Assembly: GCF_009796805.1 (NCBI RefSeq)
Contig: NZ_CP047029.1
Coordinates: forward strand, 682,001 to 746,000
DNA: 64,000 nt
Reading direction: 5' to 3'
Source: Algibacter sp. L1A34
GTDB taxonomy: Bacteria; Bacteroidota; Bacteroidia; Flavobacteriales; Flavobacteriaceae
Shown: positions 1-64,000 of the stretch, piece after piece
Position numbering within the stretch: the stretch's first letter is position 1
Layout: each line of letters opens with the position of its first letter
Program-made: the position numbers and the translations under genes
Notes under the pieces: model-generated
The model's database searches: none
What the model was told of the DNA's origin: nothing
The model's input: the letters and a program-made list of their open reading frames with translations, nothing else

Positions 1-551
1 GTGCATTAATTGGACCAGGAGGAAAAGTAATTCAAGAAATGCAAAAAGAAACTGAGACTACTATCGTTATTAACGAAGATCCAGTGACTGAAGAAGGTAT
101 TGTTGAAATATTAGGAGTTGGTAGTAAAGGTATTGATGCTGTTATGGCAAAAATAGATTCTTTATTATTTAAACCAACCGTTGGTAACGTTTACGAAGTA
201 AAAGTTATTAAAATGCTTGATTTTGGAGCCGTTGTAGAATATATGGATGCGCCAGGAAACGAGGTTTTATTACACGTAAGTGAATTAGCTTGGGAACGTA
301 CTGAAAACGTATCTGATGTTGTTAACATGGGTGATATTTTTGATGTGAAGTATTTTGGACAAGATCCAAGAACACGCAAAGAAAAAGTATCTCGTAAAGC
401 AATTTTACCAAAACCAGAAGGTTATGTTGCAAGACCACCAAGAGATGACAAACGTTCTGGTGGACGTGATAACAGAGGTGCTCGTGACAATAGAGGTCGT
501 GATAACCGTCGTGACGATAGAAAACCAAGAGAAGATAAAAAAGAAGATTAA
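1..551 (+). CDS. pnp: Polyribonucleotide nucleotidyltransferase (PNPase), 3' end only
   Basis: This is the C-terminal part of PNPase, the phosphorolytic 3'-5' exoribonuclease of RNA turnover. The reading frame is open from base 3 at the window edge, so the gene begins upstream. The visible part opens inside the KH domain with the GxxG loop in IGPGGKVIQ. An S1 RNA-binding domain follows (about residues 45-125 of the visible part, [19 protein letters not shown] and LLHVSEL). The protein ends in an Arg/Asp/Gly-rich tail with repeated GRDNRG-like units, a common low-complexity RNA-binding extension in Bacteroidota. An ATG at 39 lies inside the KH domain and is not the start. A terminator follows directly. 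Confidence 0.95.
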
Positions 552-572
552 TTTTTAATTTTTCTCAAAATA

Positions 573-608
573 AAAAAAGCTCAATAATTAATTTTATTGG
601 GCTTTTTC
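573..608 (+). terminator. Rho-independent terminator after pnp
   Basis: A 9-bp stem, GCTCAATAA paired with TTATTGGGC (one G-T wobble), is flanked by an A-run on the left and a T-run on the right. It starts about 20 bases after the pnp stop and separates pnp from the histidine kinase gene. Confidence 0.8.
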
Positions 609-637
609 TATATTGCATCAAGTTTATAAACCCTAAT

Positions 638-2521
638 ATGCTCACTCACTATATTAAACAAAAAAGGCATTATTCTATTAATGCAACGTTATGTTACGTT
701 ATTATCTTTTTCACAATAGTATTTAATCCTTCAACCATAAATGCTCAAGAAAAGACTAACAAATATCAACAGATAGAAACCCTTTTATTAAAATCTAAAA
801 AATTAGCCCAAACAAATATTGATAGTTCACTTTCTTATGCAGAAAAAGCTGTAAAAGAATCAAAATTGATAAGTAATGATACACTACTAGCAAAATCTCA
901 CTTACAACAGAGCAGTCTTTTCATTTTCAAAAAAGAGTTTTCTAAATCAGATTCCTTACTCCAAGAAAATCTTACACGAAATTTACCTAAACACATTAAA
1001 GGACTCACACTGCATAACCTAGCAACAATACAGTACTATAAACAAGATTTCCCTAAAGCTCTCTCTCTTTATTTAGAAGCTGCAGAAATTCTTGAACAAA
1101 CAAAAAAAACAAAACAACTCGTTAGTACTTATTCTAATATTGGCGCTATTAATGCTTCATTAAAAAACTATAAAAATGCACAAACTTACTTAGAAAGAGC
1201 TCTTGCCTTAAGTGATTTTAACGAAGTAATAAAACTTCAAATTTTAGTTAACCTATGTAACATTTACTATAGCCAAAAACTTTTTGAAAAATATACACAA
1301 AGTATTTTTAAAGCAGAAAAACTCGCTATAAAGTACAACTCCAAAAATACATTATCTACAATATATACCAATTTAGCCATATATTTCACAAATGAAGGGG
1401 CAGATTATAACCGAGCTATTATTTATGGAAAAAAAGCAATTTCATTAAAAAAAGAACTCAACAGCACTAACACAATCAACGTTACTTACAATAATGTAGG
1501 CAATGCTTATCTTAAAAAAAAGGAATACACCAAAGCTATAAATTTTCTAGATAGCGCAAGTCTTGATGCTCAAGGCCTTTTAAAATCATATATATTCAAC
1601 AACCTGAAAGAATCTTACTTAGGATTAAAACAATATAAAACAGCTTTACATTATGCCGATTTAAAAGATAAAATTAAGGATTCCATTACCAATGAGCAAC
1701 AAAAAGAAAGTGTAGCAGAATTAACCGAAAAATATGAATCGGAGAAAAAAGAGCAACGTATTCATATTCTAGATACAAAAAACAAACTTCAAGCACTTAC
1801 AATAAGGCAACAAAATTATTTACTTGTAGCCTTGATATTTTTTGTTTTACTAATTGCTGTTTTAGGTTATTTCGGATTCAAAAATTATAAAATGCAGCAA
1901 CAATTAGATAAAGTATTATTGCAACAAAAATTGATAAAAACTCAATTGAATCCACATTTCCTATTCAATGCTTTACAAAGTATTCAAAATTTCATATACC
2001 AAAATGACAAGGAGAAATCCAGCAGTTATCTTACTAGTTATTCCAAATTAATACGATTGGTTTTAGAAAAATCTGATGATGATTTTATCACTGTTGAAGA
2101 TGATAAAACTGCTCTAGAATCTTATCTTACTCTACAACTACTTAATTACAATAATAAGTTTTCATTCACAATAAACGTTGAAGACTCTATAGATGAAGAT
2201 TTTGATATGCTACCAACATTAATTACCCAACCTTTTGTGGAAAATGCCATATTACATGGACTAAAAGAGAATGTTAACGGTATTATTAGTATAAAATATT
2301 ATAAGCATGACACCATTTTATATGTATCCATAACCGATAACGGTAAAGGTTTTGAAGTTAGAAAAGAAGATTCTAATCGATTACATAAATCTATGAGTAT
2401 GGCAATTATAAAAGAACAATTAAAAAACCTTAATAAAACATCAAAACATTTTAAAGGCGATATTGCGATTAGTACAACACTTAAAGGCACCCAAGTTCTT
2501 TTAAGTTTTACAACCGCATAA
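638..2521 (+). CDS. TPR-containing sensor histidine kinase, LytS/YehU type
   Basis: Membrane sensor kinase of a two-component system. Residues 17-36 form a signal peptide or first membrane segment ending in INAQ. A periplasmic array of tetratricopeptide-like helices spans roughly 45-345, followed by a charged coiled coil. A second membrane segment lies at about 393-415. The cytoplasmic end carries the His_kinase domain of the LytS class, with phospho-acceptor H440 in QLNPHFLFNAL, and an HATPase domain with N-box N536 (QPFVENAILHG) and G-box DNGKGF at 567-572. The LytTR regulator gene starts 21 bases downstream, so the two form a cognate pair. The ligand cannot be read from sequence. TPR-LytS kinases are numerous in Bacteroidota and no gene name is assigned. 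Confidence 0.92.
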   Translation: MLTHYIKQKRHYSINATLCYVIIFFTIVFNPSTINAQEKTNKYQQIETLLLKSKKLAQTNIDSSLSYAEKAVKESKLISNDTLLAKSHLQQSSLFIFKKEFSKSDSLLQENLTRNLPKHIKGLTLHNLATIQYYKQDFPKALSLYLEAAEILEQTKKTKQLVSTYSNIGAINASLKNYKNAQTYLERALALSDFNEVIKLQILVNLCNIYYSQKLFEKYTQSIFKAEKLAIKYNSKNTLSTIYTNLAIYFTNEGADYNRAIIYGKKAISLKKELNSTNTINVTYNNVGNAYLKKKEYTKAINFLDSASLDAQGLLKSYIFNNLKESYLGLKQYKTALHYADLKDKIKDSITNEQQKESVAELTEKYESEKKEQRIHILDTKNKLQALTIRQQNYLLVALIFFVLLIAVLGYFGFKNYKMQQQLDKVLLQQKLIKTQLNPHFLFNALQSIQNFIYQNDKEKSSSYLTSYSKLIRLVLEKSDDDFITVEDDKTALESYLTLQLLNYNNKFSFTINVEDSIDEDFDMLPTLITQPFVENAILHGLKENVNGIISIKYYKHDTILYVSITDNGKGFEVRKEDSNRLHKSMSMAIIKEQLKNLNKTSKHFKGDIAISTTLKGTQVLLSFTTA

Positions 2522-2527
2522 ATATAT

Positions 2528-2535
2528 TATCTTTG
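2528..2535 (+). promoter_or_regulatory. Possible internal -7 element TATCTTTG before the LytTR regulator
   Basis: TATCTTTG fits the Bacteroidota -7 consensus TAnnTTTG and lies in the 21-base gap between kinase and regulator, ending 7 bases before the ATG at 2543. No clear -33 TTTG is visible at the usual spacing. If real it would give a transcript with almost no leader. Confidence 0.25.
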
Positions 2536-2542
2536 CCCTACT

Positions 2543-3292
2543 ATGAACGCTATATCTTGTTTTATTGTAGAAGACGATCCTCAAGCATTTTCCTATGCTT
2601 CGTCCATTATAAAAAGCTATAAAAATATAAATATAGCTGGGAACTCCAACACTATTAAAGAAGCCGCAAATCTAATAAAGAAACTAAAACCCGACTTTAT
2701 AATTTTAGATGTTTTTCTTATTGATGGTAATGCTTTCGAATTTCTTCATTTATTTGATACCATTGATTTTAAAATTATTTTTACCACCTCTTATGCCAAG
2801 TTTGCTATAGATGCTTTTAAGTTTAGCGCTATAGATTATCTATTGAAACCTTATAAGGAAAAAGAATTAATTTCGGCTATAAATAAAGTTATAAATGATA
2901 TTAGTAAAACAAACTACCAGTCGCAGTTAAACACATTAATGCATAATATTTCTCATAAAGATGAATCTAAAAAATTAGTTCTAAAAAATGCAGATGCTAT
3001 TCATGTTGTAGATATAAAAGATATTTTATACGCAAAATCAGATAATAATTACACCTCTTTTTTATTAACAAATGGTAAAAGCATATTAGTTTCTAAACCC
3101 CTTAAATCATTTGATGAGAAACTAAAAAATTATAATTTTTTCCGTGTACATCAAAGTTTTTTAATTAACTTAAACTATATCACTTCATTTAACAAACGTA
3201 ATGAAGAAGTTATTCTAAACGGTAATCATTCTATTCCTGTAGCTCAAAGCAGAAAAAAGAATTTACTTACTTATATTGATGAATTATTCTAA
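2543..3292 (+). CDS. LytTR-family response regulator
   Basis: DNA-binding partner of the upstream kinase. The receiver domain (about 1-120) has the acidic cluster EDD at 10-12, the expected phospho-acceptor D56 (IILDVFLIDG), the switch Thr/Ser in IIFTTSY, and the conserved Lys in YLLKPY. The LytTR DNA-binding domain occupies about 145-249 (ILYAKSDNNYTSFLL, FFRVHQSFLINLNYI), which is the usual layout and length. Such pairs typically control a few target promoters with paired LytTR sites, but no such site was recognised here. Confidence 0.93.
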   Translation: MNAISCFIVEDDPQAFSYASSIIKSYKNINIAGNSNTIKEAANLIKKLKPDFIILDVFLIDGNAFEFLHLFDTIDFKIIFTTSYAKFAIDAFKFSAIDYLLKPYKEKELISAINKVINDISKTNYQSQLNTLMHNISHKDESKKLVLKNADAIHVVDIKDILYAKSDNNYTSFLLTNGKSILVSKPLKSFDEKLKNYNFFRVHQSFLINLNYITSFNKRNEEVILNGNHSIPVAQSRKKNLLTYIDELF

Positions 3293-3362
3293 ACGCATTA
3301 GCTAGAATTCTCTTCAATAAGGCTCTATTTCTAGATGCTTCACGTTAAATTCTCATTTGTAG

Positions 3363-3482
3363 AAATATTCATCTTTAAAAGATTTAACTTTACTTCTAGA
3401 AAATAAGAACACCATTATATCAATACTATCCATTACACTATTGCTTTCCTGCAAAAAAGATATAAATAACCCAAAACAATAA
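3363..3482 (+). pseudogene. Remnant of a small lipoprotein gene (signal-peptide fragment)
   Basis: Between the LytTR regulator and the VWA gene, one frame is open for 39 codons after a TAG and reads as a lipoprotein signal peptide: TIISILSITLLLSCKKD, with lipobox LLSC, followed a few residues later by TAA. There is no ATG or GTG at its head and no mature domain. It looks like the truncated 5' part of a lost lipoprotein gene. The rest of the gap (3293-3563) shows no other gene or clear terminator. Chance is possible, since AT-rich DNA often encodes hydrophobic runs. Confidence 0.3.
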
Positions 3483-3563
3483 ACTGACTGAATACGTTTC
3501 GACCTAAAAGATAATTAGGGAAAGACATATTTCTAAACACTAATAAAAAAAATTATAATCAAA

Positions 3564-4265
3564 ATGAAAAAAACTTTAACAGTATTTACTCTAATTACTA
3601 TTTGCACGCTATTTCAATCGTGTTATGTTATGAAAAAATCTGATGATTTTTACAAAATTGAAACATCAAACCTTAACACCCTTTACCTTATTGATGTTTC
3701 TGGTAGCATGGAAGGCATAGACGAAGGCTCCGTAAAAGACCAAGTTATGAGAGAAGTTGGAGACACAGCAGGCAATCAGGTAAGTAAAATTATTGGTGGA
3801 AAAGTAGGGAGCCTTCTTGGCAAACAAGTCTCTAAAGAAGCGACTAAACTAGGTGCTGTAAAACGTAAATTAATACCTGCAATAAAAGGCCTGCCTGACG
3901 GTAAAAAATTCATTGTATTTACTTTTAGTAATGAGGTTACAAAACAGTCTACAGAATTTAGGATCGCCGACAATATGTCGAGAACCTCTTCAAATATTTT
4001 TGTAAAAAACCTAAAAGCCAAAGGAGGCACAGATACTTTAAAAGGCCTTCTAGAAGCTTTATCTATGAATGATGTACAAGAAATAGTATTAATGAGTGAT
4101 GGTCTACCAAATAGTGGCCCTGAAGCTGTACTTGAAGAAATACGCAAAGTAAACACAAACAATGTAATAATTCACACTATTGCCTTTGGAGAAGATGCCG
4201 ATTTAGATTTTATGAGAACGTTAGCTCAAGAAAACAACGGAACATTTATTACTTCAAAAATATAA
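3564..4265 (+). CDS. von Willebrand factor A domain lipoprotein
   Basis: Lipid-anchored protein. The signal peptide ends in the lipobox LFQSC with lipidated C20. A VWA domain fills the rest. The metal-ion-dependent adhesion site is complete: D44, S46 and S48 in DVSGSM, T156 in GGTDTL, and D179 in LMSDGLPNSG. Between the MIDAS loop and the next strand (residues 61-98) sits a Gly/Ser/Lys-rich stretch with GNQ, IIGGKVGSLLGKQ and TKLGAV. It resembles a glycine zipper and is not part of a normal VWA fold. VWA domains mediate metal-dependent protein binding; the partner is unknown. The gene stands alone, bounded by a bidirectional terminator. Confidence 0.85.
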   Translation: MKKTLTVFTLITICTLFQSCYVMKKSDDFYKIETSNLNTLYLIDVSGSMEGIDEGSVKDQVMREVGDTAGNQVSKIIGGKVGSLLGKQVSKEATKLGAVKRKLIPAIKGLPDGKKFIVFTFSNEVTKQSTEFRIADNMSRTSSNIFVKNLKAKGGTDTLKGLLEALSMNDVQEIVLMSDGLPNSGPEAVLEEIRKVNTNNVIIHTIAFGEDADLDFMRTLAQENNGTFITSKI

Positions 4266-4318
4266 ATAGTTAGAATGAGAGAAATTAAATAACTATTTTT
4301 TAATTTTCTAAAAAACAT

Positions 4319-4355
4319 AAAAAGCCCAGTAATTTACATTTACTGGGCTTTTTTT
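4319..4355 (+). terminator. Bidirectional terminator between VWA gene and PLP-enzyme gene
   Basis: A perfect 9-bp stem GCCCAGTAA/TTACTGGGC with an A-run on the left and a T-run on the right, so it can stop transcription from both of the convergent flanking genes. Confidence 0.85.
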
Positions 4356-4382
4356 ATGAGACAGATATAAAGACAATCTTAT

Positions 4383-6455
4383 CTAATTCAATAATTCAGG
4401 ATTATTAAGAATCAATTCTATCTTTTTAATAATTACTGTAATTTGATTCATTTGCAATTCTATATTTCTAAAGTAAAGACTAATATCCCTATTTACCCAA
4501 CTTTCTGAAATTACTCTTGCTCCTAAACTAATTCTTAATATAGCACTTTCAATATCATTACTATACTTTACATTAACTGCTTGTCCTATATGACATTTTT
4601 GACCAGCCAGCCTAATAATTTCTAAAGGTGAACCTTGAAATTGATCAGATAAATCAGAATTCAATAATGTATAAACCTTTTTTACTTGGTCTATGGATAA
4701 TGCTTTATTGTTTCTAAGAATAAAGAAAGGATAAATAGTACGGATATTTCTTATTCCAAACTCTTTACTATTATAACTATTAGTTTTTGTTTCATCACTA
4801 TAAGTTGGCTCTAAAAATGAAGCTTCCTTTATTGATTCATCAACAAAATCACAAAACATTTCAATACCCATATTTCTATAAAGAATTGGTGTTTTAAAAT
4901 ACCTATCCATTTCAACAATGGCAGCATTCCAACGCATGTAAGAACCGTAATTATATCCACTAGATAAATCATTTGAACAGCACCATGAAGTTGGCCAATC
5001 GGAATGATGGTAATATTCAGTTAACCCCTTTGGTAACGTATCCTTTAAAGAATCTATTACTTTACTAACGTTTTTAGGCAGAATTAATGCACCAGAATAT
5101 GGAGGGCCAGTAAAGTATTTACTTCCTGTTATAGTTACAATATATCCTTTGCTTAAATAATTTTTTATATCTGTAGGGTCTAACCTAAGTTGGGCCGCAT
5201 CTACAATAACTTGCATTGATAAATTATCAAATGTATTTAATCTTTGAATAAGTTCGTCACTAGGAGATTGATAGCCCAATTTTGATTGATCCATGGTATG
5301 CAATACCACATGCCTTCCCAATTCATTGGTTTTAGAAATTGCATTAAAAACTTCTTCATCTAATTGACTAGACGATTTTAACACTCCTTTTTCATCTCTA
5401 AAAGGAACTTTAATTAAATCAATATCTCTAAAGCCTTCAATTCTATCACCTTTTTTAACAGGATGATTTAAAGCTGTTGTGTTTTCAAAATGACATCCTT
5501 TTAATGCGGCAGGTACACCGCTACCCGTTTCATCAGAAGCGACTAAAACATGTGTAATATCTTTATTCGAAATAATTTGAGTTATGGCCGCTATTTGAAG
5601 TGCCGAATCGGTACCTGATGGGGAAAAAATTATTTGACATTCGTCATTTAATTTAAATATTTTTTTAAGGTTGTTTTTTAGTAACTCAGAAAACTCAATA
5701 GTGGCATTTCTAAAACCATTTTTCAAGCTATTTCTTATTAATATACTTCTAACTTTATCGGTTTTATCAAATGCAAAATTAGAAACACTTGAAGCCGTAG
5801 ATGAAGCAAAAGTAAATGCATCAGGCCTAGGAAACGGACGACAACCATATTTATTTAATAAATTAATTTCGTCTATATTCAATCTTAGATCACCACCGTC
5901 CATTAATAAATATTCCGTTGGTTTTGCAAGATTTTCAATAATAGGTATCCAAGAATCCTTAAAAACTTTGTTGGTATTATTTAAACCATGAAAAGCTTGC
6001 AGTTCGTCATACTTCAATAACGATTCAGTATTTAATTCTTCATCACTTTTAATTAAATTAATTAAAAATGAATCAAGAGATTCTAATTTTTCCTTATCAT
6101 CTTTTGGCAATAATTTATAAAATATCCTAGTTACTTTAAGTGCTGCTATATCGCATAAAACAGTATCATGCTTTTCGCTACCCAAAGCTTTATACCAAAG
6201 CTGCCATTCAATACCATATCTTAAATAAACTAAAGCTAAAACAGGTTTTTTTAAAAATGATGTTCCAATTATAATAGATTTGTTAGGTACAATTTTAAAT
6301 GCATTAGGCTCACTTGTAGAGGTAATAATGTTTATGTTATTTATCTTTGGTACCGTATTAAATCTTTTTAAAACGTGAACCAGATAATTCACATTTTCTT
6401 TTTCAAATAAACTAGTTCTTTTATACTGATCTTCAATAAGTACATTATTTTTCAT
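4383..6455 (-). CDS. Fold-type I PLP-dependent enzyme with unrecognised N-terminal region
   Basis: The 690-residue product has the signature of the aspartate-aminotransferase fold (class V/decarboxylase-like) from about residue 200. The phosphate-binding turn is SPSGTDSAL (278-286), the cofactor-ring aspartate is D419 in VIVDAAQ, and the probable Schiff-base lysine is K446 in TGSKYFTG, followed by PPYSG. Residues 1-195 do not match a family I recognise; they are soluble-looking, with alternating hydrophobic and charged stretches. No signal peptide or membrane helix is visible. The protein is 200-300 residues longer than ordinary PLP transferases. The gene stands alone, convergent with the VWA gene and divergent from rpoD. 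The substrate is unknown: it could be an aminotransferase, lyase or desulfurase-like enzyme. Confidence 0.75.
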   Translation of the reverse strand: MKNNVLIEDQYKRTSLFEKENVNYLVHVLKRFNTVPKINNINIITSTSEPNAFKIVPNKSIIIGTSFLKKPVLALVYLRYGIEWQLWYKALGSEKHDTVLCDIAALKVTRIFYKLLPKDDKEKLESLDSFLINLIKSDEELNTESLLKYDELQAFHGLNNTNKVFKDSWIPIIENLAKPTEYLLMDGGDLRLNIDEINLLNKYGCRPFPRPDAFTFASSTASSVSNFAFDKTDKVRSILIRNSLKNGFRNATIEFSELLKNNLKKIFKLNDECQIIFSPSGTDSALQIAAITQIISNKDITHVLVASDETGSGVPAALKGCHFENTTALNHPVKKGDRIEGFRDIDLIKVPFRDEKGVLKSSSQLDEEVFNAISKTNELGRHVVLHTMDQSKLGYQSPSDELIQRLNTFDNLSMQVIVDAAQLRLDPTDIKNYLSKGYIVTITGSKYFTGPPYSGALILPKNVSKVIDSLKDTLPKGLTEYYHHSDWPTSWCCSNDLSSGYNYGSYMRWNAAIVEMDRYFKTPILYRNMGIEMFCDFVDESIKEASFLEPTYSDETKTNSYNSKEFGIRNIRTIYPFFILRNNKALSIDQVKKVYTLLNSDLSDQFQGSPLEIIRLAGQKCHIGQAVNVKYSNDIESAILRISLGARVISESWVNRDISLYFRNIELQMNQITVIIKKIELILNNPELLN

Positions 6456-6528
6456 TGGTATTCTAATTTAAAATATTTATCAGAACAAGGTTTTCAAACA
6501 GAAATATATTATTGATTACCTAGCACTC

Positions 6529-6536
6529 CAAATTTA
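6529..6536 (-). promoter_or_regulatory. Probable -7 element TAAATTTG for the PLP-enzyme gene
   Basis: On the minus strand TAAATTTG matches TAnnTTTG and lies about 75 bases before the ATG at 6455. A weak TTTA sits 16 bases further upstream in place of the -33 TTTG. Confidence 0.35.
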
Positions 6537-6618
6537 ATATTTATTCTATTATTAAAGTTTAAAAAGCCCGTATCCAATTGAGACTTTTAAGTGATTTGGT
6601 GGCAAATATTGCGTATTC

Positions 6619-6639
6619 AATATTATCTTGGATAATATT
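6619..6639. repeat. Perfect inverted repeat in the rpoD upstream region
   Basis: AATATTATC, a TTG spacer, then GATAATATT: a 9-bp perfect palindromic pair, dyadic enough to be an operator or a small hairpin. It is AT-only apart from two bases, so chance is a real possibility. Confidence 0.35.
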
Positions 6640-7112
6640 AAACTATTACCATGTAACTATTTATTTTATACAACTGATAAAACATCGTAATATATGAAAA
6701 TCTCATCAAATTTATTAACACTTTCTTAAATTTTGAAAAAAACCAGACCGCACCTAAATCCTTGTGAATCAACAAAATGAAATAACCCATATAGATCACT
6801 CTTCAATGAAGTATGAATTACCTCATTAAATTTACATCTATATGTTTAAATTACATTTATTTTCAGACCTAAAAACACATAAGATGACATCTAAATTATA
6901 AACTTAAATTAATTTTAATCTTGAGCTATAATATTTAACAAAAATACATTCCACCAACTAATTTAAGAAGCTAAAATGTGACTTTTTATTCCTTTTCGAG
7001 TCTATATAATATAGGTATTAAAAAATAGTTTGTTTTTTTTGTAACATTTATTGCTATATAAACGTATAACTATTGAATACCTTAACAGAGAACCTAAACA
7101 ACATACTTTATA

Positions 7113-7976
7113 ATGAGACAACTTAAAATTACCAAGCAGGTTACCAATAGAGAGACCGCATCGCTGGATAAATATCTTCAAGAAATTGGAAAGGTTGATT
7201 TAATTACTGCAGACGAAGAAGTTGAATTAGCACAACGTATTAAAGCGGGAGATCAAATCGCTTTAGAAAAGTTAACAAAAGCTAATTTACGTTTCGTAGT
7301 ATCGGTTGCTAAACAATACCAAAACCAAGGTCTTACATTACCAGATTTAATTAATGAAGGTAATTTAGGTTTAATTAAAGCTGCACAACGTTTTGATGAA
7401 ACACGTGGTTTTAAATTTATTTCTTATGCTGTTTGGTGGATTCGTCAATCTATTCTTCAAGCATTAGCAGAACAATCTCGTATTGTGCGTTTACCATTGA
7501 ATAAAATTGGTTCGATTAACAAAATTAATAAAACATTTGCCTTTTTAGAGCAAAGCCATGAGCGTCCTCCTTCTGCTGAAGAAATTGCAAAAGAATTGGA
7601 TATGACGATTAATGATGTTAAGGAGTCGATGAAAAACTCTGGACGTCACGTAAGTATGGATGCTCCCTTAGTTGAAGGAGAAGATTCTAACTTATACGAT
7701 GTATTAAATTCAGGTGAATCTCCAAATCCAGATCGTGAATTATTACACGAATCATTACGTACAGAAATTGAACGTGCTTTAGAAACATTAACACCTCGTG
7801 AGGCTGATGTTATTCGTTTATACTTTGGTTTAGGAAACCAACACCCAATGACTTTAGAGGAAATAGGTGAAACTTTCGACCTTACACGAGAACGTGTGCG
7901 CCAAATTAAAGAAAAAGCTATTCGTAGATTAAAACATACGTCTAGAAGTAAAATACTTAAAACATATTTAGGTTAG
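7113..7976 (+). CDS. rpoD: Primary RNA polymerase sigma factor (RpoD/SigA)
   Basis: Housekeeping sigma-70 of the short Bacteroidota type (287 residues, no long region 1.1). Region 1.2 is at about 15-50 ([16 protein letters not shown]). Region 2 carries the core-binding and -10-recognition helices ([49 protein letters not shown]). Region 3 follows ([14 protein letters not shown]). Region 4 has the -35 helix-turn-helix ending in the hallmark [18 protein letters not shown]. Length and all motifs fit, and the ATG start gives the standard N-terminus MRQLKITK. It is monocistronic, with a strong terminator downstream. This sigma factor recognises the TTTG/TAnnTTTG promoters noted elsewhere in the window. 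Confidence 0.97.
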
Positions 7977-8053
7977 TAAAATCATTTTTTTACGACTAAA
8001 TAATGACTACAAACAGTTACAAAAATAACTGTTCGTTTTTTGATTGATGAAAG

Positions 8054-8087
8054 AACCCGCGGCTGATTACCGCGGGTTTATTTTTTT
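8054..8087 (+). terminator. Rho-independent terminator of rpoD
   Basis: Strong GC-rich stem AACCCGCGG/CCGCGGGTT with a 7-base loop, followed by a T-run, about 80 bases after the rpoD stop. Confidence 0.9.
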
Positions 8088-8166
8088 ATGTATTTGAGAT
8101 TTTCTTATTTCATACTATTTTTTTTATACTTTAGCAAAACCACTATAAAGTTTAACCAACTCAACT

Positions 8167-8574
8167 ATGAAAACCATTTGCTATATAAGTCATTCTGTAG
8201 AACATAAATCCCAAGAAAAACTAAAAACATTATATAATAAAGCTAAAATAAACAATTCAAAGCAAGGTATAACAGGTATTCTTATATACAAAAATCAAAC
8301 CTTTTTACAAGTTCTTGAAGGCGAAAAAAACACTGTTAATGAGGTTTTTGAAAGAATTAAAATCGACCCAAGGCACCAGCACGTTCTTAAAGTAGTAGAC
8401 ACTTCGATTGAAGAAATTATTTTTCAAGATTATCATTTTGGCTTTACAATAGTAGATAACAAGCAAGCAATAAAAAACCTTCATAACTATTTAGAATGGC
8501 TTCGTGGAGCAGAAAACAAGCTCGCAAATCAAATTATTGTTATGGTTGAAAACTTTATTAACGTTTCTCAATAA
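8167..8574 (+). CDS. BLUF-domain blue-light sensor, first of a tandem pair
   Basis: Stand-alone BLUF protein of 135 residues (flavin-binding blue-light photoreceptor). The flavin triad is present at the spacing of AppA Y21/N45/Q63: Y6 (TICYIS), N30 (INNSKQGITG) and Q48 (FLQVLEGE). IDPRH at 66-70 is also typical. On strand 5 the positions of AppA W104 and M106 hold Y89 and F91 (FQDYHFGF). A C-terminal helical cap spans about 100-135. No output domain is fused, so it must act through a partner protein. A TACTTTAG element at 8127-8134, seen also before other genes here, could be its -7 box. A diverged paralogue follows. Confidence 0.9.
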   Translation: MKTICYISHSVEHKSQEKLKTLYNKAKINNSKQGITGILIYKNQTFLQVLEGEKNTVNEVFERIKIDPRHQHVLKVVDTSIEEIIFQDYHFGFTIVDNKQAIKNLHNYLEWLRGAENKLANQIIVMVENFINVSQ

Positions 8575-8672
8575 CTAAAAGACAGAATATTTAACTACAG
8601 AATTACCATCTTTATAAACAAAAGATTAATCTGTCAAAACCCGTCTCTTTATATTTACAAAATTTATATTAC

Positions 8673-8680
8673 TATATTTG
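8673..8680 (+). promoter_or_regulatory. -7 element TATATTTG abutting the second BLUF start codon
   Basis: Exact match to TAnnTTTG ending only 4 bases before the ATG at 8685. Transcription normally begins a few bases after this box, which would put the start site at or next to the ATG and give a leaderless or near-leaderless mRNA. No clear -33 TTTG at the right distance. Confidence 0.4.
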
Positions 8681-8684
8681 GTAA

Positions 8685-9092
8685 ATGCTAAAAACCATTT
8701 GCTATAAAAGTAAGATAAAATCAACTCTAAATATTTTAGAACTCGAAGCCTTATTCAATGAAACCCAAAACAAAAATGACACCGAAAACATTACGGGAGT
8801 TTTAGTAAAAAAAGAAAATACTTTTTTTCAAATAACTGAAGGCCAATCTACTGCCGTAGATAAAGTTTATCTAAAAATCAAAAAAGATTCGAGACATACA
8901 AATATTATCGAAATATTAAACAATCCCATTTCTCAATTAAGCTTTAATGCCTTCGGTACCAATTATATGGTTATTGAAGATATTAATGCACTTTACGGTT
9001 TACAAAAATACATTACAAACTTAGAGCAAAACAATTTTGAAAACAGTAGTCTCTTTTTAAAAATTATTGAAGACCTATTAACTACCAACTAA
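8685..9092 (+). CDS. BLUF-domain blue-light sensor, second of a tandem pair (diverged)
   Basis: The product has 135 residues and begins with the same TICY motif as its neighbour, which supports the ATG at 8685. The flavin contacts are retained as Y7, N31 (NDTENITG) and Q49 (FFQITEGQ), and the DSRH motif is at 68-71. The strand-5 positions of AppA W104 and M106 hold F90 and T92, and the region is otherwise unlike the canonical FxxWxMGF. It is clearly more diverged than the first copy, so photocycle and signalling may differ, or one copy may no longer be light-active. It has no fused output domain. It lies 110 bases after the first copy and probably has its own promoter. Confidence 0.85.
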   Translation: MLKTICYKSKIKSTLNILELEALFNETQNKNDTENITGVLVKKENTFFQITEGQSTAVDKVYLKIKKDSRHTNIIEILNNPISQLSFNAFGTNYMVIEDINALYGLQKYITNLEQNNFENSSLFLKIIEDLLTTN

Positions 9093-9102
9093 TAAAAAAC
9101 AT

Positions 9103-9110
9103 TAGATTTG
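9103..9110 (+). promoter_or_regulatory. Probable -7 element TAGATTTG for rpe
   Basis: Matches TAnnTTTG, 25 bases before the rpe ATG, in the short gap after the second BLUF gene. The -33 box is not clear. Confidence 0.4.
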
Positions 9111-9135
9111 CGGAAACAACGCAAAATCAAATAAA

Positions 9136-9798
9136 ATGTCTTCTAAATTAATTGCACCTTCCATGCTTGCTGCCGATTTCGGCAACTTACAACGTGATAC
9201 AGAAATGGTTAATAACAGTGAAGCCGATTGGTTTCATATTGATGTAATGGATGGTCACTTTGTACCAAACATCTCTTATGGTATGCCTGTTATTGCTGCT
9301 ATTAAAAAGCATGCTACAAAACCTTTAGATGTGCATTTAATGATTGAAAAACCAGAACGTTATATTGAAGAATTCGCAAAAGTTGGAGCAGATATTATTA
9401 CTGTTCATCATGAATCTACAGTACACCTACACCGCACACTTACTCAAATAGAAGATGCAGGCTGTAAAGCAGGCGTGGTTTTAAACCTTACAACACCTGT
9501 TTCTGTTTTAGAAGATATTCTACCTAAGTGCTATATGGTTTTACTTATGTCAATAAATCCAGGTTTTGGTGGCCAAAAGTTTGAGGACATGACTTACAAC
9601 AGAGTAAAAAAGCTTCGAAAAATGATTAACGAACAAGGTTTAAATACACGAATTGAAATTGATGGTGGTGTTACCGATAAAAATATCAAACAACTAGTTG
9701 AAGCTGGCGCAGATGTTTTTGTTGCTGGAAGTCACGTATTTAAAAGTGAAAACCAAATAGAAACAATAAAACAATTGAAAGCTTTAGCTAATTCTTAA
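9136..9798 (+). CDS. rpe: Ribulose-phosphate 3-epimerase
   Basis: Interconverts ribulose 5-phosphate and xylulose 5-phosphate in the pentose phosphate pathway. It is a 220-residue TIM barrel of normal length. Signature motifs: SMLAADFGNLQRD with the N-terminal Ser, the metal-site residues in HIDVMDGHFVPNIS, DVHLMIEKPERYI, the phosphate loop MSINPGFGGQKF, and EIDGGV near the C-terminus. The 3' end overlaps the convergent CBS gene by four bases. Confidence 0.97.
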   Translation: MSSKLIAPSMLAADFGNLQRDTEMVNNSEADWFHIDVMDGHFVPNISYGMPVIAAIKKHATKPLDVHLMIEKPERYIEEFAKVGADIITVHHESTVHLHRTLTQIEDAGCKAGVVLNLTTPVSVLEDILPKCYMVLLMSINPGFGGQKFEDMTYNRVKKLRKMINEQGLNTRIEIDGGVTDKNIKQLVEAGADVFVAGSHVFKSENQIETIKQLKALANS

Positions 9799-10214
9799 CA
9801 TTCTTTAATAAAATAGTTTAATAAATCCCTAGTTGTAATAATACCTAGTAACACTCCATCCTTTTCAACTGGTAAAGAATGAAACCCTTTACTAGCCAAA
9901 ATTAAAGCTACATCTTTAATTGATGTTTCTGGAGTTACTGTAACTACATTTTTCTCCATAACCTGCTCTATAGTAAAGTTATTAGGCACTACACTATCTA
10001 AGCTGTAATTATTATCTGCAATAGCTTTAGGGATGCTAATACGCATTAAATCGGTATAACTAATCATACCAATAATACTCTCTCCTTCAACCACGGGTAT
10101 ATGTTTAATTCTATGTCTATTAAAAAGCATTTCTGCTCTTTTTAAATCATCTTCTCTAGTTAAACCTATAATTGTTTTAGTCATTATAGTAGATATAGGT
10201 GTGTTTGCTTTCAT
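9795..10214 (-). CDS. CBS-domain pair protein
   Basis: The 139-residue product consists of two CBS motifs, about residues 5-60 (ISTIMTKTIIGLT, IKHIPVVEGESIIGMISYTDL) and 78-135 (VMEKNVVTVTPETSIKDV, GFHSLPVEKDGVLLGIITTRDLL). Such pairs bind adenine nucleotides and act as energy or ligand sensors. There is no enzymatic domain, so the regulated partner is unknown. It is convergent with rpe and the two genes share the bases TTAA, from which each takes its TAA stop. Confidence 0.9.
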   Translation of the reverse strand: MKANTPISTIMTKTIIGLTREDDLKRAEMLFNRHRIKHIPVVEGESIIGMISYTDLMRISIPKAIADNNYSLDSVVPNNFTIEQVMEKNVVTVTPETSIKDVALILASKGFHSLPVEKDGVLLGIITTRDLLNYFIKEC

Positions 10215-10434
10215 CTTTCTTTTTTTATTACAAGCGTAAATCTATTGAAGAAAGATAACTTATTCTATGACAAATATCACTAAAGAAATTATTCAGAATT
10301 CTTTATTCGAAAAATGACATAAAATAACGCATAGAATTTTCACTACTAGTATTTATAAAAAAGAGGCTAAATTACACTTTGCCCACAAAACTCGTTTAAA
10401 GACACAACCTATTACTTTTTAATATTGATAAGAC

Positions 10435-10626
10435 CTAGCTGTTTCTTTTTTTGTGTTTAGATTCATTAACAAAAATTAAAATCACACAAATAACAAAAAC
10501 TACAGTAGCACATAGAAATAAACGAAATCTTGTAGATTCTAAACTTAAATCAACAAAGTCAAAGCTTAGAATATTTAAAAGCATCGCAATTATAAGCACT
10601 ATTTTAGATAAATTTCTTTTAATCAT
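10435..10626 (-). CDS. Small two-helix membrane protein, hypothetical
   Basis: A 63-residue product with a basic N-terminus (MIKRNLSK), a hydrophobic helix at about 8-24, a short charged loop (DLSLESTRFR), a second helix at about 36-53 and a basic tail (ESKHKKRNS). This ordered topology supports translation on this strand; the overlapping plus-strand frame is only its complement. No family is recognised. It stands alone between the CBS gene and the tRNA. Confidence 0.5.
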   Translation of the reverse strand: MIKRNLSKIVLIIAMLLNILSFDFVDLSLESTRFRLFLCATVVFVICVILIFVNESKHKKRNS

Positions 10627-10707
10627 ATTTTTATAAATTTTTCCTTAGAAAGATATAAATAATTCTGAAATAGCTAATTGTCTTCTCTTATAGATAATTT
10701 CATTGGT

Positions 10708-10749
10708 AAAAAAAAATGTGAAACGTTTTAAACAAACATTTCACACTTT
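10708..10749 (-). terminator. Terminator downstream of tRNA-Arg
   Basis: On the minus strand, TGTGAAA and TTTCACA form a 7-bp stem around a 15-base loop, followed by a run of nine T. It begins 13 bases beyond the mature tRNA 3' end. Confidence 0.75.
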
Positions 10750-10757
10750 TATATTTG

Positions 10758-10831
10758 TGACCGCGAAGGGATTCGAACCCCCAACCATCAGAGCCGAAAT
10801 CTGATATTCTATCCAGTTGAACTACGCAGCC
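10758..10831 (-). tRNA. tRNA-Arg (anticodon TCG)
   Basis: 74-base cloverleaf on the minus strand. The acceptor stem GGCTGCG pairs with CGCGGTC (two G-T wobbles), discriminator A, and CCA is not encoded. The D arm contains AGTTCAACTGGAT. The anticodon stem TCAGA/TCTGA encloses the loop TTTCGGC, giving anticodon TCG, which reads CGN Arg codons. The T arm contains GGTTCGAATCC. It lies 27 bases downstream of yqeY and may be processed from that transcript. Confidence 0.96.
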
Positions 10832-10858
10832 ATTTTTCCGCCTAAGCGATATTGTTTA

Positions 10859-11308
10859 TTAAATTAATTTTTGTTTTACTATAGAAGAAATAGTTTTACC
10901 ATCGGCTTGTCCTGCAAGTTCTTTGCTAACCATTCCCATAACTTTACCCATATCTTTCATACCGTCTGCTCCTGTTTGTTCTATAACAGCAACAACTACC
11001 TTTTCAATTTCCTCATCGGATAACGCTTCTGGTAAAAACTGAGAAATAACCTCTGCCTCTGCTAGTTCCGGAGTAGCCAAATCTTCTCTACCTTGCTCTA
11101 AATAAATAGCAGCACTATCTTTACGTTGCTTTACTTGTTTCTGAAGTATTTTAAGCTCTTGATCTTCGTTTAACTCTTCTTTAGCTCCACTTTCTGTTTG
11201 AGCTAACAAAATAGCCGATTTTACAGCACGCAAAGCCGTAAGTGCCGTTTGATCTTTAGATTTCATTGCACTTTTAAGCGCAGTCATTATTTCTTCTTGA
11301 AGAGCCAT
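10859..11308 (-). CDS. yqeY: GatB/YqeY domain-containing protein
   Basis: Stand-alone YqeY of normal length (149 residues). It has the all-helical N-terminal region with LTALRAVKSAILLAQTES and QKQVKQRKDSA, and the C-terminal tRNA-binding-like domain with EAEVISQFLPEALS, GMKDMGKVMGMV and ADGKTISSIVK. The family resembles the tail domain of the GatB amidotransferase subunit. Its exact role is not settled, although a tRNA-related function is usually proposed. It follows ftsZ, from which a terminator separates it, and precedes tRNA-Arg. Confidence 0.92.
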   Translation of the reverse strand: MALQEEIMTALKSAMKSKDQTALTALRAVKSAILLAQTESGAKEELNEDQELKILQKQVKQRKDSAAIYLEQGREDLATPELAEAEVISQFLPEALSDEEIEKVVVAVIEQTGADGMKDMGKVMGMVSKELAGQADGKTISSIVKQKLI

Positions 11309-11401
11309 TTTTCAATTTATTTAGTATGCGAAGATAAAAAAAACTTAGTATTAAATTACTCGAATCAATGATTAGTTTCGGTAGTAAATTTTAAAAAAAC
11401 C

Positions 11402-11443
11402 ATAAAAAAACCCAAAAAGTATTGTTTACTTTTCGGGCTTATT
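11402..11443 (-). terminator. Terminator closing the dcw operon after ftsZ
   Basis: On the minus strand AGCCCGAAAAGTA pairs with TACTTTTTGGGTT (13 bp with two G-T wobbles) around a 5-base loop, followed by a run of T. It lies about 30 bases after the ftsZ stop. Confidence 0.85.
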
Positions 11444-11470
11444 ATTTAGATAAATTTACTAGTTATATCA

Positions 11471-13477
11471 TTAATCTACATTATCATGTAAAAATGAATT
11501 ATTACTTCTCACTTGTAAATCATCATTATCATCTAAACCAATGCTTGTTCTAGAAAAATCGTTATCTGATGAGTGTTTAGAATCCTCTAAATTAACACCT
11601 TGACGTTTGTATGCTGGCACTTTTTCTATATCATCAATTTTTGCATTATTGAATTTATAGTTGAAATCCTTCATTTTACGACGGCGTTCTGCTGCACGTT
11701 CTTTCAATAATTCTGAAATTGGCGTGTTCATCGGGTCAATCTCTTCCTCTACAACATCTTTCTTAACAGGTTCTTCTTTCCTAACCACTTTTCTTTCGAA
11801 AACAATATCTTCTCCTATTTCATCAATAATCTGTTTAGCAGAAGTTTGTTTTCTAATTAACGCCGCTTCTACTTCCGAGAAATCATCTAAAGAATACCTA
11901 ACATCTCCGTTTGCATTCGGTTTAACTTCTGGAATAACCTCTACATGGTCGTTAACAGCAATATCCTTAATATCCTCATCGTCTAGACTGAAAGTAACTT
12001 TCTTCTCGATAACTTCTTCTTTTCTCTCTTCCTTTTTAGTCTCACGGCTAATTGGCAAATCGAAGGTTAAGGTTATTTGTTTTTCTTCTTCAAAGTCTTC
12101 GGCAATTACTTCAACTTCACGACTATTTTCAAATTCGTCTATTTGTTTATTTACAGAGTTAATAATAAAATCATCTTCATCTTCTACATTCACACGAACT
12201 TCATCATAAACGACTTTCATGTTTCTTAAAATCTCCGAGGTAGGAATTAAATCAATATTTTGTGGCGGCGATGATAATTTATCCTTTCTTATCACGCTTT
12301 TTTCCAAAAAAGTGAATTCCTCCTCTTCATCTAAATCCAACGTATGTTTTACTACTTTCGGCTCTTCCTTTTTTTCAACAACAACTGGCGGCACAATAAC
12401 CTCAGATTTAACTTCTTTAGCTTCTATCTCTTTTTCCTCACTTAAAGAATGAATTACTTTTTTAGTTTCAGTATTAGAAATTTCGTCTTGTTGTTCAATA
12501 TTAAAACCAGTTGCTATTATAGTTACAGCAATAGATTCATCTAAAGATTCATCTTCACCTACACCCATAATAATGTTGGCGCCGTGGCCAGCTTCATTTT
12601 GAATGTGGTCGTTAATTTCTCCTATTTCGTCTATAGTAATTTCTTGAGCTCCAGAAACGATTAAAAGCAGTACGTTTTTAGCACCTGTAATTTTATTATC
12701 GTTTAATAATGGTGAATCTAATGCTTTACGAATAGCATCTTGCGCACGGTTTTGACCAGACGCTAATGCAGAACCCATAATAGCTGTTCCACTATTACTT
12801 AATACGGTTTTAGCATCACGTAAATCAATATTTTGTGTATAGTGATGTGTAATAACTTCGGCTATACCACGAGCAGCGGTAGATAGTACTTCGTCTGCTT
12901 TCGAGAACCCGGCTTTAAAACCAAGATTTCCGTAAACCTCACGAAGCTTATTGTTGTTAATTACAATTAATGAATCGACCATACCTCGCAATTTCTCAAT
13001 ACCTTTTTGAGATTGTTCGATACGCATTTTTCCTTCAAACTGAAAAGGCATAGTAACAATGCCTACAGTTAAAATATCCATGTCTTTGGCCATTTTAGCA
13101 ATAATAGGGGCTGCACCAGTACCAGTACCACCACCCATTCCGGCAGTAATAAATACCATTTTAGTGTTTGAATCTAACATTTGAGAGATATCCTCAAAAC
13201 TTTCTACTGCCGATTGTTCTCCGATATCAGGATTTGCTCCTGCACCAAGACCTTCGGTTAAGTTTAGACCTAATTGTATTTTGTTTGGAACACCACTGTT
13301 TTGCAAGGCTTGTGCATCGGTATTACATACGTAAAAGTCGACACCTTTTATACCTTGTTGGAACATGTGATTGATAGCGTTACTACCGCCACCACCAACG
13401 CCAATAACTTTAATAACATTTGATTGATTTTTAGGTAAATCAAATGCAATGTTTTCGAATTCTTTGTTGCTGCTCAT
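11471..13477 (-). CDS. ftsZ: Cell division protein FtsZ with long C-terminal extension
   Basis: Tubulin-like GTPase that forms the cytokinetic ring. The GTPase core (about 15-330) has [12 protein letters not shown] and the tubulin signature GGGTGTG at 115-121, with the T7 region following. The protein is 668 residues against about 380-400 in most bacteria. The extra roughly 330 residues form an acidic, low-complexity linker rich in Glu, Lys and Val. A VPAYKRQG motif at 620-627 looks like the conserved C-terminal peptide that binds FtsA, but 41 further residues follow, ending NSFLHDNVD. Long linkers are usual in Bacteroidota. It is the last gene of the dcw block, 65 bases after ftsA. Confidence 0.97.
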
Positions 13478-13542
13478 AACTCTGTTTTACTGGGGTTTTG
13501 TACTAAATATTTTTTATTCAATGGATTTCTTTATCAATATTT

Positions 13543-14868
13543 TTATTCTGCGTTATCTAAAAAATCTTTAACGCGTTCGGTTAATTTATCGAGAAAAGAA
13601 CGTCTTTCTCTAACCGGTTCTACTTTAATTTCTTCAGCAGGGCTGTCTTCTATTTCTACTTCTTCTTCTATAACTTCTTCTTCAACCTGTTGCTCTATTT
13701 TTTTGCGTTCTTGACGTTTTAACCCGTCTAACACTAAACCAACTGCAGTTGCAAAAAGCGGACTTGTAACATCCTCGTTACTATCGCCTGCCAAATGTTC
13801 GTTAGGGTAACCAATTCGGGTATCCATACCAGTTATGTATTCTACCAATTGCTTTAAGTGCTTTAACTGGCTTCCTCCACCTGTTAAAACAATACCCGCA
13901 ATAAGGTTTTTCTTTTGTTCTTCGTGACCGTAATTTTTAATTTCAACGTACACTTGTTCTATAATTTCCACAACACGTGCATGAATAATTTTTGAGAGAT
14001 TTTTTAATGTTATTTCTTTTGGTTCACGACCTCGTAAACCTGGAATAGAAACAATTTCGTTGTCTTTGTTTTCGCCTGGCCATGCTGAACCAAACTTTAT
14101 TTTTAATAATTCGGCTTGTTTCTCAATAATAGAACAGCCTTCCTTTATATCTTCTGTAATTACATTTCCTCCGAAAGGAATAACTGCGGTATGACGAATA
14201 ATACCATCTCTAAAAATGGCTAAATCCGTTGTACCTCCACCTATATCAATTAACGCGACACCGGCTTCTTTTTCCTCTTGGCTTAAAACTGCATTAGCTG
14301 ATGCTAAAGGTTCTAACGTGATACCTTCTAAATTTAAATCGGCGCTTTGTATACAACGTCCAACATTTCGAATAGATGATACTTGACCAACTACCACATG
14401 GAAATTTGCTTCTAAACGGCCACCATACATTCCTATAGGCTCTTTTATTTCAGCTTGACCATCAACTTTATATTCTTGTGGTAATACATGAATAATTTCT
14501 TCCCCTGGAAGCATTACTAGTTTATGCACTTGGTTTATTAATCGATCTATATCATCTTCATCAATGACAAGTTCCGAATTTGATCGCGTTATATAATCGC
14601 TATGCTGTAAACTTCGAATATGCTGTCCCGCAATACCTACCGTAACACCATCAATTTTCATTTCGGCTGCTGCTTCTGCTTCTTGAACTGCTTGCTGAAT
14701 GGATTGAATAGTTTGTGTAATATTATTTACTACACCACGGTGCACACCTAAACTTTTAGACTTTCCTATGCCTAAAATTTCAAGTTTGCCGTATTCATTT
14801 TTACGACCAATCATAGCCACAATTTTTGTGGTCCCTATATCTAATCCTACTGATATGTTATGCTCCAT
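13543..14868 (-). CDS. ftsA: Cell division protein FtsA
   Basis: Actin-like ATPase that tethers FtsZ to the membrane. The N-terminal phosphate loop is VGLDIGTTKIVAMIG, the SHS2/1C region follows, and the second phosphate loop is ALIDIGGGTTDLAIF with adenosine motif VLTGGGSQL. The C-terminus, after an acidic Glu-rich linker, is an amphipathic helix (SFLDKLTERVKDFLDNAE), the usual membrane-targeting sequence. Length is 441 residues, slightly longer than usual because of the acidic linker. It starts 3 bases after ftsQ, implying translational coupling. Confidence 0.97.
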   Translation of the reverse strand: MEHNISVGLDIGTTKIVAMIGRKNEYGKLEILGIGKSKSLGVHRGVVNNITQTIQSIQQAVQEAEAAAEMKIDGVTVGIAGQHIRSLQHSDYITRSNSELVIDEDDIDRLINQVHKLVMLPGEEIIHVLPQEYKVDGQAEIKEPIGMYGGRLEANFHVVVGQVSSIRNVGRCIQSADLNLEGITLEPLASANAVLSQEEKEAGVALIDIGGGTTDLAIFRDGIIRHTAVIPFGGNVITEDIKEGCSIIEKQAELLKIKFGSAWPGENKDNEIVSIPGLRGREPKEITLKNLSKIIHARVVEIIEQVYVEIKNYGHEEQKKNLIAGIVLTGGGSQLKHLKQLVEYITGMDTRIGYPNEHLAGDSNEDVTSPLFATAVGLVLDGLKRQERKKIEQQVEEEVIEEEVEIEDSPAEEIKVEPVRERRSFLDKLTERVKDFLDNAE

Positions 14869-14871
14869 GGC

Positions 14872-15591
14872 TTATATTTTGGTACATACTACTTGGTTAT
14901 CGAATTGCAAATTTACTTTGCTATAATTATCTAGCGTCTTTTCTTTGATGTTTTTTTGATAAAATGCTTTCAAATTATTTATTTTTTTGTCTATTAATTC
15001 TAAATCACCTAATTGCACTAAAAACTTACACTGTCTTAATTTTAAAAATAACACATTATTAGCACTTTGGTGAATTTCAATGACATTCGTTTTTAAAAAA
15101 TGATCATCTTTAATTTTTGTTGCAATTTTAAATATGTTTTCTAAGTTATTTTTCTCAACAAAACCAGTAACAAGTGGCACTCTTGCCGAATAATTAGTTG
15201 ACAACGGCATATAAAAACCGCGATCGTCAATATAATAAGAGGCATTTGTATTAACTCGTGCTATTGGTGTTTTTTGTTCTATTTCGGCGTTAAGCGTACC
15301 ATTTACTGCTATATAAACTTCCGCACTTTCAATCATTGGATTAGATTTGAGAGTATTTTCCAACTTATTCAAATCTAAAGTTTCTTTAGCAACGTTTCTA
15401 ACACTACCGTAATTTTGTATTAACAATTTACTAACAGTCTCATTAGTAATAAATAAGTTATCCTCTCCAATAAATTTCACAGCGGGATCTGTTACAAACC
15501 TCGTGTTATTTCTTCCTGATGCAAAAGCAAATAGAAAAACTACCAAACCGAGCAAACCGATCATCTTTATGTAATTCCAATTAACTTTCAC
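14872..15591 (-). CDS. ftsQ: Cell division protein FtsQ
   Basis: Bitopic divisome protein of 239 residues. It has a short cytoplasmic N-terminus, one membrane helix at about 9-25 (MIGLLGLVVFLFAFASG), a POTRA-like segment (FITNETVSKLLIQNYG, LNKLENTLKSNPMIESAEVY) and the FtsQ domain (YYIDDRGFYMPLS, VPLVTGFV). Sequence conservation is low, as is normal for FtsQ in this phylum, and the assignment also rests on position between murC and ftsA. It overlaps the end of murC by 11 bases. Confidence 0.9.
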   Translation of the reverse strand: MKVNWNYIKMIGLLGLVVFLFAFASGRNNTRFVTDPAVKFIGEDNLFITNETVSKLLIQNYGSVRNVAKETLDLNKLENTLKSNPMIESAEVYIAVNGTLNAEIEQKTPIARVNTNASYYIDDRGFYMPLSTNYSARVPLVTGFVEKNNLENIFKIATKIKDDHFLKTNVIEIHQSANNVLFLKLRQCKFLVQLGDLELIDKKINNLKAFYQKNIKEKTLDNYSKVNLQFDNQVVCTKI

Positions 15592-16933
15592 AACTCAACG
15601 TTTTTTTTATATATTTTACTTGTTCGCCAATATCACCTGCACCAATAGTAAGTATCACATCAGCATTACTTTTTTTAATTTCTGAAAGCATTTCGGCTTT
15701 ATTCACCAACTGCTTATTTTCAATTGTAACCTTATCCAATAACCATTCCGATGTTACGCCTTCAATAGGTAATTCTCTAGCAGGATAAATATCCAATAAC
15801 ATTAACTCATCAAACTGCGATAAGCTTTTTGCAAAATCAGCAATAAAATCTTTTGTTCTGCTGAATAAATGTGGCTGAAAAATAGCCAATACTTTCTTAT
15901 TTGGATACATTTCACGAACCGCTTGATGTACAGCATTAATTTCCTCTGGATGATGTGCATAATCATCAATATACACCAAGGCATCCGTTTTAATTTGATA
16001 AGTAAATCTGCGTTTAACACCTTTGTAAGATGCTAATGCCTTGGCGAGCTGTTGGTACGGGCAACCATATTCTACAGCCATCGCCAAAGCCAATAATGCA
16101 TTCGACAAATTATGTCTACCTGGCAGGTTAAACTCCAAATTTTCTAGCACTGTTATTGGTGTTTTTACATCAAAAACATAAGTGCCATTTATAATTTTTA
16201 TATTTTGAACAGTATAATCAGAATCATCTTCAATACCGTAAGTTATTCCCTTTAATGGTAATCCGTTTTTTATAAACAACTTACCGTTTGGTTTTATTCG
16301 TTTTGAAAAATCTTCAAAAGTTTTTTTTAATTCTGAAGCATCTCCATAAATATCCAAATGATCGGCATCCATTGACGTGATTCCAGCAAAATCTGGAGAC
16401 AATGTCATAAACGAACGATCGAACTCATCAGCCTCTACAACTGAAACCTCTGCCCCTTGTAAAATTAAATTTGAATTATAATTTTCACTTATACCTCCTA
16501 AAAAGGCAGTAAGTGGTACATTACATTCATGCATTAAATGTCCAAGGATACTTGTTGTTGTCGTTTTTCCATGGGTTCCTGCAACAGCTAAACACACCGT
16601 GTTTTCCGTAATTAATCCTAAAATCTCAGAACGCTTTAAAACCTTAAAATCATTTTTTCTAAAGTAATTTAATTCTAAATGTCCTTTAGGAACCGCTGGT
16701 GTATAAACCACCAATGTATTTTCTGAATTTAAAAAAACCGAATCAATCTGTTTTATATCATCATCAAAATGAACTTGCACACCCAATTCCACCAAACTAT
16801 CAGTAATTGCCGTTTGGGTTTTATCATAACCTGCCACAAGCTTATTATTCGCATTAAAATAGCGTGCTATAGCACTCATGCCGATACCGCCAATGCCAAT
16901 AAAATAGATATTATGTATGCTGTTTAAATTCAT
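15581..16933 (-). CDS. murC: UDP-N-acetylmuramate--L-alanine ligase
   Basis: ATP-dependent ligase adding L-Ala to UDP-MurNAc, the first amino acid of the peptidoglycan stem. The N-terminal Rossmann motif is YFIGIGGIGMSAIARYF, the ATP loop is VAGTHGKTTTTSIL, the central Mur signature is SVVEADEFDRSF, and the C-terminal domain has YIDDYAHHPEEI and FQPHLFSRT. The latter two distinguish MurC from the other Mur ligases. Length (450) is normal. It abuts murG with no gap and overlaps ftsQ. Confidence 0.97.
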   Translation of the reverse strand: MNLNSIHNIYFIGIGGIGMSAIARYFNANNKLVAGYDKTQTAITDSLVELGVQVHFDDDIKQIDSVFLNSENTLVVYTPAVPKGHLELNYFRKNDFKVLKRSEILGLITENTVCLAVAGTHGKTTTTSILGHLMHECNVPLTAFLGGISENYNSNLILQGAEVSVVEADEFDRSFMTLSPDFAGITSMDADHLDIYGDASELKKTFEDFSKRIKPNGKLFIKNGLPLKGITYGIEDDSDYTVQNIKIINGTYVFDVKTPITVLENLEFNLPGRHNLSNALLALAMAVEYGCPYQQLAKALASYKGVKRRFTYQIKTDALVYIDDYAHHPEEINAVHQAVREMYPNKKVLAIFQPHLFSRTKDFIADFAKSLSQFDELMLLDIYPARELPIEGVTSEWLLDKVTIENKQLVNKAEMLSEIKKSNADVILTIGAGDIGEQVKYIKKTLSCES

Positions 16934-18028
16934 TTATCTCTTTAGAAGCTTTTCAACTTCATTTACTATATCTTTCGTAGCATTTACCAATGCTAATTGT
17001 TTAATATTTTTTCCTAATTCTGCTTGACGACCTGGCGCTGCAATAAGTTGCGAGAACTTATTTTGAAAATCGGCATCCAAATCTTCCTCATTTATAATCA
17101 TGGCGGCATCTTTATCTACGACAGCCATAGCGTTTTTGGTCTGATGGTCTTCAGCAACATTTGGCGATGGAATAAAAATCACCGGTTTTCCAACGATACA
17201 AAGCTCGGATACAGAACTCGCTCCCGCTCTCGAAATCACCACATCTGCAGCAGCATAGGCCAAATCCATGTTGTTTAAAAACTCATGAACCTGCACATTT
17301 TTGGTGTTTCCATAAATTTTATATTGTTGATAATATAATTTCCCGCATTGCCAAATAATTTGAACATTCTGCGTATCCAGAAAATCTAATTTCTTCTCAA
17401 TTAATTGATTTATTCGTCGAGCCCCTAAACTTCCTCCAATAACCAAAAGCGTAACTTTTCCTTTTTTTAAATCGAAGTACTCTATTCCCGCTTCTCTTTT
17501 TGTATCAATGTCCAATAAACCTTGACGCACTGGGTTACCCGTTTTTATAATTTTTTCTACTGGAAAAAATCGTTCTAGATTATCATAAGCCACACATATT
17601 TTTTTAGCCTTTTTAGATAAAAATTTATTAGTGATTCCTGGGTATGAATTTTGCTCCTGAATTAAAGTTGGCACACCTTTAAAGTTTGCAACTTGCAATA
17701 ACGGCCCGCTCGCAAATCCACCGGTACCAATGGCAATATCCGGCTTAAAAGATCTTACAATTCCATTCGCTTTCCACAAACTACTGATTAACTTAAATGG
17801 AAACATTAAATTTTTAAAGGTTAGCTTACGCTGAATACCCGAAATCCAAAGTCCTTTTATATCATAACCTGCTTGAGGCACTTTTTCCATTTCCATACGA
17901 TCACTTGCGCCAACAAACAAAAACTCAGCATCAGGAAAACGTAGCTTTAACTCGTTCGCAATAGCGATAGCCGGATAAATATGTCCGCCTGTTCCGCCTC
18001 CCGATAATATAATTTTATATGGTTTCAT
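16934..18028 (-). CDS. murG: UDP-N-acetylglucosamine--lipid I GlcNAc transferase
   Basis: GT-B glycosyltransferase converting lipid I to lipid II on the inner face of the membrane. The N-terminal motif is [17 protein letters not shown], the mid motif is [10 protein letters not shown], and the donor site includes [12 protein letters not shown] and [12 protein letters not shown], followed by a [14 protein letters not shown] segment. Length 364 is standard. It abuts murC and lies 54 bases after ftsW; that gap holds a small hairpin (TTCCC/GGGAA at 18042-18056). Confidence 0.97.
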
Positions 18029-18082
18029 ACCTTATAGTCATTTCCCCGAAAGGGAATAATTCACTCTTTTTAAATTCAATAA

Positions 18083-19276
18083 TTATATAGCTTCCGAAAG
18101 AATTTCTAACGGATTATCTTCATTTATTTCTTTTTCCTTGATTTCTTCTCGCCTAGCACTTACACTTAAGATAATACCAACAGCTAAACACGTCATCCAA
18201 ATAGATGTTCCTCCACTACTTATTAATGGCAATGTTTGTCCTGTTACCGGAAACAACTCCACTGCAACCGCCATATTTATTAAGGCTTGAAAAACAATAG
18301 GCAACCCCACACCTAGCACTAATAATTTACCGAAAATAGTATCTGCTTTTTGAGATACAATTACTATTCTAAACAATAACCACATGTATAAAATCATGAT
18401 TGAGAAACCACCTATTAACCCGTATTCTTCAATTATAATCGCAAAAATAAAATCGGATGATGATTGCGGCAAAGCATGTTTTTGAATACTTTTCCCTGGA
18501 CCAACACCACTAATTCCTCCTGAAGCAATTGCTATTTTAGCTTTTTCAATTTGATAATCGGCATCGGTATCTTCGTTGTTCGAATAGTTTTTAATCCTAT
18601 TTTCCCAGGTTGTTACTTTTACATGAAGTGGCCCTGTAGTTAACTTAGCAACCATAATAAAGAACACCAAAGCAACTAAGCCTGAACCTAAAATCACAGC
18701 TAAATAACGAATTGGATAGCCTCCTAAAAAAACTAAAATCATGACCATTAAAAACATAATGGCCGCTGTAGAAAAGTTAGACGGCAAAATTAAAGCCAAA
18801 ATAAAAAATACAGGTACCCAAAGCGGTAAAATTGATGCTTTAAAAGACACAACTACATCTTTTATCTTCGACATATATCGCGCCACATAAACCATTAACA
18901 CAACAAACGCCAGCGTAGATGTCTGAAAAGATAACCCAACAACAGGTATCTTAATCCATCGGCTCGCACTTGCCCCTCCCATTACCGTTCCTTGCATCAT
19001 AGTAATTACCAACAACACCAAAACCACAGGAATCATAACTAAAGACAAGCCTTTAAAATAACGGTATGGTATTTTATGAACACCATACATAATAGCAAAA
19101 CCTAAAAACAAGTGCATAAAGTGTTTTACGAAAGAAATAAATGTGTTTCCGTCGTATTTACTGTACGCCAAATCGCTCGCCGCACTATACACAGGCAAGA
19201 AAGACAATATAGCTAGCAGCGCTACAATTGCCCAAATTAATCGATCTCCTTTTATGTTTTTAAATAACGCTTGCAT
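18083..19276 (-). CDS. ftsW: Lipid II polymerase FtsW (SEDS family)
   Basis: SEDS glycosyltransferase of the divisome with about ten membrane helices over 397 residues. Family features are the KIPVVGLSFQTSTLA segment, the charged periplasmic loop ending in ISGVGPGKSIQKHALPQSSSDFIFAIIIEEYG, given here only as its ends (ISGVGPGKS and HALPQSSSDFIF), and the C-terminal GQTLPLISSGGTSIWM. It works with FtsI, encoded upstream in the same cluster. RodA is the alternative, but the position between murD and murG favours FtsW. Confidence 0.95.
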   Translation of the reverse strand: MQALFKNIKGDRLIWAIVALLAILSFLPVYSAASDLAYSKYDGNTFISFVKHFMHLFLGFAIMYGVHKIPYRYFKGLSLVMIPVVLVLLVITMMQGTVMGGASASRWIKIPVVGLSFQTSTLAFVVLMVYVARYMSKIKDVVVSFKASILPLWVPVFFILALILPSNFSTAAIMFLMVMILVFLGGYPIRYLAVILGSGLVALVFFIMVAKLTTGPLHVKVTTWENRIKNYSNNEDTDADYQIEKAKIAIASGGISGVGPGKSIQKHALPQSSSDFIFAIIIEEYGLIGGFSIMILYMWLLFRIVIVSQKADTIFGKLLVLGVGLPIVFQALINMAVAVELFPVTGQTLPLISSGGTSIWMTCLAVGIILSVSARREEIKEKEINEDNPLEILSEAI

Positions 19277-19335
19277 TTAATTTTTACCTTACCTCTTTTT
19301 ATTATTTGTTCCGCACTTTATACAGAACTCATTTT

Positions 19336-20673
19336 CTATAAATTTCTAACAGCGTTTTTAAACTGACGCCCTCTATCTTCGTAATTTTCGAATAAATCGA
19401 AACTTGCACAAGCTGGCGATAACAATACATTATCTCCAGATTCTGCTATTTTATAAGCGATTTTTACAGCTTCACTCATAAATTGAGTTTCAATAATTAC
19501 ATCAACCATGTTGCCAAAAGTGCTCATTAACTTTTCGTTTTCTGCACCTAAACAAATAATAGCTTTAACCTTCTCGTTTACAAATCGAAACAATTCTTGA
19601 TAATCGTTACCCTTATCTACACCTCCAACAATCCAAACCGTTGGTGCACTCATGCTTTCTAAAGCAAAATAAGTTGCATTGACATTTGTTGCTTTAGAAT
19701 CGTTTATATACTGTACTTTATTTATTTTTAAAACATGCTCTAACCTATGCTCTACACCTTGAAAATTCTCTAAACTTTCGCGAATGGTTTGTTTTCTTAT
19801 TTTTAGTAAATGCGCAACAGTAGAAGCCGCCATAGCGTTCTTTACGTTGTGTTTTCCTTCTAATGCTATTTTATTTGTTGGCATAATTATTTGGGTGTTA
19901 TCTATTGTTATTTTAATATTTTCTTTGTCTAAATACGCACCATTCTCTATAGTTTTCACTAACGAAAACGGCAATAATATTGATTGAACCGGATTCTTTT
20001 TTAGATAATCTACAATCACCTCGTCATCGGCATCATAAATTAAATAATCGTCCTTACTTTGGTTCTTGGCAATTCGAAATTTAGACGCAATATAATTTTC
20101 AAATTTATAATCGTATCGATCTAAATGATCTGGAGTAATATTGGTTATTACAGCAATTTTAGGCTTAAAGTCGATGATATCATCTAACTGAAAACTGCTA
20201 ATTTCAAGCACGTAATTATCAAAATTTTCTTCCAAAACCTGCTTAGCAAAACTATCGCCAATATTACCTGCTAACCCTACATTTAATTCTTCTTTTAAAA
20301 TGTGATGCGCCAGCGTTGCCGTTGTTGTTTTACCATTACTCCCTGTAATACCAATTACTGTTGCATTGGTATATTTGGATGCAAATTCAATTTCCGAAAC
20401 CACCTTAATTCCCTTTTCACGAATTTGTTTTACCAAAGGCACTTTATCAGGAATACCAGGACTTTTCATGATGATGTTAGCATTCAGAATTTTCTCTTCC
20501 GAATGTTTTTCATCTTCCCATTCAATATCATTTTGTACAAGAACTTGTTTATAATTTTCTTTTATTTTTCCCTTATCAGAAACAAAAACATCGAAGCCTT
20601 TAGTTTTAGCCAAAAGCGCAGTTCCTACACCACTTTCTCCTCCACCTAATATGACTAGTCTTTGTTTGGTCAT
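19336..20673 (-). CDS. murD: UDP-N-acetylmuramoyl-L-alanine--D-glutamate ligase
   Basis: Adds D-Glu to UDP-MurNAc-L-Ala. Motifs: N-terminal nucleotide fold VILGGGESGVGTALLA, ATP loop VIGITGSNGKTTTATLAH, EISSFQLDDI, NITPDHLDRY, YINDSKATNVNAT (the MurD-specific DSKATN), and C-terminal LLSPACASFDLFENYEDRG. Length 445 is normal. It starts 49 bases after mraY, and that gap carries the GC-rich hairpin at 20696-20710. Confidence 0.97.
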   Translation of the reverse strand: MTKQRLVILGGGESGVGTALLAKTKGFDVFVSDKGKIKENYKQVLVQNDIEWEDEKHSEEKILNANIIMKSPGIPDKVPLVKQIREKGIKVVSEIEFASKYTNATVIGITGSNGKTTTATLAHHILKEELNVGLAGNIGDSFAKQVLEENFDNYVLEISSFQLDDIIDFKPKIAVITNITPDHLDRYDYKFENYIASKFRIAKNQSKDDYLIYDADDEVIVDYLKKNPVQSILLPFSLVKTIENGAYLDKENIKITIDNTQIIMPTNKIALEGKHNVKNAMAASTVAHLLKIRKQTIRESLENFQGVEHRLEHVLKINKVQYINDSKATNVNATYFALESMSAPTVWIVGGVDKGNDYQELFRFVNEKVKAIICLGAENEKLMSTFGNMVDVIIETQFMSEAVKIAYKIAESGDNVLLSPACASFDLFENYEDRGRQFKNAVRNL

Positions 20674-20695
20674 TTCTTTATTATTTTATACCATC

Positions 20696-20710
20696 TCCGC
20701 TTTCGCGGAA
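20696..20710. repeat. GC-rich hairpin TCCGC-TTTC-GCGGA in the mraY-murD gap
   Basis: A 5-bp stem closed by TTTC inside a 49-base gap. Its core GCTTTCGCGGAA also occurs exactly at 55247-55258 (minus orientation) and with one change at 40359-40370, both inside coding sequence. The motif stands out against the AT-rich background. Confidence 0.4.
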
Positions 20711-20722
20711 ACCATACATTCA

Positions 20723-21964
20723 CTATCTAATTTTTAATGTTACAATTGAAAGAATAGCTAACAAAATGCCAACAATCCAAAATCGTGTTACAATTTTACT
20801 TTCGTGATATCCCGATTTTTGATAATGATGATGCAACGGCGACATTTTAAAAATGCGTCGACCTTCACCATATTTCTTCCTTGTATACTTAAACCAACTC
20901 ACCTGCATTACTACCGATAAATTTTCAGCTAAAAAGATTCCGCAAAGCACTGGTATTAACCATTCTTTTCTAACAGCTATAGCTATTACCGCTATAATCC
21001 CACCAATAGTTAAGCTCCCTGTATCTCCCATAAAGACTTGCGCCGGATAGGTATTATACCAAAGAAAACCAATTAACGCACCAACAAAGGCAGCTATATA
21101 AATAGTGATTTCCTCAACACGTGGGATATACATAATATTGAGATATTCCGAGAAAATAATATTACCAGAAACCCATGCAAATATGCCCAGCGTAAGGACA
21201 ATAATTGCCGATGTTCCTGCAGCTAAACCGTCGATACCATCGGTTAAATTAGCACCGTTTGAAACGGCTGCGATTATAAAAATGGTAACTAGAATAAAAA
21301 TTATCCAAGCATACTTTTCTAAATCTGGGCTAATCCATGTGATTAACTTTGCGTATTCAATCTCATTTCCCTTTACAAAAGGAATAGTTGTTTTAGTCGA
21401 TTTCATTTCGGTCGAAAATAACTTCGATGGCGCTATATCCGGGTTTTCTGCCAATAAAACACGTTGCTGCTCTATTGGTAATTTCTCCTTCATGGTAACA
21501 TCTTGATGAAAAAACAATGTACTACCCACTATAATACCTAAACCAACTTGACCTAAAATTTTAAAACGTCCTTTTAATCCATCTTTATCATTTTTAAACT
21601 TCTTTAAATAATCATCTATAAAGCCAATAATCCCCATCCAAATGGTGGTTACTATTAATAAAATAATGTAAATATTTGAAAGCTTTGCTAATAACAAAAC
21701 AGGAATTAATGTGGCTAGAATAATAATAATTCCACCCATTGTAGGTGTGCCCGCCTTTTCTTTTTGACCGTCTAAACCTAAATCACGAATGGTTTCTCCC
21801 ATTTGCTTTCTAGATAAAAAGCTAATTATTTTTTTACCGTAAATTGTTGAAAAAAGCAAAGCAAAAATCATAGCCAATGCTGCTCTAAAGGTTAAAAACC
21901 CAAAGAGTGATGCCCCAGGAAACTGGAACTGTTTTTCTAAATATTCGAATAAGTAATACAGCAT
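20723..21964 (-). CDS. mraY: Phospho-N-acetylmuramoyl-pentapeptide transferase
   Basis: Polytopic membrane enzyme making lipid I from UDP-MurNAc-pentapeptide and undecaprenyl phosphate. Motifs: [13 protein letters not shown], the catalytic-region [19 protein letters not shown], the GDTGSL motif, and the C-terminal [19 protein letters not shown]. Length is 413 against about 360 in E. coli. The extra residues form a hydrophilic insert after the second helix group (about residues 155-205, with [18 protein letters not shown]), common in Bacteroidota MraY. It starts 16 bases after murE. Confidence 0.97.
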
Positions 21965-21980
21965 TCTTTCTCTATTTTAA

Positions 21981-23444
21981 TTACTTCTGTAATTGCTTTA
22001 ATATCTCTTGCACGGTTTCATAATCATCAAAATGAAAACGCTCGCCTTTAATTTCCTGATAATCTTCATGACCTTTTCCTGCGATTAAAATAATATCATT
22101 AGGTTGTGCCATTTGGCAAGCCGCTTTAATGGCTTGTTTTCTATCTGAAATTGTTAAGGTCTTTTTAAAATTCTGAGGCTCTACGCCTTTTTCAATATCA
22201 TCTAAAATGGCTTGTGGTTCTTCACTTCGTGGGTTATCACTAGTAAAAATCACTTTTGTACTTAACGCCGTAGCAATATGCCCCATTTTTGGACGCTTGG
22301 TTTTATCTCTGTCTCCACCACAACCAACAACCGTAATCAGTTCTTCATTTTTAGTTCGGATACTATTTATTGTTTCTAATACATTTTTCAATGCATCCGG
22401 TGTATGTGCATAATCGACAATAGCCGTTATTTTTTCATCTGAAATAAAATATTGAAAACGCCCGCTTACACTTTCCAAATCACTAATTAAACGAAGGATT
22501 TCTACTTTTTCTAGCCCTAGCAATTCCGCCGTAGCGTAAATTGCTAGAACATTATAAGCATTGAAATTTCCGATTAATCGTGTCCAAACTTCACTATCAT
22601 TAACTTTAAGCAGCAAACCGCTTAATCTGTTTTCTAAAATCTGCGCTCTATAATCAGCATAGCCTTTTAAAGCATATGTCAGTTTCTTAGCTTTTGTATT
22701 TTGAAGCATAATTGCTCCATTTTTATCATCGGTATTCACTAACGCAAAAGCTGTTGATGGTAAACCGTCGAAAAAACGTTTTTTAACATCGCGATACTCT
22801 GCAAAAGTGTTATGATAATCTAAATGATCGTGTGATAAATTGGTAAATATCCCACCTTCAAAATGCAAACCTTCTGTTCTAAATTGATGAATACCATGCG
22901 AGCTTACTTCCATAAAACAAAACTCGACACCTGCCGCATTCATTTCCTTTAAATACTTATTAATAGTTAAAGAATCTGGCGTAGTATGAGTTGCTTTATA
23001 CTCTACAGTATCTACCATTATTTTTACTGTAGAAAGCAAACTAACTTTAAAACCAGCGTTTTTAAACAACTGAAATAACAAACTAGCAACTGTTGTTTTT
23101 CCATTAGTACCAGTAACACCAACAAGTTTTAAATTCTCGGATGGCACACCGTAAAAATTGGATGCCATAATAGCCATAGCTTTACTAGAATTATCAACTT
23201 CTACATAAGTTATACCATCAACAACCACTTCCGGAGTCGCCTCACAAACTATTGCAGTAGCACCATTTTTAATAGCCACATCTATATATTTATGCCCATC
23301 CACAACACTGCCACGGATAGCCACAAACACATCACCTTTAACAATGTTGCGCGAATCGAAATGAATGTTATTTACATCCATGCTCGTGTTTCCAACAACA
23401 GCATTTAAAGTAACCTTATATAATATGTCTTTTAATACACTCAT
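21981..23444 (-). CDS. murE: UDP-N-acetylmuramoyl-tripeptide synthetase, meso-DAP-adding
   Basis: Third Mur ligase. ATP loop LVGVTGTNGKTTVASLL, central THTTPDSL and EVSSHGIHQFR motifs, IVDYAHTPDAL, and TSDNPRSEEP. The DNPR box is the marker of specificity for meso-diaminopimelate rather than lysine, so the stem peptide is predicted to carry meso-DAP. Length 487 is normal. The start overlaps the end of ftsI by 4 bases (ATGA type), indicating coupled translation. Confidence 0.97.
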   Translation of the reverse strand: MSVLKDILYKVTLNAVVGNTSMDVNNIHFDSRNIVKGDVFVAIRGSVVDGHKYIDVAIKNGATAIVCEATPEVVVDGITYVEVDNSSKAMAIMASNFYGVPSENLKLVGVTGTNGKTTVASLLFQLFKNAGFKVSLLSTVKIMVDTVEYKATHTTPDSLTINKYLKEMNAAGVEFCFMEVSSHGIHQFRTEGLHFEGGIFTNLSHDHLDYHNTFAEYRDVKKRFFDGLPSTAFALVNTDDKNGAIMLQNTKAKKLTYALKGYADYRAQILENRLSGLLLKVNDSEVWTRLIGNFNAYNVLAIYATAELLGLEKVEILRLISDLESVSGRFQYFISDEKITAIVDYAHTPDALKNVLETINSIRTKNEELITVVGCGGDRDKTKRPKMGHIATALSTKVIFTSDNPRSEEPQAILDDIEKGVEPQNFKKTLTISDRKQAIKAACQMAQPNDIILIAGKGHEDYQEIKGERFHFDDYETVQEILKQLQK

Positions 23445-25453
23445 GATGCTTTTAATGTAACCGTTTGATTATTTTTCAACTTGGTACTTTTATTTATTGA
23501 CTGTTCTTTCACAATGCCGTTTCCGTTAAGCTTTACCTTAACCTTCACATCCATGTTTTCTAAAAGTGCTAATGCGTCCATGGCAGGCAAGCCTACAACA
23601 TTTGGCATAATGGTTTTATATGTTTTTGTGGTTTCGTAAAACTTATTATACTCATCTTCCACAGCCGCAACTTTTACATCTAAAGATTTTACTTCATCTA
23701 TTAAAGGCGTGTCTGTAAATATTTTTTGCGCAATACGTTTAAAAACAGGCCCTGTAACATCGGCACCATAATATCCTTTTTTCGTACTTGGCTTATGAAT
23801 AACTACAATGCAAGAATATTTTGGGTTTTCCGCTGGAAAATAACCTGCAAAAGACGAGACGTATCTTTTATTCTTTTTCCAATCAGCCATCCAATATTCG
23901 GTTTGTGCCGTTCCTGTTTTTCCTGCCATGGAAAAATTTGGAGAATACAACTTGCTTGCCGTCCCTCTAACTACAATATTTTTTAATATTTCTCTAATTT
24001 CACCTAAGGTCTTATCGGAACAAATCTTTTTATTAATAACTTCTTTTTCAAAAACCTCAATTTCCTCATCAAACTCCTTAACTGCTTTTATAAATCTAGG
24101 TTTTACCATTTCACCGTCATTCGCAATAGCATTATAAAAAGCAAGTGTTTGCAAAGGTGTTAAGCTTAAATTATAACCATAAGCCATAGATGGCAAGGCG
24201 TTTCTACTCCACTTTTTATCACCAGGCTCTGGAATATCTGGCTCTCCTTCTCCTTTTATTGAAACCCCTAAAGGCTTGTCAAGATTCCAATCCTTGATAT
24301 GATCTATAAATTTCTTAGGATTTTTAGAATAATTTTCATCTATAATCGTAGCTAAACCAATATTTGAAGACACCTCTAAAGCTCTTGCTGCCGAAATTTT
24401 ACCAAAACCACCATGGTGAGAATCGTAAATTGTTCTTCCATAAAAACGCTTAGCTCCTTTTTTAGTATCTACAACCGTTGATGTATCAATTACTTTATCT
24501 TCCAAAGCAGCCATAAGCGCCATAACTTTAAAAGTAGACCCTGGCTCGTGCGACTCCCAAACGGCATAATTTCGTTTTTCGTAATATTCGCCGCTCTTGG
24601 TTTTTGCTAAATTTGAAATCGCTTTAATTTCGCCAGTTTTAACATCCATAACCACAACACAGCCATGCTCTGCCTCGTAATACTCTAACTGCCCCAACAA
24701 CGAATGATGCGCGATATCTTGAATATTTACATCGATAGTTGTGTAGACATCATAACCATCTTTTGGCTCCACTTGGTTATAATCGGTAAGTGGTTTCCAT
24801 TTGTTTTTCCCTATTTTTTGTTTTAAACGCTTACCATCGGTACCACGCAAATACTTTACTCCAAAAGCACCATCGATCCCGGCACGCGTTACATTTCCTT
24901 CGTCATCAAATCGTTCGTAACCAATAGAACGTTGTGCAATAGCACCCATTGGAAATTCACGTTTTGTTTTCTGACTCACAATAAGTCCTCCCGGAATTGC
25001 GCCTAATTTTAAAAGCGGAAACCCTCTAAAACGCACATAATCGGTGTAATTAATATTTTTTGCTAATAGCAAATACTGATTTTTATTAGCACGTGCTTTC
25101 CTAATAGACTTCTCGTAATACGATGATGATTTTCCTGAATATTTAGAAAGTGAATCGGACAATGGCCCAATAAATTCTTCGAACTTTTTAGTTGGAGACA
25201 CTACCGCATCTATAGCAATATTATACTTCGGAATTGATGTTGCCAATAAACCTCCATTATCAGAATACACATTACCACGATTTGCAGGAATAGTAATATT
25301 TTGAATATCCCGTTTTTCAACAAGTTCTCTATACTTATCACCTTGCAAATACTGAATACTGAACAATTTAAACAGCACAGCAAGCCCGAACACAAACATG
25401 CATCCCGCTACAAAATATAGTCTATTTAATATGCCCTTATCGTTTACAGCCAA
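23441..25453 (-). CDS. ftsI: Septal transpeptidase FtsI/PBP3 with C-terminal PASTA domain
   Basis: Class B penicillin-binding protein that crosslinks septal peptidoglycan. One N-terminal membrane helix (about 12-30) is followed by the dimerisation region (VEKRDIQNITIPANRGNVY). The transpeptidase domain has the catalytic Ser in EPGSTFKVM (SxxK), the SSN motif in LEVSSNIGLAT and KTGT in MAGKTGTAQTEY. A PASTA domain closes the protein (IMPNVVGLPAMDALALLENM). Length is 670. PASTA domains are common on Bacteroidota FtsI. It lies 6 bases downstream of the ftsL-like gene and overlaps murE by 4 bases. Confidence 0.96.
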   Translation of the reverse strand: MAVNDKGILNRLYFVAGCMFVFGLAVLFKLFSIQYLQGDKYRELVEKRDIQNITIPANRGNVYSDNGGLLATSIPKYNIAIDAVVSPTKKFEEFIGPLSDSLSKYSGKSSSYYEKSIRKARANKNQYLLLAKNINYTDYVRFRGFPLLKLGAIPGGLIVSQKTKREFPMGAIAQRSIGYERFDDEGNVTRAGIDGAFGVKYLRGTDGKRLKQKIGKNKWKPLTDYNQVEPKDGYDVYTTIDVNIQDIAHHSLLGQLEYYEAEHGCVVVMDVKTGEIKAISNLAKTKSGEYYEKRNYAVWESHEPGSTFKVMALMAALEDKVIDTSTVVDTKKGAKRFYGRTIYDSHHGGFGKISAARALEVSSNIGLATIIDENYSKNPKKFIDHIKDWNLDKPLGVSIKGEGEPDIPEPGDKKWSRNALPSMAYGYNLSLTPLQTLAFYNAIANDGEMVKPRFIKAVKEFDEEIEVFEKEVINKKICSDKTLGEIREILKNIVVRGTASKLYSPNFSMAGKTGTAQTEYWMADWKKNKRYVSSFAGYFPAENPKYSCIVVIHKPSTKKGYYGADVTGPVFKRIAQKIFTDTPLIDEVKSLDVKVAAVEDEYNKFYETTKTYKTIMPNVVGLPAMDALALLENMDVKVKVKLNGNGIVKEQSINKSTKLKNNQTVTLKAS

Positions 25454-25459
25454 GGTGTT

Positions 25460-25780
25460 CTAATTATTTTGAGATTTTACTTTTATCTTTTTTGCTGGCG
25501 TTGTGGAGGTTGCCAAACCTTTTTCTTTCATTTTTGCTAATACAGTCGATTCCATTTTTAATCGCTGCAATTTAGAACGACCGTCCACAAATGCCGAACG
25601 CATCTCTTTTACTTCATTATTAAGTTTAGATATTTCGTAAACTTTTTTATCTGCACTATGCGAGCTCGCTATCATAACTATCGCTAAAGCGGAAACAAAC
25701 AAAATCATACGCCAATTCTTAAACGAATCATCGCTAACTAAAAATGTTCCTTTTAATATGTCGTATATATTATTTTTCAC
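25460..25780 (-). CDS. ftsL: FtsL-like divisome protein
   Basis: Small bitopic protein of 106 residues. It has a cytoplasmic N-terminus, one membrane helix at about 25-42 (MILFVSALAIVMIASSH), a coiled-coil segment (EISKLNNEVKEMRSAFVDGR) and a basic tail. This architecture and the position between rsmH and ftsI identify it as FtsL, although sequence conservation across phyla is minimal. The start codon is GTG. It has an unusually large upstream gap (122 bases) for this compact cluster, described separately. Confidence 0.85.
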   Translation of the reverse strand: MKNNIYDILKGTFLVSDDSFKNWRMILFVSALAIVMIASSHSADKKVYEISKLNNEVKEMRSAFVDGRSKLQRLKMESTVLAKMKEKGLATSTTPAKKIKVKSQNN

Positions 25781-25804
25781 TTTAATTATTAAAATATGAT
25801 ATTT

Positions 25805-25843
25805 TCAAAAAAGCGGAAAAACCACTCTTATTATTAAAGACAC
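25805..25843 (-). other. Possible 12-codon leader ORF with hairpin in the rsmH-ftsL gap
   Basis: On the minus strand a perfect AGGAGG (25849-25854) stands 5 bases before a GTG that opens a 12-codon frame, MSLIIRVVFPLF, ending at TGA. The 3' half of this frame overlaps a stem AAGAGTGG/CCGCTTTT (two wobbles, 5-base loop, 25809-25829) followed by T residues. The combination resembles a leader peptide plus attenuator ahead of ftsL. Flavobacterial genes seldom carry such a strong ribosome-binding site, which is why it is listed. It may still be fortuitous. Confidence 0.3.
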
Positions 25844-25902
25844 AAAATCCTCCTTTTTCAATTCGGTATTGGATCTAGAACTCTCTTTTTATTTATTTGA
25901 AA

Positions 25903-26811
25903 TTAAGCCTTAGTAGCAATCCTTAACTTTGCACTTCGCGCTCTGTTATTTATTTTAATCTCTGCAGCAGTAGGCACCACTAAACCACCAACTTTTTTAA
26001 GCGGCACTTCAAAATTGCCAAACATATCACGCTCTGGCTCCCCCTCAAACAGACCGTTTCTAATAAATCTTTTTACTAACCTATCTTCTAAAGAATGGTA
26101 TGATATAAAACTTAACCTTCCGTTTTCGTTCAAAATCTCAGGTGTTTGAGATAAAAACTCTTTTAGAGCTTCAATTTCTTGATTCACCTCAATCCTAATA
26201 GCCTGATATATTTGAGCTAAAACTTTATTCTCGTGTCTTGGTGGTAAAAATTTTCGTAAAACAGACTTCAACTGTTCACTTGTAACAATAGCTTCACTTT
26301 CACGGTGTGCAACAATTAAACTAGCCATAGCAGGAGCCGCACGCAATTCACCATATTGCAAGAACACATCTTTCAATTGTTCTTCTTCGTATTCATTAAT
26401 TACATGAAATGCCGACAATGTTTTTTCTTGATTCATCCGCATATCTAAATCAGCCTCAAACCGAGTAGAAAAACCGCGCTCTGCAACATCAAATTGATGT
26501 GACGATACACCAAAATCTGCCAAAACACCATCTACTTTTTTCACACCATGAAATCGTAAAAAACGTTTTATAAATCTAAAATTCTCATTTATTAATGTAA
26601 ATCGAGAATCGTCAATTGTATTTTCAAGAGCATCCAAATCTTGATCGAACGCAAATAATTTCCCGTTTTCACCAAGTCGCTTTAAAATCTCTTTACTGTG
26701 TCCGCCACCACCAAAAGTAACATCAACATAAACGCCGTCGGGTTTAATATCTAAACCATCTACCGTTTCTTTTAATAATACCGGATTATGATATTCCATA
26801 GTCTTCATCAT
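25903..26811 (-). CDS. rsmH: 16S rRNA (cytosine1402-N4)-methyltransferase
   Basis: SAM-dependent methyltransferase (also called MraW), 302 residues. Motifs: HNPVLLKETVDGL near the start, SAM loop VDVTFGGGGHSKEIL, DGVLADFGVSSHQFD, FSTRFEADLDMRMN, VLAQIYQAIRIEVN, and the C-terminal SYHSLEDRLVKRF with RARSAKLRI. The start overlaps the end of mraZ by 26 bases, as is common in this cluster. Initiation could be at M1 or at the nearby M2 or M5. Confidence 0.97.
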   Translation of the reverse strand: MMKTMEYHNPVLLKETVDGLDIKPDGVYVDVTFGGGGHSKEILKRLGENGKLFAFDQDLDALENTIDDSRFTLINENFRFIKRFLRFHGVKKVDGVLADFGVSSHQFDVAERGFSTRFEADLDMRMNQEKTLSAFHVINEYEEEQLKDVFLQYGELRAAPAMASLIVAHRESEAIVTSEQLKSVLRKFLPPRHENKVLAQIYQAIRIEVNQEIEALKEFLSQTPEILNENGRLSFISYHSLEDRLVKRFIRNGLFEGEPERDMFGNFEVPLKKVGGLVVPTAAEIKINNRARSAKLRIATKA

Positions 26812-27256
26812 CTTGCCCCATAACTTCTTCGGCTAAATCTGCAAAATCGATTGCCGCATCATCAATGGCTTGTTCATATAAATCTTTATCCCAAATTTCA
26901 ATAATATTGATTGCCGAAGCCACTACAATATTTTTCGAAATGTTAGCAAAAACCGTTAAATCTTTCGGCACTAACAAGCGCCCATTAACATCAACTTCAA
27001 TAATTTTTGCCCCAGCAGTAAATCTTCGAATAAAATCGTTGTTCTTTTTCTTGAACTTATTAAGCTTATTCATTTTCTGCATTAACGTTTGCCATTCTTG
27101 CATTGGATATAACTCCAAACACTTCTGAAAAACCGATCTTCGCAAAACAAAACCATCGTCTAGCACCGACGCAAGCTGCTTTTTTATCGCAGCAGGCATC
27201 ATAAGTCTGCCTTTGGCATCAACTTTACAATCGTATGTTCCTGTTATTAAGTCCAA
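26786..27256 (-). CDS. mraZ: Transcriptional regulator MraZ
   Basis: First gene of the dcw cluster; a DNA-binding protein with two SpoVT/AbrB-like halves that controls its own operon. Motifs: GTYDCKVDAKGRLMMPAAIK and, in the second half, IIEVDVNGRLLVPKDL. The frame stays open up to a GTG at 27311-27313, but that codon lies inside the operator repeats and upstream of the promoter -7 box at 27290-27297. A TTG at 27254-27256 instead gives 156 residues starting directly before LITGTYDCK, the usual MraZ N-terminus and length, and is preferred. Identity is certain; the start is less so. Confidence 0.93.
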   Translation of the reverse strand: MDLITGTYDCKVDAKGRLMMPAAIKKQLASVLDDGFVLRRSVFQKCLELYPMQEWQTLMQKMNKLNKFKKKNNDFIRRFTAGAKIIEVDVNGRLLVPKDLTVFANISKNIVVASAINIIEIWDKDLYEQAIDDAAIDFADLAEEVMGQDDEDYGIS

Positions 27257-27289
27257 TAGTATTTCGCTATGGTTTAAACGTTTAAGATT

Positions 27290-27297
27290 CAAATATA
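27290..27297 (-). promoter_or_regulatory. -7 element TATATTTG of the mraZ/dcw operon promoter
   Basis: Exact TAnnTTTG match on the minus strand, 33 bases before the proposed TTG start. The expected -33 region coincides with the GTGG repeats at 27310-27333, so a protein bound there would block the promoter. Confidence 0.55.
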
Positions 27298-27309
27298 TTG
27301 AAAATTTTA

Positions 27310-27333
27310 CCACATTTTACCACTTTACCCCAC
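27310..27333 (-). promoter_or_regulatory. mraZ: Probable MraZ operator: three GTGG repeats at 10-bp spacing
   Basis: On the minus strand GTGG occurs three times with exactly 10 bases from one to the next (plus-strand CCAC at 27310, 27320 and 27330), each in the context (A/T)GTGG(T/G)(A/T). Known MraZ proteins bind short TGGG-type direct repeats with one-helical-turn periodicity in front of their own gene. The repeats overlap the predicted -33 box, consistent with autorepression. Confidence 0.6.
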
Positions 27334-27495
27334 TTTGTTAACAAGTTTTTGATGAAATGCGCTCGAGTAACGACGAGATTAACAAAGGCTGTAAGTAATT
27401 CTGATTAGTTTTTAATTAATTTTATAAGAAAAACCTTAACTTTAAATGTTAATCTCGATAGATAAAAATTATTCTTTTTGAGAAGGAATTAAACC

Positions 27496-27525
27496 TTTGA
27501 AATATCAATGAAATAACTATATTTG
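27496..27525 (+). promoter_or_regulatory. Bacteroidota promoter for the alpha/beta hydrolase gene
   Basis: TTTG at 27496-27499, an 18-base spacer, then TATATTTG at 27518-27525: both boxes match the consensus. The start codon follows 25 bases later. Together with the mraZ promoter it makes a divergent control region. Confidence 0.75.
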
Positions 27526-27550
27526 TTCTTCATGCAATGAATACTGATTA

Positions 27551-28315
27551 ATGACGCATAGTTTAAAAAAAGAAGGTAATTACAAATACATGGAAGTCGG
27601 AGAAGGCACGCCAATTATTGTACTACACGGATTAATGGGTGGGTTGAGTAATTTTGACGGCGTAACTAATTTTTTTAGCCAAAAAGGGTATAAAGTTATT
27701 ATTCCTGAGCTTCCTATTTATACCATGTCGCTGCTTAAAACCAATGTAAAAAGCTTCGCTAAATACCTACACGAATTTATAATTTTTAAAGGTTATGATG
27801 AAGTAATTTTATTAGGAAATTCGCTTGGCGGCCATATTGGATTATACCATACAAAAATGTTTCCCGACACCGTAAAAGCTTTGATTATAACAGGTAGCTC
27901 TGGTCTTTACGAAAGCGCAATGGGAGGCGGATACCCAAAACGTAGCGACTACGAAGTGATTAAAAAGAAAGCACAAGATGTGTTTTACGATCCCGCAGTT
28001 GCCACAAAAGAAATTGTAGATGAAGTTTACGAAACCGTAAACAACCGTAGCAAACTAATAAAAACTTTAGCAATTGCAAAAAGTGCTATTAGGCATAATA
28101 TGGCGAAAGATTTACCTAAAATGGAAACGCCAACCTGTATAATCTGGGGTAAAAACGATAGTGTTACACCTCCAGAAGTTGCAGAAGAATTTAACGAACT
28201 TTTACCAGATTCCGAATTACATTGGATTGACAAATGTGGCCACGCAGCCATGATGGAGCACCCAGATGAATTCAACCAAATCTTGGATGCTTGGCTAACA
28301 AAAAGACAATTCTAG
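27551..28315 (+). CDS. Alpha/beta-fold hydrolase
   Basis: Cytoplasmic hydrolase of 254 residues without a signal peptide. The oxyanion segment is VLHGLMGGLSNFDG, the nucleophile elbow is LLGNSLGGH (Ser in GNSLGG), the acid lies in IWGKNDSVTPPEVA, and the catalytic His is in CGHAAMMEHPDEF. Substrate is not predictable; esterase or epoxide-hydrolase-like activities share this layout. It is divergent from mraZ and is followed 46 bases later by engB, a gene order often seen beside dcw clusters in this family. Confidence 0.9.
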   Translation: MTHSLKKEGNYKYMEVGEGTPIIVLHGLMGGLSNFDGVTNFFSQKGYKVIIPELPIYTMSLLKTNVKSFAKYLHEFIIFKGYDEVILLGNSLGGHIGLYHTKMFPDTVKALIITGSSGLYESAMGGGYPKRSDYEVIKKKAQDVFYDPAVATKEIVDEVYETVNNRSKLIKTLAIAKSAIRHNMAKDLPKMETPTCIIWGKNDSVTPPEVAEEFNELLPDSELHWIDKCGHAAMMEHPDEFNQILDAWLTKRQF

Positions 28316-28361
28316 AAGTATTTCTACATATAAACTCCCAACTTTAAATACCATAAAATAG

Positions 28362-28973
28362 ATGCATATTAAATCGGCCGAATTTGTAATGAGCAATTCC
28401 GAAGTTGAAAAATGCCCAAAAAGCAGATTGCCAGAATATGCCTTTATTGGTAGAAGTAACGTCGGGAAATCTTCGTTAATTAACATGCTAACTAGTAGAA
28501 AAAGCTTAGCTAAAACTTCGGGACGACCTGGAAAAACACAACTTATTAATCACTTTTTAATTAATTCAAACTGGCACTTAGTCGACTTACCTGGATATGG
28601 TTACGCCCGTGTTTCTAAAAGTTCTAAAAAAGTATTTCAAAAATTTATTACCAATTATTTTGGACAACGTGAACAACTTGTCACTGCTTTTGTTTTAGTT
28701 GATATTCGCCACACACCACAACCTGTAGATTCAGATTTCATGAAATGGTTAGGCGAAAACGGCATTCCTTTTTCAATAATTTTCACTAAAGCCGATAAGT
28801 TAAGACCCAAAGCTATTGAAAACCACGTGGAAGCCTATAAAAATATTCTACTTGAAACTTGGGCAGAGATGCCTAATTATTTCATTACTTCATCATCTAA
28901 AGACATCGGAAAAGATGAAGTTTTAGGTTATATTAATGAGTTGAATGAGAATATGGAGTTGGGCGCTCGTTAA
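28362..28973 (+). CDS. engB: Ribosome biogenesis GTP-binding protein EngB/YsxC
   Basis: Essential TRAFAC GTPase acting in 50S subunit maturation. G1 is AFIGRSNVGKSSLIN, G2 lies in TSGRPGKTQLIN, G3 is VDLPGYGYA, G4 is FTKADKL, and G5 is TSSSKDIG. Length 203 is normal. It probably shares the transcript of the hydrolase gene. Confidence 0.97.
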   Translation: MHIKSAEFVMSNSEVEKCPKSRLPEYAFIGRSNVGKSSLINMLTSRKSLAKTSGRPGKTQLINHFLINSNWHLVDLPGYGYARVSKSSKKVFQKFITNYFGQREQLVTAFVLVDIRHTPQPVDSDFMKWLGENGIPFSIIFTKADKLRPKAIENHVEAYKNILLETWAEMPNYFITSSSKDIGKDEVLGYINELNENMELGAR

Positions 28974-29284
28974 TTATTTTCTTTTAAGTTCAGCCACTAT
29001 TTGGTTTGCTGAAAAGTATTTTGTTTTACTTTTTTAGCTCCACGGCTTTATACTTACTAGCAACATTCAATATTTAGGTTTATAGAGAAATTTAAAGTAT
29101 TAAAAGCTATTTTTTCAATAAGTTCTTCAAAAGAAATCAATGCCCCATAAAGCATATTTAATAAAGACTTTTCCAAAACCCACCTAACTTGTTACTTAGT
29201 CTAAAAACCAGTAATTTCATATAAAAATTTCTACAAATAACGTAGTGTTAGAGAAAAATATTTGACACTAAATTATAATCGTCA
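28974..29284. other. Intergenic region between engB and a lipoprotein gene
   Basis: About 310 AT-rich bases between convergent genes. There is a short pair TTCAGC/GCTGAA just after engB without a proper T-run, and a minus-strand frame of 32 codons (29057-29155), but nothing I would call a gene. The region could contain decayed sequence. Confidence 0.4.
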
Positions 29285-30133
29285 TTAATCTATTAAATTC
29301 CCTTTCAACTTTAATTCAGCTTGTTTGTAGCCAATATTTTTAACATAATCATTAGTAATATCGTCATAAACAATATATCCTAAGTTTTCATTAAAATAAA
29401 GATTGAATAAAGCTGTAGCCTTGTACGCTCCTATTACGGCAGTAATATTAGATTCAAACACATTGATGTTACCTTCTTCATTAGGTTTTACAAAATCGGA
29501 ATCATTCGTTAAAGTTGTACTGAAAATATTGCTTATACCCGTTTCAGGTGTAATAATATCAATATATTCTGTAGTCCTTAGAGTAAGCCTAATAGGGTAA
29601 TTCCCAACATTTAACCAAGTATCTATTTCTAAACCATGATAATTAGCATTAACTTGTGAGTCTGGTATTATAATCTCAGGATTATTAAATAAAATTGGTT
29701 GCTCTGTATCTATAATTATTCTATAAATTCTAGATTCTGAATCGTCAGAGTTCGTTATCCTAAAATCTACAGTATTTGGATAACTAAAATCAATATTATC
29801 TCCTATGCTAAGAGGATATGCATTAAACGAGTCGTTGTTTATTCTATATTCAATACTAGTTCCTTTAAATTTTATTTTTGGGATTAGATTAGAATAATCT
29901 ATAGACGATGGAAATAAACAAATAACCAGAGAATCTACTGGTTGAGTATTTGATTTTATTACAGAAAAGGAATGATCTTTTGATAATATATCAAAACTAA
30001 TGATTGATAGTTCTTCCCCTGGAATTACACCTTCAACAGCACTTTCATTATTATCATCAGAACTACATCCAGACAATAAAACCAAAGTAAATATTACAAA
30101 ACTAAAAGTTAGATTTTTTTTGAAGTATTTCAT
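29285..30133 (-). CDS. Hypothetical surface lipoprotein with DUF5018-like beta domain
   Basis: The 282-residue product has a signal peptide ending in the lipobox LLSGC (C23), followed by SSDDNNES, an acidic stretch like the export signal of Bacteroidota surface lipoproteins. Residues 40-145 resemble the beta-rich repeats found in many lipoproteins of this phylum (ISFDILSKDHSF, NLIPKIKFKGTSIEY, VDFRITNSDDSESRIYRIII). The C-terminal half is also beta-rich and unrecognised. No enzyme motif is visible. It stands alone in a patch with a transposase-like fragment and a broken gene, suggesting an accessory locus. Confidence 0.75.
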   Translation of the reverse strand: MKYFKKNLTFSFVIFTLVLLSGCSSDDNNESAVEGVIPGEELSIISFDILSKDHSFSVIKSNTQPVDSLVICLFPSSIDYSNLIPKIKFKGTSIEYRINNDSFNAYPLSIGDNIDFSYPNTVDFRITNSDDSESRIYRIIIDTEQPILFNNPEIIIPDSQVNANYHGLEIDTWLNVGNYPIRLTLRTTEYIDIITPETGISNIFSTTLTNDSDFVKPNEEGNINVFESNITAVIGAYKATALFNLYFNENLGYIVYDDITNDYVKNIGYKQAELKLKGNLID

Positions 30134-30224
30134 TTTATAAAAATATATTTATAGTTATAGATACAAATAAACTCACATTGTTATTTAAGTAGAGTTTCTA
30201 ATTAAAACAACTTAGGCACAAACC

Positions 30225-30344
30225 ATGCCAGCTTATTATATTGCAATTGATATTAACAAGAATAGTTTTTCTGTTTCTTCTTTTATTAATGGTAAAAAAA
30301 CACGGTCAAATTTAGTTTCTAGAAAATTATTATTTTTAATCTAA
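30225..30344 (+). pseudogene. Possible IS110-type transposase N-terminal fragment
   Basis: ATG at 30225 opens 39 codons beginning MPAYYIAIDINKNSFSVSSF, then INGKKTRSNLVS. The pattern hydrophobic-x-AID-x-NK-x-SFSV followed by NGKK resembles the first strands of the RuvC-like DEDD domain of IS110-family transposases, with the Asp as first catalytic residue. Nothing of the remaining roughly 280 residues follows. It is at best a remnant; the match is short and made by eye. Confidence 0.25.
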
Positions 30345-30443
30345 TAAAAATTAGTTGCACTTCCATTGATAAAAAGTAAAACCTAAAATTTAATATCTAT
30401 TTTTGATAAGAACAATGAATGTAACAAAAAAGAAACCACTTTC

Positions 30444-30460
30444 AAAAAAAAAAAAAAAAA
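30444..30460 (+). repeat. Homopolymer of 17 A
   Basis: The longest single-base run noticed in the window, about 110 bases upstream of the interrupted thioredoxin gene. Such runs are prone to slippage and to sequencing error. Confidence 0.9.
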
Positions 30461-30572
30461 CGGTAGCTATAAACTAAGTGTTTTTATACTATAACCCTGA
30501 GTTAAATAGAAAATTATAGTAAATTTACAGGTAACTTTCTACAAAGTACAACACTGCCAAACATTTAATAAA

Positions 30573-31757
30573 ATGAGAACTAGCCTAATAAAAAAAATCA
30601 TCAGCCTCATACTAACTAGTTTTACACTAATAGCTTGTCATACTTCAAGCGATATATCAGGAATATTAGAGGGGACTCAAAAAGAAGGTGCTAAAATTTA
30701 CCTTATTCAACCTGAAAATCTGCGAGATGTAGCAGCTTCATATTTCGGAAAAGTAATAGACTCCACAATAGTAAAACCCAATGGTACGTTTGAATTTTTA
30801 AACGTGCCAAAAACAAAAGAACCTATATTATTAGAATTAGCGTTACAACTATCTGGAAAGTATCCTAATTAATTACAAACTGATAATCCCATTAAATCTA
30901 ACTATATGCCGATTCTATGGGAAACAGGGAAACCTCTAAAAATCAGATCAACATCGAATAACTTCCAAAAAGATTTTTCTATTGAAAATCCTTCAAAAAT
31001 AAATAAAGTTTTATTGGAGTTAAGAAATATTAACCATAAAGCTTACCAAATAAACCTTTTAGGGAAGCATTGGGACGTAAAAGATGGCGATCAATTAATG
31101 AACAAGGAACATGCTATTTTACAATATCAAACGGAGTTAATAAAATTTGCAGATAACACACCATATCTCATACCTGCCCTAGTAGCCCTAAGATGGGTAA
31201 ACACTGCAAATGATTACGAACGTATACCCGAGTTTTTGGTAAATCAATGCAATAAATGGAAGGAACAAAAACCTAATAACCCTTGGATAAAAGAACTTTG
31301 CAAACAAAGTGAGCCTTCTAATTTACCAGTTTTAATAGGTGATGTATTTCCTAATATAAAACTACCTTTAATAACAAAAGACACACTTTCTATTAAAAAC
31401 GAACTTGGAAGTAAACTCACTATTATAGACTTGTGGGCATCTTGGTGTGCACCCTGCCGAAAGGAAAATCGAGAAGTTTTAGTTCCTATATGGGATCAAT
31501 ACCACAACAAAGGGTTACAAATTATTGCTTATGCTCTAGAAAGTGATGCATCTGCTTGGAAAGCGGCTACGGACCACGATGGAGCAAATCGTTGGTTTCA
31601 AGCATCCGACTTAAAAGGAGACGATGCTCTTTTTTTAAAAAAAATACGAGTACAAACCATTCCTGCGAACTTCATTCTTGATGAAAATGGTGTGGTAATC
31701 GCAAAAAACATTCATAGAAAAGCTTTAACAGATTGGGTAGAGAATTATATGAAGTAA
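30573..31757 (+). pseudogene. TlpA-like thioredoxin lipoprotein gene, interrupted by one in-frame TAA
   Basis: One reading frame runs through this interval but is cut by TAA at 30870-30872; the frame is the same before and after. The first part (99 residues) has a lipoprotein signal (FTLIAC, C22) and a DUF4369-like domain (ISGILEGTQKEGAKIYLIQ, DSTIVKPNGTFEF). The second part continues that domain and ends in a TlpA/AhpC-type thioredoxin fold with WASWCAPCRKEN (redox pair CAPC), then FILDENGVVIAKN. An ATG at 30906 opens the second half but has no signal peptide, so it could not be exported alone. The intact ancestor would be a 393-394-residue envelope disulfide oxidoreductase. A recent nonsense mutation, a sequencing error or stop readthrough would all explain the sequence. 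Confidence 0.8.
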
Positions 31758-31795
31758 CATATTATAAAAAGAACCCTAACGGTAAATTAAAATTA

Positions 31796-32890
31796 TCACC
31801 CTTTCACATCTAAAGCATCACGTAAGGCATTCCCAATAAGCATAAACGCCATTACTAAACTCATAATACAAAGTCCCGGGATTAATGCCAAATAAGGCTT
31901 TCCTAAAATAATATAATTGTAGTGATCTTTAATCATGGCGCCCCAACTTGCCATTGGTGGTTGTGCCCCAATACCTAAAAAACTCAAGCCACTTTCTATT
32001 AAAATAGCTGCGGCAAAATTGGCTGCAGATATCACGATTACAGGTGCCATAATATTTGGCAATATATGTTTTGTTATTATTCTATAATCGTTAAAACCTA
32101 AGGCTCTAGCTGCTGTTACGTATTGCATTTCTTTAGTGCTAATTATTTGCCCGCGCACAACTCTCGCCACTTCGACCCACATGGTTAAACCTACAGCAAT
32201 AAACACTTGCCAAAAGCCTTTACCTAAAGCCAAAGTAATTGCTATTACTAATAATAGTGTTGGAATAGACCAAGTTACATTTATAATCCACATGATAACA
32301 GCATCTACTTTTCCGCCAAAATAACCTGCGATGCTTCCCATAAAAATGCCAATAACTAATGATATAAAAACAGCAACAAACCCAATAAAAAAAGATATTC
32401 GTGCTCCAACCAACACCCGACTTAGTAAATCTCGTCCATATTTATCAGTTCCAAAAACAAACACTTTTTCTTTTATAAACTGAGAGGCATCACTGTTTGG
32501 AAACCGACTTAAAAGCAATGTTTTTTTAACACCTTCCAATCCATCGGAAGCATATTCAGTATAATTTAAAGTCTTTTCATCTATATGATATTCCGAAATA
32601 GGAATTTCAGTATCTGTATTTTTTCTCCCAAAAAAAACTTGATCAAACATATTTTGATTTACTTCCAATCCAGACGGTATAGTTAACATGGTTGTAGAAT
32701 AACCAGGCCTCTTAGAGTGGATTGATAAATGCATTTGATTGGCGTACTGTGAATTATCGGGTGCAAACACATAAGCGAAAACCGAAATTAAACCCACAAA
32801 ACCAATAAAGCACAAACTAAAAACACCCCAAAAGTTCTTTTTAAACTTTTGGAGTGCTAATTGCTTTAGTGAGCTAGATTTTGAACTCAT
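31796..32890 (-). CDS. ABC transporter permease, OppC/DppC type
   Basis: Inner-membrane permease of a peptide/nickel-type importer, 364 residues. A hydrophobic N-terminal anchor (OppC_N-like, about 20-45) precedes a long periplasmic insert and the BPD_transp_1 domain: VGARISFFIGFVAV, the EAA-loop region AARALGFNDYRIITKHILPN and AAILIESGLSFLGIGAQPP. The partner OppB permease, ATPases and binding protein are not adjacent, so this is an orphan subunit. It lies 14 bases downstream of prc and is probably cotranscribed with it. Confidence 0.9.
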   Translation of the reverse strand: MSSKSSSLKQLALQKFKKNFWGVFSLCFIGFVGLISVFAYVFAPDNSQYANQMHLSIHSKRPGYSTTMLTIPSGLEVNQNMFDQVFFGRKNTDTEIPISEYHIDEKTLNYTEYASDGLEGVKKTLLLSRFPNSDASQFIKEKVFVFGTDKYGRDLLSRVLVGARISFFIGFVAVFISLVIGIFMGSIAGYFGGKVDAVIMWIINVTWSIPTLLLVIAITLALGKGFWQVFIAVGLTMWVEVARVVRGQIISTKEMQYVTAARALGFNDYRIITKHILPNIMAPVIVISAANFAAAILIESGLSFLGIGAQPPMASWGAMIKDHYNYIILGKPYLALIPGLCIMSLVMAFMLIGNALRDALDVKG

Positions 32891-32904
32891 ATATTTTATT
32901 TATT

Positions 32905-35061
32905 CTATTTTTTAGCCCGTGGTTTTGTTGCCGCCACCTTTTCAATTGGGTAATTTTTTAAATCTTCTAAAACGTTTAAAGCTTCTTCCACATAAACATC
33001 TTGACTTAAGCTCTCGTGCCAACGTACACGTTTTTCTTTTAAATCGGTAGTATCTTTTTCAAAAAGAGCCTTTTCATATCTTGTTGAATTGAATGTTAAA
33101 TTGGTTTTATAATCCGAAATAGCATCAAACTGTTTGGCCTCTTCTTCATTATTATCAAGTTCTGCTTTGTATTTCTCAAAGTTTAAAGAAAATCTAGTAT
33201 CATCAATTTTACTTTTCACCCATTTTGCGTTTTCATCAATAAGTTTTAATTGAGCGTTGTTCGCCATACGCAACTTACTCTTAGCTACAATATAACTATA
33301 ATCGAAATAGCCTTTCCATGGTGTATAATCGGCGGCATCAATCTCATCATAAGGTAATGGGTTATCTTTATCTTTTTCACCTACATCAATATAACTAAAT
33401 CTACCAGGAACCTCCACATCACTCTTAACGCCTTCCAATTGAACTGAACCACCATTTATACGGTAATACTTTTTAGTAGTAAGCGCGATAGCTCCAAGAT
33501 CTCCTCCTGTATTACTGCGTAAAACATTATTAAGATCTATAACATTTTGCACCGTACCTTTACCATAAGTTTGCTTACCACCTATTATAATAGCACGTTT
33601 ATAATCTTGCATTGCAGCAGCCATAATCTCTGATGCTGAAGCCGATATCTCATTAACCAAAACTACCATTGGACCATCCCACACAATAGACTTATCTATA
33701 TCGCTTAAAACTTCTTTAGCTTGTCCTGTTGAGCGCACTTGAACAACTGGTCCTTCTTTAATAAACAATCCGGCCATATCAACAACTGTTGGCAAAGATC
33801 CTCCACCATTATTACGTAAATCTAGAACTAAACCTTGAATACCTTCTTTTTTAAGACGTAAAATTTCGTTCTTTACATCTTTAGATGCATTTATATTTTT
33901 ATAATCTTGAAAATCGGCATAAAATGCAGGTAAATCAATCACTCCAAAACGGGTTCCATCTTTTTCAACTACAGATGATTTTGCATAAGTTTCTACCAAC
34001 TCAACCACATCTCTAATTATAGTAACATCTTTAACCGTACCATCCATACTCTTAATGGTTAAGGTTACTTTCGTTCCTTTTGGGCCTTTTATGTATTTAA
34101 TGGCATCGCTGATTCTCATACCAACAATATCTACAGCTACATTTTCATTTTCCTGTTTTACTTTTAAAATTATATCTTCTACCTCTAAAAGCTTACTTCT
34201 CCAAGCAGGTCCCCCAGAAATTAACTCTACAATTTTAATGTAATCCATTCGTTTTTGCAATCTTGCTCCAATACCTTCAAGTTTACCAGACATGCGCTGA
34301 TCGAAATCCTCTTTCCCTCTTGGTGCTAAATAATAAGTATGAGGATCAAACTCTTCTACAATAGTATTTACATAAACAGCAAACCAATCGTCTCGTTGCA
34401 AATCATCAACATTGTCGTTAAAATAAATATCGATAGATTTTAACGTAGCTTCACGAGCTTCTTTTTCAATAGCTTCATCAGTTTTCATAACGTGCTCTGG
34501 GTCTTTTTCTTTAGCACGCTTCTCTTCTTCATAAATATCATCATAATTAGAAAGTGTAGAAAACTTTAGCTGTTGTCTCCAACGCTCTTTCATTTCTCTT
34601 TTATTTTTCACAAAATCGGTATTCTCATAATCCATATCAAAATCTTCATCAATTGTGTAATCAAAAGGTTCTGATAATATTTCTCGATATATTATTTTAA
34701 CTTCACTTATACGTTCTAACACACGTTCGTGAACTAAATTGAAAAACGAAATGTCTACATCTTTTAATTGATCGTCTAAACTCGTTCTATATTTTTCAAA
34801 ATCTTTATAATCCGAAGCATAAAAATACCGTTTTACAGGATCAACAATTTCTAAATAATCAGAAAACAATTCTTCTGAAAAGGTATCATCAAAATCAATA
34901 GGATCAAAGTGACCACGCTCTATAACAAAGGTAATAAGTTCAATTAATTTTTTATCTTTATCTGGATTATCGAACTTCTTGGTCGTAAAACTGCAGGACG
35001 CAAAAGCCAAAACCATTAACAACGATAATACTTTAAAATTCTTTTTCATAATATTCTTCAT
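32905..35061 (-). CDS. prc: Tail-specific C-terminal processing protease (S41), lipoprotein
   Basis: Periplasmic serine protease of 718 residues. The signal peptide ends LAFASC (C23), so it is probably lipid-anchored. An N-terminal helical region precedes a PDZ domain at about 245-330 (KLEGIGARLQKR, DIVGMRISDAIKYIKGPKGT). The S41 domain has LVLDLRNNGGGSLPTVV, catalytic Ser in NEISASASEIMA and catalytic Lys in KQTYGKGTVQ. A C-terminal DUF3340-like extension completes the Prc/Tsp architecture. It degrades proteins recognised by their C-terminus and typically controls cell-wall hydrolases. Initiation may be at M1 or M5. A promoter lies just upstream. Confidence 0.93.
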   Translation of the reverse strand: MKNIMKKNFKVLSLLMVLAFASCSFTTKKFDNPDKDKKLIELITFVIERGHFDPIDFDDTFSEELFSDYLEIVDPVKRYFYASDYKDFEKYRTSLDDQLKDVDISFFNLVHERVLERISEVKIIYREILSEPFDYTIDEDFDMDYENTDFVKNKREMKERWRQQLKFSTLSNYDDIYEEEKRAKEKDPEHVMKTDEAIEKEAREATLKSIDIYFNDNVDDLQRDDWFAVYVNTIVEEFDPHTYYLAPRGKEDFDQRMSGKLEGIGARLQKRMDYIKIVELISGGPAWRSKLLEVEDIILKVKQENENVAVDIVGMRISDAIKYIKGPKGTKVTLTIKSMDGTVKDVTIIRDVVELVETYAKSSVVEKDGTRFGVIDLPAFYADFQDYKNINASKDVKNEILRLKKEGIQGLVLDLRNNGGGSLPTVVDMAGLFIKEGPVVQVRSTGQAKEVLSDIDKSIVWDGPMVVLVNEISASASEIMAAAMQDYKRAIIIGGKQTYGKGTVQNVIDLNNVLRSNTGGDLGAIALTTKKYYRINGGSVQLEGVKSDVEVPGRFSYIDVGEKDKDNPLPYDEIDAADYTPWKGYFDYSYIVAKSKLRMANNAQLKLIDENAKWVKSKIDDTRFSLNFEKYKAELDNNEEEAKQFDAISDYKTNLTFNSTRYEKALFEKDTTDLKEKRVRWHESLSQDVYVEEALNVLEDLKNYPIEKVAATKPRAKK

Positions 35062-35104
35062 CTTCTGTATTTAAAAATTCTTAAGGGAATTTTATATCAT
35101 TCCA

Positions 35105-35133
35105 CTAAAATAGAGAAAAAACTATGCCAACAA
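35105..35133 (-). promoter_or_regulatory. Probable promoter of prc
   Basis: On the minus strand TTG (35131-35133), an 18-base spacer, then TATTTTAG (35105-35112), one base from TAnnTTTG. The same TTAG variant occurs upstream of surE (TATTTTAG at 35197-35204, plus strand), so this 166-base gap is a divergent control region. Confidence 0.5.
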
Positions 35134-35227
35134 TCTGTTTTAGCTACTAATTTTTTGTTAAACAGAAGAAATACGAAGTATACAATCGAAATTATGTATT
35201 TTAGCAGTATGATTTAATAACAGATTT

Positions 35228-36001
35228 ATGACAAAAAAACCTCTTATTTTAATTACGAACGACGATGGCATAACGGCTCCTGGTATTCGAGCTCTAATTG
35301 AAGTTATGGTTGACTTAGGCGATGTTTTTGTAGTAGCTCCCGACAAGCCACAAAGCGGCATGGGACACGCTATTACTCTAGACGCCATGCTTTTTGCTCA
35401 AAATGTAAAAATTAGTGACGGACCACAAAAAGAATTTAGTTGCTCTGGCACACCTGCCGATTGTGTAAAAATTGCTATTCGTGAATTATTACCAAGAACA
35501 CCAGATTTATGCGTTTCAGGAATTAATCACGGATCAAATTCAGCAATAAACGTAATCTACTCAGGAACAATGAGCGCTGCTATTGAAGCTGGAATTGAAG
35601 GCATCCCTTCTATAGGGTTCTCATTGCTCGATTACAGTTGGAATGCTAATTTTGAAGCCTCTAAGCCGTACGTAAAAATTATTGCTCAAAATGTAATAAA
35701 ATCAGGCTTACCGAATGGTGTTGTTCTAAATGTGAACATCCCAAATGTACAAAACAACACTATAAAAGGCATAAAAATTTGCCGACAAGCTAAATCAAAT
35801 TGGGTAGAATCCTTTGACAAGCGTAAAAATCCACAAGGGAAAAATTATTATTGGCTTTCGGGAAAATTTGTAAACCTAGATAATGGAGAAGATACAGATG
35901 AATGGGCCTTAGAAAACCATTACGTCTCTGTGGTTCCCGTACAATTTGACTTAACTGCACACCACTTTATACAACAATTAAATACTTGGAATTTAAAATA
36001 G
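35228..36001 (+). CDS. surE: 5'/3'-nucleotidase SurE
   Basis: Metal-dependent nucleoside monophosphatase for stationary-phase survival. Motifs: LITNDDGITAPGIRAL with the metal-binding DD pair, VAPDKPQSGMGHAIT, FSCSGTPADCVKI, VSGINHGSN with the metal-binding Asn, and YSGTMSAAIEA. Length 257 is normal. It ends one base before the ATG of the next small gene and probably heads an operon with lpxB. Confidence 0.96.
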   Translation: MTKKPLILITNDDGITAPGIRALIEVMVDLGDVFVVAPDKPQSGMGHAITLDAMLFAQNVKISDGPQKEFSCSGTPADCVKIAIRELLPRTPDLCVSGINHGSNSAINVIYSGTMSAAIEAGIEGIPSIGFSLLDYSWNANFEASKPYVKIIAQNVIKSGLPNGVVLNVNIPNVQNNTIKGIKICRQAKSNWVESFDKRKNPQGKNYYWLSGKFVNLDNGEDTDEWALENHYVSVVPVQFDLTAHHFIQQLNTWNLK

Positions 36002-36283
36002 ATGAAGAAAGAAATATTTATAGGCGTATTCGTCGGTCTAATTGCAAATGCTATTGGTTTAATTTTAACCGCAACGCTACTTGGTAAGGGAGATGATTTT
36101 ACGACAGTTATTGCAGCGGCCGCGAATGAAGGCTTTCTAGGAAAACTTATTAGTTTGGGAGCCGTTTTAAACCTTATCAGCTTTTTTATTTTTATTAAAA
36201 GAAAGGAAGACTATCGCGCTAGAGGCGTATTGCTAATTACCGTCCTTATTGCTGTGTTTACTTTTGTTTTTAATATGCTTTAA
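36002..36283 (+). CDS. Small three-helix membrane protein, hypothetical
   Basis: A 93-residue product with three hydrophobic helices (about 5-27, 47-66 and 74-92) and a basic loop RKEDYRARG between the last two. No family name is recognised. It begins immediately after the surE stop and is followed by lpxB, so it is almost certainly translated in that operon. A role in envelope lipid metabolism is possible only by position. Confidence 0.8.
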   Translation: MKKEIFIGVFVGLIANAIGLILTATLLGKGDDFTTVIAAAANEGFLGKLISLGAVLNLISFFIFIKRKEDYRARGVLLITVLIAVFTFVFNML

Positions 36284-36345
36284 TTAATATACTGAAACGC
36301 AAATCGACAAGAAGCAATCAATCACCGAAAAACAACATACAACAA

Positions 36346-37458
36346 ATGAAATATTACATAATAGCAGGCGAAGCATCTGGTGATTTACACGGCTCGAACC
36401 TTATGAAAGCATTGTTGAAAGAGGATCCAAACGCAGATATTAGGTTTTGGGGCGGAGACCTTATGCAATCGGTTGGCGGGACTTTAGTTACCCATTATAA
36501 AGAGCGTGCTTTTATGGGGTTTATTGAAGTGATAATGAACCTGCGTAAAATATCGAAATTAATAACTTTTTGTAAAGAAGATATTGCTGATTTTAAACCA
36601 GATGTTATTATTTTTATCGATAATTCGGGCTTTAATTTACGAATTGCAAAATGGGCAAAAGCTGCCAATTTTAAAACACATTATTATATTTCGCCTCAAG
36701 TTTGGGCATCCAGAGCAAGTCGAGTTAAAAATATTAAACACGACATAGATGCTATGTATGTTATCCTTCCGTTTGTTGAAGATTTCTATAAAAAACACGA
36801 TTATAAAGTCAACTTTGTAGGGCATCCGCTTATCGATGCCATTGCTAACCGTGAGCAAGTAAGCGAAAAGACCTTTAGAAAAACGCACCAACTTGGAGAC
36901 AAACCCATTATTGCTTTATTGCCAGGAAGCCGGAAACAAGAAATAACAAAAATGTTATCGGTTATGCTTAGTTTGGTTGACGATTTTAAAGATTATCAAT
37001 TTGTGATTGCTGGTGCTCCAAGTCAAGATTATAGTTTTTACCAAACTTTTATAAAATCTGCCAACGTAAAATTCATAGACAATAAAACTTACGATTTACT
37101 AAGTATTTCTATGGCTGCCTTAGTAACTTCGGGAACTGCAACTCTAGAAACCGCATTATTTAAAGTACCACAAGTAGTGTGCTACAAAGGCAGTGCTATA
37201 TCATACCAAATTGCAAAACGCATTATTACATTAAAGTATATTTCGTTAGTAAATTTAGTAATGGACCGTGAAGTAGTTACCGAACTTATTCAAAGTGATT
37301 TTAATAAAAAACGCCTTAAAAAAGAATTAACACATATTTTAAATAAAGACGCTCGTAAAAAACTCTTTTTAGATTATTACGAATTAGAAAAAGCTCTAGG
37401 CGGAAAAGGCGCTAGCGAGAAAACAGCAAAATTAATTTACAACTCCATAAAAAATTAA
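36346..37458 (+). CDS. lpxB: Lipid-A-disaccharide synthase
   Basis: GT-B glycosyltransferase condensing UDP-2,3-diacylglucosamine with lipid X in lipid A synthesis, at the inner membrane. Motifs: YYIIAGEASGDLHGSNLM at the N-terminus, YISPQVWASRASRV, FVGHPLIDA, LLPGSRKQEI, and VTSGTATLETAL near the donor site. Length 370 is normal. It confirms a lipopolysaccharide-containing outer membrane. It lies between a small membrane protein and an NlpC/P60 lipoprotein gene 7 bases downstream. Confidence 0.96.
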   Translation: MKYYIIAGEASGDLHGSNLMKALLKEDPNADIRFWGGDLMQSVGGTLVTHYKERAFMGFIEVIMNLRKISKLITFCKEDIADFKPDVIIFIDNSGFNLRIAKWAKAANFKTHYYISPQVWASRASRVKNIKHDIDAMYVILPFVEDFYKKHDYKVNFVGHPLIDAIANREQVSEKTFRKTHQLGDKPIIALLPGSRKQEITKMLSVMLSLVDDFKDYQFVIAGAPSQDYSFYQTFIKSANVKFIDNKTYDLLSISMAALVTSGTATLETALFKVPQVVCYKGSAISYQIAKRIITLKYISLVNLVMDREVVTELIQSDFNKKRLKKELTHILNKDARKKLFLDYYELEKALGGKGASEKTAKLIYNSIKN

Positions 37459-37465
37459 GTTTTAC

Positions 37466-38038
37466 ATGAAAAAAATAATTTTTATTCTTGTTCTCATCAT
37501 TAGTTTTAGCAGTTGCAAGTCTTCAAAACGAGCAAAACGAAAGCCTAACACTACTACAAAAATCATTACTAAAAAACCAAAAAACAGCAAGAGAGACGAA
37601 GTCATTATTTCTTCCAATAGAAAAAATATTCCAACAACAAATACAACTTCAAAATCGAAAGCTCAAAATATCATTGATTATGCTGAAGAGTTTAAAGGCG
37701 TACGTTACAAATGGGGTGGCACCACAAAATCAGGTATGGATTGTTCAGGTTTAATTTACGAATCGTTTAGAGCCCATGATGTTAATTTACCAAGAATATC
37801 GCGAGATATGGCAAAACGCGGAGATAAAATATCATTAAAAGAAGTCCATAAAGGAGACTTACTATTTTTTAAAACCCAAAACCGTCGGAATGCAATTAAC
37901 CATGTCGGGCTTATTGTTGCCATTAAAAATAACAATATTGAGTTTATACATGCCACGAGTAGTAAAGGCGTTATGACATCTTGGCTTAACGAAAACTACT
38001 GGAATAAAGCATTTTTCGAAGCACGCCGAATTCTATAA
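37466..38038 (+). CDS. NlpC/P60 family lipoprotein (C40 peptidase)
   Basis: Probable gamma-D-glutamyl-diaminopimelate endopeptidase acting on peptidoglycan. The signal peptide ends SFSSC (C17), followed by a basic, Lys/Thr-rich linker (about 18-65). The NlpC/P60 domain has the catalytic Cys in SGMDCSGLIYE, the first His in AINHVGLIVAI and the polar third residue in EFIHATSSKGV. Length 190. It is tightly spaced after lpxB and 24 bases before comEC; that gap contains an AT-only hairpin AAGATAT/ATATCTT. Confidence 0.92.
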   Translation: MKKIIFILVLIISFSSCKSSKRAKRKPNTTTKIITKKPKNSKRDEVIISSNRKNIPTTNTTSKSKAQNIIDYAEEFKGVRYKWGGTTKSGMDCSGLIYESFRAHDVNLPRISRDMAKRGDKISLKEVHKGDLLFFKTQNRRNAINHVGLIVAIKNNNIEFIHATSSKGVMTSWLNENYWNKAFFEARRIL

Positions 38039-38062
38039 GATATTTTATATCTTGGTTTAATT

Positions 38063-40105
38063 ATGAAAATATTCAATTTCACCATAATTAAACTAACCAT
38101 TTGCCTCGTTTTAGGTATTCTAATTGGGTATTTTTTCTTTATTCCATTACCTACGGTGTTGTGTTTTTTATTAGCCGTATTACTTTTATTAGTTATAGCA
38201 TATTTTGTTGCTCGAAAGCAATTTTTTAAAACTATTTGGTTTGGGCTTCTTGCTTTTATGTTAATGACTATAGTGGGTGTTTTAACTGTAAATATTCATA
38301 ATGAAAAGAGTTTCGACAAACACTATACACAGCATATTTTAAATGAAAAGGAAACGACAAACACCATTACTTTTAGAATTCGCGAAGTTTTAAAACCAAA
38401 TGCATATTATGATAAATACGTAATTGACATTTTACAGGTTAACGCGCAACAAACCATAGGAAAATCTCTTTTAAATATTAAGAAAGATAGTTTACAATTA
38501 GCCTTAAGAGTTGATGCTGTTTTTTCAACTAAAAGCTCTTTTGAAGATTTAGGTTATCCCTTAAACCCATATCAATTTGATTACCAAAACTATTTAGAAA
38601 AGAAATATATTTACCATCAATTAAGTTTAAAACAATCAGAATTATTTCCAATTAGCAACGATACACATACCCTATTTGGATATGCTAATTCTATTCGAGA
38701 ATCCATCAATTTAAAATTGAAACGTTATCATTTTAAACCCGATGAACTTGCTGTAATCAATGCCTTATTCCTTGGGCAGCGACAAGACTTGAGTAAAGAA
38801 GTATACAACGATTACAAAAATGCCGGAGCTATTCATATTTTAGCTATCTCAGGACTTCATATCGGTATCATATTAATACTCTTAAGTTGGGTTTTTAAGC
38901 CAATAGAACGCTTGAAGCATGGTAAATTATTAAAAACTATTTTACTTCTTTTTCTTTTATGGAACTTTGCGGTTATCGCAGGGCTTTCGGCATCTGTAAC
39001 TCGCGCAGTAACTATGTTCAGCATTGTTACTATTGCAGCCAACCTTAAACGCCCCACGAATATCTACAACACTTTAGCTATTTCGGTTTTCCTTATTTTA
39101 TTATTTAAACCTTTATTTATCTTCGATGTTGGGTTTCAATTAAGTTATATGGCGGTTTTTGCTATTGTTACTATCGACCCAATACTTTATAAATTATGGC
39201 AACCACAAAATAAATTAGTAGATATTTATTGGCATACAATTACAGTGAGTATTGCTGCCCAATTCGGCATAGCGCCGCTTCTGCTCTACTACTTCCATCA
39301 ATTCGCGGGACTGTTTTTGCTATCGAACATAATAATAATCCCTTTGTTAGCAATTATTTTAGGTTTTGGAATAGTCATCATTTTAATGGCATCTCTAAAC
39401 TTATTACCTCAATTTTTAGCCGATATTCTTGGACTTATTATTAGTAGCATGAATTATGTTATGAACTACATTTCAAAACAAGAAGTTTTTATTTTCAATG
39501 ATATTCCTTTTAATATTTGGTATGTTCTAGCTTCATATCTTTTAATTATTTCATTAATAAAAACCTTTAAAAAATGGAACTATGCCAATTTAAAATGGAT
39601 TCTATTTGCTATTATTAGCATTCAATGTGCATTTATTTACACGAATTACAGCAAATCTTCTAATGAACTTATCGTGTTTCATAAAAGTCGTTTTAGCATG
39701 ATTGGTAATACAAATAAAAACACATTAAAAATTACACATGATTTGGATAGCCTTTCTATCTTAAAAAATTCAACTATAAAAAATTACACAGTTGGAAATT
39801 TTATTAACACCATTGAAAATGCCGAATTACAATCGGTTTATGTGCTGAAAAACAAAAAAATATTATTAGTAGTAGACAGCTTAAACACTTACAATATAAA
39901 ATCTTTTGAACCAGATTATCTATTGCTTCGACAATCTCCAAAAATAAATATAAATAGATTAATAGATTCCATTCATCCAAAATATATTATTGCAGATGGT
40001 AGCAACTATAAGTCGTATGTATTACAATGGAAAAATATTTGTAAAAAACGAAAACTCCCTTTTCATGACACACACGAAAAGGGAGCTTTTGTAATTAAAT
40101 ATTGA
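38063..40105 (+). CDS. comEC: ComEC/Rec2-family DNA uptake channel protein
   Basis: Polytopic membrane protein of 680 residues. Two or three N-terminal helices are followed by a DUF4131-like soluble region, then the Competence domain with ALFLGQRQDLS and the hallmark AGAIHILAISGLHIGI, and about eight further helices. The C-terminal 150 residues take the place of the metallo-beta-lactamase domain of classic ComEC but lack an HxHxDH motif. That short, degenerate form is common in Bacteroidota. The family forms the inner-membrane channel for single-stranded DNA during natural transformation. No other competence gene is nearby. Confidence 0.9.
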   Translation: MKIFNFTIIKLTICLVLGILIGYFFFIPLPTVLCFLLAVLLLLVIAYFVARKQFFKTIWFGLLAFMLMTIVGVLTVNIHNEKSFDKHYTQHILNEKETTNTITFRIREVLKPNAYYDKYVIDILQVNAQQTIGKSLLNIKKDSLQLALRVDAVFSTKSSFEDLGYPLNPYQFDYQNYLEKKYIYHQLSLKQSELFPISNDTHTLFGYANSIRESINLKLKRYHFKPDELAVINALFLGQRQDLSKEVYNDYKNAGAIHILAISGLHIGIILILLSWVFKPIERLKHGKLLKTILLLFLLWNFAVIAGLSASVTRAVTMFSIVTIAANLKRPTNIYNTLAISVFLILLFKPLFIFDVGFQLSYMAVFAIVTIDPILYKLWQPQNKLVDIYWHTITVSIAAQFGIAPLLLYYFHQFAGLFLLSNIIIIPLLAIILGFGIVIILMASLNLLPQFLADILGLIISSMNYVMNYISKQEVFIFNDIPFNIWYVLASYLLIISLIKTFKKWNYANLKWILFAIISIQCAFIYTNYSKSSNELIVFHKSRFSMIGNTNKNTLKITHDLDSLSILKNSTIKNYTVGNFINTIENAELQSVYVLKNKKILLVVDSLNTYNIKSFEPDYLLLRQSPKININRLIDSIHPKYIIADGSNYKSYVLQWKNICKKRKLPFHDTHEKGAFVIKY

Positions 40106-40123
40106 GAATATATAAGGTTTTCT

Positions 40124-40672
40124 CTATCCTTTAAATTCCGATTGAAATGCATTATAATATGCATTAAATTCATCTTGTGTTTTAATCTTTTTATGATCGT
40201 CGTTTTTAAACATTTTTAAATACAACTCTAATTGAATTGGTGTTTGATATCCTCTAAGCGGTGTGATTACCTCAGCCGTTTCATCAAAAAACAAAACAGT
40301 TGGATATGCACTTATTTGAAAATAGTGCGCTAATTCGTGTGCTGAATTACGTCTATTAGCTTTCGCGGGATCGTAATTAGGATTTCCATATGATTTGCCT
40401 TTATAATTTACAATATCATTTCCTTCTCCATTAAGTTTCACAGCATAGTAATTTTCGTTTACATACTCGGCAACTTCTTTATTTTGAAACGTGTTTTTAT
40501 CCAACATTTTACATGGTCCGCACCAGTTAGTATAAACATCCATCATAATTTTTTTTGGTGTTTGCTTTTGAAGCTTAACGGCCTCTTCAAGAGTTAACCA
40601 ATTAATCTCTTGAGCGCTTACGTAAACCGATGATATAAGCGTCAATAAAAACGCCATTGTTATTTTTTTCAT
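40124..40672 (-). CDS. Exported thioredoxin-family protein
   Basis: A 182-residue product with a cleavable signal peptide ending VSAQE (about residue 20) and a thioredoxin fold with redox motif YTNWCGPCKM, a following NTFQNKEVAEYVNENYYAVK segment (here split as NTFQNKEVAEYV and NENYYAVK), and the cis-Pro in ISAYPTVLFFD. It resembles the DUF255/thioredoxin_7 group of periplasmic thioredoxins. It is convergent with comEC and has its own promoter. Confidence 0.9.
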   Translation of the reverse strand: MKKITMAFLLTLISSVYVSAQEINWLTLEEAVKLQKQTPKKIMMDVYTNWCGPCKMLDKNTFQNKEVAEYVNENYYAVKLNGEGNDIVNYKGKSYGNPNYDPAKANRRNSAHELAHYFQISAYPTVLFFDETAEVITPLRGYQTPIQLELYLKMFKNDDHKKIKTQDEFNAYYNAFQSEFKG

Positions 40673-40729
40673 TGCAATTTTTTTAATTTATTAAGCTTCT
40701 TTTTATTATTTGAAACCTTCAACTTAATA

Positions 40730-40737
40730 CAAAAGTA
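40730..40737 (-). promoter_or_regulatory. -7 element TACTTTTG for the thioredoxin gene
   Basis: Exact TAnnTTTG match on the minus strand, about 58 bases before the ATG. A TTTG lies 21 bases further upstream, a little beyond the usual 17-20 spacing. Confidence 0.5.
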
Positions 40738-40756
40738 GCAAAAGCCGTACCGAACT

Positions 40757-40788
40757 TACAAAAAACGCCCCTAAAAAAGGAGCGTTCT
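40757..40788 (-). terminator. Terminator after the POT transporter gene
   Basis: On the minus strand AACGCTCC pairs with GGGGCGTT (one wobble) around a 7-base loop, followed by TTTTTT. It lies 25 bases after the stop of the POT gene at 40813. Confidence 0.8.
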
Positions 40789-40812
40789 TATATAATTTAA
40801 CATTTTATTTTG

Positions 40813-42597
40813 TTAACGTACGCCGTGCATAAGTCTTTTAAGCATTGGGTTTAACACTAAAGAAATTAATGCAAATATCGCCGGAACTATAGTAAATATC
40901 AAGAAAAAACTACTTAATGAATACTCTGCCGTAATCTTATCAATCATGCCTCCCATAGAGCCTGCTGCTTTTTGACCGATAGCGATGGCTAAGTACCAAA
41001 TCCCGAACATAAACCCTATCATTCTACCTGGAACTAGTTTACTTAAATATGATAAGCCTACTGGCGAAATACATAACTCGCCCATAGTATGCAACAAGTA
41101 AGCTAATATTAAAAACACCATACTTACCGATGCTGTTTTTGCACCTTGAGGAATACCTAAAGTACCAAAAACTAAAACACCAAAACCTAAGCCTAAAAGC
41201 AATAAGCCAATACCATATTTCATGGCTGCACTTGGGTTATATTTACTTTCCCACCATCTAGAAAATAATGGTGCAAGTGTTATTATAAAAAACGAATTTA
41301 AAATCCCGAACCAAGTAGCAGGTACTTCGGTAGTATCTTTACTAAATTCATTATTAATTTTATAGTAAACAATATACCAAAGAAATATAAATGAAATACT
41401 TAATGTAATATTAGAATATGGGATTTTCGAATAGGTTTTTTTGAATAACAAAAGTAACACCCAAGTAATAATTGCTAATGGACCAACGGTTAATATTAAA
41501 TCGACGATTTTAAATATAATAGCGGAATTTCCGGTAAGAGCTCTTTCTGTATAATCACGAGCAAACAACGTCATAGAACCTAAAGCTTGCTCGAAAGCTG
41601 CAAAGAATATAACGGTAAAGACAGCAAAGACTGAAACTGCTATAATTTTATCACGTACAATTCTAGAATATCTAGAAATACGAGTAATGATTAAATACAA
41701 AAACAAAGCCAATGCTGTTAAAACAGTAACATGAGAACCATCTAAACCACCTAAGTTAAAGTTTAAAAGATTTATGTTTCCTGCTTTAGAAAGCGGATCA
41801 TTTATAAGATATAAAAAACCTCCTAAAGCCGATAAAGTAATTAAAATTTTATCGATTACAGTAAATAGGTTTAGCTTTTCAATATGTTCGGCATTATCCT
41901 GTTCTTTTGGATTTCTTTCATTTATATTTTGAGGCAATTCAACTTCGTGAACTTTAGATGGTTTTTCGCCAATTTGTCCAAAAAAGTCTTTTGCCAACCA
42001 AAACTGAATTAACCCAAGCAACATAAAGATACCTGCCAATCCAAAACCATAACTCCACCCAATGTTTTCTGCCAAATAACCGCAAAGCATCATTCCGAAG
42101 AAAGCACCAGCATTAACACCCATATAATAAATAGTGTAAGCGCCATCTTTTTTAGATTCTTTGCCTTTGTACATTTCAGAAATCATCGAAGTCATGTTAG
42201 GCTTAAAAAACCCTGTACCTATAATTAATAAAGCTAACCCTAAATACAACGACCAAGGCGTTTCGAAAACCATAGATAAATGCCCAAGCATCATAAAAAA
42301 ACAACCAATAACCACAGCCCATTTATAACCTGTAATTTTATCGGCAACCCAACCACCAACAATAGGCGTTAAGTAAAGCATAGAACCATAAGTTCCAATT
42401 AAAGCTAACGCATGTTCGCGAGGCCACTCCCAACCAGGGTTTGTACCAAGCATAGGTGCTGTTAAAAACAATACCAAAAGAATACGCATTCCGTAGAATG
42501 AAAAACGCTCCCACATTTCGGTAAAGAAAATAATAAACAACCCTGCCGGATGCCCAATTACCTTGTCTTTAAATAGATTTTCAATGTCTGTATTCAT
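40813..42597 (-). CDS. POT-family proton-dependent oligopeptide transporter
   Basis: Major-facilitator transporter for di- and tripeptides, 594 residues with about 12-14 helices. Family motifs: FFTEMWERFSFYGMR on helix 1 (the ExxER proton-coupling motif), YGSMLYLTPIVGGWVADK, GTGFFKPNMTSMISEMY, and FIFLFFAAFEQALGS-like FEQ on helix 7 (AAFEQALGS visible). The C-terminal half has a HTMGELCISPVGLSYLSKLVPG stretch, given here as HTMGELCISPVGLS. It is a paralogue of the next upstream gene. The two have separate terminators, so the copies can be regulated independently. Confidence 0.93.
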   Translation of the reverse strand: MNTDIENLFKDKVIGHPAGLFIIFFTEMWERFSFYGMRILLVLFLTAPMLGTNPGWEWPREHALALIGTYGSMLYLTPIVGGWVADKITGYKWAVVIGCFFMMLGHLSMVFETPWSLYLGLALLIIGTGFFKPNMTSMISEMYKGKESKKDGAYTIYYMGVNAGAFFGMMLCGYLAENIGWSYGFGLAGIFMLLGLIQFWLAKDFFGQIGEKPSKVHEVELPQNINERNPKEQDNAEHIEKLNLFTVIDKILITLSALGGFLYLINDPLSKAGNINLLNFNLGGLDGSHVTVLTALALFLYLIITRISRYSRIVRDKIIAVSVFAVFTVIFFAAFEQALGSMTLFARDYTERALTGNSAIIFKIVDLILTVGPLAIITWVLLLLFKKTYSKIPYSNITLSISFIFLWYIVYYKINNEFSKDTTEVPATWFGILNSFFIITLAPLFSRWWESKYNPSAAMKYGIGLLLLGLGFGVLVFGTLGIPQGAKTASVSMVFLILAYLLHTMGELCISPVGLSYLSKLVPGRMIGFMFGIWYLAIAIGQKAAGSMGGMIDKITAEYSLSSFFLIFTIVPAIFALISLVLNPMLKRLMHGVR

Positions 42598-42621
42598 AAA
42601 AGAATATTTAATGGTTGTAAT

Positions 42622-42646
42622 AAAGAAAACCCTCGCAAAGAGGGTT
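42622..42646 (-). terminator. Terminator between the two POT genes
   Basis: On the minus strand AACCCTC/GAGGGTT, a 7-bp perfect stem with a 5-base loop, followed by TTTTCTTT. It lies in the 55-base gap after the stop at 42653. Confidence 0.75.
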
Positions 42647-42652
42647 GATATT

Positions 42653-44209
42653 TTAATCTTCGGCTAATTCAAAACCTTCTGCTTCTTCGTTTTTCAAAAT
42701 GCGCTCACTTTCTTCTGCACCGTGGGTTAATCGCTTTAATGGTTTTAAAATAATAATAAATAACACTCCGATAACCACTGTAAAAAGTACAATTCCGGAG
42801 AAGATATATAATTCCCCAAATTTACTTGCAGACTCACCAATAATACCGGCCACTTTATTTCCTAAACCAGATGCTGCAAAATAAACACCCATCATTAAAG
42901 ACGCATATTTAACAGGAGCTAATTTAGTTATAAAAGAAAGTGCTACAGGAGATAAACAAAGTTCTCCAATTGTATGAAACAGATAAGCTAAAACTAACCA
43001 AATCATACTAGAAGTTCCAGATTCCTCAAATTCTAAAGCTGCAAAAACCATAAAAACAAAACCTAATCCCATAATTATAATACCAGATGCCATTTTGAAT
43101 ATTGAAGACGCTTCTCCTCCTTTAAGTTTTCGTTTTGCCCAAACACCAGCTATAAAAGTTGCAAAAAGAATTATAAATGCAGCATTTAAACTTTGAAACA
43201 TAACTGTTGGAACTTCCCAACCAAATAACATGCGATCGGTATTAGTATCCGTATATAAATTCATTAATCCACCAGCTTGCTCAAAGGCTCCCCAGAAAAT
43301 AATTACCATAATGAATGATAATAATAACACCACAAAACGATCTTTATAAACTTGCGTATCTAGGTCTTTATAAATCATCATTAATAAGGCCGCAATTGCT
43401 GTTAAAAACAAGAAAAGCAAACCATAAGGCCAGCCTAGAAAATACCAGCCTATTAATGAACCAGCTAATAATACACCAGTAAACATGAGCTGCGTAGGCG
43501 AACTAAACAGTCTACCATATAATTTAGTGTAAGAGACCTCATGTTCATCATTGGTACTAGGAACAAAATTCCCAACTTGAGTCAAATATTTTTGACCTCC
43601 AATATAATTTATTAACCCCAATAGCATAACAACACCGGCAAGTCCGAAGCCAGCATGCCAACCCCATTTTACAATAACGCCACCAACAACCATAGTCGCT
43701 AAAAGTGAACCTAAATTAATACCTATATAAAAAATACTAAATCCTTTATCACGCCTAATATCACCAGCTTTATACAAACCCCCAACCATTGTTGATATAT
43801 TCGGTTTTAGCAAACCAACACCTAGAATTACTAAACCTAAACCGGTATAGAATGCCCAAATATCTTTCATAACTAAAACAGCATGTCCTAAACATAAAAT
43901 AATGGCACCATATAAAACTGCCTTTTTCTGGCCAATTAATTTATCGGCAATCATACCGCCTGGTATAGACATCACATAAACCAGCATGGTATACCAACCA
44001 TAAAGCGCCAAAGCTTCTTGGCTAGTCCACCCAAGTCCAGCTCCTCTAGCATCATCTCCTAAAGTAGAAGTCGTCATATATAAAACCAACAAAGCACGCA
44101 TACCATAATAAGAAAAACGCTCCCACATTTCTGTTAAGAATAAAATATACAATCCTATTGGTTGTCCAAATAGTTCTTTTTGATGCGGTTGCAATGCCTT
44201 AGCTGCCAT
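42653..44209 (-). CDS. POT-family proton-dependent oligopeptide transporter (paralogue)
   Basis: Second di/tripeptide transporter, 518 residues. Motifs: LTEMWERFSYYGMRALLVLY (ExxER), WYTMLVYVMSIPGGMIADK, GVGLLKPNISTMVGGLY, the helix-7 WGAFEQAGGLMNLY, and HTIGELCLSPVALSFITK. It is shorter than its neighbour, which carries a longer mid-protein linker and two more hydrophobic segments. It lies 32 bases downstream of the DPP-type peptidase gene and is probably cotranscribed with it, coupling extracytoplasmic dipeptide release to uptake. Confidence 0.93.
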   Translation of the reverse strand: MAAKALQPHQKELFGQPIGLYILFLTEMWERFSYYGMRALLVLYMTTSTLGDDARGAGLGWTSQEALALYGWYTMLVYVMSIPGGMIADKLIGQKKAVLYGAIILCLGHAVLVMKDIWAFYTGLGLVILGVGLLKPNISTMVGGLYKAGDIRRDKGFSIFYIGINLGSLLATMVVGGVIVKWGWHAGFGLAGVVMLLGLINYIGGQKYLTQVGNFVPSTNDEHEVSYTKLYGRLFSSPTQLMFTGVLLAGSLIGWYFLGWPYGLLFLFLTAIAALLMMIYKDLDTQVYKDRFVVLLLSFIMVIIFWGAFEQAGGLMNLYTDTNTDRMLFGWEVPTVMFQSLNAAFIILFATFIAGVWAKRKLKGGEASSIFKMASGIIIMGLGFVFMVFAALEFEESGTSSMIWLVLAYLFHTIGELCLSPVALSFITKLAPVKYASLMMGVYFAASGLGNKVAGIIGESASKFGELYIFSGIVLFTVVIGVLFIIILKPLKRLTHGAEESERILKNEEAEGFELAED

Positions 44210-44241
44210 AAATTTGTTGTTAGTTAATTATGCTTTTATTA

Positions 44242-46428
44242 TTACTTGCTTATTTTATCACCTAGATTTTCATCTAAAAAATCAGTCATTTTAGTGTATA
44301 AATGTAATCTTGTGTTTCCTCCGTAAATACCATGATTTTTATCAGGATAAATCCCCCAATCAAACTGCTTATTAGCTTGCACTAGAGCTTCAACCAAACG
44401 CATCGTGTTTTGCACATGCACATTATCATCTCCCGAACCATGAATTAACAGAAAATTACCTTTTAATTTATCAACATGATTAATTGGCGAATTTTCATCA
44501 TAACCACTTGCATTTTCTTGTGGAGTTGACATATAACGCTCTGTATAAATAGAATCGTAAAAACGCCAGCTACTAACTGGTGCCACTGCAATAGCCATTT
44601 TAAACACATCATTACCTTTAAACAAGCAATTACTACTCATAAAACCTCCAAAACTCCATCCCCAAATACCAATACGTTCAGAATCAATATAAGGTAAAGC
44701 GCCAAATTCTTTAGCTACAGCTATCTGATCTTCAACCTCATATTTACCTAATTCGTTTTGAGTCACCTTTTTAAAAGCAGCACCTTTAAACCCGGTTCCC
44801 CGTCCGTCAACACAGGCTACAATATAGCCTTTTTGCGCCAATAATTGATACCAATAATCGTTAGAACTTATCCAACTATTTGCAACTTGTTGAGAACCTG
44901 GCCCTGAATATTGAAACATTAATAATGGATATTCTTTAGAAGCATCAAAATCTGCAGGTTTAACCATCCACATATTTAAATTATATCCGTTTATTTCAAT
45001 CGTACTAAACTCCTTTTTAGAAATCCCATATTGAGAAAGTTGTTCTGCCAATCCTTTATTATCCTTAATTAACTTGATAACTTTACCAGTAGACGCACTG
45101 TTTAAAGTATATCTTGGTGGTGTAGCAGCATTAGAAAACGTATTTATAAAATATGAGAAATCGGCACTAAAATCGGCACCATTAGTTCCTTCTTCTTCGG
45201 TTAACCTCGTCTTGTTTCTACCGTTTAATTTAATAGAATATACATCACGATTGATTGAGCCATTTTCAACCGATTGATAAAAAATAGTTTTCGTTTTTTC
45301 ATTGAAGCCATAGTAATTTGTTACTTCCCAATTACCTTTTGTAATTTGGTTTATAAGCTTTCCATCCTTACTGTAATGATAGATATGATTGTAACCGTCT
45401 TTTTCACTTGTCCAAATAAAACTATTGTCTTTTAAAAACGTTAAGTTATCTGTAACATCAACATAAGCCTCGTCAACCTCTTTTAAAAGCACATTAGTTT
45501 TGGCAGTGGCAGAATTATAGGCTATTAAATCTAAATTGTTTTGATGACGATTTAAAATTTGAGCACTTAATATATCGTTATTTTTTGTCCATTGAATTCT
45601 TGCAATATAATCCACATGTGGCCCAAGGTTTACCTCATCTGTTTTTGTTGCTTTCAAATTATAAATATGAAGCGACACTTTAGAGTTTGCCTCACCAGCC
45701 TTAGGGTATTTAAACACCTCCTGCGTTTGGTAAAGTGCTGTTCCATAAATATCCATTGAAAATTCCGGAACCTCAGTTTCATCAAACCTTATGTAAGCAA
45801 TTTGAGAACCATCTGCATTCCAATCAAAGGCACGAACAAAGGCAAATTCTTCTTCGTAAACCCAATCGGTAATACCATTAATTATCTTATTTTTTTCACC
45901 ATCGAAAGTGATTTGAAAAGTTTCACCTGAAATTAAATCCTTTATAAATAGATTATTATTTTTAGCAAATGCTACTTTATTTCCGTTGGGAGACAACGTA
46001 GGTTCTTGTATTTTTTCTTCGGAAATCAAAGTTAGCTTACCATCTTTTACATTATAAATATAATAATTACCTAACACAGAATGACGGAAGACAGATTCTT
46101 CATTTGTTGCTAAAATAATTTGACTTTCATCTTTACTAAACGTATAATCGGTAAAGTAATCCATAGCTTCGAGATCACTCGAATTCACCAATGTATTTAC
46201 CTTTTCTAAGGTTTTATAATCATAAATATCGATGGACGTACTTCTTTCTTCACGATTAAAGTTTAAAACAGAATATTGCTGACCATTTGCCATAGAATGC
46301 AAAGCATCCAGCCTTTCCGTTCTAAACGTGCCATTCCATATTTCTTCTAGGGTAACTTCTTTAGTTTGAGCAGATAAAACAGCTGTAAAAAAAAGACAAA
46401 TCTGAAAGCTAAATTTTAGGTATTTCAT
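44242..46428 (-). CDS. Exported S9 family peptidase (dipeptidyl peptidase IV-like)
   Basis: Serine exopeptidase of 728 residues that removes dipeptides, typically after Pro. A signal peptide (cleavage near VLSAQT, residue 20) sends it to the periplasm. The N-terminal DPP-IV beta-propeller fills about 25-480; its DWVYEEEF segment carries the Glu pair that holds the substrate N-terminus. The alpha/beta-hydrolase domain has the nucleophile in GIWGWSFGGFMSS, the acid in HGSGDDNVHVQNT and the His in PDKNHGIYGG. It heads a unit with two peptide transporters. Confidence 0.95.
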   Translation of the reverse strand: MKYLKFSFQICLFFTAVLSAQTKEVTLEEIWNGTFRTERLDALHSMANGQQYSVLNFNREERSTSIDIYDYKTLEKVNTLVNSSDLEAMDYFTDYTFSKDESQIILATNEESVFRHSVLGNYYIYNVKDGKLTLISEEKIQEPTLSPNGNKVAFAKNNNLFIKDLISGETFQITFDGEKNKIINGITDWVYEEEFAFVRAFDWNADGSQIAYIRFDETEVPEFSMDIYGTALYQTQEVFKYPKAGEANSKVSLHIYNLKATKTDEVNLGPHVDYIARIQWTKNNDILSAQILNRHQNNLDLIAYNSATAKTNVLLKEVDEAYVDVTDNLTFLKDNSFIWTSEKDGYNHIYHYSKDGKLINQITKGNWEVTNYYGFNEKTKTIFYQSVENGSINRDVYSIKLNGRNKTRLTEEEGTNGADFSADFSYFINTFSNAATPPRYTLNSASTGKVIKLIKDNKGLAEQLSQYGISKKEFSTIEINGYNLNMWMVKPADFDASKEYPLLMFQYSGPGSQQVANSWISSNDYWYQLLAQKGYIVACVDGRGTGFKGAAFKKVTQNELGKYEVEDQIAVAKEFGALPYIDSERIGIWGWSFGGFMSSNCLFKGNDVFKMAIAVAPVSSWRFYDSIYTERYMSTPQENASGYDENSPINHVDKLKGNFLLIHGSGDDNVHVQNTMRLVEALVQANKQFDWGIYPDKNHGIYGGNTRLHLYTKMTDFLDENLGDKISK

Positions 46429-46551
46429 TAAAATTGATGTTTATTTCTCATGAGAACGGCAAGTTTAATAAAAATACTTCAAAAAAACCATAATATTAAC
46501 ACATAAATAACGAGTAAGATGCAAGTTCATGATTAATTATAAGAAGAGTAT

Positions 46552-46559
46552 TATCTTTA
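46552..46559 (+). promoter_or_regulatory. -7-like element TATCTTTA before HMG-CoA reductase
   Basis: One base from TAnnTTTG, ending 20 bases before the ATG at 46580. It lies inside the longer reading frame that opens at 46529, which argues for the downstream start. Confidence 0.35.
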
Positions 46560-46579
46560 CACCAATAAATGTACAAATT

Positions 46580-47896
46580 ATGAGTAAAACCATTGCTGGA
46601 TTTTCAAAATTATCTAAATCTAAAAAAATTGACTGGATTGCAAACACTTATTTTGCTAATGCAGAAAACACCAAAGCTGTTTTAAAACAGTACTGGAACG
46701 ATAACGAAAAACTACAGCAATTACACGACGAGTTTATCGAAAACACCATTAGCAATTACTATTTACCGCTTGGTGTTGCTCCTAATTTTTTAATAAACAA
46801 TAAACTCTATGCCTTACCAATGGCTATTGAAGAAAGCTCGGTAGTAGCTGCAGCAAGTAAAGCTGCTAAATTCTGGCTAGATCGTGGAGGATTTAAAACC
46901 TCTATAATTTCAACTACAAAAATTGGGCAGGTTCACTTTATGTTTCACGGCGATTTTAAAAACTTGAAATCCTTTTTTGATACTGTTAAGCCAAAACTAA
47001 TTGCAGATGCTAAACCATTAACCAAAAATATGGAAGCCCGAGGCGGCGGTGTCTTAGATATTGAATTGCGCGATAAAACAGCCAAGATTGATGGTTATTA
47101 CCAACTACACGTTTCTTTTGAAACGTTGGACGCCATGGGAGCCAATTTTATAAATTCATGCTTAGAGCAGTTTGCAAAGACTTTTAAAACCGAAGCGACA
47201 AAATTTAAAGGTTTTTCTGAAGAAGAAAAGCAAATAGAAATTGTAATGAGTATACTTTCCAACTATGTTCCCGACTGTTTAGTGCGTGCCGAAGTAAGTT
47301 GTAAAGTTGAAGATTTAAGCGAAAAAAAAACCATTTCTGGTGAAGCTTTCGCTGAAAAATTTGTGAAGGCTATAAAAATTGCAGAAGTTGAACCTTACAG
47401 AGCAGTAACACACAACAAAGGTATCATGAATGGTATTGACGCTGTTGTACTTGCTACCGGAAACGACTTTAGAGCCGTGGAAGCTGGTGTACATGCATAC
47501 GCCGCAAGGAATGGAGAATACAGTAGTTTATCTCATGCTAAAATTGAAAATGGTATTTTTACTTTTTGGATGGAAATACCCTTGGCTTTAGGAACCGTTG
47601 GCGGATTAACAGGTTTACACCCTTTAGTGAAATTGGCCTTAGAATTATTACACAAACCTTCGGCAAAAGAGTTAATGTCTATTGTGGCTGTGGCTGGGTT
47701 AGCCCAAAACTTTGCGGCTTTACGTTCGCTTACAACAACGGGGATTCAGAAAGGACATATGAAAATGCATCTTATGAATATCTTGAATCAATTTGAAGCT
47801 AACGATGCAGAAAAAGTGATATTAATTGAACATTTTGCTAATAACCCCGTAACTCATAGTGCAGTGGTAGAAGCCATTGCTAACTTGAGGAATTAA
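46580..47896 (+). CDS. Hydroxymethylglutaryl-CoA reductase, class II type
   Basis: NAD(P)H-dependent enzyme at the mevalonate step of isoprenoid synthesis. Flavobacteriaceae use the mevalonate route. Motifs: ALPMAIEESSVVAAASKAA with the catalytic Glu, EARGGGVLDIELRD, HNKGIMNGIDAVVLATGNDF with the catalytic Lys, GTVGGLTGLHPLVKL, and AGLAQNFAALRSLTT with the mobile His in KGHMKMHL. Sequence type matches the bacterial class II enzymes. An upstream ATG at 46529 would add 17 residues (MINYKKSIIFTPINVQI) not expected in the family, so the ATG at 46580 (MSKTIAGF) is preferred. Confidence 0.93.
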   Translation: MSKTIAGFSKLSKSKKIDWIANTYFANAENTKAVLKQYWNDNEKLQQLHDEFIENTISNYYLPLGVAPNFLINNKLYALPMAIEESSVVAAASKAAKFWLDRGGFKTSIISTTKIGQVHFMFHGDFKNLKSFFDTVKPKLIADAKPLTKNMEARGGGVLDIELRDKTAKIDGYYQLHVSFETLDAMGANFINSCLEQFAKTFKTEATKFKGFSEEEKQIEIVMSILSNYVPDCLVRAEVSCKVEDLSEKKTISGEAFAEKFVKAIKIAEVEPYRAVTHNKGIMNGIDAVVLATGNDFRAVEAGVHAYAARNGEYSSLSHAKIENGIFTFWMEIPLALGTVGGLTGLHPLVKLALELLHKPSAKELMSIVAVAGLAQNFAALRSLTTTGIQKGHMKMHLMNILNQFEANDAEKVILIEHFANNPVTHSAVVEAIANLRN

Positions 47897-47910
47897 AAAT
47901 AGTTAAAAAC

Positions 47911-48546
47911 CTAAATCATTTTTAATAATTTACTCATACTATCAAAAGTTTCTGTAGCCACACCTTTTAGTTCATTATTATAATCGTGAGCTACATAACC
48001 AAAAACATCAAATCCGCCAGCTTTTGCCGCACGTACACCTGATAAACTATCTTCTATTACAACACATTCCTCGGGCTTAAAACCCATAGTTTCTGCTGCC
48101 CATAAAAACACGGCTGGATCTGGTTTCCATTTTTGTATTTTATAACAACTAAATATTTTATTCTTAAAAAAAGGAAGTAATCCAGTAAGACCTAAATTAA
48201 GTTCTATTTTATCTTCTGGCCCACTTGAAGCTACACAAAAAGGTCTGTCTAAATTTTTAAGCACCTCTTTGACGTCTTCAACAGGTTTCATATCTTTTTT
48301 AAAAGCCTGAAAACTGCGTTGTCTATATTCATCCTCTATAGAGTCTGGAAGTTCCTTTTGGGCAAGCTCAGAAATCATACGTTTACAAGCCGTAAAAAAG
48401 CTACCTTTAAAATGCTTCATTCCATAGTCAAAATCAATACCAGCGCCATATTCATTTGCTATATCAACTAATACCTGAATGCTTACGGGTTCGCTATCTA
48501 CAAGAACACCATCGCAATCAAAAATAACACATTTATACTTTTTCAT
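47911..48546 (-). CDS. HAD-superfamily phosphatase, beta-phosphoglucomutase-like
   Basis: A 211-residue haloacid-dehalogenase-fold hydrolase with cap domain. Motif I is VIFDCDGVLVDSEPVS (nucleophile and acid/base Asp pair), motif II is FCVASSGPEDKIE, motif III is KWKPDPAVFLWAA with the conserved Lys, and motif IV is CVVIEDSLSGVRAA. The DGVLVDSE signature points to the subgroup of phosphoglycolate phosphatase, beta-phosphoglucomutase and sugar-phosphatase enzymes; the substrate cannot be decided. It follows the OmpA gene by 9 bases and may be cotranscribed. Confidence 0.92.
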   Translation of the reverse strand: MKKYKCVIFDCDGVLVDSEPVSIQVLVDIANEYGAGIDFDYGMKHFKGSFFTACKRMISELAQKELPDSIEDEYRQRSFQAFKKDMKPVEDVKEVLKNLDRPFCVASSGPEDKIELNLGLTGLLPFFKNKIFSCYKIQKWKPDPAVFLWAAETMGFKPEECVVIEDSLSGVRAAKAGGFDVFGYVAHDYNNELKGVATETFDSMSKLLKMI

Positions 48547-48555
48547 AAATTCGCT

Positions 48556-50592
48556 CTAGTATTTAATAATTTCAAATTCGGATCGTCGATTTAATTGATG
48601 TTCCTCTTCGGTACAATTTAACATTGGGCAAGGTACAATGGGAACTAATTCACCAAAACCTTTAAACGATAATCGACGTGCATTTATAAAACCTTCCAAA
48701 GCTATGTAATTTCTTGTGGATTCCGCTCTTCGTTCCGATAAAATTTGATTGTATTTCGCCGTACCTCTACTATCGGTATGTGCACTTATTTTTAAATAGA
48801 TATTAGGATAACGTTCCAATTTAGCAGACAAAGCATCTAATATTTTTTTAGAATCTGCTCTAATATTCCACGTACCGAAATCGAAATAAATAGGCTCTAA
48901 CTGAAAATACAACTTCCCTTCTTTTTCTACTACAGGTGGCCCATCAACATCTGTAAGTAAAGCAAATCGAGTTGGATCCTCTTCTTTTAACTTCTTATCG
49001 ATTTTCTTTTCAGCAATAATAGCTTCAACCGGGTCGATAACTACTATCGGTAGTGGCGGTGGTGGCGGAATCTGTTTCAGATACAAAACGTGTTTCTGGT
49101 CTTGTTTTTCTAAAACCTCAACCTGTAAGGCTTTTGGATAATAACCTTCACTTTCCGCTTTAAGTTCATAATTATCAGCAAGGAGATTCATATTAAAAAA
49201 AGAAGTCTCATCTAATATATTACTATATAATTCAGCTTTTCTTCTATCATTTAAAACAACTTTTGCATTCGGTATATATTCTTTTGTAACAGCATCTCGG
49301 ATTTCGAATGTATTAATGTATTCACGAATAAAAATTTCTCCAGATTGTTTAAACTGAAAAATATTATCGTCTTTTTTGTTTCTATTTGAAGCAAAGAAAC
49401 CTTCGTTTTCATTATAATACGTAATACTAAAATCGTCATATTGAGAATTAATAGGCACGCCTAAATTTGTTGGAGTTGTAAATGAACCATCAACTAATTC
49501 TGAAACAAAATTATCTAACATCCCTAAACCTAAATGGCCGTTTGATGCAAAAAACAAATGTCCTTCTTCGGATATAAAAGGGAAATGCTCGCGATTTTCG
49601 GTATTTATTGTTGTTCCTAAATTTACAGGTTCTCCAATTTCATCTTCATTTAAAGCAACATAATACAAATCGAAACTACCACAACCTCCCTCTATGTTAG
49701 ATGAAAAATATAGCTTATCCCCTTTGGGGTTTAAAGCAGGATGTTGATAGGAGAATCCATTTTTATTAAACGCTAATTTCTCTGGAGTAGACCATTTACC
49801 GTTTTCCTTTATCGATTTATAAAGATGAATATTATTCGTCTTGGCTTCGTTAAACTCGCGTTTACCTTCTACTATATTGCTTTTTGAAATATACAATGTG
49901 TTGCCATCTTTACTAAAACAAAAATTCCCTTCATGATATTTAGAATTAATAGTTTTTGGCAATGCTTTTACTTGGCCAATAGTATCATTTTTTTCATCTA
50001 CAGCAGTAACATAAAGGTCCAAAAAGGGTTGATGTGTCCATTTATAAGTTTTTCCGAATAATTGATTAACACCCCTATCTGAAGTAAAATATACGCTATC
50101 CCCAAATTTTACAGCTCCAAACTCTGAAGCTTCAGAATTAAACTGAACTTTTTCAACTTTATAATCTGGGCTTTTCAACTTAAAAGTTTCAATCGTTTCA
50201 ATAGATTCCGCAATATCTAAGGATGCCGAATTATTTTCTTTATACAGCTTTAAATACTCCAAAGCAGCTTCATAATCACCCAAAGCAGAAAGCATTTGAT
50301 AAAGTTTAAAATTATATTGATTGTTATAATTTTTATCCTTTTCGCCAAAGCGACCTTGGACTAATTGTTTTAAATTACGAGAAGCCAACCTATACTGAAA
50401 CGTGTTATAAAAACACTCGGCAAGATTTTCTAAATCTTTTTTATGGCGTTCTTTTTCTAACGCAATTTCGTAATATTTAGCTGCGTTAATATAATCTCCT
50501 TTTTCGAAAAAACGATCGCCTCTAGATTTTTGACCTATGGCCAACTGAGACATAAAACAGATTGCAAAAATTAAAGTTATTTTCTTAATCAT
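48556..50592 (-). CDS. OmpA-family outer-membrane lipoprotein-like protein with TPR and PD40 repeats
   Basis: A 678-residue exported protein with a signal peptide ending AIGQ (about residue 20). TPR-like helices span 25-140 (FFEKGDYINAAKYYEIALEK visible as GDYINAAKYYEIALE). WD40-like PD40 blades occupy 160-410 (YFTSDRG, GNTLYISKSNIVEG, GDKLYFSSNIEGG, HLFFASNGHLGLG). A CarboxypepD_reg-like domain follows at about 430-510, and a C-terminal OmpA peptidoglycan-binding domain has YFDFGTWNIR and KISAHTDSRGTAKYNQILS. This is the architecture of PorE/SprE-associated OmpA proteins that accompany type B T9SS cargo. It is one base from the PorP/SprF gene. Confidence 0.92.
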   Translation of the reverse strand: MIKKITLIFAICFMSQLAIGQKSRGDRFFEKGDYINAAKYYEIALEKERHKKDLENLAECFYNTFQYRLASRNLKQLVQGRFGEKDKNYNNQYNFKLYQMLSALGDYEAALEYLKLYKENNSASLDIAESIETIETFKLKSPDYKVEKVQFNSEASEFGAVKFGDSVYFTSDRGVNQLFGKTYKWTHQPFLDLYVTAVDEKNDTIGQVKALPKTINSKYHEGNFCFSKDGNTLYISKSNIVEGKREFNEAKTNNIHLYKSIKENGKWSTPEKLAFNKNGFSYQHPALNPKGDKLYFSSNIEGGCGSFDLYYVALNEDEIGEPVNLGTTINTENREHFPFISEEGHLFFASNGHLGLGMLDNFVSELVDGSFTTPTNLGVPINSQYDDFSITYYNENEGFFASNRNKKDDNIFQFKQSGEIFIREYINTFEIRDAVTKEYIPNAKVVLNDRRKAELYSNILDETSFFNMNLLADNYELKAESEGYYPKALQVEVLEKQDQKHVLYLKQIPPPPPLPIVVIDPVEAIIAEKKIDKKLKEEDPTRFALLTDVDGPPVVEKEGKLYFQLEPIYFDFGTWNIRADSKKILDALSAKLERYPNIYLKISAHTDSRGTAKYNQILSERRAESTRNYIALEGFINARRLSFKGFGELVPIVPCPMLNCTEEEHQLNRRSEFEIIKY

Positions 50593-50593
50593 A

Positions 50594-51508
50594 TTAATAG
50601 AATCTTGGAGATGAATATTTTTTACTTAAACCTAACACATCAAACCTGTAAAGTAAAACAAATTCATGACTGCCGTTGTTAAAGCTTTTTAATTGACTTG
50701 TGTTAAAATCGTGAGCATAACCGATACGTAAATCTGGGGTTATATTGATAACAGCCAGTCCAGATATCGCATCTTGATAACGGTAAGATACGCCTAACTC
50801 AAACTTATTATCGTACAAAACATTTGCTGAAACATCGAATGATAATGGTGCACCTCCAACAAATTTCATGACTGTAGATGGTTTTATTTTAAACAAATCG
50901 TTTAACTCATAGATATAACCCGCGATTAAAAACCCATGAATACTGTTATCATAGACAACGTCGTCATTAATATTTAAATCCGCAGGAATTAGATTTGGTG
51001 CAGATAAACCAATATAATAATTTTTATGAAATAGAAATGCTCCAGCTCCAATATTAAGAACTGTTTTATTCGTATTTCCAAAAGAAGGATCGGTTGAGAC
51101 ATTACTTCCTATAGAACTAAAGTTTAAATGATCGAATCCCATTTTTAATCCAAAAGATAGATTCAACTCTTTATTTAAATTAATCTTATAAGCCGCATCA
51201 ATGTTAAATACATTTTCACTTGTATTTATATTTCCTCCAATATTATCATTTAAATAATTTATGCTTAATTCTATTTTTTCATTTAAAGGAATGTTCGCAA
51301 AAACATTTGCTGTTTTAGGTGCGCCATCAATGCCAACCCACTGTGTTCGATACAAAGCACCAACTTCTACAAGACTTGGTTCGTTAATCATATAAGCAGG
51401 GTTAACCATACTCATATTGTACATATATTGTGTATACTGTGGTTCTTGCTGAGCAAAAACAGACAGGTTACAGACTATAAATAGTATATATAATTTTATT
51501 TTCATCAA
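50594..51508 (-). CDS. PorP/SprF family type IX secretion membrane protein
   Basis: Outer-membrane beta-barrel of 304 residues. A signal peptide ends SVFAQQ, directly followed by the family signature PQYTQYMYNMSMVNPAY (AQQEPQYTQYMYN). Family motifs YRTQWVGIDGAPKT and ANIPLNEK follow, with alternating beta strands to the C-terminal RFDVLGLSKKYSSPRFY. PorP/SprF proteins are paired with cargo carrying a type B C-terminal domain and help secrete it or hold it at the surface. The gene is sandwiched between its cargo (1 base upstream) and the OmpA protein. Confidence 0.95.
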   Translation of the reverse strand: MMKIKLYILFIVCNLSVFAQQEPQYTQYMYNMSMVNPAYMINEPSLVEVGALYRTQWVGIDGAPKTANVFANIPLNEKIELSINYLNDNIGGNINTSENVFNIDAAYKINLNKELNLSFGLKMGFDHLNFSSIGSNVSTDPSFGNTNKTVLNIGAGAFLFHKNYYIGLSAPNLIPADLNINDDVVYDNSIHGFLIAGYIYELNDLFKIKPSTVMKFVGGAPLSFDVSANVLYDNKFELGVSYRYQDAISGLAVINITPDLRIGYAHDFNTSQLKSFNNGSHEFVLLYRFDVLGLSKKYSSPRFY

Positions 51509-51509
51509 T

Positions 51510-54239
51510 TTATCTGCTTAAATAAAAATTACCTTGAAAAGGTTTAGTTATCCCATCTTTTGGATCAAAAACATAAAAATACACTCCTGATGACAATTGT
51601 TTTCCTAGTGTTGCCGATACGTTAGACTCACCCCCAAAGAGAGGTGTGTCTTTTGTACCTTTATAAACGGTTACTCCATAGCGATTATGAATGTTTAATT
51701 CGAAATTAGGATATGTATCTGACAGATTACACAAATCGAACTCATCATTTATATTATCTCCATTAACCGAAATTCCGTCTTTTATACAACTCTCACAATT
51801 CTCATCTCCAAAAGGTAAAAGAGTAACCATCATTACTGTTTTTGATGACTCGCAATCGTTCTCATCTACCGCTGTAACGAAATAATCTTCTCCATTAACT
51901 AAAATAGTTCCCATTGGTAATGGCGTGGTTGCTATTTCCGAATCATACCAATTAAAACCATAGCCATTATCTGCCTCTAAACTATTTACTGTCGCTCCAT
52001 CTACCGCACAAAATGTTTGATTAGAAGTTGTTGCAACATCTACCTCAAGAATAGTAATTTCTATAAATGAAATAACCAAACTACATGTAACATGACCTTG
52101 AATTTCGTAGCTAAAATTATAAACTCCAGCAACTAATTGCGAAACATCTAACAAGCTTCCTGTTAAAAAACTTGTATTATCTAAGTCTGTAAAAATTCCC
52201 GCACTAGTAGCTGTATCATCTAAATAGTCTGCCAAATCGATTTCTAAATCTGATCGGCATACATTAAAAGCACCATCTTCACCTGCACTTGGACTTTTAT
52301 AAACAGTTACTATAATTGTTGCTTGGCTTCCTGTACACATGGTTGTTCCTGATGGTGTAGTATTATCTGGAACAGTATAAGTATAAACCCCAGCATCTGA
52401 TGATCTAGGATCAAAATCTGCAGTATAGTCTGTTGTTGTAAATCCGTTTGGACCTGTCCATGTTCCTGTTGTATTTGGTGTACCATCCAATTCATCAAAC
52501 AAATTGATAATGTCTGTATTATCGCAAACATCTAATAATGTATCTATTCCAGCCGAATATTCTTCATAAACCGTAAATGATAAATTAGCTGAGTTTATAC
52601 AACCTTTGTCCGTTAGAGTAGAATATGTAAAATCGAAAAGCTCATCACCTTTAATTTCTGGTAATACATAAGCTGTAGGGTTAGCAACAGGATCTCCCGA
52701 AATATTATTAACCCAAGTTCCTAATGAACCTTGATATATGGGATCGTCAATACTATTTGTTGTTAAAAGAGAAAACAGATTTAAAGGATTTGCTATTAAC
52801 GCGTCGTTTTCACAAAACTCTAAACCAACCGTATCTTCACCAGCATAATTATTAGGTAATAAAACAACAGTAACGTTTGTAAACTTGGGATCGCATGGAG
52901 AAGTTCCACTAACTCCACAAGTATTACATAAACCTGAAACTAAATACCTAAATATATAGGTGCCAGCATTGGCTTGTGTGAGTGATGCAAAATCTATAAT
53001 TCCAGAATCGACATCCCTTCTAATATCCGAAGGTCCAGAAACAAAACTCCAAGTATTACAACTCAAATTTGGAAGGTAATTATACAACACCCCATTTTCT
53101 GTTGTAAATGTTAATTCATTATATAAATTTATACTTGAAGGTTGATTATCATCTAGACAAACCTCTAAAGGTTCTTCTTGATAAAAAGGTTTTATAGTTT
53201 CGTAAATTCTAAACACAACTTCGGACTCCTTACTTGGGCAATCCGTTAACGAAGATCGAGCTTCTACAGAATACTTGTATTTAAATTCTCGACAACCAAA
53301 ATTAGAATTATTATTTTTTAAATTATCATAAATTTCTCTAATATTTATAGTAGAATCAACAGGACTATCAATTTGATTTGCTGCATCGGAAATTGCACTC
53401 CAAGTACCTTCAACATCCTCTCCCTCTAAAAAAGCATCATTTGTTAAATCAATATCAGCATCCCATATTCCAGATAATATATCGGCTTCACAAATATCAT
53501 ATTCTGAAGCTTCGCCCGAAATTACATCACGAATAACTTCAACTTTAAAACGAGACACTTTTTCCGAAGCACATGGTGACACTCCAGAAACGGTATAAGT
53601 GAATTCGAAAACATCAAATTCTACTAAACTTCCATAAGGTTCATAAGGAATTTCTGCATTAAATTTACCTTCAGGACTTAGGCTTTCAAAATTATCAGAA
53701 TCTCCTACATTCCCCACAAATTCCCATACACCATTTTTATGAGGTGATGGTTGAGACTCGAAAACCTGAAATAAATCGAAATCAGCTAAAACTGCTTGAC
53801 AGATCGTTATATTAGCATCGTTAGCTCCTGCTGGAGGTAAAGGCTTACCTTCAAATGGGCCTAAAACAATATTTAATCGAAGTTTTATTCCATCAGGACA
53901 AGTACTAGATGTATCTATTAACATAAATTGGTACGAATCTATATTAACAGATGCATCTTTTAAATCCCATAAATACAAATCCCCCGTAGACACATCTAAA
54001 GAAAAATTATAATTAGGATCAAACCAAGAACCAGAGGTTAATGAAATTGGAGCATCAACACCTGGGACGTTATTATAAACATCGTACAAATTAATTATTC
54101 CATCGGGCGTTCCGTTAGCATCGTTATCAATGATTGTCATATCACAAACATTATAAGTTACTACTTCATCGCATTGCGCTTGTACTTTTGCAAAACAAGT
54201 TATAAGAACTGCAAGAGTCAAAAAGAGGCCTTTTTTCAA
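51510..54239 (-). CDS. Large T9SS cargo protein with type B (gliding-motility-associated) C-terminal domain
   Basis: Secreted 909-residue surface protein. Signal peptide ends KVQAQ. The body consists of PKD/Ig-like beta repeats with regularly spaced Cys-containing DVCDN and FCEND units (for example GTWTGPNGF, VEGTWSAISDA). The last 85 residues form the gliding-motility-associated C-terminal domain: DGISVNGDNINDEFD, NIHNRYGVTVYKG, LSSGVYFYVFDP and a final FYLSR. That domain targets the protein to the T9SS. No enzyme domain is visible, so it is probably an adhesin or structural filament. It heads an operon with its PorP/SprF partner and an OmpA protein. Confidence 0.94.
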   Translation of the reverse strand: MKKGLFLTLAVLITCFAKVQAQCDEVVTYNVCDMTIIDNDANGTPDGIINLYDVYNNVPGVDAPISLTSGSWFDPNYNFSLDVSTGDLYLWDLKDASVNIDSYQFMLIDTSSTCPDGIKLRLNIVLGPFEGKPLPPAGANDANITICQAVLADFDLFQVFESQPSPHKNGVWEFVGNVGDSDNFESLSPEGKFNAEIPYEPYGSLVEFDVFEFTYTVSGVSPCASEKVSRFKVEVIRDVISGEASEYDICEADILSGIWDADIDLTNDAFLEGEDVEGTWSAISDAANQIDSPVDSTINIREIYDNLKNNNSNFGCREFKYKYSVEARSSLTDCPSKESEVVFRIYETIKPFYQEEPLEVCLDDNQPSSINLYNELTFTTENGVLYNYLPNLSCNTWSFVSGPSDIRRDVDSGIIDFASLTQANAGTYIFRYLVSGLCNTCGVSGTSPCDPKFTNVTVVLLPNNYAGEDTVGLEFCENDALIANPLNLFSLLTTNSIDDPIYQGSLGTWVNNISGDPVANPTAYVLPEIKGDELFDFTYSTLTDKGCINSANLSFTVYEEYSAGIDTLLDVCDNTDIINLFDELDGTPNTTGTWTGPNGFTTTDYTADFDPRSSDAGVYTYTVPDNTTPSGTTMCTGSQATIIVTVYKSPSAGEDGAFNVCRSDLEIDLADYLDDTATSAGIFTDLDNTSFLTGSLLDVSQLVAGVYNFSYEIQGHVTCSLVISFIEITILEVDVATTSNQTFCAVDGATVNSLEADNGYGFNWYDSEIATTPLPMGTILVNGEDYFVTAVDENDCESSKTVMMVTLLPFGDENCESCIKDGISVNGDNINDEFDLCNLSDTYPNFELNIHNRYGVTVYKGTKDTPLFGGESNVSATLGKQLSSGVYFYVFDPKDGITKPFQGNFYLSR

Positions 54240-54666
54240 TATAGTTAAATTAGATTCAATGCAAGGTATTATTTACTGTGCAAGGGCAAAGGTGTGGAAA
54301 ATAAAAACTTACAACTAAAAAATGAAGGAAAAAGTTAATATTTCATGTATAATATCCTTTTTTTATGCATTTCATCTATAAAATTATTGGAAACAGTTAG
54401 TATTTTAACATAAAATCTCCCCAGAATTCACTTTTATAATCTAAAAATTCATCAAACGGATAATCGGATTTTTAGTTTTTTCTCTTAGAAAAACATCATT
54501 CCGTCCTAATTTATTCGCATCAAGCCTCTTAACAGTTTAACGCATCTATCATATTTCTTTGTATTCGAATATTTAGAAGTTCTTTTTATCCAACATATAT
54601 TATTAACATAAACCACAATTTATCATAAAATATACTGAATAACTTACCACTGCAGAAATATTTGTA
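54240..54666. other. Intergenic region upstream of the T9SS cargo operon
   Basis: About 425 AT-rich bases. On the minus strand TTG (54312-54314), a 17-base spacer and CACCTTTG (54287-54294) make a weak promoter candidate about 50 bases before the cargo gene. The rest shows no gene, RNA or strong hairpin. Confidence 0.4.
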
Positions 54667-55350
54667 TTAAGGCGTAGAATTAGAAACTTGTAACATTTTA
54701 CCGTTATAATATTTATTTCCGTTAAGTGAAAAATCGAAAATATATTGTGCCATTTCTAGAGCTGTAGTTGGTGCTTGATAACCAGGGAAAGCTTCTTCCA
54801 ACATTTCGGTTTGTACAGCTCCTAAAGCTAGAACATTGAAAGCAATACCAGATTCTTTATATTCTTCTGCTAATAATTCGGTAAGCGTAATTACGGCCGC
54901 TTTACTTGAACTATAAGCCGCTAAACCTGGAAATTTCATGCTGCCCTGAACACCGCCCATAGAACTAATAGTAACTACATGGCTATTAGCTTTCATAAAA
55001 GGAAGTGTTTTACGAGTTATTTCGGCTACACCAAAAACATTTGTTTTATAAACAGCTTCAAAATCTGCCATTGTTATTTCGGCAAACGGCTTGTTTAGCA
55101 AAGCGCCAGCGTTATTGATTAAAACATCTACTTGTTTCCAATTTTCAGAAATAAAATTTTCAACTTTTTCATAAGCCTTTTCATCATTTAAATCGAACGA
55201 AAAACACGTTACGTTTTCTAAGTTTAAATTCAGGATAGGCTTTTCATTCCGCGAAAGCGCCAATACATGATGTCCAGCTTTTGCGTATAGTTGAACCAAC
55301 TCGAAACCAATGCCTCTACTTGTTCCTGTTATAATTATATTTTTACTCAT
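54667..55350 (-). CDS. Short-chain dehydrogenase/reductase
   Basis: A 227-residue NAD(P)-dependent oxidoreductase of the classical SDR type. Cofactor motif IITGTSRGIGFELV (TGxxxGIG), NNAGALLNKPF (NNAG), catalytic Ser in TISSMGG, and the catalytic pair YSSSKAAV (YxxxK). Substrate unknown; similar short SDRs act on small alcohols or carbonyls. It overlaps the upstream M28 peptidase gene by 8 bases, so the two are translated from one message. Confidence 0.92.
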   Translation of the reverse strand: MSKNIIITGTSRGIGFELVQLYAKAGHHVLALSRNEKPILNLNLENVTCFSFDLNDEKAYEKVENFISENWKQVDVLINNAGALLNKPFAEITMADFEAVYKTNVFGVAEITRKTLPFMKANSHVVTISSMGGVQGSMKFPGLAAYSSSKAAVITLTELLAEEYKESGIAFNVLALGAVQTEMLEEAFPGYQAPTTALEMAQYIFDFSLNGNKYYNGKMLQVSNSTP

Positions 55351-56272
55351 TATTCAATTTTATTTCTTTAGTTGGAGCATTTATCATTCCTTCTAAAGCC
55401 GGAATCATTTTATTTATAAAATTAGCCATGTGTTCAAAATTCATATTTTCGGTTTCGTCATCCACATGATGGTAATAATCGAAATTTGTAAAGTCGAAAG
55501 TTGAAATGGCTTGCGCCGGAACATTAAATGCATTGTAGAATGGATAGTTATCCGAACGCATAAATAATCTAATCTCTTTAGCTTTTGGTAAAAATCCAAC
55601 AATTTCAGAATTAGCATAACCATTTAACTTTTCGGCCATATTCGATTCTTTGTAACCTGTAACGTAAGCCATAGTTTCACCACCTGCTCTTGGCACACCA
55701 ATCATTTCAAAATTAATCATGGTATAAACATTTAAGTTTTCATCTTTTAAACGCTTTGCTAAATGTCCAGATCCTTTTAAACCCATTTCTTCGGCAGCAT
55801 ATAAAGTAAACAAAACACTACGCTTATTGTTTTTAGTTTCAGCAAAATATTTTGCCCATTCCATAACGGCTACCGTCCCCGAAGCATCATCGTTAGCTCC
55901 GTTTGCAATAACATCGCCATTCACTTCTTTTGCTGTACCAATATGATCATAATGTGCTCCTAGAATTACAAATTCATTTTTTAATTCCGGATCGTTTCCT
56001 TCTATATAGCCAACCACATTATACCCTACAACTTCCTTTACATTAAAAGTATCTCTATAGGTTTCAAAATAAGGTTTTACATTGTTTTCTTTAAAAAAAT
56101 TCTCTATAAAAACAGCAGCTTTCTCGATACCTTCACTTCCTGTATTCCTACCTTCTAATGCGTCGGAAGCTAAATACTCTAAACTTGCTATAATCGATTT
56201 TTCTTCTATTTTATTTTGAGCAGCACAGTTAAAAACAAACAGTACTAAACTAAGCCTAAATATATTTTTCAT
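55343..56272 (-). CDS. Exported M28-family metallopeptidase
   Basis: Zinc aminopeptidase-type enzyme of 309 residues with a signal peptide ending VFNCAAQ; the Cys could make it a lipoprotein. The M28 metal ligands are visible in ILGAHYDHIG (His), GANDDASGTVAVME (bridging Asp), YAAEEMGLKGS (catalytic Glu pair), FEMIG and the final His in FDYYHHVDDE. It releases N-terminal amino acids from peptides in the periplasm. It is followed in operon by the SDR. Confidence 0.93.
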   Translation of the reverse strand: MKNIFRLSLVLFVFNCAAQNKIEEKSIIASLEYLASDALEGRNTGSEGIEKAAVFIENFFKENNVKPYFETYRDTFNVKEVVGYNVVGYIEGNDPELKNEFVILGAHYDHIGTAKEVNGDVIANGANDDASGTVAVMEWAKYFAETKNNKRSVLFTLYAAEEMGLKGSGHLAKRLKDENLNVYTMINFEMIGVPRAGGETMAYVTGYKESNMAEKLNGYANSEIVGFLPKAKEIRLFMRSDNYPFYNAFNVPAQAISTFDFTNFDYYHHVDDETENMNFEHMANFINKMIPALEGMINAPTKEIKLNNE

Positions 56273-56293
56273 ATTTTATTTTAAAAATTAAAG

Positions 56294-56330
56294 ATAAAAA
56301 AAACCTGCTTCAATAATATGAAACAGGTCT
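56294..56330 (-). terminator. Terminator of the pdhA-pdhC operon
   Basis: On the minus strand ACCTGTTTC pairs with GAAGCAGGT (9 bp, one wobble) around an 8-base loop, followed by a run of eight T. It lies about 30 bases after the pdhC stop. Confidence 0.85.
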
Positions 56331-56357
56331 TTAATATTTAGATTTTGAAAAATCTGG

Positions 56358-57983
56358 TTACACTAACATAGTTACCGGGTTTTCAATATATCCTTTTAAA
56401 GTTTGAAGGAATAATGCACCTGTAGCACCGTCAACCGTTCTGTGATCGCATGCTAATGATAACTTCATCGTATTACCAACAACAATTTGTCCGTTTTTAA
56501 CGACTGGTTTTTCAACAATATTTCCAACAGAAAGAATAGCGGAATTTGGTTGATTGATAATCGATGTAAATGTATCGATACCAAACATACCTAAGTTAGA
56601 CACAGTAAATGTGCTACCCTGCATTTCATCTGGAGTTAATTTTTTATTTTTAGCTTTACCTGCAAGCTCACGAACTGCACCACCAATTTGTGGTAACGTT
56701 TGCTCATTAGCAAACTTAACAACTGGCACAACTAAACCATCTGGAACAGCTACTGCAACACCAATATGTACATGATTGTTTAATCTCATTTTATCGGCAA
56801 ACCACTGAGAGTTTACTTGTGGATGTTGCTTTAACGCTAAAGCACAAGCTTTAACAACAATATCGTTATATGATATTTTAGTATCTGGAATTGAGTTAAA
56901 CTGCGTACGGAAAGACATCGCATTTTCCATATCGAACTCCACACTTAAATAATAATGTGGTGCAGAAAACTTAGAATTTGTTAACGCCTTCGCAATTGCT
57001 TTACGCATTTGAGAATTATCTATATCATCGAAATCTTCTTGACCAGATGCTACAAATTTACCAGCGGATGCCGCAGATGCTGCTGGCTCGTAATTTTCAA
57101 TATCTCGTTTTACAATACGTCCGTTTTCACCAGAACCTTGAATTCTTGTTAAGTTAATACCTTTATCTTCCGCTAACTTTTTTGCTAATGGAGATACATG
57201 TACACGTCCGTCTGCCGTTACTGGCGTTGGAGCAGGTGCACTTGTTTTTGGTTTAGAAGGAGCTGCTGGTGCAGGCGCACTTTTTGGAGCTTCTTTTTTA
57301 GCTTCAGCCTTTGGAGCTTCTGCTACTGGTGCAGCTGTACTAAAACTAGAGGCAACACCAGAAACATCTGTTCCGGCAGGGCCTATTATAGCTAAAAGCT
57401 CATCTACCTTTGCAGAATCGCCTTCTTGTAATCCTATATATAATAAAGTACCAGATTGGAATGATTCAAATTCCATAGTTGCTTTATCCGTTTCAATTTC
57501 AGCTAAAATATCGCCTTCATCAACCTTATCACCAACTTTTTTCAACCAAGTTGCAACAGTACCTTCTTCCATGGTATCACTTAAACGTGGCATGGTTACA
57601 ACAATTACACCTTCTGGTAATTCTGCTGCAGCACTTGTTGCTTCAGGAGCTACCTCTACTGCTGCAGGAGCCTCTTCTGTTTTTTCTTCAGTCGCTTCCG
57701 CGGAAGCGTTACCACCTCCACTTATAAGTGCAGAAATATCTTCACCTTCTTCACCAATAATAGCTAAAAGCTCATCTACCTTAGTAGTTTCACCTTCTTG
57801 AATACCAATATAAAGCAAAGTCCCTTCATTGAAAGACTCAAACTCCATAGTGGCTTTATCAGTTTCAATTTCGGCTAAAATATCGCCTTCTTCAATTTTA
57901 TCTCCTACTTTTTTCAACCAAGCTGCAACGGTACCTTCTTCCATGGTATCGCTTAAACGAGGCATATTTACTACTATTGCCAT
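56358..57983 (-). CDS. pdhC: Pyruvate dehydrogenase E2, dihydrolipoamide acetyltransferase
   Basis: Core acetyltransferase of the pyruvate dehydrogenase complex, 541 residues. Two lipoyl domains (about 2-78 and 126-203) carry the lipoylated K43 and K167 in ETDKATMEFES. Flexible Ala/Pro/Glu linkers separate them from a peripheral-subunit-binding domain (about 258-292, VSPLAKKLAEDKGIN and GENGRIVKRDI). The catalytic domain ends with H514 and D518 in DHRTVDGATGA. The enzyme transfers acetyl from lipoate to CoA. It lies 3 bases after pdhA. The first linker contains a 16-bp GC-rich palindrome. Confidence 0.96.
   Translation of the reverse strand: MAIVVNMPRLSDTMEEGTVAAWLKKVGDKIEEGDILAEIETDKATMEFESFNEGTLLYIGIQEGETTKVDELLAIIGEEGEDISALISGGGNASAEATEEKTEEAPAAVEVAPEATSAAAELPEGVIVVTMPRLSDTMEEGTVATWLKKVGDKVDEGDILAEIETDKATMEFESFQSGTLLYIGLQEGDSAKVDELLAIIGPAGTDVSGVASSFSTAAPVAEAPKAEAKKEAPKSAPAPAAPSKPKTSAPAPTPVTADGRVHVSPLAKKLAEDKGINLTRIQGSGENGRIVKRDIENYEPAASAASAGKFVASGQEDFDDIDNSQMRKAIAKALTNSKFSAPHYYLSVEFDMENAMSFRTQFNSIPDTKISYNDIVVKACALALKQHPQVNSQWFADKMRLNNHVHIGVAVAVPDGLVVPVVKFANEQTLPQIGGAVRELAGKAKNKKLTPDEMQGSTFTVSNLGMFGIDTFTSIINQPNSAILSVGNIVEKPVVKNGQIVVGNTMKLSLACDHRTVDGATGALFLQTLKGYIENPVTMLV
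57375..57980 (-). repeat. pdhC: Tandem lipoyl-domain duplication within pdhC
   Basis: The two lipoyl domains (57752-57980 and 57375-57608) are strongly similar at both protein and DNA level, sharing MPRLSDTMEEGTVA, WLKKVGDK and EGDILAEIETDKATMEFES with few changes. It is an intragenic direct repeat with the potential for unequal recombination. Confidence 0.85.
57693..57708. repeat. 16-bp perfect palindrome in the pdhC linker
   Basis: CGCTTCCGCGGAAGCG is perfectly self-complementary and GC-rich in an AT-rich genome. It encodes part of the ASAEAT linker between lipoyl domains and is related in sequence to the GCTTTCGCGGAA element at 20699-20710. Confidence 0.6.
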
Positions 57984-57986
57984 AGC

Positions 57987-58985
57987 TTATATTTTGTGTT
58001 GTATAAATGGATAATCTTCTTGTTCGTAAACCATATCATAAAGTTGTTGCTTTTCTGGGTATGGAGACTCGTCTGCAAATTTTTCACATTCTGCAACACG
58101 ATCTTTAACACGCTTATCAATTACTTTAATATCGTCTTCCGAAGCATATTTATTTTCAAGAATAACATCTTTCACTTGTGTAATTGGATCGATTTTCTTG
58201 TATTCTTTAACTTCGTCTTTAGTTCTGTAATGTTGAGCATCACTCATTGAATGCCCTCTATAACGGTAAGTTTTCAACTCTAAGAAAGTTGGTCCATCAC
58301 CACGACGTCCTCTTTGAATGGCTTCATCAAAAGCTTCAGCAACTTTTATCGGGTTCATTCCATCAACAGGTCCGCAAGGCATATCATAACCTAAACCTAA
58401 TTTCCAAATATCGGTATGGTTTGCAGTTCTTTCTACAGAAGTTCCCATTGCATATCCGTTGTTTTCACAAACAAATACTACTGGTAATTTCCAAAGCATT
58501 GCTAAATTGAATGCCTCATGAAGAGAACCTTGTCTTGCAGCTCCATCACCAAAACAGCATAAAGTTACAGCATCACTACCGTGATACTTATCACCAAATG
58601 CAATACCTGCTCCTAAAGGAATTTGACCACCAACAATACCGTGACCACCGTAAAAACGAAATTCTTTAGAAAAAATATGCATAGAACCTCCCATACCATG
58701 AGATGTTCCTGTTACTTTTCCATACAATTCTGCCATAACACGCTTAGGATCTACTCCCATACCAATTGGTTGAACGTGATTTCTGTAAGCAGTTATCATT
58801 TTATCTTTAGTCAAATCCATAGCGTGCAAAGCACCCGCTAAAACAGCTTCTTGACCATTATATAAGTGAAGAAATCCTCTTACTTTTTGTTGAATGTAAA
58901 CGGCAGCTAGTTTGTCTTCAAACTTTCTCCAGAATAACATGTCTTCGTACCATTTGAGGTAAACCTCTTTTGTGATTTTTTGCAT
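57987..58985 (-). CDS. pdhA: Pyruvate dehydrogenase E1 component, alpha subunit
   Basis: Thiamine-diphosphate-binding half of heterotetrameric E1, 332 residues. Motifs: LYNGQEAVLAGALHAM, AYRNHVQPIGMG, GMGGSMHIFSKE, the ThDP/Mg motif CFGDGAARQGSLHEAFNLA through to VCENNGYAMGTS (GDG to NN), and the phosphorylation-loop-like YRYRGHSMSDAQHYRTKDE (split as YRYRGHSMSDAQ and YRTKDE). It decarboxylates pyruvate and acetylates the lipoyl arm of E2, encoded 3 bases downstream. The beta subunit and E3 are not in this window. Confidence 0.96.
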   Translation of the reverse strand: MQKITKEVYLKWYEDMLFWRKFEDKLAAVYIQQKVRGFLHLYNGQEAVLAGALHAMDLTKDKMITAYRNHVQPIGMGVDPKRVMAELYGKVTGTSHGMGGSMHIFSKEFRFYGGHGIVGGQIPLGAGIAFGDKYHGSDAVTLCCFGDGAARQGSLHEAFNLAMLWKLPVVFVCENNGYAMGTSVERTANHTDIWKLGLGYDMPCGPVDGMNPIKVAEAFDEAIQRGRRGDGPTFLELKTYRYRGHSMSDAQHYRTKDEVKEYKKIDPITQVKDVILENKYASEDDIKVIDKRVKDRVAECEKFADESPYPEKQQLYDMVYEQEDYPFIQHKI

Positions 58986-59019
58986 CGACTAGAATTAATG
59001 TTAGTATTGTCACGAAGGA

Positions 59020-59049
59020 CAAAAGTAACACATTGAAAGTAATTGCAAA
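59020..59049 (-). promoter_or_regulatory. Strong Bacteroidota promoter of pdhA-pdhC
   Basis: On the minus strand TTTG (59046-59049), an 18-base spacer and TACTTTTG (59020-59027): perfect consensus boxes and spacing, about 35 bases before the pdhA ATG. Confidence 0.8.
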
Positions 59050-59110
59050 AACTCAACGTGCTTAAAGTGAAAAAAATATTAAAAAAACTTAATTTTAGAA
59101 GCGTTTTAAA

Positions 59111-59137
59111 TAATCTTTAAATATTTTTTAAAGATTA
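59111..59137 (-). terminator. Hairpin after cdd, probable terminator
   Basis: An 11-bp perfect inverted repeat TAATCTTTAAA/TTTAAAGATTA with a 5-base loop, 18 bases after the cdd stop on the minus strand. The trailing T-run is short, so termination may be weak. Confidence 0.5.
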
Positions 59138-59154
59138 CTGATTTTTTAGAAAAT

Positions 59155-59637
59155 TTACAAGGAGGTTTTATCAAAGCCTAAAGGCAATAAATTAGCTAGA
59201 GAATTAGATTTAGCTACTTTACCTGTTTCTCCCATAAAATAGATCTCGATTGGACTGTCTTGTTTTACCTCATATTCGGCAATTGCTTGTCGGCAAGCTC
59301 CACATGGAGGGATAGGCGCTATAGTAGTTTTAAGCTTAGAACCCGCTGTTATAGCCATACGCACAACTTTAGCATCTGGATATTGAGATCCTGCATAATA
59401 AATGGCCGTGCGCTCTGCACACAACCCAGATGGATAAGAAGCGTTTTCTTGATTGCTCCCTGTAATTATTTCGTTATTATCTAAAAGCAGCGCAGTTCCC
59501 ACATGGAATTTAGAATATGGTGCATAAGCCTTTTCGCGAGCTTCAACGGCTTTTTCCATTAACGTTATAACATTTTCAGGAAGTTCACTTAAATTATCAT
59601 AAACGTATAATGTGGACTCTATTTTTACTTCTTTCAT
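59155..59637 (-). CDS. cdd: Cytidine deaminase
   Basis: Zinc enzyme converting cytidine or deoxycytidine to the uridine form in pyrimidine salvage. A 160-residue homotetramer-type CDA. Motifs: APYSKFHVGTALLL, the first zinc ligand and catalytic Glu in SGLCAERTAIY (CAE), and the two remaining Cys in PIPPCGACRQAIAEY. The ATG start gives a slightly extended N-terminus (MKEVKIESTLYVYD), usual for the phylum. It stands alone between gldC and the pdh promoter. Confidence 0.96.
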   Translation of the reverse strand: MKEVKIESTLYVYDNLSELPENVITLMEKAVEAREKAYAPYSKFHVGTALLLDNNEIITGSNQENASYPSGLCAERTAIYYAGSQYPDAKVVRMAITAGSKLKTTIAPIPPCGACRQAIAEYEVKQDSPIEIYFMGETGKVAKSNSLANLLPLGFDKTSL

Positions 59638-59826
59638 ATATTTTTCTGTTGAAATAATTGTGAATTTTAAATTTCAGAAATTCTATTTTTTTAAAAAACG
59701 AGAATCACTTATTGAAAAATCACAAGTTTTGAACGTAACAATTTAAGCTAAAAGTTGATATTTATAACAAAAACGATTATTTTTTTTTAAATTTTCAATC
59801 ATCAAAAACAAAGGAATACAAATTAC

Positions 59827-60159
59827 CTACTTTTTAATCTCTAATTTTTCGGCAAAATAATCACAAAAATCTTTCATGGTTGCCGTCATTTTTTCATCCT
59901 GTGTTGCACGGTTAAAAGTGCTACTCATAGCAACAAGTGTTTGATGAAAAAACACTTTCATTTCGTCTACAGGCATATCTTTAGTCCACAAATCTATACG
60001 TAAACTTTCTTGAGTTTTAGAATCCCAAACAGCAAGCATCATGGCTTTAGCCTCTGCATTTGATATCCCACCATCTTTGGCTGTCCAATTAATTTTTTCG
60101 GGAACGCGATTTTCATCTAACTCTATATTTAATTCGATTTTCGATTTAATATTAGCCAT
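59827..60159 (-). CDS. gldC: Gliding motility protein GldC
   Basis: A 110-residue soluble protein required for efficient gliding in Flavobacterium. Recognised by MANIKSKIELNIELDEN, VPEKINWTAKDGGI, WDSKTQESLRIDLWTKDMPVDEM (read here as QESLRIDLWTKDMPVDEM) and TMKDFCDYFAEKLEIK. The frame is open to an ATG at 60207, but that would add 16 residues (MLKIFLINQNLNQEKI) that lie inside gldB, so the internal ATG at 60159 is chosen; it overlaps the gldB stop by 8 bases. Biochemical role is unknown; it acts with GldB. Confidence 0.92.
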   Translation of the reverse strand: MANIKSKIELNIELDENRVPEKINWTAKDGGISNAEAKAMMLAVWDSKTQESLRIDLWTKDMPVDEMKVFFHQTLVAMSSTFNRATQDEKMTATMKDFCDYFAEKLEIKK

Positions 60160-61123
60160 TATTTTTTCTTGGTTTAAATTTTGATTTATTAAAAATATCT
60201 TCAGCATTCATAATTAACATATCGTTTAATGATGTGTCGTTATGCTCCATATAAGCTTTCACAATTTGCCAACCTATGTATTGCCCTATTTTACCTGGCG
60301 ACTCTCCATCTATACCCTCCAAATAAAATTTAGAAAAAGGAGCTGGATTTATAAATCGGTTGGGCAATTTAGAGTTTGTGCTAAATAATAATTCACGCTC
60401 TACAAAGTATTGCCAAACCGAACTTTCATTTTGCTGAACCCAATTTAACTGTTCTTGAGAATAGCTTATTCTTTCGTTTTCTAACTTAAAAGGAATAACT
60501 TTATCCTTAAAATATAGAGCTTTTCCAAAATAAATCATTTCATCTAAAAGTGTTTTTCTTTCAGGTTGAAAAATATATTTCTCAGCATATTCTTCGGCGA
60601 GATCTACAACAATTTGCTCTTTATTTAAATGCTCAGAAATATATTTCGGAATACCTTGATAAAAATAATGATCCTCCCCGAGATAAGAGTCTAGAGCGAC
60701 CAAAACAATCGTATCGGTAACAATCACCCTATTTCTATAATCTACATTACTCGTTGTCGTTATAACTCTTGGCGTTTTAAATGTTGGGAAATAATATTGA
60801 ATATAACTTAGTAACGATTCTATTTCATCTTCAGTATTGGAGTAATCCGCAAACACTTTATCAACCTCTGCACTTAATTCTTGTTGCAGCGTATCGTTCA
60901 CTTTATCAATCCATACAGAATCCCTAATCGCTTTTGGAAACATAAACGGATAAGCTTTCTTTAATTTAGGCAATTCTTGTAAATTAGTTTTTGCAAAAAA
61001 CCTATCAAACCGCTCAATAGAAATATCTATCTTATTGTTTTCCAAAGCAAGATCTGCATCACTTTTCTTTTTACAAGAAAAAAAACAAATTGTAATAAGA
61101 ATAATTAATGACAGCTGTTTCAT
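60152..61123 (-). CDS. gldB: Gliding motility lipoprotein GldB
   Basis: Essential gliding lipoprotein, 323 residues. The signal peptide ends in CFFSC (C17), then KKKSD. The family region includes ISIERFDRFFAKTN, AYPFMFPKAIRDSVWI, DSYLGEDHYFYQGIPKYIS (visible as YLGEDHYFYQGIPKYIS), DEMIYFGKALYFKD and the C-terminal PGKIGQYIGWQIVKAYM. Parts resemble a degenerate zinc-protease-like DUF2268 fold. The gene precedes gldC with an 8-base overlap, the conserved order in gliding flavobacteria. Confidence 0.94.
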   Translation of the reverse strand: MKQLSLIILITICFFSCKKKSDADLALENNKIDISIERFDRFFAKTNLQELPKLKKAYPFMFPKAIRDSVWIDKVNDTLQQELSAEVDKVFADYSNTEDEIESLLSYIQYYFPTFKTPRVITTTSNVDYRNRVIVTDTIVLVALDSYLGEDHYFYQGIPKYISEHLNKEQIVVDLAEEYAEKYIFQPERKTLLDEMIYFGKALYFKDKVIPFKLENERISYSQEQLNWVQQNESSVWQYFVERELLFSTNSKLPNRFINPAPFSKFYLEGIDGESPGKIGQYIGWQIVKAYMEHNDTSLNDMLIMNAEDIFNKSKFKPRKNNG

Positions 61124-61169
61124 AGTAAAAGTTAAACGCTTTAAATTTTTATTAATTGAGTGATTACGC

Positions 61170-61177
61170 TATTTTTG
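61170..61177 (+). promoter_or_regulatory. -7 element TATTTTTG for nadE
   Basis: Matches TAnnTTTG and ends 39 bases before the preferred nadE ATG at 61217. It would lie inside the gene if the upstream ATG at 61160 were used. The -33 box is unclear. Confidence 0.4.
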
Positions 61178-61216
61178 TTGACAAAGGTAGTATTCTTATA
61201 TCAAAACTCTTCTAAA

Positions 61217-62005
61217 ATGCAAACAGAAAAAGTAGTAGATTACATTGTAAATTGGTTAAAAGATTATGCAACAAAAGCCGGAGTTAACGGTTTTGTGATA
61301 GGTGTTTCTGGCGGAATTGATTCTGCTGTAGCATCTACATTATGTGCGAAAACAGGATTAAACGTTTTATGTATTGAAATGCCAATACATCAAGCAGCAA
61401 GCCATGTAACACGGGCAAACGAACACATTGCACAACTTTCTAAACGTTTTGATAATGTGAGCGATACTAGAACAGATTTAACACCTGTTTTTGAAGCTTT
61501 TAAAACGGAAGTGTTCTTTGATAGCGACCAAGCAACCGTAGACATGGCATTAGCGAATACTAGAGCGCGTTTAAGAATGACAACCTTATATTATTATGCT
61601 GGTCTTTACAAACTTTTGGTTGCCGGAACAGGTAATAAAGTTGAAGATTTTGGAGTTGGATTTTACACAAAATACGGAGATGGTGGTGTAGATTTGAGTC
61701 CGATTGCAGATTTATTAAAATCGGAAGTTTATAAATTAGGTGAATTTTTAGAGGTTCCAGAATCCATTATGAAGGCCGCTCCTAGCGATGGCTTATTTGG
61801 AGACACAAGAAGCGACGAAGATCAAATTGGCGCCTCATATCCCGAGTTAGAATGGGCTATGACGATGGATGAAAAGGGCAAGACAGAATCCGATTTTTCT
61901 GATCGTGAACGTGATGTATTTAATATTTATAAAAGATACAATTCTAGTAACAAACACAAGATGATTCCAATCCCAATATGTGATATTCCTGATAATTTGA
62001 TGTAA
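61217..62005 (+). CDS. nadE: Ammonia-dependent NAD(+) synthetase
   Basis: Final step of NAD synthesis: amidation of nicotinate adenine dinucleotide with ammonia. The 262-residue form without glutaminase domain. Motifs: PP-loop GVSGGIDSAVAS, NTRARLRMTTLYYYA, VAGTGNKVEDFGVGFYTKYG (visible as GTGNKVEDFGVGFYTKYG), DLSPIADLLKSEVYKL and PSDGLFGDTRSDEDQIG. An ATG at 61160 would prepend 19 mainly hydrophobic residues not found in NadE and containing the -7 element, so M at 61217 (MQTEKVVDYI) is preferred. Confidence 0.95.
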   Translation: MQTEKVVDYIVNWLKDYATKAGVNGFVIGVSGGIDSAVASTLCAKTGLNVLCIEMPIHQAASHVTRANEHIAQLSKRFDNVSDTRTDLTPVFEAFKTEVFFDSDQATVDMALANTRARLRMTTLYYYAGLYKLLVAGTGNKVEDFGVGFYTKYGDGGVDLSPIADLLKSEVYKLGEFLEVPESIMKAAPSDGLFGDTRSDEDQIGASYPELEWAMTMDEKGKTESDFSDRERDVFNIYKRYNSSNKHKMIPIPICDIPDNLM

Positions 62006-62007
62006 TT

Positions 62008-62039
62008 TTTGCAAAATACCTAAAAAACTCATACTTTAG
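62008..62039 (+). promoter_or_regulatory. Probable promoter of the LuxR-type regulator
   Basis: TTTG at 62008-62011, a 20-base spacer, then TACTTTAG at 62032-62039 (one base from TAnnTTTG). The same TACTTTAG occurs upstream of the first BLUF gene. Predicted transcription start is near 62045, so the following inverted repeat would lie at the very 5' end of the mRNA. Confidence 0.5.
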
Positions 62040-62041
62040 CC

Positions 62042-62098
62042 CCGAGCTTTTTTCTTTCAAGTAGTATATTCTCTCAACCCTCAACAAAGAAAGCTCGG
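62042..62098 (+). repeat. Inverted repeat spanning the 5' leader of the regulator gene
   Basis: CCGAGCTTT (62042-62050) and AAAGCTCGG (62090-62098) are perfectly complementary over 9 bp around a 39-base loop. A second weak CTTT/AAAG pairing could extend the stem. The right arm ends 6 bases before the ATG at 62105, so folding would occlude the translation start region. Confidence 0.55.
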
Positions 62099-62104
62099 AA
62101 AATT

Positions 62105-62737
62105 ATGATAAAATTATTAATAGCAGACAACCATCCTATTACTAGGAAAGGATTAGAGGTGCTTTTTTCCGCCTCATCAAACATCGAAATTGTTGGAAGT
62201 TTACAAGATGGAAATGACATCTTAGATTTCATCAGAAAAAACGAAGTAGACATCATTTTAACTGAAGCTGATTTTCCTAAGCTAAATGGATTAACACTTT
62301 TACGTTATTTAAAAAATGATTTCCCTGACATTAAAACCGTTATTTTTAGCGGTGAACCCGAAGAAGTTTATGCAATAAACGCTATTAAAGCAGGTGCTTC
62401 TGGATTTATTCACAAATCTGTAAATGTTATTACAATAAACGAAGCTATTTTAAAAGTACATGATGGCGGTATTTATTTAAGTAACGATTTAACGCAACAA
62501 CTAGCGTTTGGAAACAGAGTAAATAAAGGTTCTGGAACGTTCTACAAAAAATTATCTACTAGAGAAGCAGAAGTTTTAAAGCTTTTAACTATTGGTAGAA
62601 AAAACAAAGAAATCTCTAAAGAGTTAGACATTAACGAAAAAACAGTTAGTACTTACAAAGCACGCTTAATGCGCAAACTTAAAGTAACGAACTTGATTGA
62701 TTTAGTTAATCAAGCAAAATTAGCCGAACACTTATAG
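62105..62737 (+). CDS. Atypical NarL/FixJ-type response regulator
   Basis: A 210-residue receiver plus LuxR-type DNA-binding regulator. The receiver (1-120) starts LLIADNHPITRKG, with D8-N9 where two acids are usual. At the phospho-acceptor site the sequence is ILTEADFPKLNG: the residue four before the conserved Pro is E54, not Asp. The switch residue S82 and Lys K104 (GFIHKS) are kept. The helix-turn-helix domain (about 145-205) has LSTREAEVLKLLTIGRKNKE and KTVSTYKARLMRKL. The Glu suggests phosphorylation-independent, possibly constitutively active-like behaviour. No kinase is adjacent. The last six bases overlap convergent dnaG. Confidence 0.9.
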   Translation: MIKLLIADNHPITRKGLEVLFSASSNIEIVGSLQDGNDILDFIRKNEVDIILTEADFPKLNGLTLLRYLKNDFPDIKTVIFSGEPEEVYAINAIKAGASGFIHKSVNVITINEAILKVHDGGIYLSNDLTQQLAFGNRVNKGSGTFYKKLSTREAEVLKLLTIGRKNKEISKELDINEKTVSTYKARLMRKLKVTNLIDLVNQAKLAEHL

Positions 62738-64000
62738 TACACGGTTTAACTTACGAGATAACAACATTTTAAGACCCGAATAATCTCTTACTTCTTCAAG
62801 TATGTTTCTATTCGAGTCTTTTTTGTTTTCCATCGTTTCCTTCTGAAATTCCTTAACTTTCTGATCGATTAAAAAACAGCGTAAATTCAATATAGTTTCA
62901 CTTACCAACTGAGCTATACTCGTTTTTTTCTCCTTCGGAAAAATATTCATTCTATTCCAGTTATCTAACGCATAACGCTCGTCGTCCATTAAAATAGTCG
63001 TAATTTCACTAGACATATCGGTGCTAACCGAATTAATAAAAGTTCTTAACTCAAACTTTGTGTCTTGATTTAATCTATCGATTATAGTATAATACAAGTC
63101 TTTAAAATGCGCATTTGTAAACTGCATTTCATCATCCTGCAAATCTAAAAACACTTTCTCAAACACTTTTGCCTTATGAATTACTGGCTCTAAATCTAAA
63201 TCGCCCTTTTCATTTTCTTTTAAAACTAAATCTTCAAACTCCTCCACTTCATTCCCATAAAGTAATAAAACTTCTATAATTTTTCGTTCTAAAAGATATT
63301 GAACATCTACTTTTTTTACAGGCTCATCTTTACTCTTAACAACTTCAAAAGGATAATTATCTGGAGGCCCTTCTCTAGGATCTTGATTAGGGTCCATATT
63401 AGGATCCTGATTAAAGCTTTGCCTAGGAGCTTGCCTAGAATCTTGTTTTGATGCTGTTTGACTATTAATTTGCGCCAGAGTACTAAACAGAACTTCTTCA
63501 CTAATATCCATGATGCGCGCACATTCCTGAATGTATATCTCTTTTTTTATATTATCAGGAATTTTAGCAATACTATTTACAATATCTCTAACAGTTTCCG
63601 CTTTTTTAATAGGATCATTTTTAGATTCTTCAAATAAAATAGAAGCTTTAAATTGAATAAAATCTTTAGCGTTTTCCGATAAATAAGTTGTAACCTCCTC
63701 TAAAGAGTTTTGTTTCGCGAAACTATCAGGATCTTCTCCTTCTGGAAAAGTACAAACCTTAACGTTCATGCCTTGTTCCAGAATTAAATCGATACCACGC
63801 AATGATGCACGCATACCCGCTGCATCACCATCAAAAAGTACGGTGATATTTTTTGTAAGCCTGTTTATTAATCTAATTTGATCTGGTGTTAATGCAGTAC
63901 CAGAAGACGCTACAACATTTGTAATTCCTCTTTGATGAAACTGAATAACATCGGTATAACCTTCTACCAAATAGCAATTATCTTCTTTGGCAATACTTTG
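62732..64000 (-). CDS. dnaG: DNA primase, C-terminal part (cut by window edge)
   Basis: The 3' part of the replication primase; the frame stays open to the end of the window, so the N-terminal zinc-binding domain and part of the RNA polymerase core lie outside. The visible part begins within the TOPRIM domain with LVEGYTDVI (catalytic Glu), then SSGTALTPDQ and the metal-binding VLFDGDAAGMRA, and GEDPDSFAKQ. A Gln/Asn/Pro/Asp-rich linker (RQAPRQSFNQDPNMDPNQDP region) leads to the helicase-interacting C-terminal domain ending LLSRKLNRVL. The frame includes a TTG at 63970, but homology continues upstream of it. Its stop overlaps the end of the regulator gene. Confidence 0.94.
   Translation of the reverse strand, partial: QSIAKEDNCYLVEGYTDVIQFHQRGITNVVASSGTALTPDQIRLINRLTKNITVLFDGDAAGMRASLRGIDLILEQGMNVKVCTFPEGEDPDSFAKQNSLEEVTTYLSENAKDFIQFKASILFEESKNDPIKKAETVRDIVNSIAKIPDNIKKEIYIQECARIMDISEEVLFSTLAQINSQTASKQDSRQAPRQSFNQDPNMDPNQDPREGPPDNYPFEVVKSKDEPVKKVDVQYLLERKIIEVLLLYGNEVEEFEDLVLKENEKGDLDLEPVIHKAKVFEKVFLDLQDDEMQFTNAHFKDLYYTIIDRLNQDTKFELRTFINSVSTDMSSEITTILMDDERYALDNWNRMNIFPKEKKTSIAQLVSETILNLRCFLIDQKVKEFQKETMENKKDSNRNILEEVRDYSGLKMLLSRKLNRVL

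Follow-up and report, generated by a model that had tools for sequence, protein, structure and literature searches.

A fold-type I, class V-like PLP superfamily with an additional conserved N-terminal domain in Flavobacteriaceae

The window analyzed here, a 64,000-nucleotide stretch of the Algibacter sp. L1A34 genome, encodes on its minus strand (positions 4383-6455, ATG start) a 690-aa PLP-dependent enzyme of fold-type I, in which an N-terminal domain precedes a class V-like core, as judged from the ORF itself, its relatives, a predicted model and fold matches. The ORF is not a product of chance, because the best 80 of the 96 loci that encode a relative in genome contigs, which were kept for analysis, are 72-88% identical to it along almost its entire length. 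The gene stands alone in the window, adjoining an rpoD-like gene (identified by eye) and others; downstream of the rpoD-like gene, two 135-aa ORFs (8167-8574 and 8685-9092) have, again by eye, the look of BLUF-type light sensors. A preliminary description of this DNA had credited the gene with its own promoter candidate and with a bidirectional terminator, and both sites can be located. A 14-pair hairpin with a T-rich tail, resembling a bidirectional intrinsic terminator, lies at 4319-4353, in the gap that separates the gene from its convergent neighbor at 3564-4265, and a match with a single mismatch to what we take to be the Bacteroidetes promoter consensus lies at 6532-6501 on the minus strand. 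Neither count, however, constitutes evidence by itself, since the hairpin scan yielded a single site where shuffled sequences gave 1.0 on average, and the window holds 26 promoter-like matches where 24 are expected.

The same description had recognized a complete fold-type I PLP site, and this assignment holds. The SPSGTD (residues 278-283, positions 5607-5624), DxxQxR (D419, codon at 5199-5201) and TGSKYFTG (K446 in its GSK motif, codon at 5118-5120) motifs, all on the minus strand, are found where they had been reported; on the strength of their conservation and by analogy with fold-type I motifs, we take them to provide the PLP-phosphate loop, the partner of the pyridine nitrogen and the Schiff-base lysine, respectively. 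An alignment of 33 members, 16 of which are close relatives of the window protein (itself counted), contains 32 invariant columns, and 28 columns are invariant when 16 further members are added. Besides K446, D419 and Q422, three residues on from D419, the columns invariant in 49/49 include R191, S280, G281, D283, S391, K392, R424, G444, S445, R508, W509, G624, Q625, V627 and R641. The GGDxR motif (187-191) with which the core opens drifts slightly, G187 and R191 being invariant while G188 is found in 45 and D189 in 47 of the 49 members.

A full-length AlphaFold model (pLDDT 78.5; model me7f1c83946b3) predicts a fold-type I domain of the class V type over residues ~207-688, for which Foldseek reports 642 PDB matches at E≤0.001, with carbon sulfoxide lyase in the top rows. 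The best VIA-align match to the predicted model is NifS (Z 20.8, 345 residues, 4.0 Å), followed by C-DES (Z 20.0), PhnW (19.7) and AGXT (about 19), where rows within one Z unit count as tied. Together with SerC, the NifS/SufS, C-DES, PhnW and AGXT enzymes share the PLP-domain fold (50 listed rows at Z 18.7-20.8) and carry, in the same order as the window protein, the D-x-x-Q and S-K motifs. Identity in the listed rows is nevertheless only 8-15%, and the superfamily of the window protein displays conserved motifs of its own (GGDxR, RW and GQxV). Taken at face value, the prominence of NifS and C-DES among the VIA-align rows, and of carbon sulfoxide lyase among those of Foldseek, would favor an enzyme that acts on cysteine-like substrates as a C-S lyase or desulfurase, and two relatives (L010 and L064) lie near ORFs that by eye resemble sulfide-quinone reductase and CoA-disulfide reductase. 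We consider this identity improbable: fold rank inside class V says little on chemistry, and no cysteine appears among the invariant columns of the 33 or the 49 members, which argues that the catalytic cysteine of the NifS/SufS desulfurases is not conserved across the superfamily. Cysteines near-invariant in close relatives, such as C205, C535 and C621, are clade-specific.

At E≤10 the window protein has no match in Pfam, in NCBIfam or among PDB sequences. Aminotran_5, with a best E of 0.11 in two of 16 members, is not matched by the window protein at this threshold, and neither is the PF00282 profile of group II PLP decarboxylases. The members that consist of the PLP domain only gave no convincing Pfam or NCBIfam match; searching PDB sequences with the A1 profile gave no hits, and with the wider A3 profile two hits to an ion channel (E 0.9) that were taken as chance. 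No full-length match to a characterized family, named beforehand as the observation that would overturn the preliminary description, turned up in Pfam, NCBIfam or PDB sequences. The new enzyme class it had envisaged is not demonstrated, the fold of the PLP domain being a known one. The protein belongs to a fold-type I, class V-like PLP superfamily that has no name in the Pfam, NCBIfam and PDB sequences searched, and it represents a new family of a known enzyme kind, with an extra conserved domain in the clade of the window protein. The interest of this superfamily lies in its presence in at least three bacterial groups and in the strong conservation of its own motifs in spite of its absence from those resources.

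Relatives occur in Flavobacteriaceae, in other Bacteroidota, in Chlorobi-like genomes (a label read from kinship and neighboring genes) and on rhizobial plasmids. The genera named in the titles of the 80 kept loci are, we presume, all Flavobacteriaceae except for one (L040), labeled Lentimicrobium, whose locus is syntenic with Flavobacterium and which is probably a misbinned MAG contig. In another (L078, 1109-3304), the gene seems to be split, probably by an assembly gap, because the break consists of undetermined letters that appear as X in the translation. Among whole genomes, in samples that overlap, a relative is present in 9/60 near relatives (own genome included), 11/296 genomes of the phylum, 19/397 of the Flavobacteriaceae and 2/61 of the Chlorobi-like family of genome G098; the A3 profile detects it in 16/199 genomes of the family of G122 and in 4/159 of the class of G049. 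Plasmids contributed 33 records, all of them from rhizobia (26-29% identity among the 20 listed), and no relative was found in viral contigs. In the tree, a PLP-only clade of 18 rows, here termed RGSCTC after a motif resembling this sequence, is supported at 100/100; the deep forks are not settled, and the tree carries a warning of long branches and of odd composition in the rhizobial rows.

The preliminary description had also set apart the first 195 residues as matching nothing recognizable. The region indeed has no Pfam, NCBIfam or PDB match and is conserved in relatives, but its boundary must be moved. PLP-only members in other groups, of about 465-545 aa, start shortly before GGDxR, and because they keep this segment it belongs to the core; the extra domain hence comprises residues ~1-172 (5940-6455, minus strand) and the core residues ~173-690 (4386-5939, minus strand), of which ~211-687 are covered by the alignments to class V-like folds. 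The N-terminal domain is less conserved than the core, with a mean identity of 76.9% vs 81.5% in 84 close relatives and of 33% vs 47% in four distant ones. Even so, 21 positions are invariant in 89 rows (window included), among them R79, Y80, E83, W84, C101 and D102.

A fold search of this region had been expected to reveal whether a novel domain is conserved across homologs; conserved it is, and its structural matches are weak. Folded alone with 20 sequences (pLDDT 70.1; model mae42a9f67376), the domain gave no Foldseek hit at E≤0.001 (best E 2.6). When VIA-align was applied to the 176 weak Foldseek candidates, it listed 11 rows at Z 5.0-6.7, a range for which the program itself warns that values below 8 may mean little. 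Judged by title, or by fold-class names that are in part our own attribution, ten of these 11 rows are metallopeptidases or HExxH proteins; the other is YbeY. They include BlaR1 (Z 6.7, 117 aligned, 4.3 Å), the HExxH domain of the alpha-ketoglutarate hydroxylase ChlB (8s5f; Z 6.6, 156 aligned, 4.6 Å), selecase, ZMPSTE24, jannalysin and a DPC-repair protease, the first two being weak resemblances to a zincin of the M48/M56 kind and to an HExxH oxygenase. The possibility of a zincin had been written down before the fold search. In contrast to zincin HExxH proteins, none of the 89 rows of the N-terminal domain nor either of two Chlorobi-like proteins contains HExxH, and the invariant R79 and E83 occupy, as placed by eye, the positions expected of the zincin histidines. 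Profile comparison does not favor homology to M48: HHalign returned a probability of 0.2% against 28 M48 sequences, and with the trimmed domain 57/60 and 26/60 column shuffles scored at least as high as observed against two M48 subsets. Given the low Z scores, the absence of HExxH, the residues at its place and an HHalign score no better than shuffles, with only the structural rows in its favor, the zincin interpretation of the modeled domain is retained only as a lead.

HExxH proteins of zincin-like fold that act as alpha-ketoglutarate hydroxylases are described in PMC12636437, so that there is precedent for the reuse of the zincin fold. The NCBIfam family for HExxH peptide modification (TIGR04267) was found in 0/198 genomes, and a literature search retrieved no paper combining HExxH with pyridoxal, RiPP and decarboxylase. 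If the domain were a metal-free zincin, a protease fold would here have been put to an unusual new use next to a PLP site. Between Flavobacteriaceae and Chlorobi, HHalign aligns 31 columns of the N-terminal domain (probability 1.8%, E 0.028) with a score that was attained in one of 200 shuffles, which is only suggestive of homology between the two.

The gene had been depicted as a self-contained unit with no pathway neighbors. The latter is true in the window, where no member of the gene set described below is a co-directional upstream neighbor, but not of many relatives, and the former finds no support. In 27/80 loci, at least one member of a recurrent set lies upstream of, and co-directional with, the PLP gene. 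The set, whose members were named in representative loci, comprises DUF134 (24 loci), GTP cyclohydrolase II (RibA; 14), a NifX/ORP-like PF02579 protein (13, main cluster), a YbgC-type thioesterase (13), MBL (5) and TrmO (5); TrmO stops 5 bp short of the PLP gene in four loci and overlaps it in one. In 26 loci, mostly from Flavobacterium, a convergent gene that by eye resembles cysteine synthase lies downstream. The Algibacter genome itself (G000) carries DUF134, NifX-like, RibA and thioesterase genes at 4350.0-4352.1 kb, far from the PLP gene at 686.4-688.5 kb, and there they adjoin a gene for adenosylcobalamin (B12)-dependent ribonucleotide reductase (RNR); a cytochrome-like ORF (by eye) is also seen beside them (4350.0-4354.8 kb). 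In a genome of the same genus (G003), RNR, DUF134, NifX-like, thioesterase-like (by eye) and PLP genes follow one another in a row.

This association can also be appreciated at the genome level. DUF134 exceeds the cut-off in 11/397 genomes, and eight of these belong to the 19 that carry the PLP gene (Fisher p 8e-10, shared ancestry ignored); the B12-dependent RNR does so in 19/24 genomes with the PLP gene vs 15/48 without it (p 1e-4, hand-chosen genomes, shared ancestry ignored). DUF134 is found without a PLP-gene match in three genomes (G438, G461 and G550). At one locus from a genome without a PLP-gene match (L173, 8712-14108), DUF134, NifX-like, RibA, DoxX-like, thioesterase, MBL and CoA-disulfide-reductase-like ORFs, several of them assigned by eye, lie in a row; the operon therefore exists without the PLP enzyme. 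No paper joining DUF134 with Nitro_FeMo-Co was found in the literature, and no title among the DUF134 papers listed concerns this operon. It could be argued that in Flavobacteriaceae the gene merely travels with a set of genes for an anaerobic lifestyle and has no connection with the DUF134 operon, its task being the tailoring of natural products or surface polysaccharides. No set gene lies within the fetched upstream flank of 53/80 loci, and relatives are found within clusters of polysaccharide type (by eye) or next to NRPS/PKS or AMP-binding genes. Linkage recurs, however, in different chromosomal settings. Of the eight genomes with both DUF134 and the PLP gene, five have them in linked loci; the three that hold them unlinked (G000, G452 and G464) also weigh against this account, though the DUF134 clusters of G452 and G464 have another make-up, lacking RibA and thioesterase. 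We therefore hold the carried-along account to be rather unlikely.

The search for a pathway shared among the neighbors of homologs, which had also been suggested at the outset, was rewarded outside the clade of the window, by amino-acid decarboxylases; neither these nor the DUF134 set are present at the window locus. In the RGSCTC clade, a co-directional LysA/ODC-like fold-III decarboxylase (PF02784/PF00278) adjoins the PLP gene in 16/18 contexts, the exceptions being L246 and L247; its identity was confirmed by Pfam in L101 and L105 and in the rest by BLAST to that of L101. Decarboxylases of this type, which are partners only, are absent near the window gene. Chlorobi-like genomes pair the PLP enzyme with a group II decarboxylase (PF00282; resembling the DABA decarboxylase RhbB) in 2/2 cases, encoded separately in one and fused to the PLP enzyme in a 1214-aa protein in the other, and a literature search returned nothing on such a Chlorobium-type fusion. 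A group II decarboxylase also directly follows the PLP gene in Rhizobium rhododendri and R. tumorigenes. These near-identical loci are the only two with a decarboxylase among ten rhizobial contexts read; of the remainder, two follow NRPS/PKS or AMP-binding genes, one follows DmpA and D-alanine aminotransferase genes and five have no evident partner. Group II decarboxylases are fold-type I enzymes too, and their fold is unrelated to that of the fold-III LysA/ODC-like ones, but as a partner they form a separate protein or domain, and the window protein itself lacks a PF00282 match. Around the PLP genes of G042 and G876, and upstream of that of G026, where the contig stops at the gene, no decarboxylase was seen.

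The LysA-like partner lends some appeal to a different chemistry, in which a class V-type amino-acid epimerase or racemase would make a D-amino acid for the decarboxylase. LysA-like fold-III decarboxylases work on a D centre, isopenicillin N epimerase is a class V enzyme, and a Neorhizobium copy of the gene follows those annotated as D-aminopeptidase and D-alanine aminotransferase. Group II decarboxylases, the partners in Chlorobi-like genomes and in two rhizobia, act on L-amino acids, however, and we deem epimerization unlikely.

The reading we prefer, and to which we would give an even chance, is that of an amino-group-transforming enzyme of amine or diamine biosynthesis, with an accessory N-terminal domain and a low-oxygen use in Flavobacteriaceae. 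From motifs and fold, PLP would be bound on K446, with D419 and Q422 placed behind its ring and the phosphate surrounded by SPSGTD, and the invariant arginines R191, R424, R508 and R641 probably hold the carboxylate of an amino acid or another anion. The enzyme would most likely transform the amino group of an amino acid, its substrate or product being handled by an amino-acid decarboxylase in the making of an amine or diamine, and an aminotransferase-type reaction would be our first, if tentative, choice. The role in amine biosynthesis is suggested by the decarboxylase partnership in other clades only. In the clade of the window the partner is absent, a decarboxylase-like ORF appearing in the fetched flanks of 1/80 loci (L078, about 4.6 kb downstream), and there is no genome-wide association with PF00282 (22/24 genomes with the PLP gene vs 41/48 without), both of which speak against it, as do the two RGSCTC contexts and the eight rhizobial ones that lack a decarboxylase. 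Use under low oxygen is postulated because of the link to the DUF134/NifX-ORP-like gene set and the co-occurrence with B12-dependent RNR; the 53/80 loci with no set gene in the fetched upstream flank and the different clusters of G452 and G464 count against the preferred reading. The conserved N-terminal domain would have an accessory role, possibly as a degenerate zincin that now helps in binding substrate or in assembly.

A bolder version, which we rate as having only a slim chance, is that of a new PLP superfamily whose working unit is a two-step module coupling the PLP enzyme to an amino-acid decarboxylase, a module that would have arisen independently with decarboxylases of two unrelated folds. 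Flavobacteriaceae and relatives would then have gained a dead zincin, its metal-binding HExxH turned into RxxxE, that binds substrate or peptide and passes it to the PLP site. The repeated pairing with amino-acid decarboxylases, one fusion included, makes the chemistry directly testable. Several loci of the RGSCTC clade lie within surface-polysaccharide-type clusters (by eye). At L105 (4516-6324), a gene with an asparagine-synthase domain (PF00733) lies beside the PLP-decarboxylase pair, and an ORF resembling it by eye is found at L245 (5197-6657).
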